Part shown: piece by piece, positions 1 to 64,000 of the stretch
How positions within the stretch are numbered: the first letter of the stretch is position 1
How the letters are laid out: each line of letters opens with the position of its first letter
Source of the DNA: Candidatus Rifleibacteriota bacterium
Lineage (GTDB): Bacteria; Muiribacteriota; Ozemobacteria; Ozemobacterales; Ozemobacteraceae
Assembly: GCA_015232575.1 (NCBI GenBank)
Contig: JADFZL010000001.1
Span: 1-64,000, forward strand
Length of the DNA stretch: 64,000 bases
Direction: 5' to 3'
Notes under the pieces: generated by a model
Databases searched by the model: none
What the model saw: the letters and a program-made list of their open reading frames with translations, nothing else
Told to the model about the DNA's origin: nothing
Translations under genes and position numbers: made by a program

Positions 1-474
1 TATCAAGTCCGGCACAACAATCTTCGGTGTTGAAGGCGACAGCAATGTTGTAAATACCAGCTCCGGTGATGCTCTTGCTGCCGAATTAATGTCTGGGAAA
101 AAAGCATGGGTCGATGGCGCTGAAGTTACCGGTACAATTCAGACCCAAACATTGGCAAATAACAGCCTGAATGTTCCCGTCGGCTTCTATACCACTACAA
201 CTCTTGACGCTGTTGATAGCGATTTAACGGCTGCCAATATCAAGTCTGGCGCGACAATCTTCGGCGTTGAAGGCGACAGCAATGTTGTAAATACAAGCTC
301 CGGCGATGCTCTTGCTGCCGAATTAATGTCTGGAAAAAAAGCATGGGTCGATGGCGCTGAAGTTACCGGTACAATTCAGACCCAAACTTTGGCAAATAAC
401 AGCCTGAATGTTCCCGCCGGCTTCTATACCACTACAACTCTTGACGCCGTTGACAGCGATTTAACGGCAGCCAA
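1..474 (+). repeat. 237-bp in-frame tandem repeats
   Basis: Two consecutive 237-bp units (1-237 and 238-474) are almost identical at the DNA level, with synonymous-type single-base differences; a third begins at 475 and diverges after a few codons into the C-terminal domain. The period equals 79 codons. The array certainly continues upstream of the window. High DNA identity indicates recent expansion or gene-conversion homogenisation. Confidence 0.9.
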
Positions 475-1039
475 CATCAAAAATAGTGTAAATATATTTG
501 GTATTACAGGGACTCTTGAGATTGCTCCTGTACCAAAAACAGGGCAGACAACTTTATACGTAGCAAAAGATGATGGTGATTTGGAAAAGGGTGTGGCTTG
601 GCCATCTCCACGATTTACAGATAACAGCAACGGCACAGTAACCGATAACCTGACTGGGTTAATATGGCTGAAAAAGGCAAATGCGCCAAACGCAACAAGA
701 TCTTGGGCAAACGCACTTATTGATGTGAACAATCTGAACACCACTGGCTTTATGAACGGCATCAATGCATTGGATACAAGCAACAGCGGCACTCACCAGA
801 CAGACTGGCGACTACCGAACATTCGGGAACTGCATAGTTTGATTGACTATAGCCGGAGTAACCCAGCACTTCCCACCGGGCACCCATTCACAAACGTTAT
901 AAATTCTATCTATTGGACGAGTACAACTTACGCGGTTATAACAACCAGTGCCCTCAACGTAACCTTTGCTTCAGGACTCGTCTCTGCAGGTGCCAAAACC
1001 ACTGGATACTACGTTTGGCCAGTTCGCGGCGGACAATAG
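1..1039 (+). CDS. Tandem-repeat protein with C-terminal Lcl/DUF1566 domain (5' partial)
   Basis: The reading frame is open from base 2, so the gene begins upstream of the window and its start and any signal peptide are not visible. Residues fall into near-identical 79-aa units (about two complete units plus part of a third are visible), each containing the segments MSGKKAWVDGAEVTGTI, LNVPVGFYTTTTLDAV and SGATIFGVEGDSN. After the repeats, from about base 590, comes an Lcl C-terminal (DUF1566) domain: FTDNSNGTVTDN, TGLIWLKKA, DWRLPNIRELHSLID, YWTSTTYA and a terminal VWPVRGG. Such domains are usual at the C-termini of exported or surface proteins, where they resemble C-type-lectin/FGE folds and may bind ligands. 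Two smaller DUF1566 proteins lie at 16128-16574 and 16768-17268. The repeat-plus-Lcl layout suggests a surface adhesin, but that is inference. Confidence 0.85.
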   Translation, partial: IKSGTTIFGVEGDSNVVNTSSGDALAAELMSGKKAWVDGAEVTGTIQTQTLANNSLNVPVGFYTTTTLDAVDSDLTAANIKSGATIFGVEGDSNVVNTSSGDALAAELMSGKKAWVDGAEVTGTIQTQTLANNSLNVPAGFYTTTTLDAVDSDLTAANIKNSVNIFGITGTLEIAPVPKTGQTTLYVAKDDGDLEKGVAWPSPRFTDNSNGTVTDNLTGLIWLKKANAPNATRSWANALIDVNNLNTTGFMNGINALDTSNSGTHQTDWRLPNIRELHSLIDYSRSNPALPTGHPFTNVINSIYWTSTTYAVITTSALNVTFASGLVSAGAKTTGYYVWPVRGGQ

Positions 1040-1061
1040 GAGTTCATTGAAATGCAGCCAC

Positions 1062-1093
1062 CTAATTTCATCAACGTCTTAGAAATTTCCTAA
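1062..1093 (+). repeat. 32-bp direct repeat, copy 1
   Basis: These 32 bases recur at 2263-2294 with two mismatches; both begin CTAATTTCATCAAC and end TTTCCTAA. The copies bracket the 1239-1979 gene and its downstream spacer. They could be scars of a duplication, or an unrecognised regulatory element. Confidence 0.6.
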
Positions 1094-1238
1094 AAATGCA
1101 ACATATCATTTTTTTAACAATTTCTTTTGTCTGAGGATTAGACAAACAGTTCATCGACAGTTACAGCATCAAGAATTCTGTCACATTGGCTTTCGGTCAT
1201 CCTATCCAAAATTTTGTTGCTATTTTAAAGGAGCAATC

Positions 1239-1979
1239 ATGAAAAAAAATGTTTCTGTTTCTCTTCTTTCATCTATGAAAAGGTATATTCCTTTCTTTTT
1301 TTTGTTTACAGCAGGTTGCGTTTTCTTGAATCCGGCAATCGTTTTGGCTGAAGATACGCTTATAACAAGCTTTGTGAAAGGGCACACCAGTTCTTACGCA
1401 GATGGGCAGGTCGATCTGGCTTTCCAACAAACAGATGCAGATACTGTTGTAATAAATGGGCAGTTGAGCGAATATACCGACGGATTGACAAAATTAACAA
1501 TCAAGCGACTAGGTAAAGTAACAAGCATTGTCGGTCAAATTAGTATGTATTTGGACGGATCTGTTAATTTGATTATTTCGGATGCAGAAGGAAAGAAACT
1601 AGTCAAAGGCTATCTGAGTGGGTTTGCGGATGGAGAAACCCTTTTGACAATTCACTCAGAAGGGAACAAAACCATAGTTGAAGGCAAAATCCATCGATAT
1701 AGCGAAAAGTATGCAGGTCGGGTTAATCTTGTCTTTGAGACACTTGAAAACGGTGGAAGGCATATCTACGGATCGACCAGTTCTTATAGCGAAGGAAAAG
1801 TTGACCTCATTGAGACAGTCAACGGCAATCAGACTATCATTGAAGGCCATGTGACCAGTTATGCGGATGGAACCACGAGATTAATAAAAACCAGTGGAGG
1901 GCACCTGCCCGATTTGTTTGATGATACCTTACTCATAATAATTGCGCAGGCCCATAGAAGGCAAATAGAAGGCAAATAA
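1239..1979 (+). CDS. Exported protein with about seven 25-residue Y-x-D-G repeats
   Basis: 246 residues. The start has a good ribosome site (AAAGGAGC, 6 nt before ATG). An N-terminal signal peptide (basic start, hydrophobic FFFLFTAGCVFL, cleavage near VLAED) indicates export. The mature part is built of 25-26-residue units with the pattern S-x-Y-x-[DE]-G-x-[VT]-x-L-x-I then [IV]-x-G: SSYADG, SEYTDG, SMYLDG, SGFADG, HRYSEKYAG, SSYSEG and TSYADG start successive units. Alternating hydrophobic/polar positions suggest a beta-solenoid or stacked beta-hairpins. I do not recognise the family. A short C-terminal tail (LLIIIAQAHRRQIEGK) breaks the pattern. It sits alone between other exported proteins and lacks the shared bipartite promoter of its neighbours. 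Confidence 0.8.
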   Translation: MKKNVSVSLLSSMKRYIPFFFLFTAGCVFLNPAIVLAEDTLITSFVKGHTSSYADGQVDLAFQQTDADTVVINGQLSEYTDGLTKLTIKRLGKVTSIVGQISMYLDGSVNLIISDAEGKKLVKGYLSGFADGETLLTIHSEGNKTIVEGKIHRYSEKYAGRVNLVFETLENGGRHIYGSTSSYSEGKVDLIETVNGNQTIIEGHVTSYADGTTRLIKTSGGHLPDLFDDTLLIIIAQAHRRQIEGK

Positions 1980-2262
1980 CACATTCCTCTGAACAATAAC
2001 CGAATAAGTTTGCTGCTTGCTGCAGTTTGTTGCATAAACATATTTCCAAATAACTTTTAAGATCCATATCAGGGCTTCCCCAATAACATCGAATACGTCT
2101 CTTTCCGCGCTCCACCATACCCTGCCATTGTACATTACAAAAAGTCAAATTTCTGTACAATTGTCTGTTTTCTCAAGTAAGCTTATGTGTAACAAACTAT
2201 GCCTGTAACATTACCACCGTTTCAGGCATTATAGCTATGCTTGGCAAGTCACCATGGCACCG

Positions 2263-2294
2263 CTAATTTCATCAACATCTTAGAAGTTTCCTAA
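2263..2294 (+). repeat. 32-bp direct repeat, copy 2
   Basis: This is the partner of 1062-1093, same orientation, two mismatches in 32. It ends 25 bases before the bipartite signal of the following gene. Confidence 0.6.
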
Positions 2295-2318
2295 TTTTTT
2301 GATGATTTGCTTTTTAGC

Positions 2319-2347
2319 GATGACACTTCTGCTATTTCATTCGTTTT
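2319..2347 (+). promoter_or_regulatory. Bipartite promoter-like signal (GATGAC-N17-CGTTTT)
   Basis: GATGAC at 2319-2324 and CGTTTT at 2342-2347 are separated by exactly 17 nt, 50 nt before the ATG at 2397. The same arrangement occurs upstream of nine other exported-protein genes in this window. The CGTT box resembles the -10 element of many ECF sigma promoters; the sigma factor itself is not in the window. Confidence 0.5.
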
Positions 2348-2396
2348 ATTACTATCCAATTGAGATAAAAATTGAAACTGAGGACAGGGAGGCATT

Positions 2397-2888
2397 ATGA
2401 AAAGTATTTATAAGAAGTTTGGTATTCTCCTTTTTGCTATCTCATTTTCGAGTGGATTGAACGCGAAGCATCTTGAACCGCCAAGAATTGTTATGCTGCT
2501 CGAAAAGGACAACAAAGCAAGTGAAAATTGTCTGACCGGTTTTCTGGAAAGCATTAAGGGTGATTTAACCTCAATAGAGGTTGAATTTGAATCCTCGCCA
2601 GATATTCTGGTTGTGACACCACCGCAAAAGTTCAAATCTATTCAACAGGGACAAAGCAAGTTTTTTCCTGTTGAGGTGGAAAAGACTCTCAAACAAGCAT
2701 CCGAAAACGGTTCCTGGGTAAAAATGATAGTAAAATATCATCCCGACTACCTGATTATCCCTTCCGGAACCTCTGAATTTAAGACCTGTTCAGATGGCAA
2801 AGATAGCAAGCGTTTGAATAAAGAATCTTTCCAGAAAAACAACTATTCAGATTCATTTACAGATGAGATGCGTTTTTTTATAGATTAA
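2397..2888 (+). CDS. Small exported protein, function unknown
   Basis: 163 residues. ATG is preceded by AGGGAGG at good spacing. The first 23 residues form a signal peptide (MKSIYKKF, hydrophobic ILLFAISF, then SGLNAKH). The mature protein has two cysteines (in ENCLTG and KTCSDG), possibly a disulfide. I see no known domain. It lies under a copy of the shared bipartite signal (2319-2347), and the next exported gene follows 93 nt later with its own copy, so the two are probably co-regulated rather than one transcript. Confidence 0.7.
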   Translation: MKSIYKKFGILLFAISFSSGLNAKHLEPPRIVMLLEKDNKASENCLTGFLESIKGDLTSIEVEFESSPDILVVTPPQKFKSIQQGQSKFFPVEVEKTLKQASENGSWVKMIVKYHPDYLIIPSGTSEFKTCSDGKDSKRLNKESFQKNNYSDSFTDEMRFFID

Positions 2889-2911
2889 TTCCGCAAAACA
2901 TAAAAAATAGT

Positions 2912-2940
2912 GATGATTTTTTAAGTGTTTCAATCGTTTA
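2912..2940 (+). promoter_or_regulatory. Bipartite promoter-like signal (GATGAT-N17-CGTTTA)
   Basis: GATGAT at 2912-2917 and CGTTTA at 2935-2940 with a 17-nt spacer, 42 nt before the ATG at 2982. The spacing to the start codon is almost the same as for the signals at 11544, 18199 and 23300. Confidence 0.55.
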
Positions 2941-2981
2941 ATAATTGATCAAGTAAATAACCAAAATGGAGGAAAGAATTA

Positions 2982-3689
2982 ATGAGTAATCTTATCAAAA
3001 ATGTGAGAGTTTTGTTGTTAGTAGCCTTTTCACTCTTGATTTTCTCAGGTAACAAACTTCTGGCTCAGGAACTAAAAGAAACGTTCAGTCATGAAATAGG
3101 TGCTCTTGAGAGCAAAACTAAAACCTGGGAGCATACAGTAACGCTTCCCGAAGAAGCCCAGAAAAAAGGTCTCAGGTTTATCAGCAGAGAATTTGAGATA
3201 CTTGGTGATATGATAGTTGAAAAGGAAGAATTTAAAGCAAATTTTTATCATATCAAGGTCAAACTGGCTGGAAACTTACTTAATTCATTAAAGGGAACAA
3301 TTAACATTAAGCTTTGCATTGGCGATAAACCGCAGGACTATTCTTCCTATCTCCCATCTCCGGACCTGAATGAGGACGACAAAGATTTCTTTGCTCCTGA
3401 ATTCAATTGGATTTCTGGAAGAGGAGAGGTTGCAGCAGTGTCTTTAATAGAAAGAACGTCGGGAGCTGTTTTATGGGAAAGAGTTATGCCAAACACAGGA
3501 GTATTAAAAATTGGACAGGGAGTCCTCAAAGGTCAGGATAAACTTCGAAAAAACACGAAGTATTTATTCACAATCAGAATTTCCGGTCCAAACGGCAAAT
3601 GGACGAAGGAATGTCGATATGAACTGACATATTACACATCATCTTGCGGCAACTATAACAAAAGAATATTCGGAACAGCAAAATACTAA
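2982..3689 (+). CDS. Exported protein, function unknown
   Basis: 235 residues with a clear ribosome site (ATGGAGGAAAG). Residues 1-29 are a signal peptide ([15 protein letters not shown], cleavage near LLAQE). The mature part looks like a globular mixed or beta-rich domain (for example NFYHIKVKLAGNLL and YLFTIRISGPNGKW) with cysteines near the end (ECRYELTYYTSSCGNY). The segment ISGRGEVAAVSLIER followed by SGAVLWERVMPNTG would suit an immunoglobulin-like or jelly-roll fold, but I cannot assign a family. It is transcribed from the conserved signal at 2912-2940. Confidence 0.7.
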   Translation: MSNLIKNVRVLLLVAFSLLIFSGNKLLAQELKETFSHEIGALESKTKTWEHTVTLPEEAQKKGLRFISREFEILGDMIVEKEEFKANFYHIKVKLAGNLLNSLKGTINIKLCIGDKPQDYSSYLPSPDLNEDDKDFFAPEFNWISGRGEVAAVSLIERTSGAVLWERVMPNTGVLKIGQGVLKGQDKLRKNTKYLFTIRISGPNGKWTKECRYELTYYTSSCGNYNKRIFGTAKY

Positions 3690-4196
3690 TAAGCCAATTC
3701 TTGAGATTTCACTTCCTGCAAAACCTACTTTTACTCTTTTTGCATGCGATCTCAATTTGCAGCCCAATACTCCAGGAATGACTCATTGTCTCAAAAAATG
3801 CCTTACCTATGACGTCAGTGACCCTCAATTATCGCCCTCCGAGCGAACTTTTTATTGTCATCTCGACCGAAGGGAGAGATCTCCGAAGGGTTAGATCAAA
3901 TAGAAAAAACGAGATTTCTCCCTTCGGTCGAAATGACAGCATAAAATACGGTAATGCACCCTGGAAAACAATGAATATGAAACAATTACAAGGCAGTTTG
4001 AATTCATATTATGATTTTCGGAAACACGCATAACTAAAATGCAAATTCCTATACTATTTAATTAACTAGACGATGACTTCTGACAGATAGTTGCTGCAAA
4101 TTTTTGATTACTTGCAAAATTTGGTATTGGGATATACTATAGATTTTTATGGTTATATATTGTTGGAACAGAAAATTTTTTGGAGGAGAAAATATT
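3690..4196. other. Intergenic region built of dispersed repeats
   Basis: The stretch contains a single-arm copy of the GATCTCAATTTG repeat (about 3741-3762, beginning TGCATGCGATCTC) and a complete palindromic repeat at 3856-3939. A 74-codon ORF across 3809-4033 is made almost wholly from the palindrome and is not a gene. No RNA gene is visible. Confidence 0.6.
3856..3939. repeat. Dispersed palindromic repeat, family A (copy R1)
   Basis: Outer arms TGTCATCTCGACCGAAGGG and its near-complement CCCTTCGGTCGAAATGACA flank a short centre with GAGATCTCC. Copies occur at 5053, 9555, 34724, 37381, 43616, 59328 and 62698, with half copies at 45358 and 61341. R1 and the copy at 43616 also share about 30 bp of 5' flank (TATCGCCCTCC ... 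TTTATTG), so they are recent relatives. Such elements are REP/MITE-like and create spurious ORFs. Confidence 0.8.
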
Positions 4197-4703
4197 ATGA
4201 ACCGATCAAAGTTCTTCCTGCTTTTACCTGCAGTCATTTGTGGATTTATTTTTCTGATCTCACCTGACTCTCTGCTGGCAAAAGGTCGTTTCGAGAAGTG
4301 CGCATTACTTGGTAGGCCAATAGTAAACATGCCACGCACACCCGGCGGAAGTGTAGACCATAATGCAAAAACTCTGGTTATTGGATTATGCGATTCCATG
4401 AACTATTACTGTTACTATGATGAAGAGCATAAATCACGACTGGCAAAGGAGCTACCAAAAGAAGGAACAAATATAAAGGCCTTCTGGGCTACGCAAATAT
4501 CACTTTACAATTCCTGCGTTAAATATATAGAGGCTATGAACGAAACCGAGACAGCCAAGCAAGCAAAGGATGCAATAATGCTCAAACAAAAACAAGCGAA
4601 TGAAGCTAAAAAAATCAATGATGTTTACGAAAAATTTAATGCAGTAAAAATTGCTGCAAATGCTCTTTCAAACAAAGGAAAATATTCTAAGAAAAAAAAT
4701 TAA
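4197..4703 (+). CDS. Exported protein, function unknown
   Basis: 168 residues from the ATG that follows GGAGGAG at 4 to 8 nt; an in-frame ATG at 4149 has no ribosome site and would spoil the signal peptide. Residues 1-28 are a signal peptide (FFLLLPAVICGFIFLIS, cleavage near LLAKG). Four cysteines follow (EKCALLG, GLCDSMNYYCYY, NSCVKYIEA), suggesting disulfides. The last third is lysine- and alanine-rich and probably helical (KQAKDAIMLKQKQANEAKK). I see a loose likeness to the Cys-rich exported pair at 12462 and 17675, not enough to call homology. There is no copy of the bipartite signal upstream. Confidence 0.7.
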   Translation: MNRSKFFLLLPAVICGFIFLISPDSLLAKGRFEKCALLGRPIVNMPRTPGGSVDHNAKTLVIGLCDSMNYYCYYDEEHKSRLAKELPKEGTNIKAFWATQISLYNSCVKYIEAMNETETAKQAKDAIMLKQKQANEAKKINDVYEKFNAVKIAANALSNKGKYSKKKN

Positions 4704-4907
4704 TTTTGGACCTTTGTGTAGGCTATAGCAATGGTGCCGCAGATACAATTAATGAAAAAAACACGCATAGGCTCGGTTAAAAATGTAGTGAGTTGTATCT
4801 TTTCGTCAGTAACAATGCTACCGTGTCCATTTGTCTTGGTAAAGCTGATTAATTGTATCTGCATTATGAACCAAACAGTGATGACATTTCATGTTGCTTA
4901 TACGGTA

Positions 4908-5005
4908 TCTACTCAATAACCCGGGGCATTGTTTTTGTCATACCGGCGAAAGCCGGTATTCAGAGTTTCTAATACATGTTTTACCCCGAATTATTGAGGT
5001 GATAC
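4908..5005. repeat. Inverted repeat, family B (TATCTACTCAATAA ends)
   Basis: The left end TATCTACTCAATAACCCGGGG is matched at the right by CCCCGAATTATTGAGGTGATA in inverse orientation. Between them sits a widespread-type hairpin GTCATACCGGCGAAAGCC. Other copies lie at 34684-34842 and 35923-36008, and a single end at about 40175. Confidence 0.65.
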
Positions 5006-5052
5006 GGGTATTACCGTTGTTTGATGTATATTCTACAAAGAATACTCTGTTA

Positions 5053-5149
5053 TGTCATTTCGACCGAAGGGAGAAATCACGTTTTTTTAAAATTATTTTA
5101 ACAATTATGCCTGACCATTCGGAGATCTCTCCCTTTAGTCGAGATGACA
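5053..5149. repeat. Dispersed palindromic repeat, family A (copy R2)
   Basis: Arms TGTCATTTCGACCGAAGGG and CCCTTTAGTCGAGATGACA enclose a diverged centre. It lies just downstream of a family B inverted repeat. Confidence 0.75.
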
Positions 5150-5330
5150 GCAAATTATGAACTATTACATCAAATAACGGTTCCACCCGGTGATACCTTA
5201 TGCGTTTGTTTTAAGACCTTATAAAAGGGAGAGATAATATAAATTTTGATAAAAGAAGGTGAGCATTGCAATCATTGTGTTCTGATAGGAATATTTAATT
5301 TTGACTTACAATTATTACAGGAGGTTTTTT

Positions 5331-5843
5331 GTGTATAATGCGAAAAACATTGTGTTGTCTGTTGCACTGGTTTTGGTTTTTTTCTTAGTGTTTTCTCAAA
5401 ATATGTATGCAAAAGAACCAGTTCCCAGGAAAGGTACTACGGCTCTTAATGAAATATTTGGGAAACTGATCAAATCGAGAAGGGGGCCAACAAATGGCGT
5501 CTTGTCAAGTGGTCCGAAGAAGGGTGCTAGAGTAACTACTCCCATTCGTGATCTTGTGGGAATAGGTGATAATGTTGTCACAATCTATGATGGGACTAAA
5601 TGGGTTTTAGATGCAGGAGTGTTTGTTCGGCATAAGTTGGTGAGTGGTGGAAATGCTGGTGACACGCAAGTTGTAATAAAATGTGCAAGTTCCAGCTGGG
5701 AGACTCCTCCGGCAGGAAAACCACCTTGCAGCCCGGAAACCCAAACGGGAACATTCACGTGTGCCAGCTCGGAAAACTCCTTCGGCAAGACAATCACTTT
5801 TACGATCGACCAAGTTACTGGAAAGCTTCGCAAACAAGACTAG
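5331..5843 (+). CDS. Exported protein, function unknown
   Basis: 170 residues starting at GTG 5331, chosen because AGGAGG lies 6 nt upstream; an upstream in-frame TTG at 5301 has no ribosome site. A signal peptide is obvious (IVLSVALVLVFFLVFSQNMYAKEP). The mature protein has four cysteines (IKCASSSW, KPPCSPET, FTCASSEN) and glycine/proline-rich stretches; the C-terminal part reads as a small beta domain (GTFTCASSENSFGKTITFTI). I recognise no family. A strong terminator hairpin follows at 5943-5982. Confidence 0.7.
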   Translation: MYNAKNIVLSVALVLVFFLVFSQNMYAKEPVPRKGTTALNEIFGKLIKSRRGPTNGVLSSGPKKGARVTTPIRDLVGIGDNVVTIYDGTKWVLDAGVFVRHKLVSGGNAGDTQVVIKCASSSWETPPAGKPPCSPETQTGTFTCASSENSFGKTITFTIDQVTGKLRKQD

Positions 5844-5942
5844 TATTTGATTTTTCTCTGGGTTCATTAATGCCAGTTTTATCAACAGAGAGTCAAACCG
5901 GTTTTCTTCTGAATAAATATCTCTGAAATTCTGGAATATAAA

Positions 5943-5982
5943 ACACACCAGCGCTCCTTGTCTGCAAGGGGCGCTGGTGTGT
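5943..5982 (+). terminator. Intrinsic terminator-like hairpin
   Basis: An 18-bp stem (ACACACCAGCGCTCCTTG with its complement, one mismatch) closes a TCTG tetraloop, 99 nt after the stop of the preceding gene. The following tract is only weakly T-rich (TTATTACTG). Confidence 0.65.
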
Positions 5983-5999
5983 TATTACTGAATGCATTA

Positions 6000-6122
6000 G
6001 TTTTCTCGTTTTCGGCTTTTTATTCTTTCACGAAGCTTGGTTGTTTCCTCTAATAGCAATTTAGACAAATAGCCAACTTTTGGAGCTAAGCGAGAGCTAT
6101 TTTGAAAGATGTCACAAATGTG
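6000..6122 (-). pseudogene. Possible C-terminal gene remnant beside the IS200 element
   Basis: On the minus strand 41 sense codons run between stops at 6123-6125 and 5997-5999. The translation has a protein-like, lysine/arginine-rich helical ending (KLLLEETTKLRERIKSRKRE). It has no start codon and abuts the IS200 right-end hairpins, so it may be the tail of a gene cut by the insertion. Chance reading is possible. Confidence 0.25.
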
Positions 6123-6155
6123 CTATCATACAGATAATAGAACCGAAGTCAGAAA

Positions 6156-6174
6156 CCACCGGCGTAGCCGGTGG
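6156..6174. repeat. IS200 right-end hairpin
   Basis: A perfect 8-bp stem, CCACCGGC with GCCGGTGG, around GTA. It lies 118 nt beyond the tnpA stop and is followed by a second small stem (GCCCT-AAA-AGGGC). Confidence 0.75.
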
Positions 6175-6291
6175 CTTGCGTAGCCCTAAAAGGGCAAGAA
6201 TACTAGCTCAACTAAAGTTGCTACCCCGTAACAACCGCAGATATACAAAGATGTTTTATGATCAATCATGTTTTTGCCCTTTATTTAATCT

Positions 6292-6747
6292 TTAGCAAAT
6301 ATTACTTGCATCCCTGAAGGGATCACTTTCTTGGCCATGTTTTTCCCCGAGAGCTTCATTCACTTCCTGATTTTTTATGTATTGTCGAACTTTAGCTTCG
6401 TCAAGCCCAACAGTGTTTACGTAGTATCCTCTTGCCCAGAAGCTTTGTCCTTTAAAGTTGCGTTTGAAGTTGGTATATTTTTCAAAAAGTATCATTGCAC
6501 TTTTACCCTTGAGGTAGCCAACAATAGTTGATATCGAATACTTCGGAGGCACCGTAAAAAAAACATGTATATGATCAATACAAGCAGTACCTTCCAGTAG
6601 TTTTACGCCCTTATACTCACACAACTTTCGCAATATTATCCCTATTTCCTTACGTAGTTTTCCAAAGATGACCTTTCGCCGATTCTTTGGTACCCAAACA
6701 ACATGATACTTGCATTCCCATAACGTATGAGATAAACTTTCTTTCAT
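6292..6747 (-). CDS. tnpA: IS200-type HUH transposase TnpA
   Basis: 151 residues, the usual length for the IS200 TnpA (Y1_Tnp) family. It cuts and rejoins single-stranded DNA at the element ends. The HUH metal motif is seen as DHIHVFF, and the catalytic tyrosine lies in FWARGYYVNTVG; the N-terminal KYHVVWVPKNRRKVI and GYLKGKSA segments are family hallmarks. The start is the ATG at 6747, which has AAAGGAGC just upstream; a TTG further up lies inside that ribosome site. The ribosome site is locked in the hairpin at 6752-6808, as in known IS200 elements. The gene looks intact. Confidence 0.93.
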   Translation of the reverse strand: MKESLSHTLWECKYHVVWVPKNRRKVIFGKLRKEIGIILRKLCEYKGVKLLEGTACIDHIHVFFTVPPKYSISTIVGYLKGKSAMILFEKYTNFKRNFKGQSFWARGYYVNTVGLDEAKVRQYIKNQEVNEALGEKHGQESDPFRDASNIC

Positions 6748-6751
6748 ACCC

Positions 6752-6808
6752 GCTCCTTTCAAGCGAATTGATCACAAAACACCACGATCAATTCACCATG
6801 AAAGGAGC
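6752..6808 (-). promoter_or_regulatory. tnpA leader hairpin hiding the ribosome site
   Basis: GCTCCTTTCA (6752-6761) pairs with TGAAAGGAGC (6799-6808), and GAATTGATC (6765-6773) pairs with GATCAATTC (6786-6794). The first arm is the complement of the tnpA Shine-Dalgarno, so in the mRNA the hairpin sequesters it. IS200 elements are known to limit transposase translation in this way. Confidence 0.7.
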
Positions 6809-6845
6809 TTTTTTACAAATACTACAGCATAGCTTTTTCTATTCT

Positions 6846-6862
6846 CCCCGGCACAGCCGGGG
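6846..6862. repeat. IS200 left-end hairpin
   Basis: A 7-bp perfect GC stem (CCCCGGC/GCCGGGG) around ACA, 99 nt upstream of the tnpA start. It matches the position expected for the left-end transposase recognition hairpin. Confidence 0.65.
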
Positions 6863-6911
6863 GTTTAGCTATGGAATTAATGGGCAACTTGAGAGCGCCA
6901 GGAGGATAGCG

Positions 6912-7088
6912 ATGTTGGACAGAGGTCTTGTAAGCTTTGATTGGGCGATAAAAAGGCTTTTGAGAAGTAAAGCCAATTTTGAGATTCTTGAGGGCTTTCT
7001 TTCGGAGTTAATTCACGAAGATATAAAGATCATTGAAGTTCACAAAGCTTTCAAAAGAAGAAACCGAAAACTTATCTTCATAAGCTGA
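6912..7088 (+). pseudogene. Truncated N-terminus of a PD-(D/E)XK nuclease-family transposase
   Basis: ATG 6912 has GGAGG 6 nt upstream. Residues 2-43 (LVSFDWAIKRLLRSKANF, FLSELIHEDIKIIEV) match the conserved start of the PD-(D/E)XK transposase/Rpn-like nuclease family, which is normally about 300 residues. After IIEV the frame runs into unrelated sequence and stops after 58 codons, so the catalytic core is missing. The stop overlaps the 3' end of the opposing lipoprotein gene by 11 bases. It probably became truncated by a deletion or rearrangement near the IS200 copy. Confidence 0.7.
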
Positions 7089-9429
7089 ATTGAAGCGCAT
7101 GAAGGGTGCCTGACAGTTTTATCCAGCCAAGATTTTCAGACCAGACAAACCCGGTCATGAAACCAGTCGATTCGTTTAAGGCAGCGTTGCCATCAGTTGC
7201 ACCAAAGTTTATCCAACCAGCATTTTCACTCCAGGCAAATCCAGTAAGCTTGCCATCGGTAGAAAGATTTACGCCCCAGTTTGTTTGGGTCGTGTTTTCA
7301 AAGGGAGCCACTGCTGACGAAGCAGCAAATTTTACCCAGCCAATGTTTTCACTCCAGGCAAAGCCCCTGAGATGCCCATTTTTACCAAGATGCACAGAAA
7401 CCCCACCATTATTCGGATTAAAGTTTATCCAGCCACAATTTTCACTCCAGGAAAATTTGTTTTCCCCGACAATGTTGGCATTCAACGGTATTCCATTCAC
7501 TACTGTAACGGTGTAAACAGTTGAGGAATTGTCCTTAGAAGTTACAGTGTAAACCACAGGATTGGTGAAATCAGCTGCTTCGCCTGAAACAGGCTTGACT
7601 GAAATACCTGTATGAGTAATCGTTGGTTTGAGAGATGTGCGAGCAATACCGAAAGGCAAAGTAGCCGAAATATTAGTTCCGTCTATCGTACAACTTACAT
7701 TGCTCACTAAATCTGCATTTTCAGTTAATTCGAAAACAAATCCTGTTATCAGTGCAGGCTCAACGGTAGGTTCAACAGGTGGCACAACAGGTGGTTCAAC
7801 AATTAATTCATCTATTGTCCAGTTAAAAGTTGTTGCCGCCTCTTTTGATTGTAAGTTGCCATTGGAATCAATCCCAATTACTTTTAGTGTATGCTGGCCT
7901 GGCAACAATGAAGATAAGTTCAAACTCGTTGAAGCAGAAAATTCAGAGCTCCAGTCACCGCCATCAAGGCAATATGAATATTTAGTAATACCCGCACCAC
8001 CAACCGTAATTGAGGCTGAAGTCAGAGTTGTTTTCACTTCCGGAAGATTTGATAAAGCTGCAATGACAATTATTATTTCAGGAGTTACCGTTTTGAAAGA
8101 CCATGTTCCAATTGGTTTGACTTTATTTCCAAAGCTATCTGTTAACAATGAATTCAAAGAAACATAGTATGTTTTTCCTTGCAATAAAGGCTTTTCACCG
8201 GTCCAGACAATTTCTCGTCCCTTGTCTTCAAGAGTTACTTTTCCGTTGAGAACATTTTCTGAATACTCAACTTTGACAACAGTTTGAAGATTTTCACTTT
8301 GAACCGCTTCATTAAAAAATACTGAAATTGCCGTTGAAGTAGCAATATTTTCTGAATTTGATGCTGGAAAAAGTTTGGTAACATGTGGCTCCTGGATATC
8401 TACCGCCGCAGGATCAGTTATTCCAATTAATAAATGAATATTGATAAGACATTCACTTCCTTCAGAATCTGTAACTTTAGCAGAAACAGTGGCAATTCCA
8501 TTATACTCAGGGGCTTGCCAGGCTGCTTTCAATGGATCAACAAGCGATTCAGTAAGTTTCCCTTTGCTGGAATACCACTGATACTTCAGTTTATAAAGGG
8601 GCTTGTCATCATGCACCCTCAAGTCCATTTGAAGAAGTGAATTAGGCGAACAAGTCCGAACAGAATTTCCATCAAGCATGGCCGAAAGAATTCCTGATGG
8701 AGACAAATTGTTTGATGATCCAGATTCAATTTCCACGAATGGTGGAAAGAACGAGTTTGTTAACGGTATCCAATAAGTTTGTTTTTCAGTTCCCCAATTG
8801 GATACGGGTTTAATTTCAACTTCAATAATGTTTTCTGGAAGCGGCGGGACTTCAAACTTTCCATCCTTATCGGTGCTGAATGTTTCCCCCCAAAGACTTA
8901 ATGGCGTGTAAGGAAGGACGTTACCACTCCCATCACGCAGGATGCCACTTGCATGATTAAGTGCCGGAAAGAGGGTAAGAAGTCCGGTGTTTGTATGTTC
9001 AGCACCATCATTATCACTTAATTCCCGGGTGCGATTCTTCGCGGCAACTGTACCATTAGATTTTAGTTGAGCGACTACATGAACATTTCCGGGCTTAACA
9101 TTTTCAAAAATAAATTCACCCTGAGCATTTGAAAAAACATGCGAAACTTCTGGAAATTCCTCCAGCCAGACTTCTGCCCCAACAACTGGTGTAAGGGCAT
9201 CTTCTGTGCTGGAAAGAACTGACGGGCTACAAATTGTTGCCGAAGCAACAACCTTTCCAGATATAGTCCGAAGATCCGAACCCTCGCTGACAAATGTGCT
9301 TTGTATCCCACCACCAATTCCGCCTCCGCCGCCGCCACCTCCACACCCATAAATCGTAAAAACGGCAAAAACACAGACTGTCAGGATAAAAACCTTGTAA
9401 AATCTAATGCAACAAAAAAAACACTTCAT
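7078..9429 (-). CDS. Large multidomain lipoprotein (Ig-like domains and W-S-E-N-x-G-W repeats)
   Basis: 783 residues. A lipoprotein signal ends in IYGC followed by a glycine run, predicting lipid attachment at that Cys. Order of domains: a carboxypeptidase-regulatory-like region (about 50-220), a PKD/Ig-like region (about 240-340), an SbsA/Big_5-type Ig domain (about 350-455, with KLFPASNSENI and FFNEAV), a second Ig-like domain (about 460-545), a proline-rich linker, a DUF5018-like segment (about 565-645), and four C-terminal repeats of the type GFAWSENIGWVKF. The role is unknown; the layout suits a long surface stalk. The WSEN repeats occur in many unrelated bacteria at protein ends. It converges on the PD-(D/E)XK remnant. 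Confidence 0.85.
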   Translation of the reverse strand: MKCFFCCIRFYKVFILTVCVFAVFTIYGCGGGGGGGGIGGGIQSTFVSEGSDLRTISGKVVASATICSPSVLSSTEDALTPVVGAEVWLEEFPEVSHVFSNAQGEFIFENVKPGNVHVVAQLKSNGTVAAKNRTRELSDNDGAEHTNTGLLTLFPALNHASGILRDGSGNVLPYTPLSLWGETFSTDKDGKFEVPPLPENIIEVEIKPVSNWGTEKQTYWIPLTNSFFPPFVEIESGSSNNLSPSGILSAMLDGNSVRTCSPNSLLQMDLRVHDDKPLYKLKYQWYSSKGKLTESLVDPLKAAWQAPEYNGIATVSAKVTDSEGSECLINIHLLIGITDPAAVDIQEPHVTKLFPASNSENIATSTAISVFFNEAVQSENLQTVVKVEYSENVLNGKVTLEDKGREIVWTGEKPLLQGKTYYVSLNSLLTDSFGNKVKPIGTWSFKTVTPEIIIVIAALSNLPEVKTTLTSASITVGGAGITKYSYCLDGGDWSSEFSASTSLNLSSLLPGQHTLKVIGIDSNGNLQSKEAATTFNWTIDELIVEPPVVPPVEPTVEPALITGFVFELTENADLVSNVSCTIDGTNISATLPFGIARTSLKPTITHTGISVKPVSGEAADFTNPVVYTVTSKDNSSTVYTVTVVNGIPLNANIVGENKFSWSENCGWINFNPNNGGVSVHLGKNGHLRGFAWSENIGWVKFAASSAVAPFENTTQTNWGVNLSTDGKLTGFAWSENAGWINFGATDGNAALNESTGFMTGFVWSENLGWIKLSGTLHALQFSL

Positions 9430-9554
9430 TATATATTTCGTAACCTCTCATACAATTCCTCAATGAGCAGAACTCATCTCAAAATGACAAATCAAGCTAA
9501 GTACGCATAATCTTAAATAAGGGGGCAAATTTGCATATCAACTTTTGGGTGGGC

Positions 9555-9620
9555 TGTCATCTCGAACAAGTGTGAGAGATCTCCTTATGTTCGAGATTTC
9601 TCCCTTCGGTCGAAATGACA
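9555..9620. repeat. Dispersed palindromic repeat, family A (copy R3)
   Basis: Left arm TGTCATCTCGAACAAGTGTG is diverged, right arm CTCCCTTCGGTCGAAATGACA is typical. It lies between two minus-strand genes, where it could act as a transcript end. Confidence 0.7.
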
Positions 9621-9656
9621 TAATATAAATGACCCCTTTATTAAGAGTTGCTGTGC

Positions 9657-11414
9657 TTAGAACCTGCTTTCAAAACCGAATGTAATACCCTTATAGTATA
9701 TTTCAGGCGAACTGTTTAAATCTCTGCCATGAAGCAAAAAGAATCTGTAACCCAAAATCCCATACCATTCTTTTGAAGAAGGTTTTTCGATGTAATCAGG
9801 GCCAAACAACAAATAGAAAGCCCAATCAGCAAATCTCTTATCACTCTGCTCAGCATTATTTGGATAAAACCTGTATTGCCCATTCAGTGAAAGATTCCCG
9901 GAAATTTTTACATCACATTCTAATCCCAGGTAAGGAATTGACATATCCATTGTAAGTTTTCCTGATTTATTTCGAATTGCGTTTTGCTTTGCCAGACTCA
10001 TAACCAGCTGACTGAAACTCATTCCGGAAATCAATTTGAGTTCAGCATTTTCACAAACGCTTCTGGAATGTGCAAAGCCGACATTATAATAATTAGTATT
10101 AATGTTCAACCTGTCTCCAGAATGATATGAACGATTGTCCAATGTTTTTTCTATAGAAATAGTACCAGAATGTTCAAATTGACCGCAGTCAAAGCTTAGC
10201 AAATAATATTTTGAAAGGTTTATTTCTGCATTAAAGGTTGCCTGGGTTTTTCTTGAAATATCTGCGTCATCAGACAAATCAAGATTCATTCCCATACTAT
10301 CGAAATTCCCCAGTAAACTTGTTGTCCATGCGCGAAAACCAAGTGAATAATTATGTTGTTTCTCTCTTACTCGTTTAAATGATGTATCAGGACGATTCTT
10401 TACTGATTCATCGGAGCGCATTGTATCAGATTTTTTATGTTGATCCTCAAGGAAAAATTCCAACAGATGGGCATGCACACCACCTGGATCAAGACTTTTC
10501 ATGTATCTGGCAAAGTCCGCCATGTTGTTTTCGGGGTAATCAATATTCATTTGTACAATAATTTTTTTTGCTTTTCCGGGATTATCAATCAAAAGATAAG
10601 TTTTTGCCAACCCATAGTAAGCACTTGCAATATCTGCTGAACGACACTCTTTTATTATCTGCTCATAGATTTCGACAGCAAACACCCATTTCTGTTTTTC
10701 ACAAAGAAAATCTGCCAGCAATAACAGAATCATGGCTTTCTGCGCTGGATTTCTGGTTATATGTGCAATTGCTTTAAATTCAGGAATAATCTCTTCAACT
10801 GCTTTGGCAGCACGATTATTCAATGCAATTTCAAGTGCCTTTCCGATACTATAGGTTTTACCAGTCTGGATATTTTTTGAATCTTTTTCCCGAAATGTCT
10901 TATCCTGGGCAGTAATTTCTCTGAAGAAATCGGACAAAATTGAATCCGAACTGCCAGATGCTATGCTCTTCATATAATTTGCATACTCTTCCATTTTGTT
11001 ATCTGGATATCTGACAACGAGTTCTTTAATCGCAGCTCTTGCTTTAATAGAGTCGCCCTGCGCCAGAAAAACCTTAGCCAAAGCATAATGCGCCGCAGAA
11101 ACATCCGATGAAGAGGAACACTCTTGTAGAATTTGTTCATAGACACTTGCTGCACGCTCCCATTTTTGTTTTTCCACAAGATAATCTGCCAGCAATGAAA
11201 GTATTATATTTTTTTGCCCGGAGTTTGTGGTTTCGGAAGCAACAACCTGAAAATTCAAATAGACCTCTTCGATAGTGCCATTTTTTCTTCTTTTATAAGC
11301 GTCTTCAAGCAATTTTCCAACATCTGATGCCGCGTGGGAATTTCCGCAGAAAAAGAAAATGATGAAAATAATGAAAATACAAAACCAATCATACAAATAA
11401 GTGTTATTTTTCAC
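9657..11414 (-). CDS. Exported TPR protein with a C-terminal beta-barrel-like domain
   Basis: 585 residues. The first 29 residues are a signal peptide (IFIIFIIFFFCGNSHAASD). Two homologous TPR blocks follow, about 30-150 and 190-315; each repeats LLADYLVEKQKWERAASVYEQI, YALAKVFLAQGD, and an NYMKS or RYMKS ending. From about 355 the sequence turns into alternating beta-strands (RAWTTSLLGNF, YYLLSFDCGQFEHSGTISIE, GLECDVKISGNLSLNGQYRF) and ends FGFESRF, with a terminal Phe typical of outer-membrane barrels recognised by BamA. A TPR periplasmic domain joined to a small barrel is known from secretion or anchoring systems, but I cannot name this family. Upstream lies a bipartite signal at 11497-11525 and a weaker 16-nt-spaced one nearer the start. 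Confidence 0.8.
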   Translation of the reverse strand: MKNNTYLYDWFCIFIIFIIFFFCGNSHAASDVGKLLEDAYKRRKNGTIEEVYLNFQVVASETTNSGQKNIILSLLADYLVEKQKWERAASVYEQILQECSSSSDVSAAHYALAKVFLAQGDSIKARAAIKELVVRYPDNKMEEYANYMKSIASGSSDSILSDFFREITAQDKTFREKDSKNIQTGKTYSIGKALEIALNNRAAKAVEEIIPEFKAIAHITRNPAQKAMILLLLADFLCEKQKWVFAVEIYEQIIKECRSADIASAYYGLAKTYLLIDNPGKAKKIIVQMNIDYPENNMADFARYMKSLDPGGVHAHLLEFFLEDQHKKSDTMRSDESVKNRPDTSFKRVREKQHNYSLGFRAWTTSLLGNFDSMGMNLDLSDDADISRKTQATFNAEINLSKYYLLSFDCGQFEHSGTISIEKTLDNRSYHSGDRLNINTNYYNVGFAHSRSVCENAELKLISGMSFSQLVMSLAKQNAIRNKSGKLTMDMSIPYLGLECDVKISGNLSLNGQYRFYPNNAEQSDKRFADWAFYLLFGPDYIEKPSSKEWYGILGYRFFLLHGRDLNSSPEIYYKGITFGFESRF

Positions 11415-11496
11415 GTAATTCTCTCGTCATTTGCTCTAAAAGCCTGTGAACGCATTCCAACACAAAATGTCATCACTCAGAGCATTGTTTAACGTT

Positions 11497-11525
11497 AAAA
11501 CGAAAGATATAGTAAAAATATCATC
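11497..11525 (-). promoter_or_regulatory. Bipartite promoter-like signal (GATGAT-N17-CGTTTT)
   Basis: On the minus strand GATGAT (11525-11520) and CGTTTT (11502-11497) are 17 nt apart, 83 nt before the start at 11414. A second, imperfect pair (GATGAC at 11474, CGTTCA with 16-nt spacer) lies closer. It is back-to-back with the plus-strand signal at 11544. Confidence 0.5.
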
Positions 11526-11543
11526 TCAAATTTTTAACTTCCC

Positions 11544-11572
11544 GATGATATTTTTCAATCTTTCAACGTTTT
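11544..11572 (+). promoter_or_regulatory. Bipartite promoter-like signal (GATGAT-N17-CGTTTT)
   Basis: GATGAT at 11544-11549 and CGTTTT at 11567-11572, 17-nt spacer, 41 nt before ATG 11613. It forms a divergent pair with the minus-strand signal at 11497-11525. Confidence 0.55.
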
Positions 11573-11612
11573 CTTAATATTGAGAGTAAATTTTTTTAAC
11601 AGGAGATAAGCT

Positions 11613-12305
11613 ATGTTAAAGATTCAATCACTTGTAGTTGTATTTGCATTCCTCATTGTTGTAGTCAACGCATCAGCAGGCCCTTTTGCTGATAATACGT
11701 GTGTATTGCCAAAGGATCAGAAACCCGGAGAATCAACAATAGATACTATTATCAGACAAGTCGATGAATATGACGTTATTGGCAACAGAAATCTTGGCTC
11801 CATCAGAACTCAGTTCGATATACTTAACTCTTTTGTGGGCTGTGCAAAAGATGTAAATGAGGTTATTCGACTGGCAGAAAAATGCAGATATGGGGAAGAT
11901 GTTGATAAAATAATTCTAAAAGGTGCAGTTAAGGCAAAGAATCTTGATGATGTAATGATTCTTGTAAATAAGTGTCAGTATACTGAAACAAAGGATATAC
12001 TCCTTTACTGGGCTGCCGAAAATTATGCACAAAATGTTAATGACATTGTAACTCTTGCAAACCAGACACTGAGATTTAAAAAGGATAATATTATTCTGTT
12101 GGGAATAAAACTGGCAAACGATGATAAGGAGCTCCAGTATCTGGCTGACAACGCGAGATCTTCGAGCACACAGAACCAAATCCAGGCAATAATACAGCAA
12201 TATTTGGCTGATCAGAAGAAACCCAAGCCTTCTTCAGAAAAGAAACCAGACAAGAAAAAACCAGCCAGGAAGCCCGACTCTAAAAAGAAAGAATGCCGAA
12301 AATGA
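11613..12305 (+). CDS. Exported alpha-repeat protein (D-[VI]-x-x-[VI]-x-x-L-A-x-[KN] family)
   Basis: 230 residues with ribosome site AGGAGA. Residues 1-22 are a signal peptide (LVVVFAFLIVVVNASAG). The body consists of helical units of about 30-34 residues: DVNEVIRLAEKCRYGEDVDK, NLDDVMILVNKCQYTETKD, NVNDIVTLANQTLRFKKD, DKELQYLADNARSS. The C-terminus is a lysine/proline tail (KKPDKKKPARKPDSKKK). The protein at 15254-15940 is a paralog, and the N-terminal half of 28892-30270 has the same repeats fused to a peptidase. HEAT/TPR-like scaffolding is a reasonable structural guess; function unknown. Confidence 0.75.
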   Translation: MLKIQSLVVVFAFLIVVVNASAGPFADNTCVLPKDQKPGESTIDTIIRQVDEYDVIGNRNLGSIRTQFDILNSFVGCAKDVNEVIRLAEKCRYGEDVDKIILKGAVKAKNLDDVMILVNKCQYTETKDILLYWAAENYAQNVNDIVTLANQTLRFKKDNIILLGIKLANDDKELQYLADNARSSSTQNQIQAIIQQYLADQKKPKPSSEKKPDKKKPARKPDSKKKECRK

Positions 12306-12461
12306 CAACCGGTTCCACAACTACAAATTTCCGTAATATTCAAAATATTGAGGAAATTGCCTTGAAAGGAGGATCCTTCATTATCTGATTTCAATCACAA
12401 TTATTCAGATCTATGAATTGCCCAATAGCTTCATAAAAACTCAAATAAAGGAGAATGGGGT

Positions 12462-12938
12462 ATGAAAAAAAATGTTTATTCGGTGGTTTTGAGTCTTGTT
12501 GTTGTATTTATTTCTATGCAATGTGCGCCTGTATTCGGAGGTCGAATGGATACAAATAAGCAAATTTCCTTTCTCTTAAAACCAGAGCAAATAAAAGGAA
12601 TGACTGAGTTTTTAAACTGGTGCAAAAAAGAAAATCTTTATGCATGCATTCTGAAATCCAGAGTTGTTCATCCTACAGTAAAAGAAGGCATGTTTCTGCG
12701 AACCTGGAGTGAAGCGGTTAATGATGCAGAAATGTACGATGCAAAAAAGGAGTTAAAACAATTAGAGATTGCCCAGGGAAAACTTTATAGATTAAAAATA
12801 AAACTCTTCGAACAGGATCGAACTGAAACTGAGGATGAGATAAAAGCCGAAATAAAAAAAGCTGATTCAGACTTGCGCAATAAGATAAATGCCGCAATTG
12901 CTGCGGAAAGAAAAAGATTAAGTAAGCAAGAGAAATAG
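12462..12938 (+). CDS. Small exported protein of the YACI-LRTW family
   Basis: 158 residues, ribosome site AAAGGAGAA. The signal peptide is residues 1-26 (VVLSLVVVFISMQCAPVFGG). The mature part matches the protein encoded at 17675-18157: both have C-x-x-x-x-x-YACI, a VK-x-x-x-G-x-x-LRTW motif, EA-x-NDA and L-x-x-AQ-x-KL at equal spacings, ending in a charged helix (here DLRNKINAAIAAERKRLSKQ). I know no named family. The two conserved cysteines probably form a disulfide. No copy of the bipartite signal was found before this member. Confidence 0.7.
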   Translation: MKKNVYSVVLSLVVVFISMQCAPVFGGRMDTNKQISFLLKPEQIKGMTEFLNWCKKENLYACILKSRVVHPTVKEGMFLRTWSEAVNDAEMYDAKKELKQLEIAQGKLYRLKIKLFEQDRTETEDEIKAEIKKADSDLRNKINAAIAAERKRLSKQEK

Positions 12939-13316
12939 GGTAAACACAAATAACGTATAAGTTTCTGTTGGTGAAGATGAATCACCAGCAGAAATTTTTG
13001 TAACAGAAGAAAAAAAATCTTCATTACAAAGCAAGCATGTTTAAAACAACTTTCCGCGATGGCAAGATCGAAGTCAAAGCCGCCCCTGTAAAGCTTCATA
13101 GTTGCAAATGCAACTATGTTTTCAGGAATAGTCGATAGAACTATTCTAGTAAAGCTTATGCTATTGCCAGGTTTCGAGAAACATGGTTATAAAATCACCG
13201 CGAAATCAAGTAACTGAGGACATTAGTTTGCAGTATACAGGCTTATGTGTTATAGTATTCTCTGACAGTGACGGTGTGACAGTTCCTTCGGAACCATTAA
13301 TGGAGGCGATCATCCG
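12939..13316. other. Intergenic region, no gene recognised
   Basis: These 378 bases hold a short stem just after the stop (TTTCTG-TTGGTGA near 12960 with TCACCAGCAGAAA), which may terminate the previous gene, and short imperfect inverted repeats around AGTTGCAAATGCAACT (13098-13113). I see no convincing coding sequence on either strand. Confidence 0.4.
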
Positions 13317-14291
13317 ATGCTTATTGCAAATCCAATTTATGACAGTGTGTTCAGATATCTTCTGAATGATGAAAAAATTGCGAAGATAATTTTGTCTACG
13401 ATGCTCGACAGGGAAATCATAGAGTTAGACTTTAAACCGACTGAACTGCCCTTTCCAGATGATAATCTGCCAGTCAAATATTCTGTTTTCAGATTGGATT
13501 TTTCTGCAAAGATAAAAGCAGAAGACGGTACCCTTACTGCTGTCATAATTGAGTTGCAGAAAGCAAAACTTCCGAATGATATATTACGTTTCAGGCGTTA
13601 TCTTGCATCTGCATATCAGTCCATTGAAAACACATACAAAAGCAAAACCCGAAAAAATAAACCAAAAACTATCGGAATTCCAATTTACGCGATTTATATT
13701 CTTGGACATTTCCTCGAAAGGGTCAATTTTCCGGTAATCAGAGTTGATAGAAATTATATTGATGTGGCAACCGGTAAAATGATTTCAGAAAAGAATGAAT
13801 TTATTGAGGGAATAACGCACAATGCACTGATTATTCAACTTCCTGCTTTAAAGAAAAACCGAAGAAATTCGCTGGAAAAACTGCTTACGCTGTTTGATCC
13901 ATCTTTCATAACTGACGACAGACATCTTCTTGATATAAATGAAGAAGATGTTCCTGAAAAGTATAAAGAAGTATTCCGAAGACTTCTTCAAGCAGCCCAG
14001 ACACCAGCCATTCAAAAAATGATGAATGAAGAGGACGAATACCTCGATTCTCTTATCGACCTCGAACATGCCTTAGCCGAAAAAGATAATGCACTCGCTG
14101 AAGAAAAACGAAAAATAGCTGAAAAAGACAGCACCATCACCGAAAAAAACAACGTCATCGCCGAGAAAAATAAAGCGCTTGACGAAGAAAAACAGAAAAC
14201 AGCTGAAAAAGAAAAAGCCTTAGCAAGTAAGCAAAAAATGATTGATGAATTACTAAAAAAACTTGAAGACACAGCAAAAAATACAGATTAG
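13317..14291 (+). CDS. PD-(D/E)XK nuclease-family transposase/Rpn-like protein with coiled-coil tail
   Basis: 324 residues; GGAGG precedes the ATG. The N-terminus (ANPIYDSVFRYLLNDEKIAK) and the segments FRLDFSAKI and AVIIELQKAK, giving the D and E-x-Q/K of the PD-(D/E)XK core, place it in the family annotated as PD-(D/E)XK nuclease family transposase, related to Rpn recombination-promoting nucleases. From residue 255 the protein is a regular charged coiled coil of short AEKD/AEEK-type repeats. Such proteins occur in many copies in some genomes and often vary in the C-terminal repeat number. It looks intact, in contrast to the remnant at 6912. No terminal inverted repeats are visible around it. 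Confidence 0.8.
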   Translation: MLIANPIYDSVFRYLLNDEKIAKIILSTMLDREIIELDFKPTELPFPDDNLPVKYSVFRLDFSAKIKAEDGTLTAVIIELQKAKLPNDILRFRRYLASAYQSIENTYKSKTRKNKPKTIGIPIYAIYILGHFLERVNFPVIRVDRNYIDVATGKMISEKNEFIEGITHNALIIQLPALKKNRRNSLEKLLTLFDPSFITDDRHLLDINEEDVPEKYKEVFRRLLQAAQTPAIQKMMNEEDEYLDSLIDLEHALAEKDNALAEEKRKIAEKDSTITEKNNVIAEKNKALDEEKQKTAEKEKALASKQKMIDELLKKLEDTAKNTD

Positions 14292-14374
14292 GTTATAGAT
14301 CAGCTCAAGAATAAAGTCTTTGAGAGTTTTTTGCAGTGTAGAAAAAACCTGCTTCATAAAAACTTAAATAAAGG

Positions 14375-14423
14375 AATTGCCTGTGATCTCAATTTGCTGT
14401 CTAAATTGAGATCACAGGCAATT
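14375..14423. repeat. Perfect 21-bp inverted repeat, family C hairpin
   Basis: AATTGCCTGTGATCTCAATTT (14375-14395) is repeated exactly in inverse orientation at 14403-14423 around a 7-nt loop. It lies between convergent genes and could terminate both. The GATCTCAATTTG core recurs at 3747, 18260, 37308 and 59570, so this is also a dispersed element. Confidence 0.75.
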
Positions 14424-14446
14424 TTCAGGTTAATTATGTGGTGATA

Positions 14447-15157
14447 TTATAGTTTTGCCTGTAACTTATACAGGCGTACAATATTTTTCAGATGGTCAAT
14501 GTCTTCCTGCGTATAAAATCCTGGATCAGCAGTCACATTATCCAGAAATTTGAGCACCTTTTCAAGTGTCATTTCTTTGCAAAAACCATTAATTGAGTCA
14601 TTTTTAAGCTCTTCAAGCTTATTAAACAAAGTGCCACCCGTTCTTCCATTAATTGCCCCTGCAATTCCTTCATTGTCAATATATGTCGGAATTGATGTTT
14701 TTGAAACCACCCTTGTTGCATCGGGAGATATCCTTGAAATTTGCAACAGTGTAGCTGGTTCTCCATTTAAAATATTTTTCATAATGTCAATTCTATTCTG
14801 ATTTAATTTAATATTATCAGCTCTAAGTCTAACTCTTGGGTTCATGTCAAAAATAATACACTTAAAAACTTCTAAAAACTGAGTTGCTATTTGTGGGTGA
14901 TTTTTGGCTTCAACCGTATCTAACATATTTTGAATATTTTGATACATCTTATCAGAAGTCAGCTTTTTATATACATCGTTAACTTTCCCAACTGAAAATT
15001 GTTCAGTAATTAATTTCAAATCTCTCAGCACTTCCCCGCATAGCGAGGCATAATCGTTTGCAGCTTCAGTAACTCCAAAGGCTGCCGAGACCGCCAAAAA
15101 GGCTGAAACTACAAATGCAAACATTACCACGAGAAATAATTTTTCTGACGAATGCAT
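14447..15157 (-). CDS. Exported protein, function unknown
   Basis: 236 residues, AGGAGG before the ATG. The signal peptide is residues 1-28 (FLVVMFAFVVSAFLAVSAAFG). The mature part is mainly helical (EVLRDLKLITEQFSVGKVND, ATQFLEVFKCIIFDM) with three cysteines. The C-terminal half resembles a small four-helix array (LEKVLKFLDNVTADPG, IDHLKNIVRLYKLQ). No family recognised and no shared bipartite signal found. It follows the alpha-repeat gene's promoter region on the same strand but is oriented away from it. Confidence 0.7.
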   Translation of the reverse strand: MHSSEKLFLVVMFAFVVSAFLAVSAAFGVTEAANDYASLCGEVLRDLKLITEQFSVGKVNDVYKKLTSDKMYQNIQNMLDTVEAKNHPQIATQFLEVFKCIIFDMNPRVRLRADNIKLNQNRIDIMKNILNGEPATLLQISRISPDATRVVSKTSIPTYIDNEGIAGAINGRTGGTLFNKLEELKNDSINGFCKEMTLEKVLKFLDNVTADPGFYTQEDIDHLKNIVRLYKLQAKL

Positions 15158-15253
15158 ATAAAACCTCCTGAATCTTTTTTTTGCTTCAGTAGAGAGAAGA
15201 CCACAACCTCACTATCGAATATAATACACAGACGCAACTTTCTTGTCATCTAA

Positions 15254-15940
15254 TTATTCAACGGAGCTTCTCTGTGAAAGAATATAATTTCTTATTTCTG
15301 GAGAATGAGCATTATTAGCAAGTCTCTGAAATTCATTTTCGAAATGGGCCAATTTTAATCCTGAGAGTAAAATATTGTCTCTTGTAACTGCACTTGCATG
15401 AAGAGCCAGATCGACAATATCTGAAACATCTGTTGCTTTTTCCGATCCTGTAACCAGAATCTCGTCTTTAAAGATTCCAGAGGAGGCAGGAACATTAGTT
15501 GCAAGTCTTACAAAATCAGGGATACTCTTTGCCAAATCCATTCCTCTGCGAAGAACCGCATCTTTCGAAGGTGCAAAACGACACTTATTTGCAAGAGCAA
15601 GTATATCATCAATGTTTTTTGCTATGTTCAGACCAGCAACAATCACTGCATCGCCATTTTTTGCATAATAACAATTTCCTGCAAGCCTTATTACATCATC
15701 AGCATTAACTGCGCTGCTTACTCCATCAATCAACGCCTGATCCCTTTTTTGTTTGTTCGCGTAATTCCTTGAACCTGATATTACCTGTGCAACCGAAAGC
15801 CGGGGAGCCTGCCCAGAGGTGATTAACGAGTCCGTGGCGATTATTTGATTTTCATCAAATGGACTCCTCACACTTTGGGAGAATCCGTTGAATGTCAATA
15901 AACTGAATGCCATTATCAAGAAAACTGTCTTAACAAACAT
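15254..15940 (-). CDS. Exported alpha-repeat protein, paralog of 11613-12305
   Basis: 228 residues from ATG 15940, which has AGGAGG 6 nt upstream; in-frame codons further up are inside the leader. The signal peptide is residues 1-22 (VFLIMAFSLLTFNGFSQ). The repeats read NADDVIRLAGNCYYAKNGD, NIDDILALANKCRFAPSKD, SIPDFVRLATNVPAS, DVSDIVDLALHASAVTRD and an ENEFQRLANNAHS end, the same order and spacing as in the 11613 protein. The residues around DD-[VI]-[LI]-x-LA-[NG]-x-C are the most conserved. It has the bipartite signal 35 nt upstream, nearly identical over about 45 bases to that of the DUF1566 gene at 16768. Confidence 0.75.
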   Translation of the reverse strand: MFVKTVFLIMAFSLLTFNGFSQSVRSPFDENQIIATDSLITSGQAPRLSVAQVISGSRNYANKQKRDQALIDGVSSAVNADDVIRLAGNCYYAKNGDAVIVAGLNIAKNIDDILALANKCRFAPSKDAVLRRGMDLAKSIPDFVRLATNVPASSGIFKDEILVTGSEKATDVSDIVDLALHASAVTRDNILLSGLKLAHFENEFQRLANNAHSPEIRNYILSQRSSVE

Positions 15941-15974
15941 AATTTTTCCTCCTGAATTTTTCATCTTCGACAAT

Positions 15975-16003
15975 AAAACGTAAACAAATGATTAAACATC
16001 ATC
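15975..16003 (-). promoter_or_regulatory. Bipartite promoter-like signal (GATGAT-N17-CGTTTT)
   Basis: GATGAT (16003-15998) and CGTTTT (15980-15975), 17-nt spacer, 35 nt before ATG 15940. The whole leader from here to the ribosome site is nearly the same as that at 17303-17331, so the two promoters arose by duplication. Confidence 0.6.
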
Positions 16004-16127
16004 ATGATTTTATAAAATAAAAACTAAGAAATACGGATTTTACATTTCAGCTGCGCCATTGCACGTTTTCATCATCCATTAATTGTGTCTGCTCAGCAAA
16101 ATTGCTAGAATCTCAAAGAAATAGCAT

Positions 16128-16574
16128 TTATTGTTTTCGTTTTCGTACAGCCATGGCTCTGAAAAATTTGAAACTTCTGGATTTTGACCATGAAATGAAA
16201 CCACTGCCGAAATATACATTCCAGGCAAAATCACTATCTGTTGCAGTTGCCCACACCCAGGGTCTCGGATCCTTAAAAGGCAGGGATTTTCCTGATTCTC
16301 GTAAAAACAGATACAAATATCTCAACTGGTCTCTTGTTGGGGTCTGCCAACCGTTTCCCAAACTGTTAATCCAAGTCTGAGCAGATAAAAAACAGATATC
16401 CATGTCTGGTCCTACTTTCCATTCCAATCCAGTTTTTGAATCGAATAATATTTTCGTTTCAGATGAAAAAGACGCTATTGCCCCTGGGCAGATTTCTGCA
16501 GAAAGAGTTGCTGTTGTCAAAAATATTGCCAAAGCAACACAATAATACAAAAAGAATCTGTTAATTTCTTTCAT
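16128..16574 (-). CDS. Small exported DUF1566 (Lcl-type) protein
   Basis: 148 residues with GGAGAAATG context. The signal peptide is residues 1-26 (YYCVALAIFLTTATLSAE). The rest is a single compact DUF1566 domain: FDSKTGLEWKVG, AQTWINSLGNGWQTPTRDQLRYLY, then WVWATATDSD and FRAMAVRKR at the end. The family is often linked to surface or exported proteins and has a C-type-lectin-like fold; the ligand is unknown. A homologue follows upstream on the same strand (16768-17268). The bipartite signal is at 16655-16683, 81 nt before the start. Confidence 0.8.
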   Translation of the reverse strand: MKEINRFFLYYCVALAIFLTTATLSAEICPGAIASFSSETKILFDSKTGLEWKVGPDMDICFLSAQTWINSLGNGWQTPTRDQLRYLYLFLRESGKSLPFKDPRPWVWATATDSDFAWNVYFGSGFISWSKSRSFKFFRAMAVRKRKQ

Positions 16575-16654
16575 TTCATTTCTCCTCTTGACATTTGATG
16601 TTGCCCCGAATTTATTCTCAATTTCTGTTTATTTAAATTCGTATGGTTTAGGAA

Positions 16655-16683
16655 ATAACGTGAAAATTATGAAAATTATCATT
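16655..16683 (-). promoter_or_regulatory. Bipartite promoter-like signal (AATGAT-N17-CGTTAT)
   Basis: AATGAT (16683-16678) and CGTTAT (16660-16655), spacer 17 nt, 81 nt before ATG 16574. This copy deviates at one position in each box. Confidence 0.4.
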
Positions 16684-16767
16684 ACAATTTTATTATTTAA
16701 AGTTTGCCACAGTAACTGGCTGCAAAATAAGATCTTCTGATAGCCGAAATTCGTTTGGTGTGATAAC

Positions 16768-17268
16768 TTATTTAGATAATGAGCGCACTGCTAAAGCTTC
16801 GGCTGTGGTATAAGCGCTGGAAAGGGGTTCTTCATAGCCATGATAGATGTAAAATGTCCAGAGATTTGACGGATCTTTAAATTCGGACGACCATACATTT
16901 GATGAAGGGAAAAAACCTGACGGGTAGCCATTTGGATGTAGTGTCCTGAGTTCTTTTATCGAAGGTATTCTCCAACCACCACCGTCAACAGATAATCCCC
17001 TGACCCATACCTTTGCTTCGCTCCACGAAATATCAGCCTTATGCCAATACCACTGGAGTCCCGTTTTCAAATCGGTTATCACATTTGACTTATTCTTGAT
17101 AAACTGAGCATTTCCACTTGAAGCAACTTTCAACTCTTCCTTGCCAAGCAAGGTTTTAACCCATGCTTTACTTAATGACTCATCTTTTGATGGATTGTTT
17201 TGCGCGGAAATACTTGTAACAACAAACAAAAAGAGAATAAGAGCCAACTGTCTTAATCTGCTATTCAC
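16768..17268 (-). CDS. Small exported DUF1566 (Lcl-type) protein
   Basis: 166 residues starting at GTG 17268, with AGGAGG 7 nt upstream. The signal peptide (LALILFLFVVTSISAQ) is followed by a 45-residue linker and a DUF1566 domain: DLKTGLQWYWHKADISWSEAK, GGGWRIPSIKELRTL, NVWSSEFKD and a terminal AEALAVRSLS. It is clearly related to 16128-16574 and to the end of the gene at 1-1039. Its leader carries the bipartite signal at 17303-17331. Confidence 0.8.
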   Translation of the reverse strand: MNSRLRQLALILFLFVVTSISAQNNPSKDESLSKAWVKTLLGKEELKVASSGNAQFIKNKSNVITDLKTGLQWYWHKADISWSEAKVWVRGLSVDGGGWRIPSIKELRTLHPNGYPSGFFPSSNVWSSEFKDPSNLWTFYIYHGYEEPLSSAYTTAEALAVRSLSK

Positions 17269-17302
17269 AACGCGCCTCCTGAATTTTGCATTTTCGACAA
17301 TA

Positions 17303-17331
17303 AAAACGTAAACAAATGATTAAACGTCATC
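17303..17331 (-). promoter_or_regulatory. Bipartite promoter-like signal (GATGAC-N17-CGTTTT)
   Basis: GATGAC (17331-17326) and CGTTTT (17308-17303), spacer 17 nt, 35 nt before GTG 17268. It is almost the same sequence as 15975-16003. Confidence 0.6.
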
Positions 17332-17340
17332 ATGATTTTA

Positions 17341-17664
17341 TTAAACAAAATCCTCTACTGATAAATTTTTAGAGTTATTCTCAACCAATTCAAGAATTCG
17401 GTTCTGTATGTTCTCTGAGCTGGTATTGAATTTGTCGCAAAGATACTTAAGCAAAGGAGAACTGAAATCTGTCGAAAACTTTTTAAAAGCTATACTCATT
17501 TCACAAGTGTCAGACGAAGAAAAACGCGTAAATGACTCCTCTGCGTCTCTGAAAAATATTTTGCGCATATGAATATTATGTAAAAAACCTTCTGTACAAT
17601 TCCAGGGCTTCTCATTTAAGAAGATCTGAATGATCAATTCTGCGAATTGTACAGAAAGCTGCAT
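17341..17664 (-). CDS. Hypothetical 107-residue protein
   Basis: 107 residues without a signal peptide or clear ribosome site (only GAGAG some 25 nt upstream). The sequence is protein-like, with likely helices (FAELIIQIFLNEKPW, LLKYLCDKFNTSSENIQNRI), but no motif is recognised. It starts 11 nt after the extended stop of the YACI-LRTW paralog at 17675 and may be a downstream member of that transcript or a gene remnant. Confidence 0.4.
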   Translation of the reverse strand: MQLSVQFAELIIQIFLNEKPWNCTEGFLHNIHMRKIFFRDAEESFTRFSSSDTCEMSIAFKKFSTDFSSPLLKYLCDKFNTSSENIQNRILELVENNSKNLSVEDFV

Positions 17665-17674
17665 GGTTACATGA

Positions 17675-18157
17675 TTATTTTCTTAAACTCTCCCGGAGTT
17701 TATTCATTTCATCTGTCATTGCTTTTCTGAAAATTTTATCAGCTTATATAACTGCCTTTTCTTCAACAGCAGTGCTATAACCATTTATTAATTGATCAAA
17801 AAGCTTGCTTTGTGCCTGACCCAAAGCAATTAATTGCTCATTACATCCATATTCTTTTGCATCATTCTCAGCCTCGACCCATGTGCGAAGTATTATACCT
17901 TTCTCATTTGTCTTAACGGAGCTGGAGCTAATTTGTTCATGAATGCAGGCATAAATTTGTTTTTCCCGACAGAAATTCCTCAATGAAATGATTGCTGCTT
18001 TGCCTTTTTCATTTTTTTCCAGACTAACCGGGTTGCGTACTACAGTTACCTTTTTATTAAACCTCTCTTTAGCGATGCCGGCCTCTAAAGTAATTGAGAC
18101 TAACGAGACTAACACCGTCAACAATACTACTTTTGTAATCCTCGAAAGACTTTTCAT
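17675..18157 (-). pseudogene. YACI-LRTW family exported protein with an in-frame stop
   Basis: The ATG at 18157 has AGGAGG upstream and a signal peptide (VVLLTVLVSLVSITLEAG). The frame is closed by TAA at 17744-17746 after 137 codons. Reading on in the same frame for 22 more codons (ADKIFRKAMTDEMNKLRESL) reaches a second TAA at 17675. The full frame of 160 residues matches the intact paralog at 12462 (158 residues) in length and in its basic helical ending, so the inner stop looks like a nonsense mutation or a sequence error. Shared motifs are YACI, the VK-to-LRTW segment and AQ-x-KL. A truncated protein of 137 residues may still work, since the conserved core is complete. Confidence 0.6.
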
Positions 18158-18198
18158 AAATTCCTCCTGAATTCTTGATTTATTTACCCATTATTTAA

Positions 18199-18227
18199 CT
18201 AACGCTTTAAACAACAAAAATATCATC
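18199..18227 (-). promoter_or_regulatory. Bipartite promoter-like signal (GATGAT-N17-CGTTAG)
   Basis: GATGAT (18227-18222) and CGTTAG (18204-18199), spacer 17 nt, 42 nt before ATG 18157. Confidence 0.5.
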
Positions 18228-18247
18228 GTGATTTATTAATGCCTAGA

Positions 18248-18311
18248 ATTTGCATGCAATCTCATTTTTAACAGCAAATTGAGATTACTGTTAACAAGAT
18301 TACATGCAAAT
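18248..18311. repeat. Family C inverted repeat
   Basis: Outer arms ATTTGCATGCAATCT (18248-18262) and AGATTACATGCAAAT (18297-18311) pair with one mismatch; inside is a GCAAATTGAGAT segment, the hallmark of this dispersed hairpin family. Confidence 0.6.
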
Positions 18312-18435
18312 GAAATTGAAAGTTGGTTTTTCATGAAAATAAATCTCCCAAAATGAACATGCCAGTGGGTAAATGTTCGTTTGAGAGTTTATGCAATTAG
18401 AAGATGGCAAAATTCAGGTAAAAAAATTAATGATG

Positions 18436-18494
18436 ATATCGAAAATCATCCGATAATTCTTTCTGGAAAACCATTACCGGACGATTTTCGATAT
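18436..18494 (-). terminator. Terminator-like hairpin downstream of the 18556 gene
   Basis: Two 22-nt arms (18436-18457 and 18473-18494) pair with two mismatches around CATCCGATAAT. On the minus strand the stem is followed by a T run, and it lies about 60 nt after the stop of the exported gene at 18556. Confidence 0.5.
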
Positions 18495-18555
18495 TACAAA
18501 TAGAAATAACTGTCAAGGACTTTCACATTGCTGTTTCAATTCATATCATTTGATT

Positions 18556-19584
18556 TTAACGAATTCCGTAATAAAGATCCATTGCACTGGAAAATGATGT
18601 AAAATAGAAAGTATATTCACCAGCGAAATATCTAAATTTGTTTTCATCCATTTTTTTTGCCACACCAGAATCTAATCCAAGTCTATTTAGACAATCAATT
18701 GTATGTATAAGTGCATTTTCGCAAATAGAGTTGTAGTTTCCCAGGAAAGAAGCGACAGGAAATGAAGAACCACTATAAGAAGTATACGTTATCATGCCTA
18801 AAAGTGGCCTATAATGCTCAAGAGTGGCAGTATCAGTAGCTATAGGAACACCTGTTTCAGGATCAGCAAGTTTATCTGAAAAAGTACCATTTTTATTTTG
18901 TGTATTTACTAGAATAGGCAACTCACAGAGCGTTTCAGAGATGTTTCTGTTTGCTACTGTTTTTACATAAATATCGAATGAAACACCCGCATTTCTTACA
19001 CCGGAAGCAATATCACTTTCGTATGCCTGTTTTGCATCCGCATACTCCAGGAGAGTCATTGTTACTGTAGTTCCGTCAGCTGTTGTTGAAGCTATTGATA
19101 GCACATCACCTTCATTTAATACACCAATTAAATCAGGATTGGCTTTTTCGAAATCTATTATCGTTTGTCTCTCTGGAGTCATAGTTATTACAGGAGGTGA
19201 AGGCGGATTAGCTCTCGAAGCATGCTGAATCATACCTGTGACTTTGGCTACATTTGCTTTAGCTAATTGTAATGCTTTAGTAAATTTAGGCATACTCATA
19301 ATGCCATCGGAATTACTGGCATTAGCTTGACTCGGCGCCACATAAGCACCTTCCTCTGTTGCATATTTGTCTAGTAGAGTAAAAAATTGATTCAATTCAT
19401 TTGCATCAACTATTCCGTCTTCTCCCGCAATTGCATTAAACAATGACTCTCCTAATTGACTTTTTAATGCTGATTGATTATATGTATCCAAATAAAATTG
19501 TGCATCCTTACCATTTAAGGTTGTTGAATAGAGGCTTACTGTAAAGCTCAGAAAAAGAAATATTGATATTGAAATTCTTTTCAT
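18556..19584 (-). CDS. Exported protein with an EF-hand-like loop
   Basis: 342 residues; GAGGAGG precedes the ATG. The signal peptide is residues 1-20 (SISIFLFLSFTVSLYS). Residues 55-66 (EDGIVDANELNQ) fit an EF-hand calcium loop preceded by a helix, and a second degenerate loop follows (NSDGIMSMPKFTKA), so a dockerin/EF-hand-like N-terminal domain of about 110 residues is possible. A proline-rich stretch (NPPSPPVITM) leads to the C-terminal domain of about 220 residues, with cysteines in TLCELP, NSICENA and DCLN. I do not recognise that domain. The gene lacks the bipartite signal. Confidence 0.7.
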   Translation of the reverse strand: MKRISISIFLFLSFTVSLYSTTLNGKDAQFYLDTYNQSALKSQLGESLFNAIAGEDGIVDANELNQFFTLLDKYATEEGAYVAPSQANASNSDGIMSMPKFTKALQLAKANVAKVTGMIQHASRANPPSPPVITMTPERQTIIDFEKANPDLIGVLNEGDVLSIASTTADGTTVTMTLLEYADAKQAYESDIASGVRNAGVSFDIYVKTVANRNISETLCELPILVNTQNKNGTFSDKLADPETGVPIATDTATLEHYRPLLGMITYTSYSGSSFPVASFLGNYNSICENALIHTIDCLNRLGLDSGVAKKMDENKFRYFAGEYTFYFTSFSSAMDLYYGIR

Positions 19585-19675
19585 ATAATTCCTCCTCTAT
19601 TTATTATCCACCCCAATGTCAAGGGGAATAAAACAATATAATAAAAGTTTGATGCCACCAGATTTTTCGGAATGA

Positions 19676-20230
19676 TTATTTTTTTGACTTCTGATAAATT
19701 TTTTTGCGGGCGTCCAATATTCCCTGTAATCCGGCGTTCATTTCATCAATAGAAGGCTCTGAGCCACTCCTTCTAAATAAGTTACGGAGTTGTTTATATG
19801 GGGTATATCCGACAGTGCATATTTCAAGTATCAATTGATTTTTCCATGTTGGATCTTCCAGCAGTCTAATATGGACCCAGAGGTAGTGCTCGGCATTCCT
19901 CAATGGTAAATGATCTCCCCCTACCCTACCTGGATTATCACGCATAGCCAATGAAACGTCCCATGCATCCATTCCATATTTGTTGAGCAGATAATTTACG
20001 ATTTGAATATAGTCAGTCATATTTTTGATCTTTGTGTCTTCTGCATCCTGGATTTTTTTTTCAGCTGCCTGTCGTGCTTTGATTCTTTCTTTTACTTGTT
20101 CATCGGTAAGTTTTACCTTTACACCCTTGGCTAAAAGATCCTTTGCTGAAACAGGATTTTGTGAAAAAATGAATAAAGAAACCGATAAAAATATTGCCTG
20201 GTATTTCCTAAAGTTGTTGAGGTTAAACAT
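19676..20230 (-). CDS. Exported protein with the AEHY/SGSEPS domain
   Basis: 184 residues. The signal peptide is residues 1-29 (AIFLSVSLFIFSQNPVSAKD), followed by a charged helix (VKERIKARQAAEKKIQDAED). The C-terminal part shares a domain with the LysM protein at 30419-31495: both have Y-[GF]-x-D-[AV]-[WF], LR-[ND]-AEHYL, and the closing SGSEPS-x-x-EM-x-AG-x-x-GIL. This domain is not known to me. Its invariant His and Asp/Glu residues could be catalytic or metal-binding, which is speculation. A bipartite signal is 178 nt upstream. Confidence 0.75.
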   Translation of the reverse strand: MFNLNNFRKYQAIFLSVSLFIFSQNPVSAKDLLAKGVKVKLTDEQVKERIKARQAAEKKIQDAEDTKIKNMTDYIQIVNYLLNKYGMDAWDVSLAMRDNPGRVGGDHLPLRNAEHYLWVHIRLLEDPTWKNQLILEICTVGYTPYKQLRNLFRRSGSEPSIDEMNAGLQGILDARKKIYQKSKK

Positions 20231-20407
20231 TTTTTTTCTCCTTTTGAAATAGTTATCCCACTTTTGTACTAAAGATTTTGTCTGAATCTACGCATCCATT
20301 TCCTCCATATATATTAACATATTTTTTCCATTTCTATTGGTAGTTCCCAGGATTATGAATTCGAGGTTACAGATTTAAATAACCTGTAAAATTCGTTTCT
20401 TTATTAG

Positions 20408-20436
20408 TAAACGTATCCGATTGTTGAAATGTCATT
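20408..20436 (-). promoter_or_regulatory. Bipartite promoter-like signal (AATGAC-N17-CGTTTA)
   Basis: AATGAC (20436-20431) and CGTTTA (20413-20408), spacer 17 nt. It points to the 20230 gene but lies 178 nt away, implying a long leader. In that leader a ribosome site (ATGGAGGAAATGG) precedes an 8-codon ORF (MRRFRQNL), perhaps a leader peptide. Confidence 0.4.
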
Positions 20437-20627
20437 GTGATTAGTGCTTTTTTTCATTTCACGCAATAGCCACACGAAGTAAATTCTTGAATTTTTATTT
20501 TCTCTTGAGTAGAATGCACTTTGTAGAAAAACAGTTCTTGCAGAATTTAAAAGATTTATTGAAAAGGAAAGGAAAAGGTTAATGTCGGGCTGGAATTATC
20601 GGCATTTGCATTAACGGTGATAAAAGC

Positions 20628-23183
20628 ATGTGTGGTGTAATCGGACTAAGATATCAAAATGAAACTAAGACACTTGGAAATACTGCCTGCCAGCTTCTGA
20701 AGATGCTGGAATACAGAGGCTATGATTCAACCGGAGCAATTATTCAAACTGACTCGAGTGAGACCACGCTGCTGAAAGATGTTGGCGCCCCTTCCAAAAT
20801 TACATATAAACTTGGAATCAATAAATTGTCTGGCCACACTTTCTGCGGACAGGTAAGATGGGCAACATTCGGAGCGGTAACAAAAGAAAACGCTCAGCCG
20901 CATGAAGTTAGATGCAAAATTCATGTTTACGGTGCTCACAACGGAAATGTTACGAATTGTACACAGCTGAAAGAATGGTTACAGTCTGAAGGACACAAAG
21001 TTCTCAGCGACAATGACGGTGAAATGGTTGTACACATGGTGGAACATTATTTTGCAGAAAACCTTTCAAAATGCTCCGAAACGACCAATGAATCACGAAT
21101 TACAGCACTGAGAAATGCTGCGGTTACTGCAACTTCAAAAATTTGCGGTTCTTTTGCCGCTATTATTGTTGATCCGGTAACACGTTTCATGCTTGCTATC
21201 AAATCAGGAAGCAGCCTTTACATTGGCAAAGGACACGACGCTGAGGGCGGAGATTTTATTATTGCCTCATCAGATCTCGGATCAGTTCTAAGTTTAACAA
21301 AGATCCTCATTCCAATTAAAGAAAATGAATTTGCCGCTTTTGATCACAATAATTTCGATTTGTACGACCTGAAAACCGGCAGAAAAAACAAACATGAAAT
21401 GCAGAGAAGCCTTTTAAGACTTGAAGAAACCAAGCTTCAGCCGCAATTCAAATATTTCATGGAACAGGAAATATTTTCTCAGGTAGAAAGTACAAGAAGA
21501 GTAATTGATCTGTTCACGGGTCGAAACAGCAGAATTCAATTTCTTAAAAAGTCAGTGAAAAGTTCATCAGAGCTTTTTTCTGAAATAAAAAATGAAATAA
21601 TATCCATGACCAAACTGACTGAGAACAATGAGCTTAAAACAAGACTGATAAACTTCAACAATTCAAGTGCCTTATCTTCACTGAATTCGCTTGTTGAAAC
21701 ATTCCACGATGACCAGAAATCGGAAGTTTTTTCATCGCATTATTCAACATTTCTGAAAGATCTTTCGGAAATGGGTTTAAAGGAAAATACTCCTGCGCTG
21801 GCAAACTCACTTGCATGGGTTGATTCGATATTTGAACTTGAAACGGTCTGTGACATTGAACTTCGTGTAAAGAAGTTTGTTTCGATAATTTCGAGAGCAG
21901 TAAAAACCGGGAAAACTATTTACTTTATCGCGTGCGGTTCTTCTTTCCATGCTGCAAAAACAGCTTCGCTCATGTTTAATGATGTTGCATCTGTTCCGGT
22001 TTTTGCGCTTCTTCCGGGCGAATTCAGGGCTCAATGTACAAAATCGCTTAAAGCCGGAGATGTAATTATTGGAATAAGTCAAAGCGGCGAAACAAAAGAT
22101 CTCATCGATATCTTCAATATTGTAGCATCTGAAAATAAAAACGTACACCGAATTTGCATCCTGAACAACATGAATTCCACTCTCGCCCTTGAAAAAACCG
22201 AACTGGCAATTCCACTTATATGCGGACCCGAAATTGCCGTTCCTGCAACAAAAAGCTTCATAAATCAGCTTCTTGTGCTTTACCTTCTTGCAGTAAATCT
22301 TGATCGAAACATGTCTCGCAGTACAACACGTTTTAAACAAAATCTTGAAGACATAAGCAGAATTCCCGGCTTAATTGAAAGCACTCTGAAAGCGAATAAA
22401 ATTGAAATTGAAGAAATTGCTGAACATGTGCATTTGAAACCAAGTGTACACATTCTTGCAACAAGAGTAATAGGAATAGCAAAAGAAGGTGCCCTGAAAA
22501 TCAGGGAAATCGTGTTGAATCACACCGAAGGCTTCGAAAGTTCTGAATTCAAACATGGTCCCAACACCATTCTCGGGCTGAATACAATTTTCGGCGTTGA
22601 TTCAATGAGACTGCTGCTTGGAAAATTTGGAAATGCACTTGTCAGCCTTCTTAGTGAAAGAGATAGCGACATTATCAGTGGAACGTCCCTTGCAAAAATC
22701 TTCCAGTCTGCTTCTGAATGGGCTTTTAATGACACACCACCACACGGACTTGATGAAAAAGAAACTTCTCTTTTCAAAAAACTTTTTTCAGAAAACAATT
22801 TCTTCGAGAGCGTTTATCAGAACTACCCGCTGATATTCGTTACCGGACCAGGTGAACGTGATGTTAATCTTACAATATCGCAGATCAACACACATAAGAT
22901 CAGAGGAGCAGATGTATTCCTGATCGCAGAAGACAATCATTTTCTCAGAGAGGCAGTTTCAGTTAATCCGGGAAATGGAAAAGCATACAACTACGGTTAC
23001 ATTACTCTTCCCAGAACAGATCATGAACTGTTGCCGGTTTTTTCAATTACAGTCGCCCTGCAATTACTTGCATTCAGCATGAGCCGAAAGAAAATGGAGT
23101 TACTTAACCGCATCGAAATAGAAGATCACGGAGTTCATCCTGACGCACCGAAAAACGTCAGCAAATCTATTACGGTCGATTGA
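20628..23183 (+). CDS. GlmS-like glutamine--fructose-6-phosphate aminotransferase, enlarged
   Basis: 851 residues, about 240 more than standard GlmS. The start gives MCGVIG, exposing the Cys2 nucleophile of the class II glutaminase. Residues 1-280 hold the glutaminase domain with LEYRGYDSTG, RWATFG (77-82) and HNGN (104-107). SIS 1 is about 430-555 (ACGSSFHAAK, SQSGETKDLID), SIS 2 starts about 600 (KEGALKIREI, SEFKHGPN). Two inserts distinguish it: about 120 residues between the glutaminase and SIS 1, and about 75 residues in SIS 2. The end SKSITVD matches the GlmS tail that carries substrate residues. It would make glucosamine-6-phosphate for cell-wall or lipopolysaccharide synthesis; the inserts may give a different substrate or regulation. 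Confidence 0.85.
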   Translation: MCGVIGLRYQNETKTLGNTACQLLKMLEYRGYDSTGAIIQTDSSETTLLKDVGAPSKITYKLGINKLSGHTFCGQVRWATFGAVTKENAQPHEVRCKIHVYGAHNGNVTNCTQLKEWLQSEGHKVLSDNDGEMVVHMVEHYFAENLSKCSETTNESRITALRNAAVTATSKICGSFAAIIVDPVTRFMLAIKSGSSLYIGKGHDAEGGDFIIASSDLGSVLSLTKILIPIKENEFAAFDHNNFDLYDLKTGRKNKHEMQRSLLRLEETKLQPQFKYFMEQEIFSQVESTRRVIDLFTGRNSRIQFLKKSVKSSSELFSEIKNEIISMTKLTENNELKTRLINFNNSSALSSLNSLVETFHDDQKSEVFSSHYSTFLKDLSEMGLKENTPALANSLAWVDSIFELETVCDIELRVKKFVSIISRAVKTGKTIYFIACGSSFHAAKTASLMFNDVASVPVFALLPGEFRAQCTKSLKAGDVIIGISQSGETKDLIDIFNIVASENKNVHRICILNNMNSTLALEKTELAIPLICGPEIAVPATKSFINQLLVLYLLAVNLDRNMSRSTTRFKQNLEDISRIPGLIESTLKANKIEIEEIAEHVHLKPSVHILATRVIGIAKEGALKIREIVLNHTEGFESSEFKHGPNTILGLNTIFGVDSMRLLLGKFGNALVSLLSERDSDIISGTSLAKIFQSASEWAFNDTPPHGLDEKETSLFKKLFSENNFFESVYQNYPLIFVTGPGERDVNLTISQINTHKIRGADVFLIAEDNHFLREAVSVNPGNGKAYNYGYITLPRTDHELLPVFSITVALQLLAFSMSRKKMELLNRIEIEDHGVHPDAPKNVSKSITVD

Positions 23184-23299
23184 CACCTGAAATTTCCACG
23201 TGAAAAACAACCTTGATATCCAGCGACACAAAAAAACAGATTCAATGTTTTTTTCAGTAATCGTTTTCTTTAGAATTACTGGAAAATATTTTTTTTCAT

Positions 23300-23328
23300 G
23301 ATGATATTTCTTCTTCTTTTTCCGTTTA
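23300..23328 (+). promoter_or_regulatory. Bipartite promoter-like signal (GATGAT-N17-CGTTTA)
   Basis: GATGAT at 23300-23305 and CGTTTA at 23323-23328, spacer 17 nt, 41 nt before ATG 23369. Confidence 0.55.
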
Positions 23329-23368
23329 CTAGTCAAATCAAAAATAATAAAACAAAAGGAGAAATATT

Positions 23369-23824
23369 ATGAAAATCAATTCAATCTCAAGTTTGTTTGT
23401 TTCTGGTTTGCTTATTGCAAGTTTCTTTATTGCCGTATTGCCGGTTTCTGTTTCTGCAGTCGAGAACAAATGCACTTCTGGAGAAAATTCATCAGTAAGT
23501 CAAGGTCCAACTCCAGAAGAAGATGAACATTACACCGCTGTTTATCACGAAGTTCACGATGCAATGGATATTTTGAACAGCAACAGCTATACGGAAAGAT
23601 TATATGCATTAAGACAAATTTCAAGAGCAAAAAAACATTTAAACGCTCTTCCAGACAAAACTTATAATAAGGTCAGCGTTTCAGAACTGAGCACTTTGCT
23701 TCAAAAAGCAAAAACCAGCCTCTTAATTAATGATGTGGACGACGCCGTTAAAAATCTTGAAAGTATTTACTATAAAATCAGAATGGTATACTGGAAGAAA
23801 AACTGCGGCAAAGACTTATATTGA
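23369..23824 (+). CDS. Small exported helical protein, function unknown
   Basis: 151 residues, ribosome site AAAGGAGAA. The signal peptide is residues 1-30 (LFVSGLLIASFFIAVLPVSVSAVE). The mature part begins with a polar linker and continues as helices (ERLYALRQISRAKKHLNAL, VSELSTLLQKAKTSLLI, VDDAVKNLESIYYKI), like a small helical bundle. Two cysteines could pair. No family recognised. The broken gene at 23908 follows 83 nt later and may be co-transcribed. Confidence 0.7.
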   Translation: MKINSISSLFVSGLLIASFFIAVLPVSVSAVENKCTSGENSSVSQGPTPEEDEHYTAVYHEVHDAMDILNSNSYTERLYALRQISRAKKHLNALPDKTYNKVSVSELSTLLQKAKTSLLINDVDDAVKNLESIYYKIRMVYWKKNCGKDLY

Positions 23825-23907
23825 ACAGTAATGACACGCAGTAAAGAGCTTTTTCCGCTTCCAGAAAGGCAAATACTTTTTTTACAAATCATAAGGAGAT
23901 AAAATTT

Positions 23908-24522
23908 ATGCATCTCGGAAATACTAAATGGCGTTTGGGAATAATAGGTTGTATTACTTTCTTTCGTTTCTTATTATTGCTTCAGGTGCATATTCGGAAT
24001 GGCTTGTATCCCCAACAAAATTATTAGTCGAAAAAATGGATAATAAAACGTTCGAGAATTACGGCAATTCAATGAAACTTTTATCAACTGATTTGCAGAC
24101 TAATTACGACAAGTTGAACGAATTTTATTGGCAGGCAATAAATGCAGGGCTTGCTTCAGCAAAAAAAATGGGAAGCACAAATGAATGAAGTTGAAAAAAA
24201 GTTTATGACCTCAACTGATCTGTTGAATGATGTTGGACGAAGAATTCAGAGTTCCTTTTCGACAAAAGATGAAATTGAAATTGGAAAAAACATCAGCAAT
24301 GAATCTCTAAAACTTCAACTTTTATGGAAGGAAAACCTGGTCTGGCTGAACAAAATAAACTTATTTCCCAAGGGAATTGTTTCAAGCACTGCAAAAGTTG
24401 CAGTTGCAGTAAAATACAGAGATTCAAAACTTCGTTCCAGATTAATGACAGTTATTTCTGATTTTGCAGAATTTTACAAAATTCTGAAATTGATGAAAGA
24501 ATTTGCATGTATTCACAATTGA
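23908..24522 (+). pseudogene. Frameshifted small exported protein
   Basis: A strong ribosome site (AAGGAGAT) points to ATG 23908, but that frame stops after 40 codons. A second frame (23928-24188) gives a signal-like stretch (FLSFLIIASGAYS) and helical sequence up to INAGLASAKK; a third (24142-24522) continues it. At 24161-24168 there is a run of eight A. Removing one A would join the last two frames without a break (GLASAKKWEAQMNEVEKK), giving a protein-like chain of about 197 residues. This points to a polyA indel, by mutation, slippage or sequencing error. The 5' frame conflict suggests another shift, or that translation begins at 23928. Function unknown; helix-rich. Confidence 0.55.
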
Positions 24523-24533
24523 TTTGCTAATGT

Positions 24534-26927
24534 TTAAGGACTATCAGAGAGCAGCACCGGGTCAAATTTTCTTTGAAATTCCTGGTCGGGTTGGGAAAAA
24601 AGAAATGGTTTCCAGGTCATTTTGTAACAGTCTTTTTCATACTTGACGACCATGTTTACTTTCGGCAGAGACAAAAAATTGTAGTCCCCCAATTCGTCTG
24701 ATGTTCCGGTTGCAATAATGACCATCGGCTCTTTTTTGCCTTCATCAGCTATTTTCAGAACGGTAATTCTCACATCGGAAAGAATGTCTCCGGCAGCAGA
24801 TTTTACTTTTCCGCTAATACTGCAGTTGGCTTTAAGTACAATATCTTCTGAAAGAAGTCTATTGTTTTCTATTGAAATTTCTTTTTTAATACTTTCGCAG
24901 CCCTGATTTTTAATTATAAGAATATGATTACCAGGACTGATATTTTCTCTGGTAAGGGGTGTGCATCCAATGGGAATGTTATCAAGGAAAACTTCAGCTC
25001 CGGTGGGATTTGAAGTGACTTTTATTTTTCCGAAATACCCGTTTTTTTCTATGTTTTCTAAATATTTTATCCTGCTGCTCAATTCAAGAGCTTTTGATAT
25101 TATCTGCCTTTGAATTCCTGATTTGTCCTCTTGAATATCGATCAGATTGAAACGCAGCTTATCGACAATAATTTTAAAAACTAGTTCAAACTCGCAAACA
25201 GCCTCAGGATTTTGCAGCAGATTTTCTTCGATAAAAACAAGACACTTTTCAACTTCAGAGAATCTTCTTTCCTTAATCAAACTAGACAAATACATTCCAA
25301 TTTCAGCATGTTTTCGATCAAGATTCAGTTTTTTGAAAACATAATTTTTGGATAACAAAGTAAAATAAGGACTTTCAGAATTAAGAGATTTCAGACTTTC
25401 CTGAAGTTCACTTATCTGGGAATTCAGTTGTATAAGTTCTTGAATCCGCGAATAAATGACCAGATTATTTTCCTTCAGCTGAATACGTGCTTCACCTTTA
25501 TTATCAGTCAGTGCGGCTTTGTACAAACCTGAAATGCATAAATCAGAAACCTGAATTGTTTTCGGAATCTTGTTTTTTGCAGTAATAGTAAGATTTGCAC
25601 TTTTTTCATCACCGAACTCAAGACACAGAAGCGCGTTCTCAACCGGCTTTGAATTTGATGTTATCTTTACAGAGAGAACATTCCCGATAATTTCAGTTGC
25701 AGCTGATATTTCGCATGGTTCAGATGTCCAGACCGGCATTTCAGGGTCACCCAGCAAATTTTTGCTGAATATCACAAATCTGAAGTTTTCACTGTCTTTA
25801 CGGGCTTGCTCAACATATTTCATTCTAGCTCTGGAAGCTGCATCACCAATATGATTCAAAGCTGTTCCGGAATCTTTGAAAATCAGATTATAAAACTCTT
25901 TTACCAGAAGCATGGAAAAATAATATTCAGCATTGTTTTTCTGATATCTGCCTTCCCGGCTGTAACCCCAATATGCAACCGCTCCACCGTTGGGATTATT
26001 CATGAAGTGTTCAGACAGGCAGTCATCATCAAAATAGTTTGTCAGACAGGACATTGCAATACACACGAACGGGAAACTGTTTTTCAGCTTATCTGCATGT
26101 TCAGTGGTAAACGGTTTCTCGCTGGAAGTCAGAAAATATTTGGGAAATCCATGCGTGCCAATGTACACAAAATGAGGATTAAAAGAAGAAATCTCGCTGA
26201 CAATCTGATCTGGTAGAACTTTCATTGATTGATAGAGCCTTTTAAGCTCCATTCCTTTAAAATATTCATTTTCCAGCATCCGGGCATCATCTTCCCCTTT
26301 AGTAAACTGGTCAAGATCAAAGGCTACGATGGAAGCACGATTAACCCAATTTGCGGGTGGACTTTTTTCATAAATTATAACCTTGTTGACAAACAATGCA
26401 GCTTCTTCGACTGTTGATACAGAAGCCCTTCCAATGGATATTTCCGGAATAAGATCGCAGTTATCGCTGAACTCCCCGAAGATACCGTTGCCATTACCAT
26501 CCCAGTTACCATTGAAATCTGCGTAGTACAAATCACTCGGAATCAGAGGACCAAATGTGGTAACATAACGTGCTGGAATCAGCTCTTCATGTTGATCTTC
26601 AGTATCGCCCCCGAGAAGAACCCATTTGATATTCCAGGCTTTGAAAGCAGCTTTCAAATAATCTCTTATTCTTGAAGGAGAGTCACCAACTCTGAAATTT
26701 CTGTATATTTCTTCAGTTGTAACAACTTTTGCCGGAACTCCCTTTGCGGTTTTCCAGTCGGCCAGAACTTGGAATGCTGAAGCAAATTTTTTCGGAGTTA
26801 CAATTACATAATCGTAAGGTGTACCAGCAAACATTGTCATATTTATTTTTGGCTTTGAAGCGGCTGACAGATCATCAACCGCAAATAGAAAAAATAAAAT
26901 AATTATCAGTATGTTGCTTCTTTTCAT
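24534..26927 (-). CDS. Gingipain-like cysteine protease (peptidase family C25) with PEGA domain
   Basis: 797 residues. The signal peptide is residues 1-23 (ILIIILFFLFAVDDLSAAS). Residues 35-400 fit the C25/gingipain catalytic fold: DYVIVTPKKFASAFQVLADWK, GVPAKVVTTEEIY, WVLLGGDTE, PSDLYYADFNG, the catalytic His in YIGTHG (H259) and Cys in IAMSCLTN (C294), then GGAVAYWGYSR and LLGDPEMPVW. After a helical linker (about 500-635) come a PEGA domain (about 645-705, SNPTGAEVFLDNIPIGCTPL) and a carboxypeptidase-regulatory-like beta domain to the end. It is probably an exported endopeptidase. No type IX secretion tail is evident, and known family members often have one. Confidence 0.85.
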   Translation of the reverse strand: MKRSNILIIILFFLFAVDDLSAASKPKINMTMFAGTPYDYVIVTPKKFASAFQVLADWKTAKGVPAKVVTTEEIYRNFRVGDSPSRIRDYLKAAFKAWNIKWVLLGGDTEDQHEELIPARYVTTFGPLIPSDLYYADFNGNWDGNGNGIFGEFSDNCDLIPEISIGRASVSTVEEAALFVNKVIIYEKSPPANWVNRASIVAFDLDQFTKGEDDARMLENEYFKGMELKRLYQSMKVLPDQIVSEISSFNPHFVYIGTHGFPKYFLTSSEKPFTTEHADKLKNSFPFVCIAMSCLTNYFDDDCLSEHFMNNPNGGAVAYWGYSREGRYQKNNAEYYFSMLLVKEFYNLIFKDSGTALNHIGDAASRARMKYVEQARKDSENFRFVIFSKNLLGDPEMPVWTSEPCEISAATEIIGNVLSVKITSNSKPVENALLCLEFGDEKSANLTITAKNKIPKTIQVSDLCISGLYKAALTDNKGEARIQLKENNLVIYSRIQELIQLNSQISELQESLKSLNSESPYFTLLSKNYVFKKLNLDRKHAEIGMYLSSLIKERRFSEVEKCLVFIEENLLQNPEAVCEFELVFKIIVDKLRFNLIDIQEDKSGIQRQIISKALELSSRIKYLENIEKNGYFGKIKVTSNPTGAEVFLDNIPIGCTPLTRENISPGNHILIIKNQGCESIKKEISIENNRLLSEDIVLKANCSISGKVKSAAGDILSDVRITVLKIADEGKKEPMVIIATGTSDELGDYNFLSLPKVNMVVKYEKDCYKMTWKPFLFSQPDQEFQRKFDPVLLSDSP

Positions 26928-27042
26928 TTTTTCTCTCTCAAATCGATTTCAATTTTGCTACTGATAAGACATGAAGACATATTCAGTTGCTAATAAATTG
27001 TATATGCTTTTTCTGGATCAAAAGGTTACAAAAACGTGTGAG

Positions 27043-28599
27043 TTATCTGTAAAATTCATTTCCCTGGCTATTTACAATGATAAATGCAGGCAAGTCGCGC
27101 ACAATTATCCGATGTACTGCTTCCATGCCAAGTTCTGGAAAATCTATGACCGAACAATCGGTAATGTTTTCTTTTGCAAGAAGAGCTGCTGAGCCGCCTA
27201 TGATTCCAAGGTAAAAACCGCCGTATTTTTTGCAGGATTCAGCAACTGAAGAAGCACGGTTACCTTTTGCGAGAGTTATATGGGAAGCTCCATGCGCCAT
27301 AAATGTTTCAAGATAGCTGTCCATGCGCTCTGCAGTTGTTGGTCCCATGCTTCCGATTACCATATTCGGCGGTGTCTTTGCAGGCCCGGCATAATAAATC
27401 GGATGGTTTTTAAAATAGTCCGGAAGAGCTTTTCCTGCTTTCACCAATTCAAGCAGTTTCACATGAGCAAGGTCTCTTGCAACAATAAGCGGTCCTGAAA
27501 GCATTACCATAGCGCCTATGGGCTGAGAAGAAAGCATCTTTTTAACAGCATCAACCGGCTGATTCAGATCAATCGATATTGCCTGCAAATTGCCTGTTTT
27601 AGACAACTCAGGCAAAAACCGTCCGGGTGAAAATTCGAGCTGTTCGAGGAAAGCGCCATCTTTTGTTATTTTGCCAAGCAAATTTCTGTGAGCGCTGCAT
27701 GAAACTCCGACTGAAACCGGACACGAAGCTGCATGTCTTGACAGGCGAATAACCCGCGCAGAAAGCGAAAGCCATTTACCTCCAAACTGGGCACCAAATC
27801 CCTGTTCAGTTGAAATCTGCATGACTTTCTTTTCCCATTCAGGATCGCGAAACGCACAGCCGTTACTTCCCGAAATGGGCAAATCATCAAGTGCGCCGGC
27901 AGTTGCAAGTTTGAGCATTTTCAGATTCTGCTCAGGCGATGTCCCACCGACTATTACGGCGACATGATACGGCGGACACGCCGCAACACCGAGATTTTTT
28001 ATGCGCTCGCGGAGAAAAGACTCAAAAGATGCCGGATTCAATAATGCTTTTGATTCCTGACTCAGAAAGGTTTTGTTGGAAGAACCTCCACCTTTTGCAA
28101 CAAAAAGGAAATTATATTCATTTCCTGGTACAAATCCGATATCAATCTGCGCCGGAAGATTATTTCCGGAGTTTTTTTCACCGAACATTCCTGATGCAAT
28201 TACCTGCGAATAACGCAAGTTTTCCCTACGATAGGTTTCTTCAATTCCGGAAAGAAGAAAACGCTCATCTTCGCCTCCGGTAATAACCTGTTCACCACGT
28301 TTTGCAATTATTGTTGCAGTGCCGGTATCCTGACATAGCGGCAGCACTCCCTCAGCGGAAATCACTGCATTTTTTATAAGGCATGCAATTACAAATTTTT
28401 CCTTATCGCTGCTGTCTTTATCTTTAAGAATGTTCATCCATGATTCAAGCTGTGATGTCCGCAAAAAAAAGGCTGCATCATGAAAAGCATGTGCAGACAG
28501 TTTATGAAGAACCTGAGGTTCAATTTCGAGAAACTCGCGATTTCCGTATTTTGTTTGTACAATACCATCACGAGTTATCAAACGAAAAATCGGATTCAT
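27043..28599 (-). CDS. fum: Fumarate hydratase, class I (iron-sulfur type)
   Basis: 518 residues, the length of the one-chain FumA/FumB-type enzymes, with alpha and beta domains in one polypeptide. It hydrates fumarate to malate in the cytoplasm. Cysteines in LPLCQDTGT, VAACPPYH and the SCPVSVG region fit the [4Fe-4S] ligands; IVGGTSPEQNLKMLK and SNGCAFRDPE are family segments. The C-terminal beta domain shows SGPLIVARDLAHVKL, GPTTAERMDSYLETF and IDFPELGMEAVHRI. It stands alone; the gene belongs to the TCA or reductive branch and is not linked to its exported neighbours. Confidence 0.92.
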   Translation of the reverse strand: MNPIFRLITRDGIVQTKYGNREFLEIEPQVLHKLSAHAFHDAAFFLRTSQLESWMNILKDKDSSDKEKFVIACLIKNAVISAEGVLPLCQDTGTATIIAKRGEQVITGGEDERFLLSGIEETYRRENLRYSQVIASGMFGEKNSGNNLPAQIDIGFVPGNEYNFLFVAKGGGSSNKTFLSQESKALLNPASFESFLRERIKNLGVAACPPYHVAVIVGGTSPEQNLKMLKLATAGALDDLPISGSNGCAFRDPEWEKKVMQISTEQGFGAQFGGKWLSLSARVIRLSRHAASCPVSVGVSCSAHRNLLGKITKDGAFLEQLEFSPGRFLPELSKTGNLQAISIDLNQPVDAVKKMLSSQPIGAMVMLSGPLIVARDLAHVKLLELVKAGKALPDYFKNHPIYYAGPAKTPPNMVIGSMGPTTAERMDSYLETFMAHGASHITLAKGNRASSVAESCKKYGGFYLGIIGGSAALLAKENITDCSVIDFPELGMEAVHRIIVRDLPAFIIVNSQGNEFYR

Positions 28600-28891
28600 T
28601 TCAATCTCCCTGAAATAACGCTATTGTGGTGATTTTTCATATTGCTTCGACAAATCGTCTGACAATATATCAACGGTAAGCATAGTTGCTGAAAATTTTA
28701 TACAGGTTTTCCAATCTGATTTGATCAGCCGAACTATGCAAAATCTAAAATAATATGTCAAAAAGACCCTCACCCAAATTTCGGGGGCGAACATAACACA
28801 TTTTTAAGATTGATATTATTACCAACGATACATGTCATTGCTATTTTATCACAAAAAGATTAGCAGAGTCGCGTTGGAAATAGTTTCATTT

Positions 28892-30270
28892 TCAGTATTC
28901 TTTTCCAGACATGATTTTATTTTTTATGAATTCATATCTCGCGGGTTGTTTATTTTTCATTTCAGGTCCTCTGCACCAGTATTCGGCTACTGATTCTGCC
29001 ATGTCTTCGAGATTATTGGTATTTCCATAGTCGCTTACAGATGGCGAAACGGGCAGTCCGTTTTTCCAGAAAACATCCGCCCATTCATTTTCAAGTTCCG
29101 GATATTTATTTTGGAAGCAATGAGCCATTTCGTGAACAAGAGTTGCCGGATAGGTATTTTCCGAAAGTCCATTTCGGGAAATATGAACAAGAAATGTCCC
29201 CCGATTAACCCAGCCAAGATAGTCTCTTGCCCCTTTATAGTCTTTAAAATATCTTTCAAATTGAATTTCACGAGTTGCCAGACGAAATTTTTCAGGAAGA
29301 GATCTAAGACTTTGGCGGTGGCATGAATACTGTCTACAGTTGTCTTTGTGCCATTTTCAATCAGGAGAATTGAGTATTTCTGGAAGATGTCTGCCTTGAG
29401 CGAGTCAATCATTTCTGTCTGTGAGCCAATAACAGGAGAAAGCAGGCGCGCCTTTTCAAGAAAGACATTTTTTGTTTCCTGATTTTTTGCTGCATCTGCC
29501 AGACAGCGATAATCTTCATGACTGCGTGCAAGCGGAGACAGTTTGTACAGATGTTTCTGGATTTCCGCCCCGTCCAGGTCTCCAGCCTGAAGGAGCTGGC
29601 AACTCTCTTTGACCGATGAAGTCTTTTTCAAACCTGCTTCGACTATAAACAATGCGGTGTTTTCATCTGCTAATTCAGCAAGCCTGATATAGTCTTGAAT
29701 TTTCAATGGAAGAGTAAGTGCAGTCTGGATTATAACTGATGCATTATCCTGAGAATTGCACTCTCGTGCCAGCTCAATTATTTCTTCAACATTGTCTGAC
29801 CTTTTTGCCAATTCTTTCAATGCCTGATCCGGTGTTCCTTGCGATCCAAACTGGCTCCAAATCTTATTGGAAATAGCATCTCTGACGGAAATTTTCTGTA
29901 TGGCCTCCCTGAAAAATGCCATCTTTGAATCAAAGTTTTGGAAACATGGATCTGAAAGAATCTCAATAACTTCCTGAGAATTTAAAGTCAGTCTTTTTGC
30001 TGCTTCAATAAAAACCTGCACCCTCAATGAGTTGTCTTTTATTTCGGAAGCGAATTTGCGAAGCTCAGAAACGGACGTAATCTTTTTTGATTTTTCAAGC
30101 AATTTTTCCTCAGTGTTCAAATTCAAAAGATCTGCAGCTTTCTGAAAAATCCCACCAGCCTGTTTATCAAGCTTAACATCGCTTCCATCGAAGGGAGAAG
30201 CGAAGGAAGAAGCCGCAAAAACAAGCAAACATAACGCGGCTACGAATGCCAGTCTATGTGATATTTTCAT
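28892..30270 (-). pseudogene. Exported alpha-repeat zinc metallopeptidase, one frameshift
   Basis: From ATG 30270 a signal peptide (AFVAALCLLVFAASSFASP) and alpha-repeats (DNVEEIIELARECNSQDN, KIQDYIRLAELADEN, SHEDYRCLADAAKNQET) read in one frame. At the TTT run 29311-29313 coding switches frame: the chain continues as SLRSLPEKFRLATREIQFER, then TYPATLVHEMAHCFQ and EDMAESVAEYW, to the stop at 28892. Adding one T joins the parts as HATAK-SLRSLPEKF, about 459 residues. HEMAH is an HExxH zinc site, and the E of EDMAES a likely third ligand as in gluzincins. The out-of-frame tail of the first ORF is not real protein. Either the gene is mutated or the sequence has a one-base error. Confidence 0.7.
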
Positions 30271-30418
30271 TTTTCCTTCGACTCCTGTTGGCTAATAAAC
30301 CTCAACTCTGATAATTATACTGAATTTTTTGTAAATTTCGAAGGCTTTTTCTGCCTTTACAAGAAACTAATATTTTCATACAATTAAGAGTGAATTGTTT
30401 TTTTGGGGAGAGCTGCTT

Positions 30419-31495
30419 ATGTTAATAAAGTCTAATTATTTAAAGTACTTTATTTATAGTCTTCTTGTTGGGACATTTATTTTGCTGTCTTCTTTTCTGG
30501 AAAACGGAAATGTGCTTCTTGCAGCAAACCCATTCGATGAAGAAGGCAGCGTGAAAATGAATTTCGACAACCCCGTTACTACTGACAACAACTCTGCATC
30601 AGATTTCCCGGAACCTGATCCTTCTGTAACCCCGGCAGTTAAAACATCTACAGCACAAACAACTTCAACCACTTCTGCAGTTAAATTTAAAACACACAAA
30701 GTAAAATCTGGTGAAACATTGAGAGATCTTGCACAAAAGTATTTCGGAGATCCCAATAAATACACATTGATAATAAAGTACAATAAAGAAAAATATCCCT
30801 CGCTCGCAAAAAATCCTGACATGATCTCTCCTGGCTGGGAATTAAAGATTCCAGAAGCTCAGAGTGGTTCCGGGAATTCTGGAGGCGGAAGCTCTTCAAA
30901 CGGGGCTGGCACTGGTAGCAATACGGTTTCTTCTGATAATAAAAGTACCGGGACATCAAAATCGAATTCTACTTCAACATCTACCAGCACAGGAACAGGT
31001 ATATCTACTTCACGAAATTATGTTGATATAGCCAACGAATACATAAAAAAATTTCCTAACGACGTTTTTGGTGCCTGGAATGCAGCATACAAGGATCGTG
31101 AAAAAGGTCCTGACGGTAAACCAAACTGGGCTGACCCAAATTTACGCGATGCAGAGCATTATCTTTTCAGTCGGTCCTGGGTGGGCGAACAGAACGATCC
31201 GGTTTCAAGAACTGTTGTCGCTGCCTCTCTTGCAGTAGCTACCACAATTTACACTCCGGCAAAAATGGCTGGACCAAGAGTAGCAGAAGTAATGAGCAAC
31301 GCTGCAGAACTTCCGGTGGTAAGAGAAGCAATCGGATATCTGAACAAATTTCAGGCATTCAGAGGCATTGTTGAAAGCGAATTTGTAACCAAAATCGTCG
31401 AATGGACTGCCGCATCAGGCTCAGAACCATCTTTAAAAGAAATGCAAGCAGGCTACGCCGGAATCCTTGAAGGCCTTAAACAATCCTGGAAATAG
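30419..31495 (+). CDS. Exported LysM protein with the AEHY/SGSEPS domain
   Basis: 358 residues from ATG 30419, which follows GGGGAG at 8 nt; an upstream TTG is inside that region. A long signal peptide (YFIYSLLVGTFILLSSFLENG, cleavage near LLAAN) is followed by a disordered Thr/Ser stretch, one LysM domain (about 98-148: KVKSGETLRDLAQKYFGDP) for peptidoglycan or glycan binding, a Ser/Gly/Thr-rich linker and a C-terminal domain from about 205. This last domain is shared with the protein at 19676 (LRDAEHYLF and SGSEPSLKEMQAG). The architecture of a glycan-binding module plus an unknown domain suggests a cell-wall enzyme or anchor. Confidence 0.8.
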   Translation: MLIKSNYLKYFIYSLLVGTFILLSSFLENGNVLLAANPFDEEGSVKMNFDNPVTTDNNSASDFPEPDPSVTPAVKTSTAQTTSTTSAVKFKTHKVKSGETLRDLAQKYFGDPNKYTLIIKYNKEKYPSLAKNPDMISPGWELKIPEAQSGSGNSGGGSSSNGAGTGSNTVSSDNKSTGTSKSNSTSTSTSTGTGISTSRNYVDIANEYIKKFPNDVFGAWNAAYKDREKGPDGKPNWADPNLRDAEHYLFSRSWVGEQNDPVSRTVVAASLAVATTIYTPAKMAGPRVAEVMSNAAELPVVREAIGYLNKFQAFRGIVESEFVTKIVEWTAASGSEPSLKEMQAGYAGILEGLKQSWK

Positions 31496-31593
31496 CCACC
31501 TAATATTGGAAAACATTATTTCCTGGTACAAAACATTACTTTTCAAAAAAAATAGACAAGCAAAAGCTTTCTCTTCAACACTCAACAATAACG

Positions 31594-31619
31594 AATAAAG
31601 CGCCTTTCGGCGCTTTATT
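31594..31619. terminator. Bidirectional terminator between convergent genes
   Basis: An 11-bp perfect stem, AATAAAGCGCC with GGCGCTTTATT, around TTTC. T-rich or A-rich flanks on both sides allow it to end transcripts of the LysM gene and of the opposing 31690 gene. Confidence 0.85.
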
Positions 31620-31689
31620 TGGCACATAATATTCAATTCTGTTAATTATGCAACAGGCTCTGGGCAGCTATTGAAACTTTCCCGCCCAC

Positions 31690-33507
31690 TCATTTCGTTT
31701 GCTGAAGGGCAGGATCATTGAGCATGTAATCAGTGCGTTCGTTGGATTTCAATGGAACCAGGTAAGTTTTTTTGCGGATCATTTCCTCAATCTTCTTTCC
31801 CCAAATGGAACCATATCTGTTAACATAATCTTCCTGCCTGTCGAAACCTTCAAAAAAAATGGAGCCTAAGCTCTCAATCTCCGCGACAGCCCTGGAGACC
31901 ACCCCCGGACGAAGCATGCCATAGAGACCAATGCCAAAGAAATGATACCAGGCGCCGTAGTTGTCTCCGCGTGGCAGGGAATCCTGGCGGAAATAAGCAA
32001 GCTTTTTCTGCAGAGGCGAATCATCACGGGTTTTTCGATAGGGGTTTCCTGCAAGAATATTTTCAGCAGCTAACAGGGTAAGATACATGTTACCCTTGTT
32101 CAGCAGATAGCTTTCGCGGAACATATCATGGATCTGAACGCCCCGATCGGGGTAAGTCATCAGTTTTGCCTCCAGTTCTTTTTCGGTTCCGGTGATCGCG
32201 TAACGCGAAGTGAAGCCACAGGCAAGGAGAAGAAAAAGTCTTGATTGGAACATGATCGGCACCGGAATGCCTGTATCACGGCCGCCAAAAACACGACCGA
32301 CGCGGCTCATATAACTCGACATCATCTGGCTGCTTGCTTCCGGAGACCATTTGTGCTCTTCGCCAATAAAAGGGGAGATTTCGGGATTCCGGCGAATGAT
32401 GTCGCGCATTTTGTTGATGAGTCTTTCGACATCAATTGGAACCGTTTTGCCGATTTCGAATGGAATCTTGTTCCCGTTTTCATCGACTCCGTCCGTTTGG
32501 CGTTCCTCATTTGCGTCAGCTTGGGGATAAGTCCCACCTAGCAACATCTGGACAACCTTTAAAGGCATCTGGTCAATTTTCTTTATCAGGAACGCATCAC
32601 CAATGGGATCAATCAGTTGAAATTCGCTCTGCTGGTAATGTTCACCTGGTGAAAGGACCAACCATCTGCGAAAATCGCCCTTCTGAAGGTCTTTTTCTTC
32701 CTTCTGAAGGCGTTTTAGCTTATCTTTGGCAAACCAACCGGTCAGGGTATTCCAGCAATAACCCGCCATACTTCCAATTTTGCCCGGAAAATTCAGCCAC
32801 GATGTGCTGGTAAATCTCGCAAGATCCTCTTGGCGCGCCGAATCTTTCTGAGTTACTACTGCCATTTGAGCGGCAATTTTCTGATCACGCTTCAACTGAT
32901 ACAGAGTCTCGATGATAACCAGTTTCAGCTTCTGGTCTGAGATGGATGAAGATACCTTCTGAAGATAAGCAATTGCGCGTGAATAATCACCCTTTCCTTC
33001 GACCATCAGAACGGCGATTTCCTGATGAATAGCTATCTGGCGAGCAGGGTCGCTCTCTGTTTGAAGAAGCTGGCTGAGATTGTCGATTAGTCTTTCCGAA
33101 TCACTTGCCCGGTTCTGACCGTATAGACCTGGAATTGCATCTGCCAGAAAAGCCGATTCGGAGGCCTGAGAGGATTGCGCCTGGGTTGTTACCTGTGATT
33201 CTGCCGATGCATCGGGAAGGAAAGCTGGAGCGTTCACCTCTTCGGAAGGAGCAACTAAGGCGTTTTTCTCTGTTGACGGCAGTGTTTTCCCGATTAGGCG
33301 GTAGTATTCGCAGCGGGCGGTCTGAAGTTCGCCTAAAATATTCCGAAGTTTGTCTTCTGAAGCGTTTCCGGTTACAGCATCGGAATATTTCCTCTGCACC
33401 GCGAGGTATTGTTCATAAGCTGAACGGGTTTCATCAGCTGATACTTGCCCTGATAATAAAACGCTGAAGAGCAGGAATAAAAAACAAAGGAATTGATCTT
33501 TCTTCAT
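31690..33507 (-). CDS. Exported 605-residue protein, function unknown
   Basis: 605 residues. The signal peptide is residues 1-24 (FLCFLFLLFSVLLSGQVSADE). A region rich in Ala/Gln/Ser (about 85-125) leads to helices resembling TPRs (about 130-215, QIAIHQEIAVLMVEGKGDYSRAIAYL). The rest is an unrecognised domain of about 380 residues with conserved-looking segments RWLVLSPGEHYQQSEF, FRESYLLNKGNMYLTLLAAENIL and GAWYHFFGIGLYGM. By eye its DNA is richer in GC than its neighbours, which may mean a different origin. No bipartite signal lies upstream. Confidence 0.7.
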   Translation of the reverse strand: MKKDQFLCFLFLLFSVLLSGQVSADETRSAYEQYLAVQRKYSDAVTGNASEDKLRNILGELQTARCEYYRLIGKTLPSTEKNALVAPSEEVNAPAFLPDASAESQVTTQAQSSQASESAFLADAIPGLYGQNRASDSERLIDNLSQLLQTESDPARQIAIHQEIAVLMVEGKGDYSRAIAYLQKVSSSISDQKLKLVIIETLYQLKRDQKIAAQMAVVTQKDSARQEDLARFTSTSWLNFPGKIGSMAGYCWNTLTGWFAKDKLKRLQKEEKDLQKGDFRRWLVLSPGEHYQQSEFQLIDPIGDAFLIKKIDQMPLKVVQMLLGGTYPQADANEERQTDGVDENGNKIPFEIGKTVPIDVERLINKMRDIIRRNPEISPFIGEEHKWSPEASSQMMSSYMSRVGRVFGGRDTGIPVPIMFQSRLFLLLACGFTSRYAITGTEKELEAKLMTYPDRGVQIHDMFRESYLLNKGNMYLTLLAAENILAGNPYRKTRDDSPLQKKLAYFRQDSLPRGDNYGAWYHFFGIGLYGMLRPGVVSRAVAEIESLGSIFFEGFDRQEDYVNRYGSIWGKKIEEMIRKKTYLVPLKSNERTDYMLNDPALQQTK

Positions 33508-33946
33508 AACCGCTTCCCCCTAAATAATTCCAGAATCAAACGAAATCCCGGATAACGCACATCTTTTTAATTATAAGGGAAAATGTGAAAACCAGCAACC
33601 GAAATACCGGTTTACCTGCAATTCTCACTTTCAAAAGCCATTTCAATAAATAGGTTGAAGCCTGTTGAAGAAGGAAGTTTGATTCGAACAGATGGGTAGC
33701 GTGGATGCAAATTTTTCCTTTTCTAGAATATATCTCTGTGCTAGTATTCATAAAATTATAGTCAATTTGTCTTTTACTGATTAAGAATAACAACAATTTT
33801 TTTAAAAGAAAAAATCTACGGTCTTCCGTGGTTTTCCGTGTTTAAAAATCAGTTTCTTTTTGTTTATCAGTTAAATGATCGCACTACCGCTTTTTGCAAA
33901 TCAAAGTTTCTCAAATATGCAACAGAGTAATTCCTGCTTTCAACAA
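33508..33946. other. Intergenic region with a short TTCCGTG repeat
   Basis: No gene is supported. At 33821-33843 TTCCGTGG and TTCCGTG repeat, a fragment of the 9-bp ACACGGAAT-type simple repeat also seen at 45321, 59523 and 61172. Confidence 0.5.
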
Positions 33947-34600
33947 TTAAAACTTTCCGACCAGACCGATTATGGGACCGTTGAAATCTTTTTTATTTCG
34001 GTCTTCCTGGTTGGTTTTCCTTTTGTCTCCCGAAGAGGTGTTTTTCGTGCCAAAGCCGACAAACCAGTTTGAGGAAGAATCTTCTGTCGAATTTTTTAGA
34101 CGGTATCCTATCCAATATTTTTCCTGAGATGCTCCCTGACGACTGTCTTCCCGTGATGGCTGCAAAGCCTTATTTTCGCTTCCTTTTGATTTATTCTGTC
34201 TATCCGACTGAATATCGATGAAAAAAGGAACAAAGAATCTTTGCCCAGTCATAACCTTATCCCATCTCGAAAAAACAGGATCAAAAAATGAATATTTTCT
34301 GAGCAACTGAACAGCCCCCATCGGACTCATACCTCTCTTCCGTTTCCCAATTTCTTCCGGGGGATTAGAGCTATCAAGGGTCTTGAGAAATGAAGGTCTC
34401 TTTTCGGAATTATTTCTATTGTATCTGAAAGGAGTTCCGCTCAGCCAGGCTTGCAGATTTTCTCCACGTTGTTCCTTTCCAGCACCAGTAGCCTGACCGG
34501 AACCATAAACATTCACAATTCCAGCAGATTCAGAAACATTTTGCAGCAACAAAATGTTAAGCAAAAGAAGAACAATATCAACATATTTACTTTTTTTCAT
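33947..34600 (-). CDS. Exported protein, function unknown
   Basis: 217 residues from ATG 34600, which follows GGGAG; another ATG at 34612 lies in the ribosome site. The signal peptide is residues 1-26 (IVLLLLNILLLQNVSESAG). The mature protein is polar and probably disordered in part (Lys/Ser/Asn/Glu-rich), with possible beta-strands around KYWIGYRLKN and NWFVGFG and an ending GPIIGLVGKF reminiscent of beta-barrel C-termini (final Phe). A small outer-membrane protein is possible, with weak support. Confidence 0.6.
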   Translation of the reverse strand: MKKSKYVDIVLLLLNILLLQNVSESAGIVNVYGSGQATGAGKEQRGENLQAWLSGTPFRYNRNNSEKRPSFLKTLDSSNPPEEIGKRKRGMSPMGAVQLLRKYSFFDPVFSRWDKVMTGQRFFVPFFIDIQSDRQNKSKGSENKALQPSREDSRQGASQEKYWIGYRLKNSTEDSSSNWFVGFGTKNTSSGDKRKTNQEDRNKKDFNGPIIGLVGKF

Positions 34601-34683
34601 ATTTACTCCCATTTTTTAGCTTTCGGAAATAATAGCAACTTAATTAACAATGAATATTGTAAAGAAGTATTTGCCATGTAAAT

Positions 34684-34842
34684 GTATCTACTCAATAATT
34701 CGGGGAGACTTTCAGTTCATTGCTGTAATTTCAACCGAAGGGAGAAATATCAAACCCTTCGGAGGCATCTCTCTTCGGTCGAGATGACAGTAGAATAAGT
34801 ATTTCAAATTGAAAAGTTACCCATGATTATTGAGAAGATATA
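34684..34842. repeat. Family B inverted repeat enclosing a family A palindrome
   Basis: The left end TATCTACTCAATAATTCGGGG and the right end CCATGATTATTGAGAAGATA are inverse relatives. Between them is a complete family A palindrome (34724-34789). The nesting shows that A inserted into B or that both move as one composite. Confidence 0.65.
34724..34789. repeat. Dispersed palindromic repeat, family A (copy R4)
   Basis: Arms TGTAATTTCAACCGAAGGG and CTCTTCGGTCGAGATGACA with a short centre; nested inside a family B element. Confidence 0.7.
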
Positions 34843-35036
34843 TGAAAATGTTGAAAAATTGATTATTTGAAAAGTAGACTTAAAGCAGCTAACACAATTC
34901 CATCAATGTGAATGTTCCTCAGACAATTACCCAGTCTGCATCTCCTCACTTTTTTTCTGTGCATTTTCAGATACTTGCAAACATTATTTTACAGGAGTAT
35001 ACTCCATGCACTGAATAATTTTTTTCTGGAGGAACT

Positions 35037-35915
35037 ATGGCGCAAATTCTGGATGGAAAAAAAGTATCATCGGACATCAGATCTGAGATCAAATCTGCTG
35101 TATCAGCTTTCATTGCTAAAGGTGAGCCTGTTCCCGGACTGGCGGTTATTATTGTTGGCGATGATCCGGCTTCAAAAGTTTATGTCAGTCAGAAGAAAAA
35201 GAATGCTGAAGAAGTTGGATTTCATTCAGAAGAGATCAAACTTCCGCACAATGCTTCCCGAAATCAGATTATTTCAGAAATTCAACGATTAAACAACAAC
35301 AGTGCAATTCACGGAATTCTTGTCCAAATGCCGCTTCCTGACCAATCCGATCAACAGGCTGTCATCGAAGCGATTTCCCCACGGAAAGATGTTGATGCTT
35401 TCCATCCTGTTAATCAGGGGAAATTCCTTATTGGAATAGATTCTTTTCTTCCGTGCACACCCGCCGGAGTAATAGAACTTCTTAAACGATACCTGGTCGA
35501 AATTTCAGGAAAAAAAGCTCTCGTAATCGGCAGAAGCAACATCGTGGGAAAACCAATGAGCCTTTTACTTCTGAGGGAAAATGCAACTGTGACGATTGCT
35601 CATTCCAAAACAAAAAATCTCGAAAGTGAAATTTCCGATTCAGACATCGTGGTGGCTGCGCTGGGAAAACCTCATGCAATTAAAGGTGAATGGCTGAAAA
35701 AAGGCGCAGTAGTGGTAGATGTTGGAATGCATCGAATAGACGATCCGAATGCACCCAAAGGAACAAAACTTGTTGGAGACATTGATTACGGAAATTATAC
35801 CGATAAACTTGCCTGGTATTCACCTGTTCCGGGCGGAGTTGGGCCCATGACCATTGCAATGCTGCTTTCCAACACATTGAAAGCACGCAATGATCTTTGT
35901 CGAAAAACAGTATAG
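35037..35915 (+). CDS. folD: Bifunctional methylenetetrahydrofolate dehydrogenase/cyclohydrolase FolD
   Basis: 292 residues, normal length; TGGAGG precedes the ATG. FolD oxidises 5,10-methylene-THF with NADP and hydrolyses the product to 10-formyl-THF. Family motifs are visible: the Tyr/Lys pair in VYVSQKKK, GILVQMPLPDQ, PCTPAGVIELL and the nucleotide-binding GRSNIVGKPMSLLL, then PVPGGVGPMTIAML near the end. It opens a one-carbon cluster followed by the aminotransferase and glycine cleavage genes, and would pass on the C1 units made by glycine cleavage and GlyA. Confidence 0.96.
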   Translation: MAQILDGKKVSSDIRSEIKSAVSAFIAKGEPVPGLAVIIVGDDPASKVYVSQKKKNAEEVGFHSEEIKLPHNASRNQIISEIQRLNNNSAIHGILVQMPLPDQSDQQAVIEAISPRKDVDAFHPVNQGKFLIGIDSFLPCTPAGVIELLKRYLVEISGKKALVIGRSNIVGKPMSLLLLRENATVTIAHSKTKNLESEISDSDIVVAALGKPHAIKGEWLKKGAVVVDVGMHRIDDPNAPKGTKLVGDIDYGNYTDKLAWYSPVPGGVGPMTIAMLLSNTLKARNDLCRKTV

Positions 35916-35922
35916 TTTAATA

Positions 35923-36008
35923 GTGTCTATTCAATAAATGGTCGGGTGGTAAAGTCGAAGCGTTAATATGCCGCATCTACTATCTGCCCCTAATTATTGA
36001 GAACGTAC
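35923..36008. repeat. Family B inverted repeat
   Basis: The left end GTGTCTATTCAATAAATGG and the right end CCCCTAATTATTGAGAACGT are inverse relatives of the TATCTACTCAATAA ends at 4908 and 34684. It separates folD from the aminotransferase gene, so the two may be separate transcripts. Confidence 0.55.
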
Positions 36009-36137
36009 AAAAGAAATCTATCAGAATTAGTTTGCTATTTGATAAATTTGGGTTAAAGAATTTGAGCGTTAGTGAGTTGTAAAATAGAGGTAGTAATGAA
36101 AAGATATATAACATATTTGATCAAGGAGCGATAAACC

Positions 36138-37295
36138 ATGGATCAGGACATTCTTCTGATGACACCAGGACCGGTTCAACTGGATCCTGAGATTCTTATG
36201 GCTGGTGCACAGCCGTTGAAACACCATAGAACAAATGATTTTGCGCCGTTATACACCGAATGTGTAAATATGCTCAAAAAGTTTTTCAAAACAAACCAGC
36301 GCCTTTTACTGACGACTTCTTCAGGCACTGGTGTTATGGAAACAGCTATCGTAAATCATTTTCATCAGGGTGAGACCATTTTATCAGTCGAAACCGGAGC
36401 TTTCGGTGAAAGATTTTCGGAAATAGCAAAAGCTTTCAGATTGAATGTCGTTCAATTAAAATATCCATGGGGTTATCGTGCTAAGGTCGAAGATATCGAC
36501 GCGGAATTCAAAAAACACCCGGACATTAAAGGCGTAACTGTGACCTTCAATGAAACATCAACCGGTGTAAAAAACGATCTTGCGGCCATTGGCGAATACC
36601 TCAAAAATAAAAATGTACTTTTCATAACCGACGGTGTATCTGGAATCGGAGCTCTTCCTTTCGAGATGGATGCATGGCACATTGACGTTGCTATTTCGGC
36701 GTCTCAAAAAGGTTTCCTCGCGCCTCCAGGCGTTGGAATGATAGCACTTTCAGAAAAAGCCGTTGACAAACTTAATAAAGTTGATTGTCCTGCTTATTAT
36801 TTTAATTTGAAACATTATATAAAAAACCAGGATCTCCCGATTCCAAGCTATCCGTGGACGCCTGCAATATCGGTAATGTTTTCACTTCATGCCGCTTTAA
36901 AAAGAATTGAAAAAATCGGTATCGAGAAGCTCTTTTCACATTACGGAAATCTTGCAGCAGCTCTCAAGGAATCCCTGAAGGCGCTCAATCTCTCAATATT
37001 TACACAACCTGATGCTCTCTCGGAAGTTCTCACTGTCATTAACACGCCTGCTGGAATTCATCCGAAAAGTATTGTCAATGAGATTCACGATAATTACAAC
37101 GTGCTGCTCGCCGGTGGTCAGGGTCATCTCGCAGACAAAGTTTTCCGGATTGCCACAATCGGAATGATTGGTGAGAGAGAAATGATCGCAACAATCGGGC
37201 TGCTGGAACTTGCTCTTACAAAACTAGGCTATCTGAAGGAAATCGGTGCCGGCACAACCGCCCTTCTAAAAGCCATCAGCAAACAAACGTCCTGA
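36138..37295 (+). CDS. Class V aminotransferase (alanine--glyoxylate / serine--pyruvate type)
   Basis: 385 residues, AAGGAGCG ribosome site. The start LLMTPGPVQLDPEIL and TTSSGTGVMETAI are typical of the AGXT/SPT family of fold-type I PLP enzymes; the PLP lysine is in SASQKGFLAPPG, and ITDGVSGIG supplies the cofactor Asp. Reactions may include glyoxylate to glycine with alanine or serine as amino donor. Its place before the glycine cleavage genes fits a role in glyoxylate/serine/glycine flow. Phosphoserine transaminase is a less likely alternative. Confidence 0.88.
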   Translation: MDQDILLMTPGPVQLDPEILMAGAQPLKHHRTNDFAPLYTECVNMLKKFFKTNQRLLLTTSSGTGVMETAIVNHFHQGETILSVETGAFGERFSEIAKAFRLNVVQLKYPWGYRAKVEDIDAEFKKHPDIKGVTVTFNETSTGVKNDLAAIGEYLKNKNVLFITDGVSGIGALPFEMDAWHIDVAISASQKGFLAPPGVGMIALSEKAVDKLNKVDCPAYYFNLKHYIKNQDLPIPSYPWTPAISVMFSLHAALKRIEKIGIEKLFSHYGNLAAALKESLKALNLSIFTQPDALSEVLTVINTPAGIHPKSIVNEIHDNYNVLLAGGQGHLADKVFRIATIGMIGEREMIATIGLLELALTKLGYLKEIGAGTTALLKAISKQTS

Positions 37296-37347
37296 CTTAT
37301 GCATGAAATCTCAATTTTGAACAACAAATTGTGATTTCACGCATAAG
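37296..37347. repeat. Family C hairpin, possible terminator
   Basis: A 22-nt arm at 37296-37317 pairs with 37326-37347 with two mismatches around an 8-nt loop; the core AAATCTCAATTT marks family C. The arm begins 1 nt after the aminotransferase stop, so it could end that transcript. Confidence 0.65.
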
Positions 37348-37380
37348 AAGTGAAGGTTGGGTTTTCATGATGATTCGCTT

Positions 37381-37464
37381 TCATCTCAAGCGAAGGGAGA
37401 AATCTCCGTGGGGATAGATGTTCGAGCAAAAGATACAAGATTTCTCCCTTTAGTCGAAATGACA
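37381..37464. repeat. Dispersed palindromic repeat, family A (copy R5)
   Basis: Arms TCATCTCAAGCGAAGGGAGA and TCTCCCTTTAGTCGAAATGA enclose about 45 nt; it is followed by the 49-bp tandem repeats before gcvT. Confidence 0.7.
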
Positions 37465-37521
37465 GCAAAATACGGAGTCGGCACCTAACAGTTTAAGGCA
37501 GCGTGTGCGCCCCAAAGCTAT

Positions 37522-37668
37522 GAAAAGATTTTTGTGTTTAAATCAATATATCGAAACTATATCAGCTCTGCAAAAATGTTCGTGTTCTAAATCGCTACAA
37601 CGTAAGTTTATCAGCTCTGAGAAAGTGTTCGTGTTCTAAATCGCTACAACGTAAGTTTATCAGCTCTG
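37522..37668 (+). repeat. Three 49-bp tandem repeats upstream of gcvT
   Basis: Units 37571-37619 and 37620-37668 are nearly identical (each ends TTTATCAGCTCTG); unit 37522-37570 is a degenerate copy with the same ending (ATCAGCTCTG). They lie just before a GC-rich structured leader. Confidence 0.8.
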
Positions 37669-37675
37669 CCAAGGA

Positions 37676-37753
37676 GCGCAGAAACTGCGCGACCGCGGGG
37701 AGTGAGACGGTCGAACTTGTTCGACCGGCGAGAGGGGGCGCGTGCCCCCTCTC
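37676..37753 (+). promoter_or_regulatory. Three-hairpin GC-rich leader of gcvT
   Basis: Three perfect stems stand in a row: GCGCA/TGCGC (37676-37690), CGGTCGAA/TTCGACCG around CTTG (37708-37727) and GAGAGGGGGC/GCCCCCTCTC around GCGT (37730-37753). The last ends 4 nt before the gcvT Shine-Dalgarno (37758-37764). The stretch is far richer in GC than its surroundings. It does not show the glycine riboswitch consensus as far as I can see. It could be an attenuator, a protein-binding leader or a dispersed structured element. Confidence 0.5.
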
Positions 37754-37765
37754 TAAAAAGGAGGA

Positions 37766-38863
37766 ATGATGAAAAAGACACCTTTGTGCGCCGTGCATGA
37801 AAAATCCGGCGCGAGAATGATCGAGTTCGGCGGTTGGTACATGCCAGTACAGTACACTTCAATTATTGAAGAACATCAGACAGTTCGAAACAAAGCTGGT
37901 CTGTTCGACCTTTTCCACATGGGCGAATTCTGGCTGACAGGCAAAGATGCCCTGAAAACTATTCAAAAAGTAGTTACACAGGATATCGAAGCGCTTTCAG
38001 ACAGGCAGATTGCCTATTCACCAATGTGCAGACCTGATGGCACAATCGTTGATGACCTTCTGATTTATCGCTTCAATATGGAGAAGTTTTTTCTGGTCGT
38101 CAATGCATCAAATATTGACAAAGACTTTGCCTGGATTCAATCGCAATTGATTGGCGACAGCAAACTTGAGAATAAATCTTCCGAAACCGGATTAATTGCC
38201 ATTCAGGGACCGTTCGCCCAGGAAATTCTTCAGAAACTTCTCAGACAAAATCTGAAAGCAATTAAGTACTACTGGTTTACAACCGGAATTGTTGCCGGAG
38301 TAGATGCAATAATAAGCAGAACCGGCTACACCGGAGAAGACGGCTTTGAATTGTATTTCGACGCCCAGCATTGCGAAAAAATATGGGAACAGCTCATGAA
38401 CGCAGGCTCAGGCTATGGTCTGACTCCTATCGGACTTGGCGCCAGAGACACTTTGCGTCTGGAAGCCAGACTCATGCTTTATGGAAATGATATTCATGAC
38501 GCAACAACTCCGATCGAAGCAAATCTTGACTGGACAGTTAAATTTGCCAAGGGTCCGTTCAATGGTTCTGATGTTTTCAAAACTCAGAAGGAAAAAGGCG
38601 TTCAGAAAACACTTGTCGGATTCGAAATGGGAAAAGGTCCCGCTCCGCGCCACGAATATCCAATTGTACATGATGGAAAGAAAGTCGGCGTAGTAACTTC
38701 CGGCACAATGGCCCCTACCCTTCAGAAAAACATCGGTCTCGGATATGTTCCACCCGAGCTGAAGGCTATCGGTTCGAAGTTTGAAGTTGAAATTCGCGGA
38801 AAACTTTATCCTGCAACTGTTATCCAAACTCCTTTCTATACAAAACCAGGAGCTAAGAAATGA
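37766..38863 (+). CDS. gcvT: Glycine cleavage system T protein (aminomethyltransferase)
   Basis: 365 residues. ATGATG at 37766/37769 gives two starts; AAGGAGG ends 1 nt before the first and 4 nt before the second, so the second is perhaps the real one. GcvT releases ammonia from aminomethyl-lipoyl-H protein and passes the methylene to tetrahydrofolate. Family segments: [52 protein letters not shown] and [12 protein letters not shown]. It overlaps glyA by ATGA, implying translational coupling. Confidence 0.95.
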
Positions 38864-40095
38864 AAACCCTCAAAGAAGTTGATCCACAGATATTCGATAT
38901 TATCAACGAAGAAAAAACCCGCCAGACTGACGGAATTGAGCTGATCGCATCAGAGAATTTTGTATCAGAGGCTGTTATGGAAGCCATGGGTTCAGTTCTT
39001 ACCAATAAATACGCTGAAGGATATCCGGCAAAGCGTTATTACGGCGGTTGCGAAGTTATCGACAAGGCCGAAGACCTTGCCCGCGACAGAGTTAAAAAGC
39101 TTTTTGGCGCTGAACACGCCAACGTACAGCCACATTCCGGAAGCCAGGCAAATCTGGCAGTTTACATGACCGTAATGAAACCCGGCGACACATTCCTCGG
39201 AATGAACCTTTCAAATGGCGGTCACCTGACACACGGAAGTCCGGTAAACTTCAGCGGAATTTTGTACAAAGTCGTTCCTTACGGCGTCGATGATGAAAAA
39301 GAAACAATTGATTACGACAAAGTTGAAAAACTCGCAATCGAAAACAAACCGAAAATGATCATGGCCGGTGCGTCTGCTTATCCTAGAATTCTTGATTTCA
39401 AGAGATTCAGAGATATATGCGACAAAGTCGGTGCGGTTCTCTGCGTTGATATGGCACACATAGCAGGACTTGTTGCCGCCGGACTGCATCCAAGCCCGGT
39501 TCCGTATGCAGATTTCGTCACAAGTACAACACATAAAACACTCAGAGGCCCAAGAGGCGGACTGATTCTGTGCCGTGAACAATATGCCAAACAGATCGAC
39601 AAGGCAATTTTCCCTGGAATTCAGGGTGGACCGCTCATGCACGTCATCGCAGCAAAAGCAGTGTCGTTTCACGAAGCACTTTCCCCGGAATTCAAGGAAT
39701 ATCAGCAGAGAATTCTAAAAAATGCCTCAGCACTTGCGAAAGCTCTGCAGGAAAAAGGCTTAAGGCTTGTATCAAATGGAACAGATAACCATCTCATGCT
39801 TGTTGATCTGAGAGCAAAAAAGATCACAGGCAAGCTTGGTGAAGCAGCTCTTGACAAAGCCGGAATCACAGTAAACAAGAATACTATTCCAAATGATCCG
39901 CAGTCGCCATTTGTAACATCAGGTCTCAGAATCGGAACTCCGGCAGTTACCACTCGTGGAATGAATCCGGAAACAATGGTTCAGATCGCAGATCTGATCG
40001 ACCGCGTTCTCAGCAATCCTGAAGATCAGCCAACTTTAAGCAGAGTAAGGAACGAAGTGAAGAGCATCTGTCACAAATTCCCATTCTACAAATAA
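38860..40095 (+). CDS. glyA: Serine hydroxymethyltransferase
   Basis: 411 residues, usual length. It converts serine and THF to glycine and methylene-THF with PLP. Visible motifs are [39 protein letters not shown], the PLP lysine in [14 protein letters not shown], and [11 protein letters not shown]. Its ATG overlaps the gcvT stop by four bases and has AGGAG upstream. Linking glyA with the cleavage genes is common where serine and glycine are interconverted. A hairpin follows at 40111-40140. Confidence 0.97.
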
Positions 40096-40110
40096 CCACC
40101 CTCACTCCAA

Positions 40111-40140
40111 CCCTCTCTTACGGCAACGCCGGGGAGAGGG
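40111..40140 (+). terminator. Hairpin after glyA
   Basis: CCCTCTC pairs with GAGAGGG and an inner CGGC pairs with GCCG. No T run follows, so it may stabilise the glyA message or be a dispersed element; related CCCTCACCC sequences occur near 28769 and 40225. Confidence 0.4.
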
Positions 40141-40340
40141 GGCAGAAAAAATAGCCTCTTTATTGAAGTTTGCGAGTATCTACTCAATAAACGGTGGAAA
40201 AATAGGTAATGTGAAAAACTTTTTTCGCCCTACCCCATCCCACAGTAAATCTGGGAGAGGCTAACAGATTGAATTATTGGTATATTATGGAGTTGAAGTT
40301 AAAGTTTACAACAAAATTAATTAAACAGGAGAAAAAGGAA

Positions 40341-40727
40341 ATGAACCCGAAAGAAATCAAGTACACAAAGTCTCACGAATGGGCAGCAGTTAAGGGAAAT
40401 ATCGCAGTAATTGGTATTTCTGATTTTGCAAGCAAGCAGCTTGGCGACATAGTTTTTGTTGATGCTCCCAAAGTGGGATTGGCCGTTACCAAAGGCAAAA
40501 CTTTTGGAGTAATTGAATCGGTTAAAACCGTATCAGACCTTTATTCACCATTCACCGGAAAAATTATTAAAACAAATGACGCCCTTGAAAGCGACCCGGC
40601 AAAGGTCAACGAAGATCCATGCGGAAGCGGCTGGATATGCGAAATTGAACTTTCCAACCCAACTGAAGCAAAAGAACTCATGGATTTCACAGCTTACGAG
40701 AAACACTGCGCCGAAAGTCATCACTGA
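40341..40727 (+). CDS. gcvH: Glycine cleavage system H protein
   Basis: 128 residues from ATG 40341, which has AGGAGAAAAAGG before it; in-frame ATGs at 40269 and 40287 would add an unlikely 24-residue extension. The H protein carries the aminomethyl group on a lipoyl lysine, seen in GVIESVKTVSDLYSP. YTKSHEWA at the N-terminus and NEDPCGSGWICEIE are family features. A 17-nt gap separates it from gcvPA, so they are one operon. Confidence 0.96.
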   Translation: MNPKEIKYTKSHEWAAVKGNIAVIGISDFASKQLGDIVFVDAPKVGLAVTKGKTFGVIESVKTVSDLYSPFTGKIIKTNDALESDPAKVNEDPCGSGWICEIELSNPTEAKELMDFTAYEKHCAESHH

Positions 40728-40744
40728 GCGGAAGGAAAAAACTT

Positions 40745-42088
40745 ATGTCCAGTTATATTCCTCATACCGTCGATGAAATCAGGGCAATGCTTGATTTCAT
40801 AGGCGTGAAAACTCCGGAAGAACTTTTTTCCGAAATTCCACAAAATGTCAGGCAAAATGGGCCAATCAATCTTCCAGCTGGTTTAAGCGAAGTTGAAACC
40901 GCTCAGAAGCTTAATGATCTGGCTAATCAGAACCTTTCCGTAAGCGAAATGATCTGCTTTCTGGGCGGCGGAGTTTATGACCACCACATCCCGAGAGCCA
41001 TTGATCATCTTCTGCTGAGAGGCGACCTCTACACCGCCTATACTCCGTATCAGCCAGAAATCAGCCAGGGAACACTTCAGGCTATTTACGAATATCAAAG
41101 CTTGATTTGCCACCTGACCGGAATGGATCTCGCGAACGCTTCAATGTACGAAGGCGCAACCGCTGCTGCAGAAGCCGCAAACATTGCACTTCTGCACACT
41201 GGACGCAAAAAGATCGTAATTTCCGAGGGAATTCATCCGGAATACCTGTCAGTTACCCGTGGGCTTGTAAAAAATCTGGGCGTCGAAGTGGTCACAATTC
41301 CCCTTGAAGACGGAATCACAGACCTTTCCCGCCTGCAGAAAATTGTTGATCAGAACACTGCTGCAGTAATTGTACAATATCCGAATTTCTTCGGCTGCCT
41401 TGAAGAACTTGAAAAAATTTCTTCTATTGCAAAAGCAAGCGGCGCATTGACGATTGTCTCAACTTATCCGATTGCACTCGGACTCTTAACTCCGCCAGGG
41501 CAACTCGGTGCAGACATTGTTACCGGCGAAGGTCAGTCTCTTGGAATTTCAATGAGTATGGGCGGTCCATCACTGGGCTTCATGGCTGTTAAAGAACCCC
41601 TGATGCGAAAAATTCCCGGAAGAATCTCAGGATGCACTCTTGATAACCGCGGACAACGCGGCTTTGTACTTACTCTTCAGGCTCGTGAACAGCATATCAG
41701 AAGAGAAAAAGCGACCAGCAATATCTGTTCAAATCAGGCTCTGATGGCCTTAAACGCAACAATATACATGTCACTGCTCGGACGTGAAGGAATGCGCGAT
41801 GTAGCGTCACAATGTCTGCAGAAAGCTCATTACCTTAAAAAGGAACTTGCAAAACTTCCGCACGTTTCTTTCCCGTTCACTGCGCCGTTCTTCAATGAAT
41901 TCGCCATTCGCGTTCCTGGTGCAAAAAATCTTCTCAAGAAACTTGAGAAAGAGGGAATTCTCGGCGGTATTCCGCTTGAAAATTTCTATCCGCAGTGCAA
42001 AGATATGATTCTGATTGCTGTCACAGAAAAACGAACTGCAGAGGAACTTCAAATGCTGAAAGAACGTATCGGAGGGTTGATGGAATGA
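40745..42088 (+). CDS. gcvPA: Glycine dehydrogenase (decarboxylating) subunit 1
   Basis: 447 residues, ribosome site GGAAGGA. This is the N-terminal half of a split P protein, which decarboxylates glycine with PLP and loads the H protein. Segments [35 protein letters not shown] and [14 protein letters not shown] are typical; the half lacks the PLP lysine, which is in subunit 2. The stop overlaps the gcvPB start by ATGA. Confidence 0.96.
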
Positions 42089-43536
42089 CTGAATCATTGA
42101 TTTTTGAACTGTCCTCAAATGGCAGAAAAGGCTATTGCCTTCCAAAACTTGATATTCCCGAATCTGATCCCGCTGACCTGATTCCGGCAAATTTTATCAG
42201 GAAAGAACTTGATTTCCCGTCCCTGAGCGAAATTGACGTCGTCAGACACTTCGTAAGACTTTCGAGAATGAACTACGGTGTTGATGTGGGCTTTTATCCG
42301 CTTGGTTCTTGTACAATGAAGTACAATCCCAAAATCAACGAAGATATGGCAAGACTTCCAGGATTCGCAGGAATTCACCCTTATCAGCCCGAAGATACCA
42401 TTCAGGGCTCGCTTGCTCTGATGAAAAACCTTGAGTCTGCGTTATGCGAAATCACCGGCATGGATGAATTCACCCTTCAGCCGGCAGCTGGCGCGCACGG
42501 CGAACTTACCGGTCTTATGATTATCCGCGCATATCATGATAAAAAAGGCAACAGAAAAACGAAAATACTTATTCCTGATGCCGGACATGGTACAAACCCA
42601 GCCTCTGCAGCATTCTGCGGCTACGAAGTCGTAAACATAAAAAGTAATGCACGCGGCGGAGTCGATGTTGAAGATCTGAAAAAGAATCTTTCTTCAGAAG
42701 TCGCCGGACTTATGCTTACAAATCCGAATACTCTCGGACTTTTCGAAGAAAACATTAAAGAAATTGCCGAGCTTGTACACCAGGTGGACGGTTTGCTTTA
42801 TTATGACGGAGCCAACCTCAATGCAATTATGGGCTGGTGCCGCACAGGCGACATGGGATTTGATGTAATGCACGTCAATCTGCATAAGACCTTTTCCACA
42901 CCACACGGCGGCGGCGGACCCGGTTCAGGCCCTGTTGGTGTAAAAAGACATCTGGCAAAATTCCTTCCCACCCCAAGAATTGAGTTTGACGGAAAAAAAT
43001 TCAAAGTATCTTCCGCAAACAAAGATTCAATCGGCCCGGTCAGATCATTTTTCGGAAGTTTCGGAATACTTGTACGAGCATACACTTATATCGTTCAGCT
43101 CGGAAGCGAAGGTTTGAAGGAAGTTTCTACCTGCGCGGTATTGAATGCAAACTACATGATGAAAGCTCTGGCAGAGCACTATTTCCTGCCATTCAACAGA
43201 ACCTGCAAACATGAATTTGTTCTATCAGGTAAAAAGTTTGCTGAAAAGGGAATTAAGACGCTTGATATCGCCAAGAGACTGCTTGATTATGGATATCACG
43301 CGCCGACCATTTACTTCCCTCTTATTGTTGAAGAATCAATAATGATTGAGCCAACTGAAACAGAAAGCAAACAGACTCTCGATGAGTTTATCGGTGTTAT
43401 GAAGAAGGTAGCAACTGAAGCATTTGAAACACCTGAAATGCTGAAGGCTTCTCCGAAAAACACTCCGGTTGGACGCCTGGACGAAACAATGGCAGCACGA
43501 AAGCCCGACCTGAATTTCTACAAAAAAAACAAGTAA
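42085..43536 (+). CDS. gcvPB: Glycine dehydrogenase (decarboxylating) subunit 2
   Basis: 483 residues from ATG 42085, overlapping the gcvPA stop by four bases, with GGAGGG at 42070; a start further upstream inside gcvPA is not credible. It is the catalytic half: [37 protein letters not shown], the PLP lysine in [15 protein letters not shown] and FYPLGS are all seen. With gcvPA it forms the alpha2beta2 P protein. The gene for the dihydrolipoyl dehydrogenase (L protein) is not in the window. Confidence 0.97.
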
Positions 43537-43569
43537 ATCAATACCCGGGAGAGCAGCACTGTCACTAAA

Positions 43570-43698
43570 GTATCGCCCTCCCGGCGGACTATTTATTGTC
43601 ATCTCAACCGATTATTGTCATCTCGACCGAAGGGAGAGATCTCCGCAAGGTTGGATCAAGTAAAAAATACGAGATTTCTCCCTTCGGTCGAAATGACA
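43570..43698. repeat. Dispersed palindromic repeat, family A (copy R6) with duplicated left tip
   Basis: Full arms TGTCATCTCGACCGAAGGG (43616) and CCCTTCGGTCGAAATGACA (to 43698) with the same centre as R1 at 3856. A partial extra left arm (TTGTCATCTCAACCG, 43597) precedes it. The 5' flank TATCGCCCTCCC also resembles the flank of R1. It ends the glycine cleavage operon. Confidence 0.8.
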
Positions 43699-43756
43699 TA
43701 AACCATGACTCTGATGCTAACCGGTTTTTTATCTAAACCCTGAAATGGACAAGTAA

Positions 43757-45298
43757 ATGAACACAGAAGACAGAACAAACACAGATCAAAAAGCAACTAT
43801 AGACCAAAACACCAAGGTTCAATCTACCGAAGCGCCCTCAATAGAAATTCCTTCAATTGAAATTCCTCAGGCTCCTCTTACAATGTTGAGCGAGCTGCTT
43901 TATGGAATGTCTGAAGCAAGAAACCGTGAAGGTTACCTGGTTGGCGGAACAGTAAGAGATTTATTTCTTAAAAGAACCGACGTAACTGATTTTGATCTGG
44001 CATTCGCAGAAAACCCATCTCCCATGGCAAGCAATTTTGCGAGAGCAAAAAAAGCCGGATTCGTATTGCTCGACGAAGAGCACGCAGTTGCTCGAATCAT
44101 CAGAAGTCACGATGGAGTGAGCTATACATTTGATCTTGCCAAATTCAGGGCTCCAAATATTGACCAGGACTTAGCCGAGAGAGATTTTACCATAAACGCT
44201 ATGTCAATACGTCTTCAGTGGCCGCTTCTTGATCCGCATTTTCAGATCTATGATCCGCTGAACGGGCTCAAACACCTTGCCGAAAAGAAGCTTATTCAGT
44301 GTTCAGATGAAATTTTTAACCAGGACCCGGTAAGATTGATGAGGGCGTTCAGGTTTGCCTCAAAATTCGACTGGGAAATTCCCGAAAAACTTTATGCATT
44401 GATCGTCAGAGACGCAGAGAAACTTAAAAAATGTGCCTTCGAACGCATAAGAGATGAATTTTTCAAAGTTCTGTCCGTAAAAGACAGTTGCAAGTGGATC
44501 AGAAAGATGGATCAATGCGGCATCCTGCAGTTGATTCTTCCGGAACTCATTGTTTCAAAAAATGTTGATCAAAACAGGTGGCACCACCTTGATGTCTTTG
44601 AACACACCCTTCTGGCGCTTGAAAACTTTGAAAAGCAACTTGAGACCGGAATGCCGATTCCGTGCTGGAAAAGAATCAAAGATTTTCTTTCACAGCCAAT
44701 CTCAGGAAACAGGACTTATGAGCAGCTATTTAAGCTTGCCATACTTGTTCATGACATTGGAAAGCCAATCTGCAAAAGGACAGAGGAAGAATCGGGAAAA
44801 ATCGTCTTTCACGGCCATGAAATGGAAGGCTCAAGAATGTGTGAGGAAATCGCTGAAAGGCTTAAGCTTTCAGGAAATGAATGCACTTTTCTGATGAAAG
44901 TCACTAAAAACCACATGCGTCCTGGTGTAATCATTCAGGAAGGCGTCACTGAAAGACGTCTTTTCAAATATTTTTCTGAGACAGGCCGCGATGGCTTAGG
45001 CGTAGCACTCTTATCGCTGGCTGACAGAGAAGCTGCACAAGGTCCGGAAAACAAAGATGAGCTTCCAAAATTCCGAACAGGAATTGAAAATATCATCTCT
45101 GACTTTTTCAAACAGATGGAATACAAACCCAAAAAGCCTTTGCTGACAGGTCACGATCTGATTGCTCATTTCAACCTGGCGCCGGGTCCGCTGTTCAGAA
45201 AAGTTCTTGAAGAAATAAAAGAAGCCCAGCACCTGGGAAAAATTCAGTCCCGGAATGAGGCGCTGGAGCTCGCTGGTAATATAATCAGAGATTCATAA
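43757..45298 (+). CDS. CCA tRNA nucleotidyltransferase / poly(A) polymerase family protein with HD domain
   Basis: 513 residues. The nucleotidyltransferase head has VGGTVRDLFL and TDFDLAF with the metal-binding DxD, followed by RDFTINAMSI and the RNA-binding PVRLMRAFRFASKF. A C-terminal HD domain shows LVHDIGKP and GHEMEGSRMCEEI, as in bacterial CCA-adding enzymes with phosphatase activity. It would add CCA to tRNA ends; the tRNA-Val in this window lacks an encoded CCA, which fits. Poly(A) polymerase or A-adding activity remains possible. The N-terminal 40 residues are low-complexity, with SIEIPSIEIP repeated, and may be unstructured or non-native. Confidence 0.9.
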   Translation: MNTEDRTNTDQKATIDQNTKVQSTEAPSIEIPSIEIPQAPLTMLSELLYGMSEARNREGYLVGGTVRDLFLKRTDVTDFDLAFAENPSPMASNFARAKKAGFVLLDEEHAVARIIRSHDGVSYTFDLAKFRAPNIDQDLAERDFTINAMSIRLQWPLLDPHFQIYDPLNGLKHLAEKKLIQCSDEIFNQDPVRLMRAFRFASKFDWEIPEKLYALIVRDAEKLKKCAFERIRDEFFKVLSVKDSCKWIRKMDQCGILQLILPELIVSKNVDQNRWHHLDVFEHTLLALENFEKQLETGMPIPCWKRIKDFLSQPISGNRTYEQLFKLAILVHDIGKPICKRTEEESGKIVFHGHEMEGSRMCEEIAERLKLSGNECTFLMKVTKNHMRPGVIIQEGVTERRLFKYFSETGRDGLGVALLSLADREAAQGPENKDELPKFRTGIENIISDFFKQMEYKPKKPLLTGHDLIAHFNLAPGPLFRKVLEEIKEAQHLGKIQSRNEALELAGNIIRDS

Positions 45299-45320
45299 TA
45301 CAATGGAAAGATAAAGATTT

Positions 45321-45374
45321 TTAACCACGGAATTACACGGAAGAGCACGGAATTAGATTGTCGTTCGAGATGAC
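45321..45374. repeat. Simple repeat CCACGGAATTACACGG plus family A half
   Basis: CCACGGAATTACACGGAAGA is a 9-bp-period simple repeat (also at 59523 and 61172). It is directly followed by a half family A arm (TCGTTCGAGATGACAG), so the spacer between the convergent genes is wholly repeat. Confidence 0.55.
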
Positions 45375-45377
45375 AGC

Positions 45378-46277
45378 CTACATTTCCTCTATGACACTTC
45401 TGGTTTTTATCCGGGATTCGCAACTTCTTATCAGGTCTGTAGAAAGCTCTGAAAGCCATTTCAGAGACACGTAGTCGTCGCAACCGAAAAGATTATCTTT
45501 TCTGGCTAGATGTATTCCAAGTGAATCAAGAGTTTCAACTGGAATGTTCATAAAATGGAACTTCGGGATGTCGTTGTATGCCAGTTCTGTACTTCCGCAG
45601 TCTGAGACATCAAAAATATCGGAAACCAGCCTGAAAAGGAATACTGCGACGTCTGCTCTTGTCACTCTGGAATCGCTGTCATCTGCCCAGGTTATCTCAG
45701 CGGACTGCAAGTATTTTCTCGAATCAGCAAATTCAGAACCTCTGACAAGATTTCTCTCCTTAAGAACTGGAGAAAATGCTTCCATAAGGATGTTTCCGAC
45801 GCGGACAAGGTCTTTGCGCGTCAATTCACGTGTAATATCTTCTCTGTTCAGCATACTCTTTATCTGAACAGCGACATTACCTGAATTTTTATCGGATGAA
45901 CCTGGCATGGCAACACCTGATTGAGCGCTTTCGGGAAGAATTTTCGAAAATTCACTGCTCTTCATGCCCATTGTTCCAAAAGCAAACACGAACAAAAGAC
46001 CGCCAAAGGCAAACCCTGCAACTACGGGCTTGAGACGCCTGCCGAAAAGCGCGAACAAAGTTTCCTGAACTTTGAATTTCACTCTCATCCAGAACGAAAG
46101 TGCCTGCCCGCATCCGCCGCAGAATACAGACTTTGGTACATTGCTCGTTCCGCACAGATCACATTTCACGTTGAAATGATATCCGCACCACGGGCAGCTC
46201 GAAGACGCTTCTCTGATTGCCTGATCGCACTTTGGACAAAATCTGGTTTTTATCTTCATAATTGTCTTGTCTTTCAT
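45378..46277 (-). CDS. Zinc-ribbon membrane protein with an SLH-like C-terminus
   Basis: 299 residues. Three Cys pairs, FCPKC, SCPWC and KCDLC, followed by FCGGC, form tandem zinc ribbons (residues 13-58). One membrane helix follows (VVAGFAFGGLLFVFAFGTMG, about 85-105). The outer part has a weak S-layer-homology pattern (ITWADDSDSRVTRADVAVFLFRLVSDIF) and cysteines near the end. The ribbon side would face the cytoplasm. No function assigned. It is the last gene of a likely minus-strand group with hfq and the 46759 gene; the ATG at 46259 is an alternative start. Confidence 0.75.
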   Translation of the reverse strand: MKDKTIMKIKTRFCPKCDQAIREASSSCPWCGYHFNVKCDLCGTSNVPKSVFCGGCGQALSFWMRVKFKVQETLFALFGRRLKPVVAGFAFGGLLFVFAFGTMGMKSSEFSKILPESAQSGVAMPGSSDKNSGNVAVQIKSMLNREDITRELTRKDLVRVGNILMEAFSPVLKERNLVRGSEFADSRKYLQSAEITWADDSDSRVTRADVAVFLFRLVSDIFDVSDCGSTELAYNDIPKFHFMNIPVETLDSLGIHLARKDNLFGCDDYVSLKWLSELSTDLIRSCESRIKTRSVIEEM

Positions 46278-46332
46278 GTCTATCGATGAATTTTGAATTC
46301 AGACATTAAATCGACAAAACAACTGAAGAAGC

Positions 46333-46737
46333 TTAATACTTTTTTACAGTTTTTCTTGGCGGCGGCGGATCATCGCCATCATCATCAAAGTAATCATCGC
46401 CGGAAGTTATTCCGGAGTATGTCGGCTTTTCTGAAGGTGAGCCGATAGTTGCGCCAGAAGACGGACGTATCGGTGGCCCGCCAACAATAACATCGTCATC
46501 AAATCCACCGGGTCCAAATCCAACCCTCTTCTTGGGCAGGACTTTGATGTAAAGAATGGCAGATTTGTAGATAACTTCGTTCTGATCCTTAAAGGAAAGA
46601 GAAATGGAATACTGATCATAAGCCAGAAGTTTGCCACGAAGACTTGTGCCTGTGTTTAAAATAACTTCGATAGACTTATGTTTCTTCCGGACTTCAGATA
46701 AAAACATATTCTGAACTTTTGAATTATATTGTGTCAT
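46333..46737 (-). CDS. hfq: Hfq-family RNA-binding protein with unusual Sm2 motif and long tail
   Basis: 134 residues. Residues 6-66 match Hfq: VQNMFLSEVRKK at the start with Q9 and hydrophobic positions, GTSLRGKLLAYDQYSISL (Sm1) and NEVIYKSAILYI (Sm2). The usual YKHAI reads YKSAI here, so the conserved His is Ser59. The C-terminal 65 residues are Gly/Pro/Asp-rich and probably disordered (DDDGDDPPPPRK). Hfq rings bind U-rich and A-rich RNA for small-RNA regulation. The substitution could change uridine-tract binding at the proximal face. Neighbours are not the usual miaA/hflX. Confidence 0.85.
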   Translation of the reverse strand: MTQYNSKVQNMFLSEVRKKHKSIEVILNTGTSLRGKLLAYDQYSISLSFKDQNEVIYKSAILYIKVLPKKRVGFGPGGFDDDVIVGGPPIRPSSGATIGSPSEKPTYSGITSGDDYFDDDGDDPPPPRKTVKKY

Positions 46738-46758
46738 TATAATGCCTCACATTTTTTA

Positions 46759-47466
46759 TCATTTCATCATTGCAAGAGCGCGGGTTTTCGTCTGAAGTGT
46801 CTCAAGCAGTTTATCAATCTTCTGAGCTTCCAGGGCAGAATCTTCCGCAAGTTTTTTCATTTCGTTTGCAACCACCATAAATGCCAGACCGGTCTCGCCA
46901 ACCCTTGCCGCTTCAATTGAAGCATTAAGCGACAAAAGATTACTCTTTCTGGCTATTTTCGTAATAACCCTGATTACATCCTGCATCTGGTTGGCCGATC
47001 CCTCAAGTTCTTTCAGGTGGAGGTTTGTTGTCCTGAGGCGCTCAGTCATCATCTTTAAGATCTGAAAGGTAAGTTCCGGATTGTCAGAAACAAGTTTGCG
47101 GAAATCTTCTTTGGTAATAACAAAAAAAACGGTATCTGATACAGTGACAATAGAAGCAGAACGCGGCTGATCATCAATAACTGCCATGTCTCCGATAACA
47201 GCATTCTTGCTAAGCGTTGCCAGAACGGATTCGTTCCCTGACAAATCCCGCTTCATTACATTAACTCTGCCGGATTTAATTATATATAAAGCATCGCCCG
47301 GTTCACCTTCCTTGAAAACAACTGTTTTTGCAAGAACCGGATGCTCAACGGCAATTAAAGCAATCTCCGAGAGAGCTCTTTCGTTTAAATTGCGAAAGAG
47401 AGGAACAATTTTCAAAAATTGGATTTTTTCTTTTTCGTTTTCAGCCATGACCTGAAAATCTAGCAT
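46759..47466 (-). CDS. Cyclic-nucleotide-binding domain fused to a chemoreceptor-type hairpin
   Basis: 235 residues. Residues 15-125 are a CNB domain: VFKEGEPGDALYIIKSGRVNV, and IGDMAVIDDQPRSASIV around the phosphate-binding cassette. Residues 145-225 match the tip of methyl-accepting chemotaxis proteins (ITKIARKSNLLSLNASIEAA, RVGETGLAFMVVANEMKKLA), the part that binds CheA/CheW. No membrane segment is present. A soluble CNB-MCP fusion could report cyclic nucleotide levels to a chemosensory array; that is inference. It is followed by hfq 21 nt downstream. Confidence 0.85.
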   Translation of the reverse strand: MLDFQVMAENEKEKIQFLKIVPLFRNLNERALSEIALIAVEHPVLAKTVVFKEGEPGDALYIIKSGRVNVMKRDLSGNESVLATLSKNAVIGDMAVIDDQPRSASIVTVSDTVFFVITKEDFRKLVSDNPELTFQILKMMTERLRTTNLHLKELEGSANQMQDVIRVITKIARKSNLLSLNASIEAARVGETGLAFMVVANEMKKLAEDSALEAQKIDKLLETLQTKTRALAMMK

Positions 47467-47591
47467 TAGCTCAGGCGTGTGTCAATCAGGAAAATAATTA
47501 TTTATTTATTTTCGACAAAATATTATTCTGAATGTTGATTAACTCACGGATTACTGTTATAGTTGGGCAGATTTTTTCTGAGGAAAAAAAA

Positions 47592-48902
47592 ATGAATATT
47601 AAAGAATTTGATTGGCTTGAATCACATAAGGCATGTAAAAGTCCGTATGGACTGAACCGAATGGAGCATCTCATGGAAAAACTTGAGATGCCAAACCTTG
47701 ATTCAGCTTGCGTATTAATTGGCGGAACAAATGGAAAAGGTTCCGTAACAAGCATTCTGGAATCAATTTCCATTTCAGGCACGAAAAATGAAACTCTTTT
47801 CGAAGATATCAGCAATTACAGTGTTGCTTCAACAATTTCGCCGCATCTGCTTCATTTCACTGAACGTATCAGACTTCAGGGCAAAAAAATGTCCGACAAA
47901 ATGTGGATCGAAGGCATAAATTCGATAAAAAAAATTGTTAAGGATATGAAGCAGGACCCGAATATCGGTGAACCAAGTTTCTTCGAGCTTGTCACTTCCA
48001 TTTTCTTCTGGTCGCTGCGCGAATCACTCACTGATCTGGCTTTTGTAGAAGTTGGACTGGGCGGAAAGCTTGATGCAACAAACGTTTGTCAGCCGGAAAT
48101 ATCTGTCATTACTAACATCGGAACAGATCACAAAGAATATCTCGGACCCGATAAACCCTCAATTGCACGTGAAAAACTCGGAATACTTAGAAAAAGAGGC
48201 ACTTTAATCACTTCCGAGAAAGACCCTGAAATACTGAAAATTTTCGAAAATGAGTGTGTCGAAAAAAAGGCAGATCTGATATTATCAGACCAGAAATCAG
48301 CTTTTACACTGCTGGAAAGCACTTCAAAGCATCACAAAATATTTCTTCCCGGTTCAGAAGAACCAGTCATATTTCCCCTTCCAGGCAGGCATCAGCTTGA
48401 CAACCTTGCACTTTCACTTGCCGTAATTGAAAAACTGAGAAAAAACGACTTTCAATTTTCGGAAGATTCAATCAGGGAAGGAATCAGAAACGTCCGCTGG
48501 CCTGGCAGACTTCAATGGGTCGAGGACAGAACTGGCTATCCGCCGATACTTCTTGACGGCGCTCACAACCGTGAAGGATTGGCATCACTCAAAAATTATC
48601 TGAACGATTTTCCACTTCCCAAGCCGCTTCACCTGATTCTCGGAGTGCTTTCAAATAAGCCAGCAATCGAAATGGCACACGATCTGGCACCATATGCTGA
48701 CACACTTATCTTTGTTCCACCAAAAGCAAATCATGCAACAGAAGAAAGCGAATTCAACGAACTCATAAAACCTCTTGACAAACGCTGGCAATGGTGCAAC
48801 TCACTTTCTGACGCTCTTGAGCAGGGTAAAAATTCAGGTTCCATCCTCGTCTCAGGCTCACTGTACCTAATATCTGACTTTTTCGCTTTACATAAGTTTT
48901 AA
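47592..48902 (+). CDS. folC: Folylpolyglutamate synthase / dihydrofolate synthase
   Basis: 436 residues from ATG 47592, with GAGG upstream; the ATG at 47532 is not needed. Mur-ligase fold: VLIGGTNGKGSVTSILE is the P-loop, VEVGLGGKLDATNVCQPE and TNIGTDHKEYLG are typical, and GRHQLDNLALSLAV and LLDGAHNREGL mark the C-terminal domain. It adds glutamates to folates, in line with the C1 genes nearby. It starts divergently from the CNB gene and is 22 nt before namZ. Confidence 0.95.
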   Translation: MNIKEFDWLESHKACKSPYGLNRMEHLMEKLEMPNLDSACVLIGGTNGKGSVTSILESISISGTKNETLFEDISNYSVASTISPHLLHFTERIRLQGKKMSDKMWIEGINSIKKIVKDMKQDPNIGEPSFFELVTSIFFWSLRESLTDLAFVEVGLGGKLDATNVCQPEISVITNIGTDHKEYLGPDKPSIAREKLGILRKRGTLITSEKDPEILKIFENECVEKKADLILSDQKSAFTLLESTSKHHKIFLPGSEEPVIFPLPGRHQLDNLALSLAVIEKLRKNDFQFSEDSIREGIRNVRWPGRLQWVEDRTGYPPILLDGAHNREGLASLKNYLNDFPLPKPLHLILGVLSNKPAIEMAHDLAPYADTLIFVPPKANHATEESEFNELIKPLDKRWQWCNSLSDALEQGKNSGSILVSGSLYLISDFFALHKF

Positions 48903-48924
48903 AGAGGGGGCACGCAGGCAACAA

Positions 48925-50085
48925 ATGTCAAAATTCGAACTTGGGCTGGAAGATTTTCTCAGGGACAGATCTTTAACCGGGAAAGCCGGACTTGTAACAA
49001 ATAATACTGGCCGTGACAGAAACGGCGTCCACCTCGTTGAGCGTATTGCAGGCTGCCGCGAGTTAAAATTTTCTCTCGCAAAAATATTTTCACCTGAGCA
49101 CGGATTTACTTCAGATGCTCCTGACGGTGAAGCGGTCTCAGATTCGCAGCATTCATCAACAAAAATTCCCATCGTCAGCCTTTACGGACAGAAAAAATCA
49201 CCTGACCCTGAAGACATTAAAGGACTTGATTTTCTGGTTTTTGATATTCAGGATGTTGGAGTGCGTTTCTATACTTATATCTCAACGCTGCGCAATATTA
49301 TTGACACGTGTGCAGCAAATCGTATTCCTTTATTGATTGCTGATCGTCCGAATTTTATTGGTGCCGATGTAATAGAAGGTCCTGCACTTCAGGATGGCTA
49401 TAATTCATTCGTAGGGCATCTTCCAGTGCCTCTCAGATATGGCATGACGTGTGGTGAACTCGCTCAATGGTGGAACAATCGCCTCCCTGAACCAGCTGAG
49501 CTGAAAATTTATCAATGTAAGAATTACTACCGCGAAAGCACCTTCGAAGACCTTGATTTTCCGTGGTTTCAGCCTTCACCAAGTATGACATCACCTGAAA
49601 CCGCAAGGTTTTACCCGGGTACATGCCTTTTCGAAGGAACAAACCTCTCAGAAGGACGCGGCACAGATAAACCTTTTCAGAAAATTGGCGCCCCCTGGAT
49701 AGATTCAAAGAGCTGGGTTTCTGAACTGAAACCAATTCTTCCAGAAGACATCGAAGTGTCAGAAACAACCTTCGTTCCAACTTTTTCAAAATTTCAGGGC
49801 GAAAAGTGCCACGGAATTTACTTAACTTCCAAATCGAAAAAAATCACCAACTCCGTCAACATCACATTAAGATGCTTTTCCACTCTGATGAAAACAAATA
49901 GAACAAACCTTGTATTTGAAGGCCGAAGCAACCTTCACTACCCATTCATTGATTATCTTGCCGGAAACTCCTGGCTGCGAACATCTCTCGAAAACAATGC
50001 CCCAGTTTCCGAAATCGAAAACCGCCTTCCCGAAAATTGCGAAGACTTCCTAAAAACAAGAAAGAATGCTCTTCTTTACAAATAA
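48925..50085 (+). CDS. DUF1343/NamZ-type exo-beta-N-acetylmuramidase
   Basis: 386 residues; the sequence before the ATG (AGAGGGGGC) is a poor ribosome site but the family start is clear. Matches DUF1343: GLVTNNTGRDRNGVHLVE, KIFSPEHGF, FDIQDVGVRFYTYISTL, LIADRPNFIGAD, RYGMTCGELAQWW and GTNLSEGRGTDKPF. Characterised members release N-acetylmuramic acid from peptidoglycan fragments. No signal peptide is present, so a cytoplasmic role in muropeptide recycling is likely; many homologues are exported. Co-transcribed with folC by spacing. Confidence 0.88.
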   Translation: MSKFELGLEDFLRDRSLTGKAGLVTNNTGRDRNGVHLVERIAGCRELKFSLAKIFSPEHGFTSDAPDGEAVSDSQHSSTKIPIVSLYGQKKSPDPEDIKGLDFLVFDIQDVGVRFYTYISTLRNIIDTCAANRIPLLIADRPNFIGADVIEGPALQDGYNSFVGHLPVPLRYGMTCGELAQWWNNRLPEPAELKIYQCKNYYRESTFEDLDFPWFQPSPSMTSPETARFYPGTCLFEGTNLSEGRGTDKPFQKIGAPWIDSKSWVSELKPILPEDIEVSETTFVPTFSKFQGEKCHGIYLTSKSKKITNSVNITLRCFSTLMKTNRTNLVFEGRSNLHYPFIDYLAGNSWLRTSLENNAPVSEIENRLPENCEDFLKTRKNALLYK

Positions 50086-50195
50086 AAATAGTCAGTATAT
50101 TAAGAAAAAAAAATTATTGAATTTTTTATTTTTTTGTCGTAACCTGTCAGATTAAGACTGATTCATAATTATATAATACTCAGGAGCGGATTATA

Positions 50196-51647
50196 ATGAA
50201 AAAAACCAAGATTTTAAGCCAGATACTGACGATTTTTGAAGAAATCAGTTCTGTGCCGCGCGGCTCTGGAAACGAAGCAGGAATTATCAGCTGGCTTCAA
50301 AAACGTGCAGAAGATAACGGTTTCAAGTGTCAGACAGATGAAGTGGGAAATGTATTAATAAAAGTTCCTGCATCAAAAGGCAAGGAAAAATCGCCTACAA
50401 TAATATTTCAATGCCACATGGACATGGTGTGCGAAAAAACACCTGATTCAAAACACGATTTTTTGAAAGATCCAATTAAATTAGTTTACGACGAAGATAT
50501 TTTAAAAGCTGAAACAACGAGTCTCGGCGCTGATAATGGCATCGGAATGGCGCTGGCTTTTGCAGCAGCGGAAGATCCGGTTATACCGCACCCGCCACTG
50601 GAACTACTCTTCACCGTTGATGAAGAAAGAGGTCTTACAGGCGCAAAGGCACTTAAACCAGGCTTCCTCAAGGGAACAAAACTTGTTAATCTTGATTCCG
50701 AAGATGAGGGCGTGTTTACAATCGGCTGCGCTGGCGGAATAGACACTCACATTTCACTGCCGCTTTATTACGAGGAAGTTCCTCAGAACTTTACATCATA
50801 TAAGATCGCCACCGGCGGAATGACCGGCGGACATTCCGGTTGCAACATTCATAATGAACGCGCAAATGCAATAAGGGTTCTGTGCAGAACTCTCCACTTA
50901 ATCAGCGGAGCCATTCCGTTCAGAATGGCATATATTTCCGGCGGAACAGCTCATAATGCAATTCCCAGATCATCCGAAACTGTCATCTACCTTCCGGAAG
51001 ATAAAATCAGTGAATTAAAGAAAATTGTTGAAAATTGCAATGAAACATTCAGCGCTGAATTCAAGCCAACTGATCCGAATCTCAGCATTACATGCGCTCC
51101 TTTCTCAGGATTTCCTGATAGAAGAGCCATGAACGAATATTATTCCCTCAAGACCGTTGACCTGGTGCTCGCTCTGCCACATGGAGTAGCAGCACGCTCA
51201 GTCGAAATGCCTGAACTCGTCGAAACATCTAATAACCTTGCCGTCGTATCAGTCGTCAATGGATGTCTTGAAATTACAACCAGCCAGAGATCTTCTGTTC
51301 CATCAAGACTGGTTGGTATTACAAGTAAAATAGAGGCAGTTGCCAGACTTGCAGGCGCAAACTTCAAGAGTGGAACAGGATATCCGCCCTGGAAGCCTAA
51401 TTTTGATTCAGAATTCCTCGCAATGGCAAAAGCAATCTTCAAAAAGCAATTTAAGAAGGATGCTAAGGTTGAAGTAATTCACGCAGGCCTGGAATGCGGA
51501 CTTATCGGTTCAATTGATCCGAAAATGGAAATGATTTCTCTCGGACCGACCATCAGGAATCCGCATTCGCCAGATGAATATCTCGAAGTTTCTTCTGTTG
51601 AGAAAGTCTGGAAATTTATCATTGCACTATTGAAAGAAATAAAGTAA
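50196..51647 (+). CDS. pepD: Aminoacyl-histidine dipeptidase (peptidase family M20C, PepD)
   Basis: 483 residues, AGGAGCG ribosome site. Zinc-binding residues are in FQCHMDMVCE (H, D), SLGADNGIG, FTVDEERGLTGA, NLDSEDEG and the C-terminal HAGLECGLIG; GGMTGGHSGCNIH belongs to the lid domain. PepD cleaves Xaa-His and other dipeptides in the cytoplasm, so it would feed amino acids to the catabolic glycine pathway. A strong terminator ends it. Confidence 0.95.
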   Translation: MKKTKILSQILTIFEEISSVPRGSGNEAGIISWLQKRAEDNGFKCQTDEVGNVLIKVPASKGKEKSPTIIFQCHMDMVCEKTPDSKHDFLKDPIKLVYDEDILKAETTSLGADNGIGMALAFAAAEDPVIPHPPLELLFTVDEERGLTGAKALKPGFLKGTKLVNLDSEDEGVFTIGCAGGIDTHISLPLYYEEVPQNFTSYKIATGGMTGGHSGCNIHNERANAIRVLCRTLHLISGAIPFRMAYISGGTAHNAIPRSSETVIYLPEDKISELKKIVENCNETFSAEFKPTDPNLSITCAPFSGFPDRRAMNEYYSLKTVDLVLALPHGVAARSVEMPELVETSNNLAVVSVVNGCLEITTSQRSSVPSRLVGITSKIEAVARLAGANFKSGTGYPPWKPNFDSEFLAMAKAIFKKQFKKDAKVEVIHAGLECGLIGSIDPKMEMISLGPTIRNPHSPDEYLEVSSVEKVWKFIIALLKEIK

Positions 51648-51665
51648 ATTCCGCCACAACAAATT

Positions 51666-51709
51666 ACAACCCCCGGTCGATTCGTTTTTAATCAACGACC
51701 GGGGGTTGT
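51666..51709. terminator. Bidirectional terminator between pepD and coaD
   Basis: A 14-bp perfect stem, ACAACCCCCGGTCG with CGACCGGGGGTTGT, around a 16-nt loop; it lies 18 nt after the pepD stop and 8 nt after the coaD stop of the opposite strand. Confidence 0.85.
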
Positions 51710-51716
51710 TGCAATA

Positions 51717-52223
51717 CTAAGCTGGCTTTTTTTTCAGAGTAAATTTTGTATTAAAGACCTTTTTCAACTCTTCACCAACATTTGCTGGTACAAGTGGCTC
51801 GATATTGCCTCCGTATCTTGCGATTTCCTTGACGATGCTCGAACTTAGAAATGAACAATGAGCAGATGACATTAAAAAGATTGTCTCAAGATCAGGCGCG
51901 AGTTGTTTGTTTATTGTAGCAAGCTGAAGTTCATACTCATAATCAGAAACGGCACGCAATCCACGAATTACAGAACATGCTCCGACTTTTTTGCAGAAAT
52001 CGACCAGAAGACCGTCAAACTGCGATACTTCTACGTTTTCCATTTTTGCAGAAACTTTTTCAATCATTTCAATCCGCTTTGAAGAAGCAAAAAGGCTGTT
52101 TTTGTTCGGATTAATAAGAACCGCAACAATCAGCTTATCGAACATTTTCAGGCTTCTTTCAAGAATATCCAGATGTCCATTGGTAAAAGGGTCAAAACTT
52201 CCTGGATAAACAGCTATTCTCAT
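51717..52223 (-). CDS. coaD: Phosphopantetheine adenylyltransferase
   Basis: 168 residues from ATG 52223, preceded by GGGAGA that overlaps the maf stop (1-nt gap); an in-frame start upstream would be inside maf. CoaD adds AMP to 4'-phosphopantetheine in coenzyme A synthesis. The nucleotidyltransferase motif is IAVYPGSFDPFTNGHLDIL, with SVIRGLRAVSDYEYELQ and MSSAHCSFLSSSIVKEIA further on. It ends the operon Gx transporter-maf-coaD. Confidence 0.97.
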   Translation of the reverse strand: MRIAVYPGSFDPFTNGHLDILERSLKMFDKLIVAVLINPNKNSLFASSKRIEMIEKVSAKMENVEVSQFDGLLVDFCKKVGACSVIRGLRAVSDYEYELQLATINKQLAPDLETIFLMSSAHCSFLSSSIVKEIARYGGNIEPLVPANVGEELKKVFNTKFTLKKKPA

Positions 52224-52224
52224 A

Positions 52225-52845
52225 CTATTCTCCCTGTTTGATGTAATCGAAAATGTCATATCCCGCCTGTTTTAAAAGATTACTGAAAGCAACAACGGGA
52301 AATCCGACAACATTATAATAGCAACCCTCAAGCTTTTCAACAAAAAGTCCGGCAATTCCCTGAACTGCATAGGCACCGGCTTTATCGTAAGGCTCGGGTG
52401 TTGAAACGTAGTGGTCTATTTCCTTTTTTGCAAGCTTTCTGAAATAAACTTTTGTAATTTCCGAATGGGTCAAAGTAACAAACTTTTTTACATCAACAAT
52501 TGAGATTCCTGTTATTACCTTGTGAACCGTGCCACTGAGCATTTCAAGCATCTGCCTGGCATCTTCCCGGTCTTTTGGTTTGCCGAGAATGGCTCTGTCG
52601 ACAACAACAATAGTATCAGCGCCGATTATCAGACCGTCCCTGACAAGCCCGGCAGCATGGAAAGCTTTCATAGCAGCCAGTTTTCCGGCTTGTTCAACCG
52701 GAAGAAGCTCTTCTACATCTGAGGCTTTTTCCTGATAAGGGGACTGAATAATCTCAAATTTAATGCCAAGATCAGCAAGAATCTGCTTTCTTCTCGGAGA
52801 CTGCGAAGCAAGATAAAGTGGCGGCAAATCAAAAAATTCACCCAT
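52225..52845 (-). CDS. maf: Maf-family nucleoside triphosphate pyrophosphatase
   Basis: 206 residues. Family motifs: LASQSPRRKQILADLGI, ADTIVVVDRAILGKPKD, AYAVQGIAGLFVEKLEG and NVVGFPV. Maf enzymes hydrolyse non-canonical nucleotides such as dTTP/UTP or modified forms. The start overlaps the stop of the Gx transporter gene by 8 bases, and coaD starts just after its stop, so the three are co-translated. Confidence 0.94.
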   Translation of the reverse strand: MGEFFDLPPLYLASQSPRRKQILADLGIKFEIIQSPYQEKASDVEELLPVEQAGKLAAMKAFHAAGLVRDGLIIGADTIVVVDRAILGKPKDREDARQMLEMLSGTVHKVITGISIVDVKKFVTLTHSEITKVYFRKLAKKEIDHYVSTPEPYDKAGAYAVQGIAGLFVEKLEGCYYNVVGFPVVAFSNLLKQAGYDIFDYIKQGE

Positions 52846-53350
52846 TAGTGTTTCTCCTCAATAATTCGTAAGTGATAAATGCAACAGCTATTCCAGCCGG
52901 AATCCCAACCCAGATTCCCAGACAAATATGAATAAAATTCTGAATCTTTCCAGGTAAAATTAAATGCAAGACAGCAAATTGTGCCAGATTGTTTGCTATC
53001 GCCCCCGCAATGCTGATTCCAATGATTCCGAAATTTGCTTTTTTATATTTAAGCATCAGACTCATTAGCAACCAGGATGATACACCACCGGCAAGCGAAA
53101 GAAAAAATGTCGGAGAAAAAATCATTCCAAGAAAAAAAGCGGTGAGAACAGTTCTGAGAATCACAAGAGAAAAAGCAAAACCAGAAGAAAACTCAATCAG
53201 AGAAAAAAGCAGCAAAGAGTTTGACAGTCCGGGTTTCATCCACGGCAGAAACCGAGGCAATGGCGACTCAAGAATCTGAATTGCCGAAGCAGCCGCACTC
53301 AAAACAGCTATTTTTATCAGCAATGAAGGCATTCTTGATTCAATATTCAT
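52838..53350 (-). CDS. Gx transporter family membrane protein (heptaprenyl diphosphate synthase component I-like)
   Basis: 170 residues from ATG 53350, after AGGTG; a GTG at 53356 is possible. About five hydrophobic helices, with LPRFLPWMKPGLSNSLLLFSL near the N-terminus, typical of Hpre_diP_synt_I (PF07456). The family is often near ApbE and NusG-II-domain genes, both found at 57.4-59.2 kb here, and may import a small substrate. Substrate unknown. Confidence 0.85.
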   Translation of the reverse strand: MNIESRMPSLLIKIAVLSAAASAIQILESPLPRFLPWMKPGLSNSLLLFSLIEFSSGFAFSLVILRTVLTAFFLGMIFSPTFFLSLAGGVSSWLLMSLMLKYKKANFGIIGISIAGAIANNLAQFAVLHLILPGKIQNFIHICLGIWVGIPAGIAVAFITYELLRRNTNG

Positions 53351-53756
53351 AATCACCGCACCTGTTGCTTATTTCAGCAAAACAAACCAAACTTCAGTCC
53401 CTCGGTTACGTTGAACTCAACATAAACGGAGTTCTGAAACTACCTGGCATAATAATTTGCCATGTTTTTCAAAAAAACATTTTTTACTTTGTATGCATTA
53501 AACAAGATATTTCTGCGAAAATCTAGAAAAGATTACTCAACATGTTCATTGGAGCGTCAAATTAAAAAAGATTTTCCGGAAAATATCGTGCAGACTTTGG
53601 TAAATTTTCAGATACTAAATAAGTAAATTTTGCATTCATGAGCTTTTCAGAGACCATATACTATTTTCTGTTCTATCTTCACAAACTCTCACAAATAAAC
53701 ACTTTTTCAAAAAAGTGCAATAATCCGTGAGTCAATTTTGATATTTTGCCGTATCC
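53351..53756. other. Intergenic region without a gene
   Basis: About 400 AT-rich bases with no convincing ORF, RNA gene or named repeat. The stretch borders the toxin gene. Confidence 0.4.
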
Positions 53757-54020
53757 TTATCCAAAGAATTTCTCATAATCATCATGGTTTCCGACCCAAA
53801 ACCATGTAATTGCGTTATCTTCCAAGATTCCAACAGCACGATAGCCGATTGAAATCCTGAGCGCCCAAATGCTCTCTTTTCGGTTTATGCATTTGAAGCG
53901 AAGAGAAGGATGAAATGGGTCTTCAGACCACAAATAATATGCCTTTTTCGCCTGAACTCGGATATTACGGTCAAGTCTGCAATACAAATCCCAAAATGAC
54001 GGCAAAGTCACAGAATTCAT
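53757..54020 (-). CDS. RelE/ParE-superfamily toxin-like protein
   Basis: 87 residues. The pattern FWDLYCRLDRNIRVQAKKAYYLW, HPSLRFKCI, WALRISIGYRAVGIL and TWFWVGNHDDYEKFF matches RelE/ParE-type toxins, with the IGYRA strand and WVGNHDDYEK ending typical of mRNA-interferase/gyrase-poison families. The start overlaps the antitoxin stop by ATGA. Which target it attacks cannot be told from sequence. Confidence 0.8.
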   Translation of the reverse strand: MNSVTLPSFWDLYCRLDRNIRVQAKKAYYLWSEDPFHPSLRFKCINRKESIWALRISIGYRAVGILEDNAITWFWVGNHDDYEKFFG

Positions 54021-54250
54021 AATTTCTTCATATCCATGGGAGTTGCTTTCCCCTCGGCTATTTCCTTTCGAGCTTGGCGTGCGAAAGAAGCAAGTTTATT
54101 CTGAGTCTTGGAAAATGATTCGTTCCATTCCGCTTCGTCACGAATATCTTGAATATATTCGCGCAAGTGCTCAAGTATTCGTTCTTGAATCTGCTCCGGA
54201 AGAGACTCAAGCATTTTAATCATTGTTGCCATAGTTGCAGTTGATGACAT
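54017..54250 (-). CDS. Antitoxin partner of the RelE/ParE-type toxin
   Basis: 77 residues from ATG 54250, which follows AAAGGAGG. It is a mostly helical, acidic protein (MLESLPEQIQERILEHLREYI, DIRDEAEWNESFSKTQNKLA) that precedes the toxin in the same transcript, as usual for type II systems. Its DNA-binding part, if any, would be the N-terminus; no classic helix-turn-helix is clear. Confidence 0.75.
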   Translation of the reverse strand: MSSTATMATMIKMLESLPEQIQERILEHLREYIQDIRDEAEWNESFSKTQNKLASFARQARKEIAEGKATPMDMKKL

Positions 54251-54379
54251 CTGTTTTCCTCCTTTAGACATGAACATTGAAAAAAATACTTTGTAAGATA
54301 ATAATCAAAGAAAGCTGTTTTCGAAATACACGATAATTGCTTTCTACTCAATTCATCTTTTCTTGAATAATCAACATTT

Positions 54380-54562
54380 TCATTCTTTCCATTTTATTTC
54401 GCGAATTACGATTTCATAACCCTTATGCTTTTTCTTCAAAAAATCCAAAAGAAATGACTCAGTGTTTCCCTGCACATTACCACTCCAACCATTACTTGTG
54501 CCATTTCCAGGAGCGCCTGGCTTTTTGTAGTAGTATTTTATCGAAACATAATAGGTGGACAT
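54380..54562 (-). CDS. Small basic protein of the accessory island
   Basis: 60 residues with an excellent ribosome site (AAAGGAGG, 6-7 nt before ATG), so it is probably expressed. It reads MSTYYVSIKYYYKKPGAPG, then a Gly/Asn/Trp stretch, then FLLDFLKKKHKGYEIVIREI. No family recognised; it may belong with the KAP NTPase upstream or be independent. Confidence 0.6.
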   Translation of the reverse strand: MSTYYVSIKYYYKKPGAPGNGTSNGWSGNVQGNTESFLLDFLKKKHKGYEIVIREIKWKE

Positions 54563-54704
54563 TGAAACCTCCTTTAATAATTAGGTTTTGATAACAAAGG
54601 TATTTCCACAAAATTTCCAAGTGATAAAAAGAACTACTTCTGTATTGTCATTTCGCAAAACCTGTGTTTTAAAATCGCCTTGTAAGATCTTTTAAACTCC
54701 AATG

Positions 54705-56375
54705 TTATTTCTGAGAAATAATCTTTTGGAAGCTTTCTCTGATCATTGTTTTAACATCATCTGTTAAATCGTTTTCTGTTATAATATCAATAACCTTCCC
54801 ATTATCGCCGAACCAACAGCGAACAGCACTTTTCTTGAAACTACAATATAAAAAGACCTTTTTTCTTTTGGACACATTTGCCTGAAAACTCAACGCTGTT
54901 GGAGCATACTGAACCTTGATTTGGTCGGAAGCAAACATAGAAATAACAATCTCATCAATTTTTTTTAAGAGTTGAATCACATTTGAGGCGATTTTAAATT
55001 GGCAAAGTAAGGATTGATAATCAGACCAACTATTTGAACGAATTCTTGAAGCATGTTTTGCAGAAATCGTATCACTTGAATTAGCTGTTACCGAGGAAAA
55101 ATTCAAAATTTGCCTGAGGTTTTCAATTTCTTCAATAGAAAGTTCGTCGGAATTTTTATCTAACTGGATCACTTCGAAAAATAATCCTAAAAATTCACTT
55201 ACACTTCGAAAATAGCTTTCCACATTGTCTTTTACTAAAGGTCTTAAGTTTTTGAAATAATCATCGTTTAGCAATTTTTCCGTAGTGAACTGTTCAAAAA
55301 AATCTTTAGAGAAATTTTCTTCTTCCTTAATAAGAAATTCATATATGGGTTCGTAAGCAAGTTGTAAACAAAGTACCCCAAAAATTATCTTTTGTCTTTT
55401 AGAAACTAAGTTTTTTTCTATATCGATATTGATCTTTTTTAGTTCCGCCACAGTATTTAATAAATAAAAAGTATTAAAAACTCTCTTTATACTTCTTGGA
55501 TTACAACCAACCGAAGCTCTTATTAACTCTTCAAATGAAACCTTGTCATCGTCTTCTTTTATCCCCATTTTATCCAAAAGATTTTGAACGTATTTAGATA
55601 TGTTATATTGCCCGATAGGCACTGTAAAAGGAAGTTGAATAATTTTATCAAAAAAGCTTCTGCCTTTTGCGGAATCAATTTTTGCGCCATATTTATTCTG
55701 GATTCCGGTTATTACTACATCATAGTCAATCGCTAAAACAAAAATGGTTTTAGGAACATCTAGAAATATTTTTAATACCTCCAATATTTCAACAGCAACT
55801 TCAGGCGGTAAGCGGTCAAGATCGTCAATAAAGAAAACAATTCTATCCTTTTTTTCTTTTTCCAATTTATTTGCCACTGCAAGCTGAATCTGGTCTTTGA
55901 GCTTTTTCATCTGGTCAACGGTATTTGCAACCCCATCACCAGAAAATTTGTCATTCAAATTTCCAGCCATAGTCTCACCCAATGTTTTTTCGACAGCGAC
56001 TACTGCAAGGTTTTTGGAAAATGAAGAAAGACCTCGACTTAAAGTTTGTAACAAATTATTAGCTTTCTCGCTTGAAATCTCGCCCAACAATTGACTTAAA
56101 AAAGTAATTGATAATAAACCTTGCATTTGAAATTGAGAAAACTGCCAGGTGTTAAACCAAACTTGAATTGATGGAACAACTGAAGTTTGAAGCTCGGCTT
56201 TTATCATGTTCATAAAACTTGACTTGCCAGAACCCCATCCTCCCTGAATGGCAATTGTCATGGGCGTTTGACAATCTAATACAAATTTGGCTAGAGCTTT
56301 AACATACACATCTATGTCAAATTCATCTTCTTTGAGGGTTTCCACTGGGACGTCTGTGTATCCGATTTTAGACAT
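54705..56375 (-). CDS. KAP-family P-loop NTPase
   Basis: 556 residues from ATG 56375, with TGGAGAAG upstream; the ATG at 56396 is less likely. KAP features: Walker A in AIQGGWGSGKSSFMNMI (about 45-60), FNTWQFSQ, the long helical insert (about 105-165, no membrane helices), Walker B in RIVFFIDDLDRLPPEVAVEIL (about 170-190) and VPKTIFVLAIDYDVV. The C-terminal 300 residues are helical. KAP ATPases include PifA, which excludes phage T7, and often pair with variable partner genes. The gene starts 72 nt after the 160-residue partner. Confidence 0.9.
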   Translation of the reverse strand: MSKIGYTDVPVETLKEDEFDIDVYVKALAKFVLDCQTPMTIAIQGGWGSGKSSFMNMIKAELQTSVVPSIQVWFNTWQFSQFQMQGLLSITFLSQLLGEISSEKANNLLQTLSRGLSSFSKNLAVVAVEKTLGETMAGNLNDKFSGDGVANTVDQMKKLKDQIQLAVANKLEKEKKDRIVFFIDDLDRLPPEVAVEILEVLKIFLDVPKTIFVLAIDYDVVITGIQNKYGAKIDSAKGRSFFDKIIQLPFTVPIGQYNISKYVQNLLDKMGIKEDDDKVSFEELIRASVGCNPRSIKRVFNTFYLLNTVAELKKINIDIEKNLVSKRQKIIFGVLCLQLAYEPIYEFLIKEEENFSKDFFEQFTTEKLLNDDYFKNLRPLVKDNVESYFRSVSEFLGLFFEVIQLDKNSDELSIEEIENLRQILNFSSVTANSSDTISAKHASRIRSNSWSDYQSLLCQFKIASNVIQLLKKIDEIVISMFASDQIKVQYAPTALSFQANVSKRKKVFLYCSFKKSAVRCWFGDNGKVIDIITENDLTDDVKTMIRESFQKIISQK

Positions 56376-56447
56376 TATACTTCTCCAAATTATCATTTAA
56401 AAAACCACAATACCTCTTGAGTATGGTTTTGCTCTCAAACCGAGTGT

Positions 56448-56930
56448 CTATAATCCAACATCAATTATCACAATTCCCGCAGCTTCATATGCAAGTTGAG
56501 GATTCGGTCGATTGCTTCGATAACCAAGTCTGCTTAGCCGTTCATCCTCATCTTTTAATATCCAAACAACTTTGGGTTCAACACGAAGCAAAATTTCAAC
56601 TTCCTCCTCATTATTTGCTTCAATGCATTTCTGTCTAATTTCTTTCACAGTCCTAAAATGTTCCAATTGAAACGTTTTACGACCTTTATCGAACTTATTT
56701 TGGTCCTGCCACCTCTTTTGTTTAAGATCTATTCCCATCTCTTTTGCTTTGTTGTTTGCTGCAACGCTGACACTTACTGGAATGAGATCACTGTATTTTC
56801 GAATGTCCATAGTAATTGATTCCATAATACGGACGCGAAAACGGTTGTCTTGAAAGGTATTCCTAATGGCGAGAACCTTGCAAAAAATGGCTCTCGAAAA
56901 GGCTTTGAGTATTATATTAATATCATCCAT
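56448..56930 (-). CDS. KAP-associated hypothetical protein
   Basis: 160 residues from ATG 56930, with AGGAG 10 nt upstream. The N-terminal half is basic, and the C-terminal half shows a pattern (FQLEHFRTVKEIRQKC, VVWILKDEDERLSRLGYRS, AYEAAGIVII) that I recall from hypothetical proteins next to P-loop NTPases, without a named family. It lies just upstream of the KAP gene in the same direction and is probably its partner (sensor or effector). Confidence 0.6.
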   Translation of the reverse strand: MDDINIILKAFSRAIFCKVLAIRNTFQDNRFRVRIMESITMDIRKYSDLIPVSVSVAANNKAKEMGIDLKQKRWQDQNKFDKGRKTFQLEHFRTVKEIRQKCIEANNEEEVEILLRVEPKVVWILKDEDERLSRLGYRSNRPNPQLAYEAAGIVIIDVGL

Positions 56931-57380
56931 TATTACACAATCTCCTGATTTCAAACCACAATTTATGAAGCATCAATCAAACGCTTCGCATCAGCAATAT
57001 GTAAGACGATTGACAAGAGGTTCAGCAATTAAAATCCTAAAAACAGAGAGAAAATCCAAATGCTGGAATAAAAATCCCTACTACTGAAATTCTTCAAACA
57101 AACCATAACTTGTTCCTGAGTTATAATAACTTCCTTGAAGATAATCCAGACCGTTTTTTTTCTCAACTTTTGTTGAACAAAAACTCAGTAGTGGGATTTG
57201 AAGCGTGCGATAAAGAAACACAGAAACGAGGATAAAAAATTATAGAAGTGGGCTCTAATTTAGAGCAAATTATGCTAGCAGATAAATTTATACTTGTAAA
57301 GAGCAGCAATTATTGATCTTTCTTTAACGTCAAAAAATTGTCTGACGATACATTGGTCCAGAAACAAATAGTAAAAAGGT
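56931..57380. other. AT-rich intergenic region with a distant inverted pair
   Basis: No gene is supported. The stretch contains AAATCCCTACTACTGA (57072-57087) and its near-complement TCAGTAGTGGGATTT (57185-57199) about 100 nt apart, which could be ends of a small MITE-like element; evidence is weak. Confidence 0.35.
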
Positions 57381-57824
57381 TTATCTGCTTATTCCGTCTA
57401 ATTTGGGTTTTTCAGAGGTTTTGACTTCTGCTACTACTCCGTTGGGAACGCATGACAATGCGAAGTAACTGCTGCTCCAGCCGGAGTTCACACAAACATG
57501 GTTCGGACAAGCTGAATCAAGAAACCTGACTCTTCCTGCCTCGTCAAACTCAATGCGGGACTTTCCCAGATTTCCATCTATCTCGTATATTCCTGATTTC
57601 TTGTGTCTTACCAACTCTTTGCCATATCCGGAAGCATTTTCAGAAGCTCTGAAAACAGTTATCTGACACTCAGCCACACCATTTGAAGATGCATAAAAAA
57701 TTTCATACGGAAAAAATGCAAAAGACAGCAGTATAAACAAGCCTGTGAGAAAAACATCGCTCATTGAATACAACTTAAGCGAATGACCATTCCTGATAAT
57801 CATCTTATCCGTTAATTCAAGCAT
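57381..57824 (-). CDS. NusG domain II-containing exported or membrane-anchored protein
   Basis: 147 residues with one N-terminal membrane helix (VFLTGLFILLSFAFFPYEIF) and an extracytoplasmic NusG-II-type domain: YEIDGNLGKSRIEFDEAGRVRFL, SACPNHVCVNSGW, SCVPNGVVAEV. The conserved C-P-x-x-x-C-V-x-x-GW and C-V-P-N pattern identifies the family. Such genes commonly sit with apbE and Gx-transporter genes; here apbE is 400 nt upstream on the same strand and a Gx transporter is 4 kb away. Confidence 0.85.
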   Translation of the reverse strand: MLELTDKMIIRNGHSLKLYSMSDVFLTGLFILLSFAFFPYEIFYASSNGVAECQITVFRASENASGYGKELVRHKKSGIYEIDGNLGKSRIEFDEAGRVRFLDSACPNHVCVNSGWSSSYFALSCVPNGVVAEVKTSEKPKLDGISR

Positions 57825-58225
57825 TTTATTTACTCTCAGATTCCATTCCTATACGCAACCGCAACCCAATTGCATCTTCTCAATAATTTACGCAAAACAA
57901 TGACACCGTAGCAATGTTGCTGAAAAAAAGATATATCTCACGCAGAGACAAAGAGAAAAACAGAGTGAAAATCGTGTTTTTTAATTGTATCTGTTCAGCA
58001 ACATTTCTACAGTCTCAAAATAGTTGTCTCTTCTACCACTTCTTTCCATTCATAAATAGCATAAATCTTTATAATCATCTTGAATTCAAAATCTTTAAAT
58101 TTTTAAGCTTTAATCTTGAAGCTTGAAAATCTGCATAATCTGCGTAATCTGCGTAATCTGCGGACAAAAATCTTGTCTTTTCTTTTGTTGCCTAGTCTTT
58201 TCTCGTCTTGTCTTTTCAAAGTAAG
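57825..58225. other. Intergenic region with 9-bp simple repeats
   Basis: No gene is supported. At 58128-58163 four 9-bp units (AATCTGCAT, AATCTGCGT twice, AATCTGCGG) stand in a row, and at 57938-57968 a CACGCAGAGACAAAGAGAAA stretch is present; both types are found in many bacterial genomes as decayed simple repeats. Confidence 0.6.
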
Positions 58226-59227
58226 TTATTGGGCTGCAATTGTGAAATATTTCGCAGCGGTTGAAGATTGCCAGAGTGATCCAGAAGCAGTTAGAAAAAG
58301 TGCCGGAATAGACTTTTCTCTGCACACAGCTTCGGCTTCAGCCGGTGGCAGTGTAAAAAGCCATGTACTCAATACATCTGCATCACGCGGCTCAGAAGCC
58401 ACAACCGTTACCGAGGTATACCATGATGTGGGTTTTCCTGTTTCTACATCAAAAATATGGTGATATTTTTTTCCATCAACTTCAACAAATCGCTCATAAT
58501 CTCCAGAAGTCGATACAGCCAGCGGCGATACTGTTTCTATTGTCGCCATTATCCCATTGTTTCTGGGGTCACTGACGCCCACTTTCCACGGAGAACCGTC
58601 AGGTTTAATGCCTTCCATATACAAATCTCCGCCGTCATCAATGAAAAAAACTTTGCACCCTCTTTTTCGAAGCTCATCTGCCGCTACTGTAACCGCAAAA
58701 CCTCCGGCAATTCCGCCAAGATCAAGTAATGCCCCGGAAGCAATTTTCAATGATGAATCAGAATTATCGAAAGAAAGCACTTTTCCCCAACCAGTAAAAT
58801 TCATAAGATCAGCAAGTTCAGAATCAGAAGGAAGCCGCGGCTTTCCGTTATAAAAGCCATAAGCCCTGTGAAACACCGCAAAACTTGGATCAAATCTTCC
58901 TTTACTCATACTGACTGTTTTTGAAGCAAATTCAATGAGTTCTGAAAAAGACGCAGAAGGAAATATGCAACCTTTCTGATTAAGAATGCTAAGCTCTGAT
59001 TCGGGTTTATGAAAAGAAAACATAGTCTCGACTTCGCGCATTCTTTCAAAAGCTGCATCCACAGCACTCATGAAGGCTTCCCCCTCATAATATGCCTGAA
59101 TACTCACAACTGTATCCATCATAATTTCAGTTCTTGCTAACTTCTGAAAATTATCTCTATGGAAAAAGTGAATATATATAAAAAACAAAACAAGCATTAA
59201 TAGCGTAATATAAGTGAATCTCTTCAA
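58226..59227 (-). CDS. apbE: FAD:protein FMN transferase (ApbE)
   Basis: 333 residues. One N-terminal hydrophobic helix (YITLLMLVLFFIYIHFF) anchors or exports the protein. ApbE motifs: MDTVVSIQAY, FDPSFAVFHRAYGF, LDLGGIAGGFAVT, DDGGDLYMEG and YHHIFDVETGKP with the catalytic region. It attaches FMN through threonine to target flavoproteins such as Rnf/Nqr subunits, none of which are in the window. It is on the same strand as the NusG-II gene. Confidence 0.95.
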   Translation of the reverse strand: MKRFTYITLLMLVLFFIYIHFFHRDNFQKLARTEIMMDTVVSIQAYYEGEAFMSAVDAAFERMREVETMFSFHKPESELSILNQKGCIFPSASFSELIEFASKTVSMSKGRFDPSFAVFHRAYGFYNGKPRLPSDSELADLMNFTGWGKVLSFDNSDSSLKIASGALLDLGGIAGGFAVTVAADELRKRGCKVFFIDDGGDLYMEGIKPDGSPWKVGVSDPRNNGIMATIETVSPLAVSTSGDYERFVEVDGKKYHHIFDVETGKPTSWYTSVTVVASEPRDADVLSTWLFTLPPAEAEAVCREKSIPALFLTASGSLWQSSTAAKYFTIAAQ

Positions 59228-59263
59228 TATTCAAAACCTTTCCGAAAGCTGACTTTCGAACAT

Positions 59264-59480
59264 ATTTGCATGCGATTTCAATGGGCAGCCGAACATTGTG
59301 AATTCTCACAAAGAGGTTATATTTTGCTGTCATTTCGACCGAAGGGAGAAATCTGGTGTCTTCCACTTATTAAAATAGCGCATGTTTTTTTTAACCTTCT
59401 GAGATCTCTCCCTTAGGCCGAGATGACAACGAATCACCCATCTAAATTCGCTGCCCAAAATTGCAAAATGTAAGTCTATT
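59264..59480. repeat. Composite repeat: family C arms around a family A palindrome
   Basis: The left arm TGCATGCGATTTCAATGGGC and a right relative GCTGCCCAAAATTGCAAAAT (about 59448) flank a complete family A palindrome (59328-59428, TGTCATTTCGACCGAAGGG to CCCTTAGGCCGAGATGACA). It fills the apbE-gltX spacer. Confidence 0.6.
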
Positions 59481-59522
59481 AACTGGTCAAAAAGAATAAT
59501 CAAATATTCTTCAAAGTTAAAA

Positions 59523-59553
59523 TCCGTGTTATTCCGTGTTTTCCGTGGTTAAA
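59523..59553. repeat. Simple repeat of TTCCGTG
   Basis: Four TCCGTG-type units with 9-10 bp period just downstream of gltX; the same type occurs inverted at 45321 and 61172. Confidence 0.5.
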
Positions 59554-59581
59554 ACTCAACTCACACCATGTGAAATTGAGA

Positions 59582-61042
59582 TCACTTGCAAAATTTAGCT
59601 GAAAATGATTTCAGGCGTTCAGCTGTTTTTTGCTTTCCGAGAACTGCGAGACTTTCGAAAAGCCCTGGAGTTGCGCTTCTGCCTGAAATAGCAAGTCTGC
59701 ACAAGCCTATTATTTCGCCGGGTTTTCTTTTAAGGCTTTCTGCCAATCCGCGTATTGTTTTTTCGATCTGTTCTTCATTGAATACTTCAATTTTCTGCAA
59801 TTCTTCCGTAAGTGTCTGACATATTTCATGTATTCCAGGCAATGACATGTTCTTTGTTAGTGCTTTTTCATCAAAGGTTTCCGGATTGGAAAAGAACCAC
59901 TTAATCTGATCTGATATTTCATTATAGGTCTGCATTCTTTCTCGGAAAAGAAAGACCATCTTTTCAAGCCCTTCTTTGTCATAATTTCCCGGAAATTCCT
60001 GAATCTGTTTTAACCACGGAGTAACCTTCTGCAGGAGATCTGCAGATGAGTTTCTCTTGATATAATCAGCATTCATCCATTTAAGCTTTTCAACGTCAAA
60101 AATTGCTCCATGAGTGCTTACACGCGACAAATCGAATTCCGATATCAGCTCGCTTCGGGAAAGAATTTCCCGGGAATTCCCCGGAGACCATCCAAGAAGA
60201 GCAAGGTAATTCACAAATGCCTCTGAATCAAAACCCAATTCTCTGTAATCTACGACAGAAGTTGCTCCATGGCGTTTGCTCATTCTCGTCCGGTCTGATC
60301 CAAGAATCATGGGAATGTGTGCAAATTGCGGAACTTTCTCCCCCATTACTTTGTAGATCATAATTTGTTTCGGAGTGTTCGAAATATGATCTTCTCCGCG
60401 GATAACGTGTGTAATTTCCATTCTGAGGTCGTCAATCACAACAGCAAAGTTGTAAGTCGGCATTCCGTCAGATTTCAATATTACAAGGTCGTCTACCAGC
60501 TCAGATGAAAATGTAAGCTTCCCTTTTGTAAGATCATTCCACTCAATATTTTCACATGATGAGTCTGATTTAAGTCGCAAAACATGCTTCTCATTGCGTG
60601 CCAGGCGGGCCTCGACTTCGCTTTGAGAAAGAGATCTGCATCTTCCATTATATCTGATGGCTGTCTTTTCTTCTGACTGTTTCGACCTTATTGTCTCAAG
60701 TTCCTCACTGCTGCAGAAACAATGATATATTTTTTTCTCTTTGAGAAGTTTTTCAATGACCTCACGATAAATAGAGAGTCTTTCGGTCTGGAAATATGGT
60801 CCGAAACTGCCGCCGACATCAGGCCCTTCGTCCCAGTCCATGCCAAGCCACCTCAAGCCGTCAAGAATTGCCTGGGTATATTCTTTTTTAGAGCGCTCAG
60901 CATCGGTATCTTCGATTCTCAGAACAAAGGTTCCCTTGTGCTTTCTTGCAAAAAGCCAGTTGAAAAGAGCAGTTCTAGCGCCTCCCACATGGAGATTTCC
61001 TGTCGGTGAAGGCGCAAATCTTACTCTGATTTTTTCTGTCAT
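59582..61042 (-). CDS. gltX: Glutamate--tRNA ligase
   Basis: 486 residues from ATG 61042, with GGAGA upstream; earlier in-frame ATGs (61057, 61108) would add an unlikely extension. The class I signature is RFAPSPTGNLHVGGARTALFN, the second is RMSKRHGA, and the zinc-less middle part has CFCSSEELE. It charges tRNA-Glu and may be discriminating or not; that cannot be seen here. It is monocistronic. Confidence 0.96.
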   Translation of the reverse strand: MTEKIRVRFAPSPTGNLHVGGARTALFNWLFARKHKGTFVLRIEDTDAERSKKEYTQAILDGLRWLGMDWDEGPDVGGSFGPYFQTERLSIYREVIEKLLKEKKIYHCFCSSEELETIRSKQSEEKTAIRYNGRCRSLSQSEVEARLARNEKHVLRLKSDSSCENIEWNDLTKGKLTFSSELVDDLVILKSDGMPTYNFAVVIDDLRMEITHVIRGEDHISNTPKQIMIYKVMGEKVPQFAHIPMILGSDRTRMSKRHGATSVVDYRELGFDSEAFVNYLALLGWSPGNSREILSRSELISEFDLSRVSTHGAIFDVEKLKWMNADYIKRNSSADLLQKVTPWLKQIQEFPGNYDKEGLEKMVFLFRERMQTYNEISDQIKWFFSNPETFDEKALTKNMSLPGIHEICQTLTEELQKIEVFNEEQIEKTIRGLAESLKRKPGEIIGLCRLAISGRSATPGLFESLAVLGKQKTAERLKSFSAKFCK

Positions 61043-61518
61043 ATTGCTTTTCTCCATATCAGCGGAAATTTTTGAAATGATAATACAACACCATTTAAAA
61101 ACAGACAAGGAAAAAAAAGCATCCTCACAATTACGGATGAGAACCAGGAAAGGAAAAGAACAGATTTTTATCCACGGAATACACGGAATACACGGATTTT
61201 CAAGATTTTGGATTTTGATTAAGGGGATTATAGAGATTCGATGTATCTTAGCAATAAACCTTAGGAAAGAAAATGCTTTCTAATGAGTAAATTAGCGGGG
61301 TAAGGTAATGTGAAAATGCTGAGGGATATCCAAAGGAGCTGATTTCTCGCTTTGATCGAAATGACAGGAAAATACCAACGTACTTGCCTGAAATTATTTA
61401 GCAGTTAGATAATTTCAGCGAATTTGCTACAGCGTCAAACTTTGCTGTAAAAAAATTATTGAAAAATTTATTTTTTTATTGACAAATATAAGCAAAGTTG
61501 GTAAAATAATCCCGTTAT
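61043..61518. other. Intergenic region with simple and half repeats
   Basis: Contains three 9-bp units (CCACGGAAT, ACACGGAAT, ACACGGATT, 61172-61198) and a half family A arm (61341-61366). The T- and A-rich stretch before 61519 probably holds the promoter of the tRNA. No gene is seen. Confidence 0.5.
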
Positions 61519-61593
61519 AGACTCGTAGCTCAGTTTGGTTAGAGCACCACGTTGACATCGTGGGGGTCAGCGGTTCAAGTCCGCTCGAGTCTA
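61519..61593 (+). tRNA. tRNA-Val (anticodon GAC)
   Basis: Complete cloverleaf of 75 nt: acceptor AGACTCG/CGAGTCT, D stem GCTC/GAGC, anticodon stem CCACG/CGTGG with loop TTGACAT, T stem AGCGG/CCGCT with loop TTCAAGT. The discriminator is A and no CCA is encoded, so a CCA-adding enzyme is required (candidate at 43757). A T run follows as terminator. Confidence 0.97.
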
Positions 61594-61652
61594 TTCTTTT
61601 TTTTACCCGGAAATATTTTCTTAACTGAAATGACACATAAAAGTGAATATTT

Positions 61653-62504
61653 ATGGCATATATAAATCTGCTTAATAACCTGAAAATCGTTCTGGTCGAA
61701 ACTCAAGGTGCAATGAATATTGGCTCTGTATGCAGAGCGATGAAGAATTTCGGTCTGAATGATTTGACTCTGGTGCGTCCGGCATGTGCTCTGGGCCTTG
61801 AAGCGGAAAAAATGGCACTATCCGCAAAAGACCTGCTTGAAAAGGCAAAAATCACAGACAGCCTTCCTGATGCGCTCATGGGTTCTACTCTTGTACTCGG
61901 GACATCCAATCGAAGAGGCGATTACCATGAGCCAAATTACACCCTCAAAGAAGCAATTGAAGTCATTCGGAAACCAATTTTGGATGGCCCGGTAACTATC
62001 CTGTTCGGACGGGAAGATTGGGGACTGTCAAAAGAAGAACTCAAATTCTGCCAGGGAACCATTAGAATCCAGACACATCCTTCTTTTTCATCGATGAATC
62101 TATCTCAGGCAGTCTTACTTATTGCATACGAATTATTCAACGCATTCGGAAGTCCGAAACCTCTGGACAACCCACATGAAGGCGATCCTTACCAAAATTC
62201 AGCCTCTTTCGAAGAAATCAATCGATTATTTACTCACATAAGTACTGTCCTGGAGAGATGTGAATTTCTTCCAAAGTCCAATCCAGATGCATTGTTTCAG
62301 GTTCTCCGATCTTTTTTTGCCCGCAGTCAGCCAAAGAAGCGAGAAACGAATATTCTCATGGGAATATTTTCCAACATCGATGGTTTCATGAAAAAATATG
62401 TCAGAAAACCTAAAGATGATTCCCCTGAAGAATGCGGAATTCACTGGAAAAAAGTGACCCACCCGCATCGTTACAAAGTTCCTCCAAAAATCAGCGACAA
62501 TTGA
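61653..62504 (+). CDS. trmJ: TrmJ-like tRNA/rRNA 2'-O-methyltransferase (SPOUT family)
   Basis: 283 residues. SPOUT motifs: VLVETQGAMNIGSVCRAMKNFG, LGTSNRR, ILFGREDWGLSKEEL and HPSFSSMNLSQAVLLIAYEL, typical of the TrmJ group that methylates the ribose at position 32 of tRNAs. The C-terminal extension (about 165-283) carries helices and a basic tail. The start has no clear ribosome site. It follows tRNA-Val closely. Confidence 0.88.
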   Translation: MAYINLLNNLKIVLVETQGAMNIGSVCRAMKNFGLNDLTLVRPACALGLEAEKMALSAKDLLEKAKITDSLPDALMGSTLVLGTSNRRGDYHEPNYTLKEAIEVIRKPILDGPVTILFGREDWGLSKEELKFCQGTIRIQTHPSFSSMNLSQAVLLIAYELFNAFGSPKPLDNPHEGDPYQNSASFEEINRLFTHISTVLERCEFLPKSNPDALFQVLRSFFARSQPKKRETNILMGIFSNIDGFMKKYVRKPKDDSPEECGIHWKKVTHPHRYKVPPKISDN

Positions 62505-62914
62505 CTTAGAAGTCGTCAAAGAATAAATTGATCATTCAGGATTTTTTCAAATAAATAATCCTTGACGCACCCTCAATTACAGAGGATCAGCACTGATAGG
62601 TCAGTATCCTCAAAAGAATCATGTTGTTTCTTGAAGACTCCTTTTCATATTCGATACTCAGCCCCTGCCATCCATTAGCGACTGATTTAAAAGAATTTGT
62701 CATCTCGAACGAATGTGAGAGATCTCATTGATACAAGATTTCCTGCTTAGGTCGAAATGACCAAGCCCACCCTTCCCCTCCCATTGCGGAGCCTGGGAAA
62801 CAGAGCAATACGAATCATTTATTTAGTTTGCTGTACTTAAAAAATATTTCTGCGTTTGCCATTTCTGAAAAAATCGTTTAGAATTAATAAAATGATTTCC
62901 AGGAGGGCACTCTG
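62505..62914. other. Intergenic region with a family A palindrome
   Basis: About 400 nt with no gene. A diverged family A copy (62698-62761) and a CCCACCCTTCCCCTCCC stretch are visible. Upstream of the next gene is CGTTTAG (62876) without the matching GATGAT box. Confidence 0.5.
62698..62761. repeat. Dispersed palindromic repeat, family A (copy R9)
   Basis: Arms TGTCATCTCGAACGAATGTG and TCCTGCTTAGGTCGAAATGA; diverged like the copy at 9555. Confidence 0.6.
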
Positions 62915-64000
62915 ATGAAAAGGCTGAATGTTTCCAGCGGTTATCTTATAAAAAGCTTTTTGCTGCTTATTTGTCTTGTTCTTATTGTTTCACCATCGTT
63001 TTCAGCCAACGAGGTTCTTCCTGTAAATGAAGATCTGAACGATCTTTTTGTTTCACTCCATCCGGCAGGTGATCCGGCTCCGGCTATGAGCAGGCTTATT
63101 ACAGACAATGCTGAAGCATGGTATGCCCGCTGGAAGATGTTTGAAATGGCAAAAAAATCAATTGACTGTACATATTTTATAGTTGATCAGGATATTTTTG
63201 GAAAATCCTTTCTCGGGCTCATCAGGAAAAAAGCTCGCGAAGGCCTCAAAATAAGACTTATGATTGATGACCGCTTCCTCCGCGGTGCAAAAAAGCTCTC
63301 CGATTATGACGAACTGGATGAAATTGCACGTTTTAAAAACGTCCAGATAAAAATATACAATCCTATTCCCAAAGCCGTATTAAAAGCAGTTTCAGACTTC
63401 AGAACGGTTATGGTTTCCAACCATGACAAAATTATCCTGATCGACGACGAATTATCTATGGTTGGCGGAAGAAACATAGGAAAAGATTACTTTGTGCAAT
63501 ATGGAGAATTTAAAAATGTCTTCAGTGACATGGATATTGTTATCAACAGCAAAGAAGTGGCAAAAAGCCTTCGCCTCGCATTTGAGGAAGAATGGGAAAG
63601 CCTGAGAAATTCTTTTGTTAAACCTGATCTCTTCAACCTTGTTGACCAGACAGTTCCTTTGGATCTTGCATACCGCGTCATGAACAGGTACCTGATGCAG
63701 GGCGATATCAATCTCCCTGAAAAACTTGACGTTTCAGATTCACTCAAAGAATGCCTGATAAAATATAATTCTGAGATAGTCAAATACAAGCAACTTTCTG
63801 CTTATAGTGCCTTTAACATGTTCCAGGGCGAACATCCGAAAAAAATCAAGATTATAGACAAACATTCAATGTTCGGACCAAAGGACGATATTTCAGGCAA
63901 CATTCTGAAAATGATCGACAAGTGTAAACATGAAATTCTTATTCAAAATGCTTATGTTGTTCTTGATATTAAGACATGGGCAGCATTAAAAAGAGCTTCA
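62915..64000 (+). CDS. Exported phospholipase D-family protein (3' partial)
   Basis: The gene runs off the window; 362 codons are visible. AGGAGG lies 9 nt before ATG 62915. The signal peptide is clear (FLLLICLVLIVSPSFSANE). The first PLD catalytic motif is NHDKIILIDDELSMVGGRN (HxKx4D followed by GGxN), after a region with SIDCTYFIVDQDIFGKSFL and IRLMIDDRFLRG typical of PLD-like/cardiolipin-synthase proteins. The second HKD motif should be beyond the end. Substrate unknown; phospholipids or nucleic acids are possible. Confidence 0.9.
   Translation, partial: MKRLNVSSGYLIKSFLLLICLVLIVSPSFSANEVLPVNEDLNDLFVSLHPAGDPAPAMSRLITDNAEAWYARWKMFEMAKKSIDCTYFIVDQDIFGKSFLGLIRKKAREGLKIRLMIDDRFLRGAKKLSDYDELDEIARFKNVQIKIYNPIPKAVLKAVSDFRTVMVSNHDKIILIDDELSMVGGRNIGKDYFVQYGEFKNVFSDMDIVINSKEVAKSLRLAFEEEWESLRNSFVKPDLFNLVDQTVPLDLAYRVMNRYLMQGDINLPEKLDVSDSLKECLIKYNSEIVKYKQLSAYSAFNMFQGEHPKKIKIIDKHSMFGPKDDISGNILKMIDKCKHEILIQNAYVVLDIKTWAALKRAS

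Follow-up and report, generated by a model that had tools for sequence, protein, structure and literature searches.

Several kinds of known repeat and mobile sequence resemble the DNA considered here. IS200/IS605 elements use the lagging-strand template as their insertion target (PMC6006769), and REP sequences with their REP-associated tyrosine transposases (RAYTs) are defined by the tetranucleotide GTAG or GTGG at the base of their palindromes (PMC8266576, PMC6006769). We analyzed a 64,000-nucleotide stretch of DNA (the window) in which the leader of gcvT contains a block of three hairpins preceded by a tandem repeat (Table 1). Our favored reading, to which we give moderate confidence, is that this block represents a small mobile element, non-coding and non-autonomous, that is present in at least 100 copies and moves via single-stranded DNA at replication forks. 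The mode of movement is best read as IS200/IS605-like or REP-like, but the defining marks of both are absent.

Table 1. Features of the gcvT leader, in window positions.
Feature	Positions	Strand	Description
Tandem array	37539–37672	+	Locus-specific, directly 5' of the element; 49-bp units at 37539, 37588 and 37637
Element	37673–37760	+	One copy of the dispersed element, GGAG ... CTCTAAAAAG
Hairpin 1 (H1)	37676–37690	+	GCGCAG-AAA-CTGCGC; covaries strongly among copies
Linker	37691–37706	+	GACCGCGGGGAGTGAG; almost invariant
Hairpin 2 (H2)	37708–37727	+	CGGTCGAA-CTTG-TTCGACCG; covarying, with G.T wobbles tolerated and A.C not
Hairpin 3 (H3)	37730–37753	+	GAGAGGGGGC-GCGT-GCCCCCTCTC; near-invariant, two other genera included
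3' tail of element	37754–37760	+	TAAAAAG; runs into the Shine-Dalgarno sequence
gcvT Shine-Dalgarno	37760–37764	+	GGAGG; native flank (GGAGGGA in the sister species)
gcvT	37766–38863	+	Gene with the copy in its leader; glyA- and gcv-like ORFs next

A first-pass annotation had described 49-bp tandem units leading into three perfect stems, the last of them just before the gcvT Shine-Dalgarno sequence, and both features proved real. TRF called 2.2 copies of period 49 at 37560–37669 with a 93% match, and a more diverged third unit from 37539 showed 80% identity. The H1–H3 block folded with a free energy of -49.1 kcal/mol (z = -4.0), none of 200 shuffled sequences was equally stable, and the end of H3 lay 4–6 nt from the AAGGAGG of gcvT. 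The same annotation was also right that the block does not look like a glycine riboswitch: no Rfam family, that of the glycine riboswitch included, matched the window at gathering level, and at E<=5 only chance-level matches appeared, none of them to the glycine riboswitch family. We rejected a riboswitch or other known RNA for want of an Rfam match, and no intrinsic terminator was called at the hairpins. Within the window the hairpin block occurs as a single copy. A second inverted repeat is present upstream of gcvT at window positions 37374–37469 (32-nt arms, 78% complementary, AGATTTCTCCC...GTCGAAATGACA); its motif recurred in 37 of 231 fetched loci, which makes it another dispersed repeat of this lineage. 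At window positions 1–480, two 237-bp tandem units with a 94% match probably belong to a repeat-rich coding region.

Genome-wide, the block proved to be a dispersed repeat of ~88 bp whose copies are nearly identical. A covariance search elsewhere in the genome, which the first-pass annotation had proposed as a check, gave at least 102 matches in the 7.05-Mb draft assembly (54 contigs; 94% complete, 5% contamination), copies being chosen by similarity. BLAST of positions 37500–37765 against the same genome gave at least 82 matches, a count that rests on the best 40 of 172 candidates scored, and almost all of these fell within about 37673–37763. A 61-base pattern with up to 3 mismatches found 60 copies and its reversed control found 0, and H3 alone gave 308 strand matches, which correspond to about 154 copies because H3 is nearly palindromic. 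Comparison of the copies gave uniform ends, AGCGGAG and CTCTAAAAAG, with no target duplication visible in this genome. We found no description of this repeat in the literature, and no match indicated a phage or viral origin.

Two of the hairpins show compensatory change. In 33 representative copies drawn from three genera, 13 of the 27 base pairs changed on both sides and were still paired, and the covariation score was 0.289, versus 0.099 for shuffled alignments and at most 0.044 when the pairing was slid. Variation sat in H1 and H2, both of which covary between copies, and the linker and H3 were almost constant. H2 contained 47 G.T and 3 A.C wobbles, but many of the G.T wobbles are inherited and the count of kinds, 10 versus 2, is therefore the safer figure. 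The excess of G.T over A.C identifies the strand shown as the folding strand; this tolerance fits folding of RNA as well as of single-stranded DNA.

About half of the sampled copies lie at gene starts. Of 103 array-terminal copies, 51 were directly 5' of a Shine-Dalgarno sequence and start codon in the sense orientation, where the criterion was a start codon with Shine-Dalgarno sequence and an ORF of at least 80 aa (called by simple rules) within 60 nt on the 3' side. The same arrangement occurred for 1 of 103 copies on the mirrored side and for 3.6% of random intergenic positions (p = 2e-45 and 7e-18 for the two comparisons). This pattern was first seen in 62 copies and was repeated in 41 fetched independently afterwards (14 vs 0). 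The distance from H3 to the start codon peaked at 15–18 nt, a range that accounted for 33 of the 51 gene-start copies, and the AAAAAG tail was intact in 26/51 Shine-Dalgarno copies compared with 10/52 others. The downstream ORFs are genuine genes: 28 of 30 contained Pfam domains, which included GATase_5, SAICAR synthetase/AIR carboxylase, HydF, RtcB, NAD-Gly3P dehydrogenase, type II secretion F, glycosyltransferases, and response regulators; no common functional theme was found among them. Copies without a nearby gene start had a Shine-Dalgarno-like motif in 1 of 29 cases, compared with a background of 12–15%, and we rejected this motif as the sole insertion target since copies away from gene starts do not have it.

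Copies are also oriented relative to replication. In all, 94 of 106 copies lay on the majority strand of their contig, where 71 were expected and 83 was the maximum in 5000 simulations. In a test based on regional GC skew, which is only a proxy for replication direction and was calculated with elements and arrays masked and the copy's own locus left out, the hairpin strand of non-Shine-Dalgarno copies was the skew-leading strand in 45 of 48 cases, compared with a 54:54 split for genes in the same loci (p = 3e-8). Shine-Dalgarno copies were on the skew-leading strand in 35 of 46 cases, with 11 against. The gcvT copy is itself an exception, facing against the regional bias and following the direction of gcvT; skew in its region is mostly negative, and the other copies on its contig (C11) face the opposite way. 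On a second, partly masked contig (C33), orientation broadly tracked skew, except at 312 kb, a point of near-zero skew. In polarity, the skew-leading strand corresponds to the lagging-strand template, on which hairpins can form during replication.

Many copies end a tandem array. In 62 of 103 (about 60%), repeats of the left flank were joined to the left end of the element, with a period that differed from locus to locus (in most cases 40–140 bp) and as many as nine units. Each unit combined upstream flank with a 5' portion of the element, and the 3'-most copy remained whole. The breakpoint within the element was not fixed: groups of breakpoints fell after H1, within H2, at the base of H3, and within the 3' arm of H3. 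Arrays were about equally frequent at gene starts and elsewhere. These properties fit slippage during lagging-strand synthesis, which would copy the 3' side of the element first. At gcvT, the 49-bp units match the left end over only ~10 nt; they are probably upstream flank plus a short remnant of that end and were likely produced by the same array-forming process.

Many copies of the element were found in 3 of 40 genomes of the phylum, namely the source genome (G000) and two from other genera, G009 and G007, with single weak matches in G005 and G012. G009 is bacterium CG2_30_54_10, which we take to be a member of Riflebacteria. The sister genome of the same genus (G001) has no copy anywhere, has gcvT and the preceding gene in the same order, and encodes a gcvT protein that is 88% identical, preceded by other intergenic DNA and the Shine-Dalgarno sequence GGAGGGA. 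The block was also absent from the readable gcvT leaders of G002, G006, and G013, so there is no orthologous leader. In G009 and G007, the core is enclosed by terminal inverted repeats (TIRs), GTATCnnCTCAATAA and TTATTGAGAAGATAC, and some copies, though not all, are flanked by 8-bp target duplications such as GAATGCAT, AAATCTTG, TACTTTAC, and ATTCGCCC. The source genome contained no match to this exact TIR pattern, no TIR pair spanning its copies, and no common left plus right flank around them. The presence of the core inside a TIR element of other genera suggests that the core, rather than the ends, is the conserved unit. Terminal repeats of the GTAnCnnCTCAATAA type also surround different interiors in G009 and, in one instance, in G001 (L228, L229, L230, L231); they define a broader family of TIR elements that has the three-hairpin core among its cargoes.

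These results divide the proposal of the first-pass annotation, which had offered a new structured regulator or a mobile element and had named many copies at unrelated loci as evidence against the former. The mobile-element half is supported by more than 100 copies at just such loci. The idea of a regulator dedicated to gcvT is not, as copies precede functionally unrelated genes, and the block that was to be sought in orthologous leaders is missing from the gcvT leader of a sister species with the same gene order. Even so, the hairpin structure is genuine and shows covariation among copies.

No mobilizing enzyme with matching ends was found in the draft genome. Its only Y1 transposase is an IS200 TnpA (window 6367–6723, minus strand) whose own hairpin ends differ, which scored 23.8 bits against a RAYT model with a cut-off of 80 and has no copies of the element nearby. 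No Y1 transposase matched in G009, despite its many copies, and the enzyme may accordingly be of another kind, lost, or encoded in missing parts of the drafts. IS91/Y2 genes are present but have no matching ends. Reverse transcriptases were rejected as candidates as well: the genome has a split group II-like ORF and one RT that reaches none of the curated cut-offs, and no element lies near either. The former is apparently divided over two frames (L072 1189–1899, G000:C1:177370–177967); the latter, of 519 aa (L071 922–2481), matches group II, retron, and Drt models.

How might such an element spread? In the mechanism that we favor, the three hairpins would form on one strand of the element, and copies at ribosome-binding sites would be preferentially inserted or kept, we propose because the AAAAAG tail joins the Shine-Dalgarno sequence without blocking it. 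Slippage of lagging-strand synthesis at the hairpins would then generate the tandem arrays, and the gcvT copy would have become the end of a 5' leader, where it may stabilize the transcript or modulate translation; a role in sensing glycine or folate is improbable. Against this mechanism, the gcvT copy and the 11 discordant Shine-Dalgarno copies oppose the strand bias, and the matching enzyme was not found. A broader interpretation, which we regard as possible but doubtful, is that the element is a mobile 5'-leader module with two separable placement rules, one for replication strand and one for translation starts, that it inserts repeatedly in sense beside ribosome-binding sites to give dozens of unrelated genes one leader, and that every insertion site acquires a tandem repeat of its own, seeded by the element. 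If insertion itself were aimed at translation starts, it would offer a natural route to one leader for many genes. Small dispersed repeats are common as such; we know of no other repeat that joins near-absolute replication-strand orientation, precise sense placement at Shine-Dalgarno sequences of unrelated genes, and one-sided, locus-specific arrays.

Placement and orientation can be explained in other ways. The block could be a cis-acting RNA module in the leaders of a large regulon under post-transcriptional control, with copies kept because a global RNA-binding protein or the ribosome acts on H3 and AAAAAGGAG in mRNA. In favor of this are its sense placement, tight spacing to the start codon, more frequent intact tail in Shine-Dalgarno copies, and covariation with G.T tolerance. 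A similar idea has been proposed for the TAACTGA repeats that precede start codons in Beggiatoaceae (PMC4679880). We nonetheless consider such a regulon unlikely, because roughly half of the copies lie off gene starts, where the same hairpins are retained and orientation is biased by replication strand, the downstream genes share no theme, the sister species does without the element, and the core in relatives resides in a TIR element away from Shine-Dalgarno sites. Both position and strand bias might alternatively reflect selection on the copies that are retained rather than the mechanism of insertion, for example through a skewed chromosome-handling motif or tolerance within leaders. Oriented chromosomal motifs exist, and the lack of Shine-Dalgarno motifs at copies off genes excludes targeting by motif alone. 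We give this explanation very little credence, however, as selection acting alone would have had to eliminate most insertions for a third of all copies to end up 15–18 nt from a start codon, and the sister species manages without any.

Two further alternatives concern the type of element. The copies could be a decayed classical TIR element (MITE) of a DDE transposon that lost its terminal inverted repeats in the source genome, given that the same core in G009 and G007 sits between TIRs with 8-bp duplications and that these TIRs also occur around different interiors in G009 and G001. This history is improbable in our view: no TIR pair spans the copies here, their uniform new ends, in more than 100 copies, argue for spreading as the 88-bp form, and TIR elements alone do not account for the replication-strand bias. 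A REP family moved by a RAYT would share the high copy number, compensatory palindromes, strand-specific hairpins, and mostly intergenic location (PMC2817692, PMC8266576), but GGAG, GTGAG, or CGAG replaces the GTAG/GTGG head before the hairpins, the sole Y1 enzyme falls far below the RAYT cut-off, and G009 has no Y1 match at all, making this origin quite improbable.

Like IS200/IS605 single-strand transposons and their small derivatives (IS608, ISDra2; PMC6006769), the element has subterminal hairpins specific to one strand and the polarity of the lagging-strand template, and it shows neither terminal inverted repeats nor a visible target duplication; unlike them, it has no Y1 transposase with matching ends and no invariant target tetra- or pentanucleotide 5' of its left end (the best left-flank positions reach 43/58), and it packs three hairpins into 88 bp with a strong link to Shine-Dalgarno sequences. 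With REP/REPIN sequences and RAYTs (PMC2817692, PMC8266576, PMC3116915), it shares more than 100 copies, compensatory palindromes, and a location mostly outside genes, but it has no GTAG/GTGG head, no RAYT gene flanked by the repeats was found in the draft genome, and it differs in having three dissimilar hairpins and a sense placement 5' of start codons. MITEs of DDE transposons are likewise small and non-coding, and related copies in G009 and G007 carry TIRs along with 8-bp duplications, neither of which was seen in the source genome. BrickBuilt, a MITE of Porphyromonas gingivalis (PMC4596501), also contains a tandem array, but one 23-bp unit is common to all of its copies, whereas the unit here is locus-specific and includes host flank. 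TAACTGA repeats of Beggiatoaceae (PMC4679880) similarly precede start codons of many unrelated genes; those repeats are heptamers without hairpins, whereas the sequence at gcvT is a copy of a structured, 88-bp element with a replication-strand bias.
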